A DNA stretch of 13,298 bases, from NCBI GenBank assembly GCA_029460375.1, contig JARPAQ010000130.1, positions 1 through 13,298 on the forward strand. Direction: 5' to 3'. Made by a program: the position numbers and the translations under genes. This DNA is from Nitrososphaerota archaeon (GTDB lineage Archaea; Thermoproteota; Nitrososphaeria; Nitrososphaerales; JACPRH01). Positions 1-13,298 of the stretch are shown one piece after another (positions within the stretch are counted from its first letter, which is position 1; the number at the start of each line of letters is the position of its first letter). A model generated the notes under the pieces. That model was not told the DNA's origin and did no database searches. It saw only the letters and a program-made list of their open reading frames with translations.

Positions 1-271
1 AGCTCCCCCAGCCCTTACCACGCCCACTCCCCCCTCCTGTAGCAAGCCCTCGGCTAGTGCGTCCAGGGTAAAAGTGGAAGAAGGGTGTCATTTCTATTGG
101 ATCTACACCTGACATTGATATTTCTCCATACTTAGAAGCATACAGTATATCATCGATATTTTCACGTGTCTGGCAGAATCCTTGGACTCCTTGAGGGATA
201 AGGCAGCGCCTAGCGCAGAGGTTACACCTTATTTTTTCTCCTTTCTTCCTCCAGAGTAGAGCTTCTTGCAT
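1..271 (-). CDS. amrS: AmmeMemoRadiSam radical SAM enzyme (AmrS), N-terminal part, cut by window edge
   Basis: My reverse-strand reading from the ATG at 271 gives 90 codons running off the window. The first 70 residues match the N-terminus of AmmeMemoRadiSam-system radical SAM proteins. They contain a Cys-rich block with C16, C19, C23 and C33 (CNLCARRC then GFC), then the typical VDPIE near 56-60 and FHFYPG at 65-70. The family is predicted to work with AMMECR1 and Memo proteins; its reaction is not settled. After residue 70 the family continues with a glycine-rich strand and the CxxxCxxC iron-sulfur motif. Here the frame stays open, but glycines and a Trp stand where the cysteines should be, in a stretch of 68% G+C; I read this as sequence corruption at the contig end (see findings). 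The start is supported by the family-like MQEALLW opening. A weak TATA-like TTTTATC lies near 302-309. Confidence 0.82.
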   Translation of the reverse strand, partial: MQEALLWRKKGEKIRCNLCARRCLIPQGVQGFCQTRENIDDILYASKYGEISMSGVDPIEMTPFFHFYPGRTSRGLATGGGSGRGKGWGS

Positions 272-313
272 ATCTTCATGTAGACAAGTATTAGATCTAC
301 GATAAAACCCTTT

Positions 314-523
314 TTAATCTTGAGTAGCTGAATTATTGTCTTCAGTTTTATTCGGTAATGTCTTTATTTCAAACTCAAAGGCAGATGTATTTTTCGCTAT
401 GATGCCTAAAACCTCCGCAAGCATATTGCCCAAATATGTTTCATCTGCCCAAGATAACATAGGTTTGAAGACGACCTTAAAACAGACAACCTCCTTGCTC
501 AAGATAACCGCCGAACATGACAT
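314..523 (-). CDS. Doubtful small ORF upstream of amrS
   Basis: A 69-codon reverse-strand frame sits in the 290-nt gap between amrS and the divergent nucleotidase gene, ending 42 nt before the amrS start. I do not recognise the product. Its second half, from MLSWADETYLG, looks protein-like: a probable amphipathic helix (GNMLAEVLGIIAKN), a strand (AFEFEIK) and a polar tail. No Shine-Dalgarno site fits the ATG at 523. The nearest TATA-like element (531-540) is only ~12 nt away and better serves the opposite gene. It could be a short leader gene of an amrS operon or chance; I lean slightly to chance. Otherwise the 272-561 gap shows only promoter-like A/T stretches. Confidence 0.25.
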   Translation of the reverse strand: MSCSAVILSKEVVCFKVVFKPMLSWADETYLGNMLAEVLGIIAKNTSAFEFEIKTLPNKTEDNNSATQD

Positions 524-530
524 CCTTCCG

Positions 531-540
531 ATTCATATAA
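531..540 (+). promoter_or_regulatory. TATA-like box for the 562 gene
   Basis: TTCATATAAC is centred about 26 nt upstream of the GTG at 562, with no Shine-Dalgarno site between. This is the spacing expected if transcription starts at or next to the start codon (leaderless mRNA), and it supports the GTG start. Confidence 0.5.
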
Positions 541-561
541 CCTTTAAGACTCCTAGTCACA

Positions 562-1128
562 GTGGTACAGAAGACTTTGAAGATAGCTCTAGATGTAGAC
601 AGTGTACTCGCAGATGTTATAGTCACTTGGCTTAAAGTGTACCAACAGCTCCATAGTAAACACTTGAAGAAGGCTGACGTAAATACTTGGGACTTCTGGA
701 AGAGGCTGAATCTGAGTAGACAACAATTCGAAGATATATTCACAGAAGCTTGGAACAAGTGGGAGCAGATACCTCCTACCGAAGAAGATCTCGCTGGAAA
801 AGTAGAGAAACTCAGAGCATTAGGAATAGTAGATATAGTTACAGGTAGAAGCAGAGAAACCATTCCATATGTCAAAGAGTGGTTGAATCAACATAACATA
901 GGGTACGAAAAATTTGTACGTGTCCCGCTAAACTCATTCAAAGGCCACTTAGCATACGAGGTATTCATTGATGACTCACCTCATAATGTTATAGACGCGG
1001 CGGGAAAGAACAGATACTCTATCCTATATGATCAGCCTTGGAACCAAGACGTATCTTTACATCCAAATATTTTCAGGGTTAGGAACCTAAGCGAAGCAGT
1101 ACAGGTAATAAAGAGTCTTAGATTTTAG
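562..1128 (+). CDS. HAD-superfamily 5'(3')-deoxyribonucleotidase-like phosphatase (NT5C family)
   Basis: The 188-residue protein has the full HAD catalytic set. Motif I is DVDSVLAD at 11-18, with nucleophile D11 and acid/base D13. Motif II is TGR at 94-96, a probable motif III lysine is K127, and motif IV is IDD at 136-138. Length and the long helical cap between motifs I and II fit the NT5C/YorS-like 5'-nucleotidase family, which dephosphorylates (deoxy)nucleoside monophosphates in the cytoplasm with Mg2+. The exact substrate cannot be read from sequence. The GTG start at 562 puts motif I eleven residues in, as usual for the family, and has a TATA-like box at leaderless spacing. The gene is followed by a 75-nt gap with its own promoter, so it is probably monocistronic. 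Confidence 0.85.
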   Translation: MVQKTLKIALDVDSVLADVIVTWLKVYQQLHSKHLKKADVNTWDFWKRLNLSRQQFEDIFTEAWNKWEQIPPTEEDLAGKVEKLRALGIVDIVTGRSRETIPYVKEWLNQHNIGYEKFVRVPLNSFKGHLAYEVFIDDSPHNVIDAAGKNRYSILYDQPWNQDVSLHPNIFRVRNLSEAVQVIKSLRF

Positions 1129-1144
1129 ACAGAATAAAGGCCCC

Positions 1145-1163
1145 GATATTTAACCAAAATATC
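1145..1163. promoter_or_regulatory. 7-bp inverted repeat, possible operator
   Basis: GATATTT (1145-1151) and AAATATC (1157-1163) form a perfect inverted repeat around 5 nt. It lies just upstream of a TATA-like CTTTATGT (1163-1170), where a BRE or a regulator would sit, in the only gap before the metallo-hydrolase gene. It is A/T-rich, so chance occurrence is possible. Confidence 0.3.
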
Positions 1164-1193
1164 TTTATGTCAAGCCTACAATTCAGAATGCTC

Positions 1194-1198
1194 AAGGA
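1194..1198 (+). promoter_or_regulatory. Ribosome binding site for the TTG start at 1204
   Basis: AAGGA lies 5 nt before the TTG at 1204. The TATA-like element at 1163-1170 would start transcription near 1192, giving a ~12-nt leader that just contains this site. It decides the TTG start; no in-frame ATG exists nearby. Confidence 0.45.
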
Positions 1199-1203
1199 TA
1201 CAC

Positions 1204-2523
1204 TTGACCTCTTTAACGCTGTATGATGGAGTGGATCAGATTGGTGGAAATAAGTTCCTGATACAAGATAAAGGAACAAAGGTCTTCCTTGACTTTGGTA
1301 TGGCTTTTGGCTCAAGAAACAAATTCTACGCTCCCCCATTCTTATCACCAAGAAGTTCAGACGGATTGCTAGAGCTCGGAATACTTCCAAAACTAGACGG
1401 CATCTACAAGTTTGACAACTCAGAGAAGAATATTGATGCTATCTTACTCTCACATGTTCATCTAGATCACTCAGGATACCTATCTTTCTTGAAGCGAGAC
1501 ATACCGGTATACTGCGGAGAAACTACAGCCCAAATCCTCAAAACTCTAAGCGAGATAAGGACCACTAGCTTAGAACAGGACTTCAGCGGCATAGAGTTCA
1601 AGACCTTCAGAACTGGAGATAAGATAAAGATAGATTCGATGGAGATAGAACCAGTTCACGTTGACCATTCAGTAGCAGGAGCATATGGCTTCATAATTCA
1701 AACATCTGGAGGTTCGTTAGCATATACGGGAGACTTTCGAATGCACGGTTCGAAGAAGAGTCTGACTGAAGATTTCAAGGAGAGGGCTGTTGAATCACAG
1801 CCTGACCTTGTTCTCTGTGAATGTACTAACCTTATGGGTGCAACTGTATCTTCAGAGGTTGAAGTGATTTCGAAGCTCTCTAATATAGTAGAGAACACTT
1901 CTGGACTTGTTTTGGTAGACTTTTCTCAAACGGATATAGATCGTTTAAGATCCTTCCTTCAGGCTGCTTCTAAGAACGGTAGGCGTCTAGCTATATCTAT
2001 GAGACAAGCATATCTTTTGAATAAATTAAAAGACGATCCTCACCTTGATGTACCTGATATAAATAATGAAAATATCTTGATATTCAGAAAGAGTAAGAAG
2101 ATATATAGAAAGTGGGAGCAATCCCTTCTTGAACTCCCTAATGTCGTTGACTCCTCTAAGATAGCTGACATACAGAATAATGTTGTGCTAGTTGCATCGC
2201 TCTACGACTTTGAGGAGCTGATTAAGATAAACCCTGTTTCAGGTAGTGTATTCATACTCTCAACATCTGAGCCTTTCAATGAAGAGATGCAGATAGACTT
2301 TGAACGACTAAAGACTTGGCTCGATCACTACGGCGTACCCCAATATCATGTGCACGTTTCAGGACACATAATGCCTCTTCAGCTCAGACAGATGCTTGAG
2401 CAAGTCTCACCGAAGAAGATATACCCCATACACACAGAGAACCCTGAGCTCTGCAGCAGATTTCTAAGAGGGTTGAAGAGCGAAGTTGTAAAGCCTGAAA
2501 AGGCGAAAGAATACGCTCTCTGA
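1204..2523 (+). CDS. Beta-CASP metallo-beta-lactamase-fold hydrolase, RNase J-like
   Basis: The 439-residue protein opens with the family-typical glycine-rich strand (DGVDQIGGNKFLI). It carries the metallo-beta-lactamase zinc motifs: HVHLDH at 84-89, H155 within HVDHS, and D177 in TGDFR. The middle insert (about 205-350) is the beta-CASP cap, with VDF (D239) as probable motif A. The C-terminus has HVSGH at 384-388 and a final H410 in YPIH, the arrangement seen in RNase J and archaeal aRNase J/CPSF-like nucleases. It lacks the KH domains of archaeal CPSF1 types. A role in RNA processing or decay is a family inference; a DNA-acting or non-nuclease member is possible. It starts at TTG with an AAGGA site and has its own promoter region with an inverted repeat. 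Third-position composition shifts toward T in the middle (about 1800-2000). Confidence 0.8.
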   Translation: MTSLTLYDGVDQIGGNKFLIQDKGTKVFLDFGMAFGSRNKFYAPPFLSPRSSDGLLELGILPKLDGIYKFDNSEKNIDAILLSHVHLDHSGYLSFLKRDIPVYCGETTAQILKTLSEIRTTSLEQDFSGIEFKTFRTGDKIKIDSMEIEPVHVDHSVAGAYGFIIQTSGGSLAYTGDFRMHGSKKSLTEDFKERAVESQPDLVLCECTNLMGATVSSEVEVISKLSNIVENTSGLVLVDFSQTDIDRLRSFLQAASKNGRRLAISMRQAYLLNKLKDDPHLDVPDINNENILIFRKSKKIYRKWEQSLLELPNVVDSSKIADIQNNVVLVASLYDFEELIKINPVSGSVFILSTSEPFNEEMQIDFERLKTWLDHYGVPQYHVHVSGHIMPLQLRQMLEQVSPKKIYPIHTENPELCSRFLRGLKSEVVKPEKAKEYAL

Positions 2524-2537
2524 CCTCATTTTAAAGC

Positions 2538-2545
2538 TTAAATAA
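2538..2545 (+). promoter_or_regulatory. TATA-like box for the ferredoxin gene
   Basis: TTAAATAA lies 15 nt after the preceding stop. Standard spacing predicts transcription starting near 2568, upstream of the proposed ferredoxin start at 2579 and far upstream of the first in-frame TTG at 2672. Confidence 0.45.
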
Positions 2546-2929
<384 letters not shown>

Positions 2930-2998
2930 TGTACCTACTAACTCTGTCTATTCACATGTGATATAGCCTAGGGAATTAATTAGCAAAATTTCGTCACG

Positions 2999-3006
2999 TT
3001 AATAAT
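2999..3006 (+). promoter_or_regulatory. TATA-like box for the endonuclease IV gene
   Basis: TTAATAAT is centred about 30 nt before the ATG at 3033, with no Shine-Dalgarno site between, so the transcript is probably leaderless or nearly so. Confidence 0.4.
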
Positions 3007-3032
3007 GTGGATATTTCCTTAGAGTATACTGT

Positions 3033-3878
3033 ATGTTACTGGGTTTTCATGTCTCTATAGTTGGCTCTATTGATGTGGCTGTTGATCGGGCTATTAAGAT
3101 GGATTGTACTACATTCCAGATATTCACTAGAAATCCTAGAGGATGGAAGTTCACTGATCTTGACGAAGAAGAGGTTAATGTTTTCGTGAAGAAGTGTGAA
3201 GAGCAAGGCTACCAATATCCCGCTGTACATATGCCGTATCTTCCTAATCTTGCTTCATCCAATGATGAGAACTACAGTCGGTCAGTCTTAACTCTGACGG
3301 CTGAGCTAGAGAGGTGTGATGCTCTGCATATCCCTTATCTTGTAACTCATCTTGGAAGCCATCTTGGGCGAGGAGAGATGTTCGGGTTAAAACGTATAAT
3401 AGAAGCCTGCAATCACGCTCTTTCTCAGGTTAATAACGAAGTTATGATTCTTCTTGAAAATACTGCGGGGACGAGGAATAGTGTGGGATCTAAGTTTGAA
3501 AATCTCCGTTATGTTTTGGACAATGTTGAGCCTGATAGACAGATTGGTATATGCTTCGATACTTCTCACGCTTTTGCAGCTGGATATGATTTGAGAAACA
3601 GTGAAGATGTGGATAGAAGTATGAGTCTCCTTGATGATATTATCGGTCTTGATAAGGTTAAAGTTGTGCATCTTAATGATTCGAAGGGTGTATTCAATTC
3701 TCATTCAGATAGGCATGACCATATAGGTCTAGGTTACATAGGTGAAGACGGTTTCCGAGCGTTTCTTAAGCATAAGTTGGCTAAGACACGGCCTCTAGTA
3801 ATGGAGACGCCGGTCGATTCTAGGTGCGATGATATGGGTAATTTGAAGAAGGTTAGAGAGCTCGCAGATGAGAGTTGA
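3033..3878 (+). CDS. nfo: Endonuclease IV (AP endonuclease)
   Basis: The 281-residue protein has the usual family length and TIM-barrel sequence. All nine metal ligands expected from E. coli Nfo can be placed: H66, H106, E142, D176, H179, H213, D226, H228 and E258. They lie in the family blocks THLGSHLG, LLENTAG, CFDTSHAFAAGYD, HLNDSKG and DRHDHIGLG. It cuts the backbone 5' of abasic sites in base-excision repair, using three zinc ions. The ATG at 3033 gives the canonical opening (LLGFHVSI) and lies ~30 nt from a TATA-like box. The coding strand is clearly richer in T and G at third positions than the following genes. A 60-nt gap separates it from the broken transporter gene, so it is probably monocistronic. 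Confidence 0.93.
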   Translation: MLLGFHVSIVGSIDVAVDRAIKMDCTTFQIFTRNPRGWKFTDLDEEEVNVFVKKCEEQGYQYPAVHMPYLPNLASSNDENYSRSVLTLTAELERCDALHIPYLVTHLGSHLGRGEMFGLKRIIEACNHALSQVNNEVMILLENTAGTRNSVGSKFENLRYVLDNVEPDRQIGICFDTSHAFAAGYDLRNSEDVDRSMSLLDDIIGLDKVKVVHLNDSKGVFNSHSDRHDHIGLGYIGEDGFRAFLKHKLAKTRPLVMETPVDSRCDDMGNLKKVRELADES

Positions 3879-3910
3879 AAATATAATTTTCAGATAGGTT
3901 TTCTAGTATG

Positions 3911-3920
3911 CAATTATAAG
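3911..3920 (+). promoter_or_regulatory. TATA-like box for the EamA transporter locus
   Basis: CAATTATAAG is centred about 23 nt before the TTG at 3939 and about 41 nt before the in-frame ATG at 3957. A promoter here suggests the locus was, or still is, transcribed. Confidence 0.35.
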
Positions 3921-3938
3921 TCTCGGTAGGGTACTCGT

Positions 3939-4809
3939 TTGAAAAAGAGTACAGCTATGGTCGGAGTGTTACTTGTAGGTGTCCTTTGGGGTAGTGCTCC
4001 GACTGGCACTGTTATAGCACTAGATGGTCTTAACGTCTGGGATATCTCCTTCTTACGGGCAGTATTCGCTTCACTGGTTCTTCTACTATTTCTTCGTAAT
4101 CTATCATTCCTTAAGATGTCCAGAGATGAGTTTCTGAAGATCTCTCTTCTGGGTATTTATGACGATAGGAATAAAATTCTCTACACCGATACAAGTCTCT
4201 CTCTTGGTTAATACCAGTCCTCTGCTCGTAGTTTTATTGGCGCACACACTTCTATCCGAATCCCTAACTAAAGCCAGATTATTCGGTGTATTCTTAGGGC
4301 TCATAGGAACATATATAGTAATAAGCGGAGGCCAGATACTCAACCTATTCTCTTCAGAAACACTCTTCGGAGATATCTTTGCACTCGCAACAGCAGGATG
4401 CTGGGCTATCTATATGATAGTTTACCGCAGATACGTTAATCAGATGAAGCTGACACATAGCCAGATAACAGCAAACATCTTCATCATAGCCATATTCACC
4501 CTGCTACCAGCGGAACTAGCATCATCATCTCTCAATAATATACTTCAAGCACCAATTGAAGCTCTACTGGCTACTCTCTGGCTTGGCGCCGTATCTTCAG
4601 GTCTAGGCTTCATAGTTATAAACAGAAGTTTAGCTGTCCTAAAAGCCTCAGTAGCCGCGGTTAACCTTATGATAGTTCCTTTGAGCGCCATAATTATAGC
4701 CAACCTGATACTTGGCGAAGAGATAACTCCCTACAAGGCTGCTGGAGGACTCCTTATTGTACTCGGCATCACGATATCTGAGCTGATTGGCCGCAATAGG
4801 CATAAATGA
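3939..4809 (+). pseudogene. EamA/DMT-family transporter, frame-disrupted
   Basis: Two overlapping frames together make one 10-TM EamA (drug/metabolite transporter) protein. Frame 1 (3939-4211, TTG start) gives TM1, with LLVGVLWGSAPTGTVIAL, and TM2, then goes out of frame after LKISLLGI. Frame 2 (open from 4138, ATG 4159, stop 4809) resumes with a typical TM4 (SLLVNTSPLLVVLLAH) and carries TM5-TM10, including the second EamA repeat. The switch must fall between 4138 and 4211. When the frames are joined, about 8-10 residues of TM3 are missing compared with the usual spacing, so the lesion looks like a small deletion with net frameshift rather than a single miscalled base. Third-position usage also changes across the break (G/T-rich before, A/C-rich after), so recombination or misassembly is possible. 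The substrate is unknown. Alternatively, a shorter protein is made from 4159. Confidence 0.72.
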
Positions 4810-4852
4810 CTATACATAGGGACACAAATAGCAGTAGGAGAGTCTGACGGAT

Positions 4853-5287
4853 ATGAACCTGTGTGTGTTCTGCAAAATTGTAAACCATGAGGCAGACGCA
4901 GTTACAGTGTATGAAGACGAAGAAACAGTAGCCTTCATGGATAAAGAACCATTTAACCTAGGCCATACCCTAGTAACGCCAAAGAAGCATTACAAGTTCA
5001 TTACAGATATGCCGGAGAATGAGGTCTGCAGCCTCTTCAAGGTTGTAAGCAGAGTAGCCAAAGCAGTATTAAAAGCAACAAGATCAGACGGTCTGAACTT
5101 AGGCCAGTCGAACGGAGAAGCTGCTTCACAGCAGATATTTCATGTTCATGTCCACATAATACCTCGTTTCAAAGGTGATGCAGAAGACAGTATGTTTCCT
5201 CCTAGAAAACAACCCAGTCTTGAAGAATTAAAAGAGTCTGGAAGACGTATCCAAGATGCGTTAGGACTCACTAAAAGTGAGCTGTGA
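4853..5287 (+). CDS. HIT-family nucleotide hydrolase/transferase
   Basis: The 144-residue protein has the histidine-triad signature HVHVHIIPR, with H97, H99 and H101. H99 is the expected nucleophile that attacks the alpha-phosphate of nucleotide substrates such as AMP-lysine or dinucleoside polyphosphates. The N-terminal CVFC pair (C4, C7) is typical of zinc-binding HINT-like members. The conserved region ending DGLNLGQSNGEAA precedes the triad, and the C-terminus is a charged helix. The true in vivo substrate is not known for archaeal members. The ATG at 4853 gives the standard opening. Upstream there is only a weak TATA-like CTATACATAG (4810-4819). The 3' end overlaps the convergent regulator gene by 17 nt. 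Confidence 0.92.
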   Translation: MNLCVFCKIVNHEADAVTVYEDEETVAFMDKEPFNLGHTLVTPKKHYKFITDMPENEVCSLFKVVSRVAKAVLKATRSDGLNLGQSNGEAASQQIFHVHVHIIPRFKGDAEDSMFPPRKQPSLEELKESGRRIQDALGLTKSEL

Positions 5288-5666
5288 AGGGTTTATCACA
5301 GGCCTTACAATCATCAGTTTCGAATGATGGCTCCATCTTCTTATGAAAGTTGCATAACAACTTATGCTTCCTAATATAGTCACATATATCAGTAATCTTC
5401 TCCACCACTTCAGGCCGATTGGGATTCCCTTCAAGTAGCATCTCAGTTAGCTCATCCACTGATCTACATATATCCCTATTATCATCAAACTTCAAGGCTA
5501 CCGCCCTTGTTCTACGCAGGTAGTTACTTATAGCGGCCTGAGTTACTCCCAGCTTATCCGCCACCTCCTTCTGAGTAAAACTATGCTCTCTGATAAGGTT
5601 CTTTGCAACCATGTATCGTATCGCTGGAATTGCTGAGCGATAAATTACCTCGTAAGGAAGTATCAC
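5271..5666 (-). CDS. XRE/COG2522-like helix-turn-helix regulator with C-terminal Cys cluster
   Basis: The protein has 131 residues from the GTG at 5666. The N-terminus (LPYEVIYRSAIPAIRYMVAK) and the HTH at about 30-52 (TQKEVADKLGVTQAAISNYL) match archaeal predicted regulators of the COG2522 type. The C-terminal part has C95, C105, H108, C120 and C123 in the order CDY...LCNFH...CKAC, which may bind zinc or an Fe-S cluster; that is inference. I prefer GTG 5666 over TTG 5672 because a strong TATA-like box (5688-5696) is centred 26 nt from the GTG, fitting a leaderless transcript. The gene is divergent from the 981-residue dehydrogenase, 119 nt away, and a 5-bp inverted repeat overlaps its own start, so autoregulation and control of the neighbour are plausible. 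The 3' end overlaps the HIT gene. Confidence 0.82.
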   Translation of the reverse strand: MILPYEVIYRSAIPAIRYMVAKNLIREHSFTQKEVADKLGVTQAAISNYLRRTRAVALKFDDNRDICRSVDELTEMLLEGNPNRPEVVEKITDICDYIRKHKLLCNFHKKMEPSFETDDCKACDKPFTAHF

Positions 5667-5677
5667 AAGCAATGTGA
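5663..5677. promoter_or_regulatory. Inverted repeat over the regulator start, possible operator
   Basis: TCACA (5663-5667) and TGTGA (5673-5677) form a perfect 5-bp inverted repeat with a 5-nt spacer. It covers the predicted transcription and translation start of the regulator. A dimeric HTH protein bound here would block its own promoter. TGTGA also recurs at 5774-5778 in the facing promoter. Confidence 0.35.
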
Positions 5678-5687
5678 CTTACAAGAC

Positions 5688-5696
5688 ATATTTAAA
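5688..5696 (-). promoter_or_regulatory. TATA box for the regulator gene
   Basis: On the reverse strand this reads TTTAAATAT, close to the archaeal consensus, centred 26 nt before the GTG at 5666. Confidence 0.55.
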
Positions 5697-5753
5697 CTGA
5701 CAACCTACGTTATACCTTCGAAATCCATTTAACAGAGCTTAAACGCGCTTCAT

Positions 5754-5784
5754 ACTCAGTGGCCTAAAAACACTGTGAGTACTC
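5754..5784. promoter_or_regulatory. Palindromes in the dehydrogenase promoter, possible operator
   Basis: CAGTG (5757-5761) and CACTG (5771-5775) are inverted around CCTAAAAA. A perfect 8-bp palindrome, GAGTACTC (5777-5784), ends one base before the ATG at 5786. The elements sit where the divergent HTH protein could control the dehydrogenase gene. No Shine-Dalgarno site is present, and the TATA element is unclear (CTTAAAC at 5739-5745 or CCTAAAAAC at 5763-5771). Confidence 0.35.
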
Positions 5785-5785
5785 T

Positions 5786-8731
5786 ATGCAGAATATAATA
5801 GATATTGCTTCGGATCTAAAAAAGTTGGTAGAAGGAGAGGTTCTGGACAGAGAATGGCAACGCAGTATGTACGCTACAGACGCTAGCCTTTACGAAATTC
5901 TTCCTCTCTGCATAGTAATACCCAAGACCGAGCAGGATGTAGTGCAGACAGTCAAGTATGCCTGTGAGAAGCATGTACCTGTGACACCTAGAGGAGGTGG
6001 AACCGCACTAGCAGGCCAGACTGTAGGTGACGGCATCATCATAGACCTCTCTAAATACCTTAACAAGGTGATAGAAGTAGCTCCAGAGGAAGGGTACGTA
6101 GTTGTCGAACCTGGCATATACAAGTCTGAGCTCGACAGGCACCTAGAAGATTTCGGTAAGTTCTTCCCTCCAGATCCTTCTAGCTCAGACTTCTGCACAA
6201 TAGGAGGGATGATAGCTAATAACTCAGGTGGCCCACATACGGTGAAGTACGGTAGCACAAAAGACTACATCATATCGCTCAAAGTGGTTCTATCTAACGG
6301 CGAAGTTATCAAAACAAAACCTGTGAAGATAGGTGGAGATGAATGGCGGAAAATAGTCAAGAGCAATACTCTGGAGTCGAAGGTATACAGCGAAGTAGGT
6401 AGACTAGTCCAAGAGAACCTGCAGATAATAAGAGAGAAGACGCCGAAAGTCAAGAAGAACTGCTCGGGCTACATGTTAAACACTCTTCTACAGAAAGAAG
6501 ATGTATTTGATTTAAGTGGAATATTCTCTGCATCCGAAGGTACTTTAGGTATAATTCTTCAGGCTAAGCTTAGGATTCTGGATATCCCTAGCTTCAAAGG
6601 AACCATTATGCTTCAGTTCGACAGTTTAGAGAAGATGGGGCGTGCCGTCAGCAAGGTTCTGAAGACCAAGCCGTCAGCCGTCGAACTTATCGATCACAAT
6701 GTCATCAACTTGGCTTCAAAGATTCATCCTGAATTGAAGAAGGAGGTTCCTGAGTCTATGAAGGCTTTACTGCTCATCGAGTTTGACGGTGCGAACAAGG
6801 GTGAGGTTGAAGACAGCATGAAGAGGCTTGAAAGAGATTTGGTGAAACGAAGTAGACTAGTCCTAAAAGCAGAATTTGCCTACTCATCCGGTGAAGCTGA
6901 GAAGTTCTGGTCTATCAGAAAGAAGTCTTTTCCAATCGTTATGAAGCTCAGAAAGGAAGGTAAACGACCAACTCCATTCATAGAAGATGTTGTAGTACAG
7001 CCTGAAAGACTGGCGGCGTTCATACGGAAGCTCTACAACATATACCAAAAGTACAATATCGAAGGTGTAATTTACGGACACGCTGGAGACGGCCAGCTAC
7101 ATACACGCCCCCTTCTTGACATGAAGAATCAGACTGATATCGACACCATGACCAAGATAGCTGACGAAGTCTTCAGCCTCGTCATAGAGTACCAAGGCTC
7201 CATAACAGGAGAGCATGGAGACGGACTGGTCAGAAGCAGATACGTAGAGCAGATGTTCGGAGCAGATGTCTACAATATTTTCAACCAGATAAGATCAATA
7301 TTTGACCCAACAGGCATCATGAACCCAGATAAGAAGATCGTAGATGACCCTACCCTTATAACAAAGAACCTAAGATACGGAGCATCATACAGAAGACGCC
7401 CCGTTGATACCGCTTTAAACTGGAATATAACGGGAAACAGACTGATACAGAGCATAATAGGCTATTCAGATGAATTCACCTATGAGGATGAAGTAGAATT
7501 ATGCTCCGGATGCGGAACATGCCGTGAAATTACACCGGGCCGAATGTGTCCCGTGTTCAAAGCTAACTACGGTGAAGTGGACAGCTGCAGAGGTAGGCTC
7601 AGCGTTTTACGTTGGCTCTTGAAGTCAGACGGTCTTCCCGCCGAGTTTGAGCTGACCAACGAATATCAAGAGATAATATACAACCACTGCATACAGTGCA
7701 GGATGTGCCACATCGAGTGCCCCTCCAACGTGAATATAGGTAAACTCATGGCTGAAGCAAGAGCACGGTACTCCGCCAAGAAAGGCGTTCCGAAAGGATA
7801 CAGATACTTCGCTGACATAGATCGATACGGAGAGCTTGGCAGCAGGTTAGCACCGCTGTCTAACCGCCTCCTAAAGAACTCTATTTTCCGCATGTTTCTC
7901 GAATGGTACGCAGGCATAGATAAGAAACGTGGTTTTCCAAGGTTCAGCCGCCAGACATTCGCAGAACGCTTCAGAGAATATCAAGCAAGCGTTGAACCTA
8001 GAAACCATGAAAAGAGCCTTATATTCTTCTACGACACTTACATAAACTACAACAATCCCAGTCTAGGAATATCTCTAGTAAAGATATTTGAAAAGAATGG
8101 CTACAACGTCCTGATACCGCCGCAGAAATCATCTGGACTACCCGCTATAATCGAAGGCAGCCCAGATGTAGGTCGAAAAATAGCTGAATACAACGTTACC
8201 AACCTAGCACCTTACGCCGAAAAGAAGCTTCCTATAGTTACTTTCTCACCCAGCTCAGGAGTCGCTCTAAAGATGGAGTACCTGAACGTACTTGACACTC
8301 CTGCTTCAAGGACTGTCGCTGATTCAACATTCGATATTCACGAGTTTCTCTATTCACTACATAACAGAGATGAGCTAGTTGAAGACTTTAAGCCGGTTGA
8401 AAAGGATGTCTATATACATCTACACTGTCATGACCTTGTTCAGAAGACAGGTGCTACTGTGGTAGGGCTTCTGGGCTTACTACCAAGTTTGAAGTTTGAA
8501 ATACTTGAGAGGGGTTGTTGTGGTATTGGTGGGGCGTTCGGTTTCGTGAAGGGTAATTATGAGCGATCTATGAAGATAGGTGAACCTTTATTCAATGCTG
8601 TAAAGTCTGCGGATAAACCCGTTTACTCTACTGGAGAATCCTGTGCTCTTCAGATGGAAGCCGGGTCAGGTAGAAGAATAGGGTTAACGGTTGATCTTCT
8701 CAGTGAGGCTTATGGGTTTAGTCGAGGTTAG
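5786..8731 (+). CDS. FAD-linked D-2-hydroxyacid dehydrogenase fused to Fe-S/CCG module (GlcD-GlcF fusion, YdiJ-like)
   Basis: The 981-residue fusion begins with a PCMH-type FAD-binding domain (about 38-265), with PRGGGTALAGQ at 68-78, PPDPSS and IGGMIANNSGG. A FAD-oxidase C domain follows (about 270-515), with GHAGDGQLH at 431-439 and GEHGDG at 475-480. Two 4Fe-4S motifs come next: C573/C576/C579/C588 and C635/C638/C641/C645. The C-terminus is a CCG region. This layout is that of D-lactate/D-2-hydroxyglutarate dehydrogenases and the glycolate oxidase D+F subunits: a D-2-hydroxyacid is oxidised on FAD and electrons leave through Fe-S clusters. The substrate cannot be fixed from sequence. Oddity: the first CCG half has SSG (S782-S783) and SPSS (S824) where CCG and SPSC are usual; the second half keeps CCG (C911-C912) and C953. 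There are no TM segments. It overlaps convergent mdh by 14 nt. Confidence 0.88.
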   Translation: MQNIIDIASDLKKLVEGEVLDREWQRSMYATDASLYEILPLCIVIPKTEQDVVQTVKYACEKHVPVTPRGGGTALAGQTVGDGIIIDLSKYLNKVIEVAPEEGYVVVEPGIYKSELDRHLEDFGKFFPPDPSSSDFCTIGGMIANNSGGPHTVKYGSTKDYIISLKVVLSNGEVIKTKPVKIGGDEWRKIVKSNTLESKVYSEVGRLVQENLQIIREKTPKVKKNCSGYMLNTLLQKEDVFDLSGIFSASEGTLGIILQAKLRILDIPSFKGTIMLQFDSLEKMGRAVSKVLKTKPSAVELIDHNVINLASKIHPELKKEVPESMKALLLIEFDGANKGEVEDSMKRLERDLVKRSRLVLKAEFAYSSGEAEKFWSIRKKSFPIVMKLRKEGKRPTPFIEDVVVQPERLAAFIRKLYNIYQKYNIEGVIYGHAGDGQLHTRPLLDMKNQTDIDTMTKIADEVFSLVIEYQGSITGEHGDGLVRSRYVEQMFGADVYNIFNQIRSIFDPTGIMNPDKKIVDDPTLITKNLRYGASYRRRPVDTALNWNITGNRLIQSIIGYSDEFTYEDEVELCSGCGTCREITPGRMCPVFKANYGEVDSCRGRLSVLRWLLKSDGLPAEFELTNEYQEIIYNHCIQCRMCHIECPSNVNIGKLMAEARARYSAKKGVPKGYRYFADIDRYGELGSRLAPLSNRLLKNSIFRMFLEWYAGIDKKRGFPRFSRQTFAERFREYQASVEPRNHEKSLIFFYDTYINYNNPSLGISLVKIFEKNGYNVLIPPQKSSGLPAIIEGSPDVGRKIAEYNVTNLAPYAEKKLPIVTFSPSSGVALKMEYLNVLDTPASRTVADSTFDIHEFLYSLHNRDELVEDFKPVEKDVYIHLHCHDLVQKTGATVVGLLGLLPSLKFEILERGCCGIGGAFGFVKGNYERSMKIGEPLFNAVKSADKPVYSTGESCALQMEAGSGRRIGLTVDLLSEAYGFSRG

Positions 8732-9632
8732 TTTCAGAGACAGCCTTTTTCAGAGTTTCTACACCTTTCATAAACACTGTCTCTTCATCTTCTTCGAGCT
8801 GTAATTCTTTAATCGACTTTATTCCTTCTCTGCCAAGAACAGCTGGAACACCTATACATAGATCCTTAACTCCATATTCACCGTTCAGATATGCCGATAA
8901 AGGCATGACCTCTTTCTTATCCTTCATAATCGATTCAATCATCTCACCTACTGCACTACCTGGAGCATATACAGTACCTCCCTTCAGAGCTATTACATCA
9001 GCAGCGGTCTTACGCGTCTTCTCTATAACTGCATTAATATCTTCACTTGACATAAGTTCTGTCAAAGGCTTCCCTGAGACTGTCGAATGCTTAGGAAGTG
9101 GAAGCATAGATTCACCGTGCTCACCTATCACCAGAGCCTGAATAGAAGATCTTGAGGCACCCAGAGCCTCTGAAATAAAGTACCTGAACCTAGCGGAGTC
9201 AAGCATACCTCCCATACCGAACACCCGTTGAGTCTGGAAACCTGTAACCTTCAAAGCAACGTACGTCATCATGTCAAGCGGGTTCGTAACCATAAGAACA
9301 ATAGATTTAGGTGCATACTCAGCTATCTTGAAGGAAATATCATTAATTATCCGAGTATTCTTCTGTAGAAGGTCAAGCCGAGTCATACCAGGTCTTCGAG
9401 GCAGCCCTGCTGTAACTACGACTATATCTGAACCCTCAATATCCTTGAAGTCATTAGTTCCTCTTAGCGACACATCTATGCCGTAGGAGGCGGCCATATG
9501 CCCCAGATCCAGAGCTTCACCTTGCGGTAGTCCCTCTATGATATCGACAAGCAGTATGTCGTCTAGACCTCTTGTTATCAGACTTGATGCGACACTGCTT
9601 CCGATCCTGCCTGCTCCTACTATTGTAATCAT
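8718..9632 (-). CDS. mdh: Malate dehydrogenase (LDH/MDH superfamily)
   Basis: The 304-residue protein has a Rossmann motif GAGRIG at 6-11 and D30 at the end of the second strand, which favours NAD. The substrate loop is PRRPGMTR, with R79 at the specificity position that selects a second carboxylate (malate/oxaloacetate rather than lactate) and R85 on the mobile loop. NPLD (N117), D145 with R148, and catalytic H172 in GEHGES complete the active site. The length is typical of archaeal LDH-like malate dehydrogenases. It interconverts malate and oxaloacetate in the cytoplasm. The ATG at 9632 gives the standard opening (ITIVGAG). Upstream, a TATA-like GTAAATACC (9660-9668, reverse strand) is about 32 nt away, so it may have its own promoter as well as reading from the flavoprotein gene 71 nt upstream. 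Confidence 0.92.
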   Translation of the reverse strand: MITIVGAGRIGSSVASSLITRGLDDILLVDIIEGLPQGEALDLGHMAASYGIDVSLRGTNDFKDIEGSDIVVVTAGLPRRPGMTRLDLLQKNTRIINDISFKIAEYAPKSIVLMVTNPLDMMTYVALKVTGFQTQRVFGMGGMLDSARFRYFISEALGASRSSIQALVIGEHGESMLPLPKHSTVSGKPLTELMSSEDINAVIEKTRKTAADVIALKGGTVYAPGSAVGEMIESIMKDKKEVMPLSAYLNGEYGVKDLCIGVPAVLGREGIKSIKELQLEEDEETVFMKGVETLKKAVSETNLD

Positions 9633-9703
9633 TACATGTCACAGAGAGGTCGGAAGATTCGGTATTTACGTATTATAGAATGTAGGATGCTGGTGGTTAT
9701 TTG

Positions 9704-10876
9704 TTACAGTAACGATCTGGCTAGCTTCATAGCGAAGATGGGGTGTGAGAGAAGTTTCTTCGCGACTTTCCTAATTTCGAACCCATTCGCCAAGTCTAGT
9801 ATATCATCTGCTTTCAGAATCTCCTGAAGTAGATTTAACTCATTGTCACTCAGTTTCTCTATAGCTTGCATAACCTTCAAGCTCTTCTTGATTCTTCTAC
9901 CCCAATCTTCATCATATTTCCTATTGAACTCCTCCAACCTAGCCTTAGAGCAGTCTCCTTCAGAAGATACAGACGCAGCAACCTCCCCTGCAAACAGACC
10001 GGCCACTACAGAAGAATGAATTCCAGCACCCGTCAAAGGTACAACCATACCCGCAGCGTCTCCAATTAGCATAGCGCCGTCAAGAATATTCTGCTCAATT
10101 ATACCGCCTATAGGTACAGGTGCTCCTCGATAGTCGATTATCTGTCCTTTTCCAAGCTCCTTCTCGAAGAGCTTTACAAACCGATCTAAATGCTGTTTAG
10201 CCGGCGCACCTCGGACACCTACACCTACTTCCGTTAACTTTTCGCCCTTCGGAAATATCCAAGCATAACCTCTGGGCGCAATCTCGTTACCTAAGTAGAA
10301 CCTCACAGAGTCTGGATACTCAAGATTACAGTTCACCATAGTGTACTGAACCGTTGGTATAGGCTCAGATTTTTCATTTATGCCGAGGTTTCTAGCAACC
10401 GTCGAATTGTAGCCATCAGCACCTATAACCACATTCACCTTATACTCTCCCCGCGAAGTCTTAACAACCATTAATTTATCAGAAGACCTACCGATCTCCT
10501 GAACCTCCTCTCTCACCCTGATGTGAGCTCCAGCCTCCGCTGCCTGAGCAACTATCTCCTGCAAGAACAGTGTCTTGTTTATCGAAAAACCAATCTGATC
10601 AATATGCACATACTTCATATTAGGAGCAAAGACCATAGCGTCTGCTCTGTGCATAACTATACTCGGCTTCGCCTCTACACCAGCAGTCTCCAAGGTCTTC
10701 TGACTCGTAGCTTCCCCACACGGCTTTGACGCCATAATCGTAGGCTGCTTCTCTAAGAGAATCGTCTTCGCTCCACCTAAGGCTGCGCTCTTCGCTGCTG
10801 ATACTCCTGCTGGACCAGCTCCAACTATCAGAACATCATAGTTCTCCATGTTTTTCTTCGACACCGTGGTCGGCAT
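9704..10876 (-). CDS. Geranylgeranyl reductase-family FAD protein
   Basis: The protein has up to 390 residues. An N-terminal FAD-binding DVLIVGAGPAG (14-24) is followed by KPCGE (51-55), the conserved Cys motif near the flavin in geranylgeranyl reductases. GADGYNSTVAR (152-162) and GYAWIFPKG (203-211) resemble the substrate-site motif of archaeal enzymes. GDAAGMVVPLTGAGI near 272-286 is the second FAD-phosphate motif. The family saturates geranylgeranyl chains of archaeal lipids or quinones; some members act on other substrates, so the precise role is inferred. Starts are uncertain: ATG 10876, GTG 10864 (about 25 nt from the TATA-like box at 10884-10892, leaderless) or ATG 10849; all keep the FAD motif. 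It is divergent from iscU and probably followed in the same direction by mdh. Confidence 0.87.
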   Translation of the reverse strand: MPTTVSKKNMENYDVLIVGAGPAGVSAAKSAALGGAKTILLEKQPTIMASKPCGEATSQKTLETAGVEAKPSIVMHRADAMVFAPNMKYVHIDQIGFSINKTLFLQEIVAQAAEAGAHIRVREEVQEIGRSSDKLMVVKTSRGEYKVNVVIGADGYNSTVARNLGINEKSEPIPTVQYTMVNCNLEYPDSVRFYLGNEIAPRGYAWIFPKGEKLTEVGVGVRGAPAKQHLDRFVKLFEKELGKGQIIDYRGAPVPIGGIIEQNILDGAMLIGDAAGMVVPLTGAGIHSSVVAGLFAGEVAASVSSEGDCSKARLEEFNRKYDEDWGRRIKKSLKVMQAIEKLSDNELNLLQEILKADDILDLANGFEIRKVAKKLLSHPIFAMKLARSLL

Positions 10877-10883
10877 TACCCTG

Positions 10884-10892
10884 ACATAAATC
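10884..10892 (-). promoter_or_regulatory. TATA-like box for the flavoprotein gene
   Basis: On the reverse strand this reads GATTTATGT. Its centre is about 25 nt from the GTG at 10864 but only ~12 nt from the ATG at 10876, which argues for a start downstream of 10876. Confidence 0.4.
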
Positions 10893-10915
10893 TGTAATCC
10901 TTACTCAGTAAAGAA

Positions 10916-10925
10916 GATATATATT
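10916..10925 (+). promoter_or_regulatory. TATA box for the iscU-iscS operon
   Basis: GATATATATT predicts transcription starting near 10946-10947. That is downstream of the ATG at 10934 and just upstream of a GGAGG site, so it excludes 10934 as the iscU start. Confidence 0.5.
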
Positions 10926-10948
10926 GCATAACCATGGTTATCTTATCT

Positions 10949-10953
10949 GGAGG
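10949..10953 (+). promoter_or_regulatory. Shine-Dalgarno site deciding the iscU start
   Basis: GGAGG, the clearest ribosome binding site in the window, lies 7 nt before the ATG at 10961 and 4 nt before the adjacent ATG at 10958. It selects one of these over the upstream ATG at 10934. Confidence 0.6.
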
Positions 10954-10960
10954 ATTAATG

Positions 10961-11359
10961 ATGAGCCAGTACGGCAGCATGGGGTACACCGAAAAGGTCA
11001 TGGAGCACTTCAGAAACCCCCGAAACGTAGGTGAAATCAAGGACGCAGACGCAGTGGGATCAGCTGGAAACCCAGTATGCGGAGACCTTATGACAATATT
11101 CCTGAAGATAAAGGATAAGAGAATAGTGGATATCAAATTCATGACCTTCGGATGCGGAGCAGCCATAGCTTCAAGCAGCATGGCTACTGAACTCGTCAAA
11201 GGGAAGACGCTTGAAGAAGCTGCTAACCTCAGCAAGCAGGCTATAGCTGACGCCTTGGACGGTCTCCCACCGATAAAGATGCACTGCTCGGTACTGGCTA
11301 CAGAAGCCATAGAAGCAGCTCTGAAAGATTACTACTCAAAGCACCCTTCTAAATCCTGA
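10961..11359 (+). CDS. iscU: Iron-sulfur cluster scaffold protein IscU
   Basis: The 132-residue protein (from ATG 10961) has the family opening YTEKVMEHFRNPRNVG. Cluster ligands are C40 (NPVCGD, with the labile-cluster D42), C65 (FGCGA) and C109 preceded by H108 (MHCS). It builds [2Fe-2S] or [4Fe-4S] clusters for transfer to apoproteins. LPPIK at 102-106 resembles the LPPVK loop that the HscA chaperone recognises in bacterial IscU. It is the first gene of an operon, with iscS 23 nt downstream, and has a good TATA box and GGAGG. An upstream in-frame ATG at 10934 would add nine residues but precedes the predicted transcription start. The family call is very secure. Confidence 0.94.
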   Translation: MSQYGSMGYTEKVMEHFRNPRNVGEIKDADAVGSAGNPVCGDLMTIFLKIKDKRIVDIKFMTFGCGAAIASSSMATELVKGKTLEEAANLSKQAIADALDGLPPIKMHCSVLATEAIEAALKDYYSKHPSKS

Positions 11360-11382
11360 GCCTCTATAAGGATGGGAGCAAG

Positions 11383-12621
11383 ATGCCTATGGATACTCCG
11401 CGCCACATAAACTTCGACTATGCAGCAGGATACCCAGTAGACCCAGAGGTCTTCAAAGCTATGGCACCTTACTTCACAGAACGGTACGGTAACCCTTCAT
11501 CTCTTTATGCTCTAGGTGTCGAAGCTAGAGAGGCTTTCGCCGAGGCTCAGATAAGAGTAGGTGAACTTGTTGGAGCAGAGTCGCCTGAGCGGGAGATATT
11601 CTTCACTTCAGGTGCTACTGAGTCGAATAACCTCGCGTTGAAAGGGTATGCCTTCAGGAATAGGCGTAAGGGTAACCATATAATTACATCTTCGATCGAG
11701 CATATCTCAACCATAAATATCACAAAGTATCTTGAGAGAAACGGCTTTGCTGTCACTCGTATTCCCGTTGATAAATACGGAGTAATCAAGATCGACGCGC
11801 TTAAAGCCTCAATAACCGATGAAACCATCCTCGTATCAATTATGTACGCCAACAACGAGTTGGGAACGGTGGAACCTATCAGTGAAGTAGGCAAGATCAC
11901 TCGTGAAAAGAAGATCGCCCTCCACGTAGATGGAACCGTAGCGGTAGGAAAGATACCTGTAGACGTAGTGGACGATAATATAGACATCCTTACGATGTCG
12001 TCTAATGACATATACGGCCCGAAAGGAGTCGGCGGATTATACGTGAGACTCGGAACAGTAATCGAACCTATACTTCAAGGCGGAGGCCAGCAGAGAGGAT
12101 TAAGATCAGGCACTGAAGATATACCTAGTACGGTGGGTTTCGGGAAGGCTGCTGAACTGGCCAAACGTAGGATGCCTGATGATTCGAAGTACACTTCTGG
12201 GCTTCGGGACAGACTTGTGAAGGGGATGCTGAATGAAGTGGAGGATAGTTACATCCACGGTCACCCGACTAAGAGGTTGCCTGATATTGCACTTGTACGA
12301 GTCTTCGGGATAGAGGGTGAAGCTATAGTGACCGAGTTGGATAGAGAAGGTATCTATATTTCTACAGGTTCTGCGTGTGCTTCCAAGACTCTTGCTCCTT
12401 CCCATGTGTTGGAATCTATCGGGCTTAATGAGATTCAGAGGCATGGTGCGCTGCAGTTCTCTTTCTCTCGTCTTAATCGTGAAGGTGATGTCGATAAGTT
12501 GCTCTCTGTTCTGCCCGGTGTAGTGAAGAGGTTGAGAGATATTTCACCTGTTTGGAAGTTCAAAGACAGGTTTCTAGAGATGTATACTTCGGAGGAGGAA
12601 GAGGAGTTTGAGCAGTTCTAG
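11383..12621 (+). CDS. iscS: IscS/NifS-like protein lacking the PLP-binding lysine
   Basis: The 412-residue class-V aminotransferase-fold protein is clearly homologous to cysteine desulfurases: FDYAAGYP, TSGATESNN (75-83), IEH (H107), ANNELG (156-161), HVDG (D183), RGLRSGTED (238-246) and the loop STGSACAS with the sulfur-accepting C332. However, the signature SGHKIYGPKG reads SSNDIYGPKG: the PLP Schiff-base lysine is D209 and the preceding His is N208. The usual Gln near the PLP ring is V186, and the arginine that binds the substrate carboxylate (RFSLGR) is Q358 (LQFSFSR). The reading frame is intact and the rest well conserved, so it is not simple decay. An Archaeoglobus fulgidus IscS with Asp at the lysine position is known from structural work with IscU. 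Standard desulfurase activity is doubtful; a cluster-assembly partner role is likely. The tail is Glu-rich (402-408). It follows iscU in an operon. Confidence 0.9.
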   Translation: MPMDTPRHINFDYAAGYPVDPEVFKAMAPYFTERYGNPSSLYALGVEAREAFAEAQIRVGELVGAESPEREIFFTSGATESNNLALKGYAFRNRRKGNHIITSSIEHISTINITKYLERNGFAVTRIPVDKYGVIKIDALKASITDETILVSIMYANNELGTVEPISEVGKITREKKIALHVDGTVAVGKIPVDVVDDNIDILTMSSNDIYGPKGVGGLYVRLGTVIEPILQGGGQQRGLRSGTEDIPSTVGFGKAAELAKRRMPDDSKYTSGLRDRLVKGMLNEVEDSYIHGHPTKRLPDIALVRVFGIEGEAIVTELDREGIYISTGSACASKTLAPSHVLESIGLNEIQRHGALQFSFSRLNREGDVDKLLSVLPGVVKRLRDISPVWKFKDRFLEMYTSEEEEEFEQF

Positions 12622-12914
12622 CTGGTGCTGTTTACCCTCTTGTTTATCTCATCAGCCATCTGGTGACGGGAAAGTATAGCAGTAGCCTTCGTTACTCCGT
12701 CTATATCCGATACTCGTTTCTTTATGTCTTGACCTATAGCTAATGCGAACACTGGAGGACAGAACGGCATAGTAAGGTGGTACTCCACCGTAACTTCACC
12801 ATCCTTGATTTCTATGTTGTCAACAAGCTTCATCTCTGTGATTGGAACACCTATCTCAGGATCTATAACTTTAGCCAGCTCTTTCATGATACCTTCTTTA
12901 TCGACCAACTTCAT
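12618..12914 (-). CDS. MIP18/DUF59 family Fe-S assembly protein (SufT/PaaD-like)
   Basis: The 98-residue single-domain protein has IDPEIG at 17-22, a beta-hairpin (IEIKDGEVTVEYHL) and the conserved Cys in PFCPP (C52). These are hallmarks of the MIP18/SufT/PaaD family, small proteins that help mature Fe-S proteins. Placement beside iscU-iscS and the TusA-like gene supports that role here. It is convergent with iscS and overlaps it by 4 nt, the two stop codons sharing a CTAG. The ATG at 12914 has a TATA-like AATAATATAC (12937-12946) centred about 27 nt upstream on the reverse strand, fitting a leaderless transcript. The exact client is unknown. Confidence 0.88.
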   Translation of the reverse strand: MKLVDKEGIMKELAKVIDPEIGVPITEMKLVDNIEIKDGEVTVEYHLTMPFCPPVFALAIGQDIKKRVSDIDGVTKATAILSRHQMADEINKRVNSTS

Positions 12915-12936
12915 ACCTCACAGTATTGATATTCAA

Positions 12937-12946
12937 GTATATTATT
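12937..12946 (-). promoter_or_regulatory. TATA box for the DUF59 gene
   Basis: On the reverse strand this reads AATAATATAC, centred about 27 nt before the ATG at 12914, with no Shine-Dalgarno site between. Confidence 0.5.
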
Positions 12947-12963
12947 AATGTATCCCAGACTCG

Positions 12964-12975
12964 AAAAGTATATCC
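12964..12975 (+). promoter_or_regulatory. TATA box for the TusA-like gene
   Basis: AAAAGTATATCC predicts transcription from about 12997, a ~10-nt leader before the TTG at 13008. It lies inside the alternative longer reading frame that would start at ATG 12948. Confidence 0.4.
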
Positions 12976-13007
12976 ATAGACCAAACATCCCATTATGTGT
13001 AGGCGTC

Positions 13008-13262
13008 TTGACAGACCAAAACACGGAAGCACCTAAGCCAGATAGAACGCTTGATGTACTCGGCTTCTTCTGCCCCGAGCCGATATTTAGAACTAGGATG
13101 GAGATGGATCAGATGAATCGAGGAGAGATACTTGAAGTCTTAGCTGACGATCCCGCCGCTGAATCTGATATAACATCTTGGGCTAACAAAACAGGTCAGG
13201 AAGTCTTATCCATAGATAAGGACGGCGACTTGCTCCGCTTCCTCATAAAAAAAGTCAAATAA
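13008..13262 (+). CDS. TusA/SirA-family sulfur carrier protein
   Basis: The protein has 84 residues from the TTG at 13008. The core PDRTLDVLGFFCPEPIFRTR carries the family's CPxP motif with C22, the cysteine that takes a persulfide. It is followed by the helix and the GEILEVLADDPAAESDI strand-loop of the small two-layer fold. TusA proteins relay sulfur to tRNA thiolation, molybdopterin or dissimilatory sulfur pathways; next to iscU-iscS it may deliver sulfur for cluster assembly (inference). The frame is open back to an ATG at 12948 (104 residues), but those 20 extra residues are not family-like and contain the best TATA box. I therefore prefer TTG 13008, though the longer form is possible. 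The last 36 nt of the window after the stop hold nothing recognisable. Confidence 0.85.
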   Translation: MTDQNTEAPKPDRTLDVLGFFCPEPIFRTRMEMDQMNRGEILEVLADDPAAESDITSWANKTGQEVLSIDKDGDLLRFLIKKVK

Positions 13263-13298
13263 AGGATCATAACATCAGAAGCCTATAGTTATAGAAAT

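Follow-up and report, generated by a model that had tools for sequence, protein, structure and literature searches.

The iscS gene in the window (the whole stretch of 13,298 nucleotides analysed here) codes for what is, judged by its residues, a Lys-less IscS of the Archaeoglobus fulgidus type. Since the protein would form no internal PLP aldimine and the presumed cysteine-binding arginine is lost too, we infer that it does not carry out cysteine desulfuration. The explanation we favour, with a probability of roughly 0.6, is that it is a non-desulfurase IscS which hands persulfide from TusA on to IscU, or acts as a ligand of the nascent cluster, or both. The genes of the Lys-less family tend to adjoin a sulfur-carrier gene, which suggests that the family receives the sulfur for Fe-S clusters from this carrier. 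The lysine-to-aspartate oddity is already known from A. fulgidus IscS; new are the lineage-wide package of residue changes, the TusA/DsrE neighbourhood of Lys-less iscS genes and a window family in which SufB/D was not found.

The window gene and its surroundings

The preliminary description had read Asn-Asp in place of the His-Lys pair of cysteine desulfurases, and the sequence together with the list of open reading frames bears this out (Table 1): TCT at 12001 (S207), AAT at 12004 (N208) and GAC at 12007 (D209) are followed by the codons for IYGPKGV. We take this site to be H205-K206 in E. coli numbering, the V186 column to be that of the PLP contact Q183 and the Q358 column to be that of the arginine which binds the substrate carboxylate in desulfurases. 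Set against a PLP-dependent cysteine desulfurase, the window protein has the fold and the catalytic-loop cysteine (C332) and lacks the Schiff-base lysine (D209), the substrate arginine (Q358) and the PLP glutamine (V186). The sequence marks of an A. fulgidus-type IscS are present: a non-Lys residue, loss of Gln and Arg, a retained Cys and an iscU gene directly upstream.

Table 1. Features of the iscU-iscS-tusA region of the window
Feature	Position	Strand	Basis or remark
IscU scaffold	10961..11359	+	PF01592; above the TIGR03419 cut-off; start picked among several ATGs
Lys-less IscS homologue, 412 aa, NifS/IscS group I fold	11383..12621	+	ORF, alignment, fold match
GTA = V186; Gln at the same column in 66/66 Lys-type sequences	11938..11940	+	Alignment
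AAT GAC = N208-D209 at the His-Lys site	12004..12009	+	Sequence, alignments
TGT = C332, catalytic-loop cysteine, kept	12376..12378	+	Sequence, alignment
CAG = Q358; Arg at the same column in 66/66 Lys-type sequences	12454..12456	+	Alignment
DUF59 / FeS_assembly_P (MIP18/SufT-like)	12618..12914	-	Between iscS and tusA
TusA-like sulfur carrier	12948..13262	+	PF01206, CPEP motif; true start perhaps further in

The best fold matches of the window IscS are IscS/NFS1 chains, and the matches include the IscS-TusA complex of E. coli (3lvj). Among solved structures, A. fulgidus IscS matches best (4eb5, E = 6e-125), the alignment being gapless across SSNDIYGPKGV. Among the 25 of 28 NCBIfam models listed, no curated cut-off was reached: the best model, TIGR03402, scored 461.8 against 530.75 bits and the protein fell below the cut-off in each of the others. 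The AlphaFold model (mean pLDDT 82.6) has poor confidence at residues 234-243 and in the Cys loop (331-352) and is uninformative on binding of a cofactor or of TusA. P0001 and P0042 are nearly identical to the window protein; among the matches listed, the nearest named homologues come from MAGs called Thaumarchaeota, Nitrososphaerota or Nitrososphaerales.

The order of genes in the window is iscU-iscS-(DUF59)-tusA. The IscU possesses C40, D42, C65, K106, H108 and C109. The tusA gene lies near iscS on the same strand, with 312 bp between the open frames, and the DUF59 gene adjoins tusA in family member G315 too. DsrE gave no match in positions 9907-13298 of the window (locus L001; the contig ends 36 bp past tusA) nor in 18 kb of G315 (locus L266).

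Elsewhere in the window, an HTH protein with a Cys-rich tail (5271-5672, minus strand) is a candidate Fe-S regulator; its relatives directly follow iscU at the two Lys-less loci of genome G432 (L272 and L273), and a search of 20 further Lys-less loci found none. An EamA-type transporter (3939-4809, plus strand) is apparently split into overlapping ORFs (3939-4211 and 4159-4809), perhaps by a frameshift or an assembly error.

Residue package, clade and genomes of the Lys-less proteins

Among the best 120 of 7,999 scored relatives of the window protein, every one has Asn at the His site; at the Lys site 118 have Asp, P0020 has Thr, P0021 has Asn and none has Lys. Asp recurs among the homologues, as the preliminary description had thought possible, and N208-D209 is no artefact. 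A base error at AAT GAC is ruled out by this count and a decaying iscS by comparison with the G315 gene (pN 0.135, pS 0.887, pN/pS about 0.15, with pS saturated); no point in support of error or decay was found, and we give that explanation practically no weight.

The substitution is part of a package. In an alignment of 133 Asp-type and 66 Lys-type sequences (two other aminotransferases, one fragment and one window duplicate were dropped, and P0020 and P0021 were set aside), the residue that we take to be Gln183 is Ala, Val or Ser in 133/133 Asp-type sequences, His205 is Asn in all 133 and the presumed substrate Arg is Val, Leu, Gln or His in all 131 that are ungapped there, versus Gln and Arg in 66/66 Lys-type sequences; these E. 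coli numbers and residue roles are our assumption. R92, S109, N112 and R306 are invariant in 16 Asp-type representatives and K335 is Lys in 15 and Arg in one; some variants of a wider set deviate there.

This wider set holds 257 distinct sequences (160 Lys-less and 97 Lys-type); like the other sets it was gathered by similarity to the window, so that the fractions given are not prevalences. The Lys-less site reads Asn-Asp in 151 sequences, Trp-Asp in three, Gly-Asp in two and Gln-Asp, Asn-Pro, Asn-Thr and Asn-Asn in one each. The loop Cys, whose retention in the window had been pointed out in the preliminary description, is kept in 160/160 Lys-less sequences, T79, H107, N157 and D183 (also numbered T75, H104, N155 and D180) are invariant in 160/160, and neither Gln nor Arg occurs in any of them; Gln, Arg or both are missing in 9 out of 97 Lys-type rows. 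Asp does occupy the site as described earlier, as one of several changes and not as a single swap: Lys, Gln and Arg are lost together. Nor is Asp strictly required, given Thr and Asn at the site and Trp, Gly or Gln before it, which weakens the idea of Asp as a replacement catalyst. That the Schiff-base Lys disappeared along with the substrate Arg speaks for cysteine desulfuration having been given up. The universal loop Cys, together with IscU cluster residues that are complete in 42 out of 43 Lys-less partners (the remaining one is gapped), argues that this Cys still meets IscU. The invariant pocket residues may hold a structural cofactor or serve an unrecognised chemistry.

A tree of 86 representatives was inferred by a quick method with the signature columns removed; G432's IscS (L238) was stood in for by L239, which is 80% identical. 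It placed 41 out of 42 Lys-less representatives, the window among them, in one group (SH-aLRT 93). The Asn-Pro variant (L156) fell apart from this group, so Lys was lost twice on this tree, and the Asn-Thr and Asn-Asn variants are nested inside the window's subclade, where Asp was probably lost again. The Lys-less proteins form essentially one clade, present in archaea and some bacteria. Individual deviations are Gln-Asp in L176 (G302) and Asn-Pro in L184/L156 (G309).

The preliminary description had envisaged a wider archaeal lineage; the clade is indeed wider and is not archaeal only. Asn-Asp was found in 14 of the 80 genome-contig loci listed (575 relatives), nine titled archaea and five bacteria (Desulfobacteraceae, Desulfobacterales, another deltaproteobacterium, Aminicenantes and WOR-3). 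The DNA pattern Asn-Asp-x-Tyr-Gly-Pro-x-Gly matches at least 15 of the 300 genomes sampled from the window's phylum and at least 37 of the 294 from that of G312 (which holds a Methanosaeta-titled contig), both being lower bounds since Trp-Asp and Gly-Asp variants and at least one Asn-Asp genome (G297) escaped. A scan of viral contigs gave eight relatives, with 34-42% identity.

The window makes up the entire contig C92 of genome G000 (1,050,468 bases in 192 contigs, 88.3% complete), which belongs to an uncultured archaeon and in which the Lys-less IscS is the only IscS-like match. No Lys-type protein with the Cys motif was recognised in it or in G087, among matches mostly above about 100 bits. 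Besides the Lys-less IscS, just one desulfurase-like protein was found in the window genome: L002 (G000:C192, 1357-2463) is class-V aminotransferase-like, with SGHK and no recognisable catalytic Cys loop, and falls below the cut-off of every family listed. Of the 27 genomes with the Asp type that were examined, all have IscU, 8 have the SufB/D core and 25 also hold a Lys-type protein with the Cys motif, so that a cell without cysteine desulfurase does not follow generally. Within the window's family, G314 and G315 possess a Lys-less IscS with IscU plus a Lys-type IscS, G317 the Lys type only and G316 neither.

According to PMC10500019, homologues of core SUF components are encoded in virtually all archaea. 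The SufB/D core, searched for as the mark of an SMS/SUF system, gave no match in the window genome (88.3% complete) or in any of the other window-family genomes (five in all, G000 and G314-G317; completeness 61-95%), versus matches in 49/49 other sampled genomes of the window's order. In the window's phylum, SufB/D occurs in 3 of 15 pattern-positive versus 245 of 285 other genomes (P = 7e-8), or in 8 of 22 versus 240 of 278 when seven Lys-less genomes missed by the pattern are added (P = 5e-7); in the phylum of G312 it occurs in 29 of 37 versus 241 of 257 (P = 0.005). These counts were tallied by eye and the tests ignore relatedness. This is an association, not a rule that Lys-less IscS implies loss of SufB, as most pattern-positive genomes of the G312 phylum have SufB/D.

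TusA, DsrE and IscU beside Lys-less iscS genes

With the window TusA as query, matches were found at 19 out of 22 Lys-less loci and at none of 66 Lys-type loci. The three misses are two loci that begin at or just before iscS (L010 and L030) and one that ends inside it (L267); one of the 19 matches (L273) lies 5.9 kb from iscS. A frame with one common motif stands between tusA and iscS in 13 of the 17 loci inspected, and all five such frames submitted to a Pfam scan are DsrE-like (PF02635). The final count of neighbours was made with TusA and DsrE profiles built from the Lys-less loci, with extra flanks, on distinct proteins with at least 1.4 kb upstream; the TusA profile also recovered divergent TusAs (E = 1e-10 to 1e-13).

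At the 28 Lys-less loci, TusA was found within 1.5 kb in 24 cases, DsrE in 17, either of them in 25 and IscU in 26. The corresponding numbers for 80 Lys-type loci with Arg, a set that is not pure group I since it includes at least one SufS-like row (L103), are 1 for TusA, 0 for DsrE and 54 for IscU. Lys-type proteins without Arg amount to 11 distinct rows, fragments included; of the 8 with enough flank, 2 have TusA (both also DsrE) and 7 have IscU. The contrast of 24/28 with 1/80 (Fisher P = 8e-19) ignores relatedness and overstates independence, the Lys-less loci being related and their gene order partly inherited. The TusA and DsrE matches closest to iscS share its strand at every Lys-less locus. 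With 17 of 28, dsrE is no constant companion of Lys-less iscS. Three loci have neither: L266, of the window's family, with TusA at 2.4 kb; L267, where the contig ends inside the gene; and L156, the Asn-Pro variant outside the clade. Another 18 Lys-less loci with shorter flanks gave TusA at 15, DsrE alone at 1 and neither at 2. The Cys-Pro of TusA is kept in 18/18 sequences and one Cys of DsrE is invariant in 13/13.

These counts support TusA as the possible sulfur source that the preliminary description had put forward, and point to it as a possible persulfide donor for the Lys-less IscS. They reject exclusivity of the link to Lys loss, given the two out of 8 Arg-less Lys-type loci with TusA and DsrE. 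The pairing with IscU is usual, as had been expected, and not constant (26/28), nor is it specific to the Lys-less type, since 54/80 Lys-type loci also have an IscU. In genomes that hold both types, 11 Lys-type copies with enough flank have TusA at none and IscU at one, so IscU stands mainly beside the Lys-less protein there.

Genome G432 carries two Lys-less copies. One, which agrees with 4eb5 over 378 residues but for one visible difference, has dsrE directly upstream, iscU downstream and tusA 5.9 kb away; the other stands in the order tusA-dsrE-iscS-iscU.

Two further arrangements were observed. L281 and L282 (G100 and G046) carry a Lys-type, Arg-less IscS alongside IscU, DsrE and TusA and may have come to the same relay independently. 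A second IscS-like family beside IscU (L274, L275, L276, L277 and L278, in G066, G154, G196, G059 and G285) has Tyr-Lys, His104 changed to Pro, Gln183 changed to Asp and Arg lost, i.e. Lys is kept and much of the pocket is gone; a SufS-like gene lies on the same contig in G066, G196 and G285, and TusA was not found within the flank searched.

A proposed sulfur relay, its alternatives and known systems

The window IscS retains its fold, its Cys332 loop, its IscU neighbour and some of the cofactor pocket, on which the relay that we favour builds. At many of its relatives an adjacent DsrE-like protein would perhaps charge TusA with persulfide, which TusA would pass to the loop Cys of the Lys-less IscS (Cys332 in the window); Cys332 would then give sulfur to IscU and/or serve as a ligand of the nascent [2Fe-2S] cluster, the latter being a compatible second role beside the relay. 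Which way the sulfur flows, that TusA touches IscS and that Cys332 ligates the cluster are inferences drawn from neighbouring genes and conserved residues. A relay from DsrE/TusA through the IscS Cys to IscU is favoured on account of the TusA link, the precedent for contact in 3lvj and the uptake of sulfur from sulfide by A. vinosum DsrE (PMC3397948). Against it, the window tusA lies downstream, behind an opposite-strand gene, that of G315 is 2.4 kb away and that of the 4eb5-like G432 copy 5.9 kb, and DsrE was seen neither in the window nor in G315; the TusA and DsrE profiles derive from Lys-less loci; TusA at two Arg-less Lys-type loci and at one with Arg shows that its link is not exclusive to the Lys-less type; and neither a pure relay nor a cluster ligand need call for the invariance of T79, H107, N157 and D183.

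The last point would fit a pocket that still binds PLP or PMP and runs a slow or different reaction without Lys, and A. fulgidus IscS is said to have been isolated with PMP bound; the absence of Arg from 160/160 Lys-less sequences and the change of Asp to Thr or Asn in two close relatives make such altered chemistry distinctly improbable to us. That Cys332 only ligates the [2Fe-2S] cluster of IscU, with sulfur coming from free sulfide and TusA/DsrE serving tRNA or cofactor thiolation or other purposes, is the published proposal for A. fulgidus IscS as regards the ligand (PMC7585200) and agrees with the intact IscU site and with a rescue test in E. coli in which sulfide served the SMS scaffold (PMC12192291). 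It gives no reason for TusA to accompany the Lys-less iscS and almost never the Lys-type one, and we think it rather unlikely. TusA could instead be the acceptor, as in E. coli, where IscS gives sulfur to TusA (PMC3397948): tRNAs or cofactors would be thiolated with sulfur that the Lys-less IscS-IscU pair hands to TusA, or TusA would compete with IscU. With both the Schiff-base Lys and the substrate Arg gone, it is not obvious what sulfur such a protein could hand on, and this direction of flow seems to us a poor prospect.

Extending the relay beyond the window is more tentative, and we put it somewhat below even odds: a widespread ISC variant in which DsrE and TusA charge a dead IscS that acts as a persulfide conveyor to IscU, the IscU-bound IscS never touching cysteine, and which would provide the main Fe-S scaffold where SufB was not found, e.g. 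in the window's family. What began as one odd protein would then stand for a variant way of assembling Fe-S clusters, spread across a lineage of archaea and some bacteria. If so, many proteins named cysteine desulfurase, several of the best 120 homologues among them, are not desulfurases, and the Cys loop and the docking to IscU can be reason enough for an IscS to persist. A link between TusA/DsrE and Lys-less IscS was not found in the titles and the beginnings of abstracts of open-access papers, to which the search was confined. In the sections seen of PMC7585200 the sulfur source of A. fulgidus-type IscSU is left open, and the conserved TusA(-DsrE)-IscS-IscU neighbourhood offers a concrete candidate donor.

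The closest known system is that of A. fulgidus, a parallel drawn in the preliminary description which stands: its IscS (4eb5, 4eb7 and 4hvk; 4r5f is the D199K mutant) shares the SSNDIYGPKGV segment with the Asn-Asp site, the Cys and the fold, is 49-51% identical to the window protein and is changed at the Gln and Arg positions too (Ala and Leu in the G432 copy L238). It is reported to have no desulfurase activity, its Lys being replaced by Asp, and its Cys to be a ligand to the [2Fe-2S] cluster in IscU (PMC7585200). The loci differ in that tusA is downstream and no dsrE was seen in the window, whereas dsrE is beside both G432 copies and tusA beside one. IscS1 of M. acetivorans, encoded with IscU1, reportedly lacks the catalytic Lys too, and that genome has a functional IscSU2 in addition (PMC7585200). 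E. coli IscS, which has a solved TusA complex (3lvj), and human NFS1, both of group I, have the fold, the Cys loop and the IscU partner in common with the window IscS. In contrast to it, they keep the Lys and use it. The minimal ISC system (MIS), an IscS-type protein plus scaffold with no carrier according to PMC12192291, has a cysteine desulfurase, whereas the window IscS is predicted to be a non-desulfurase and lies near TusA.
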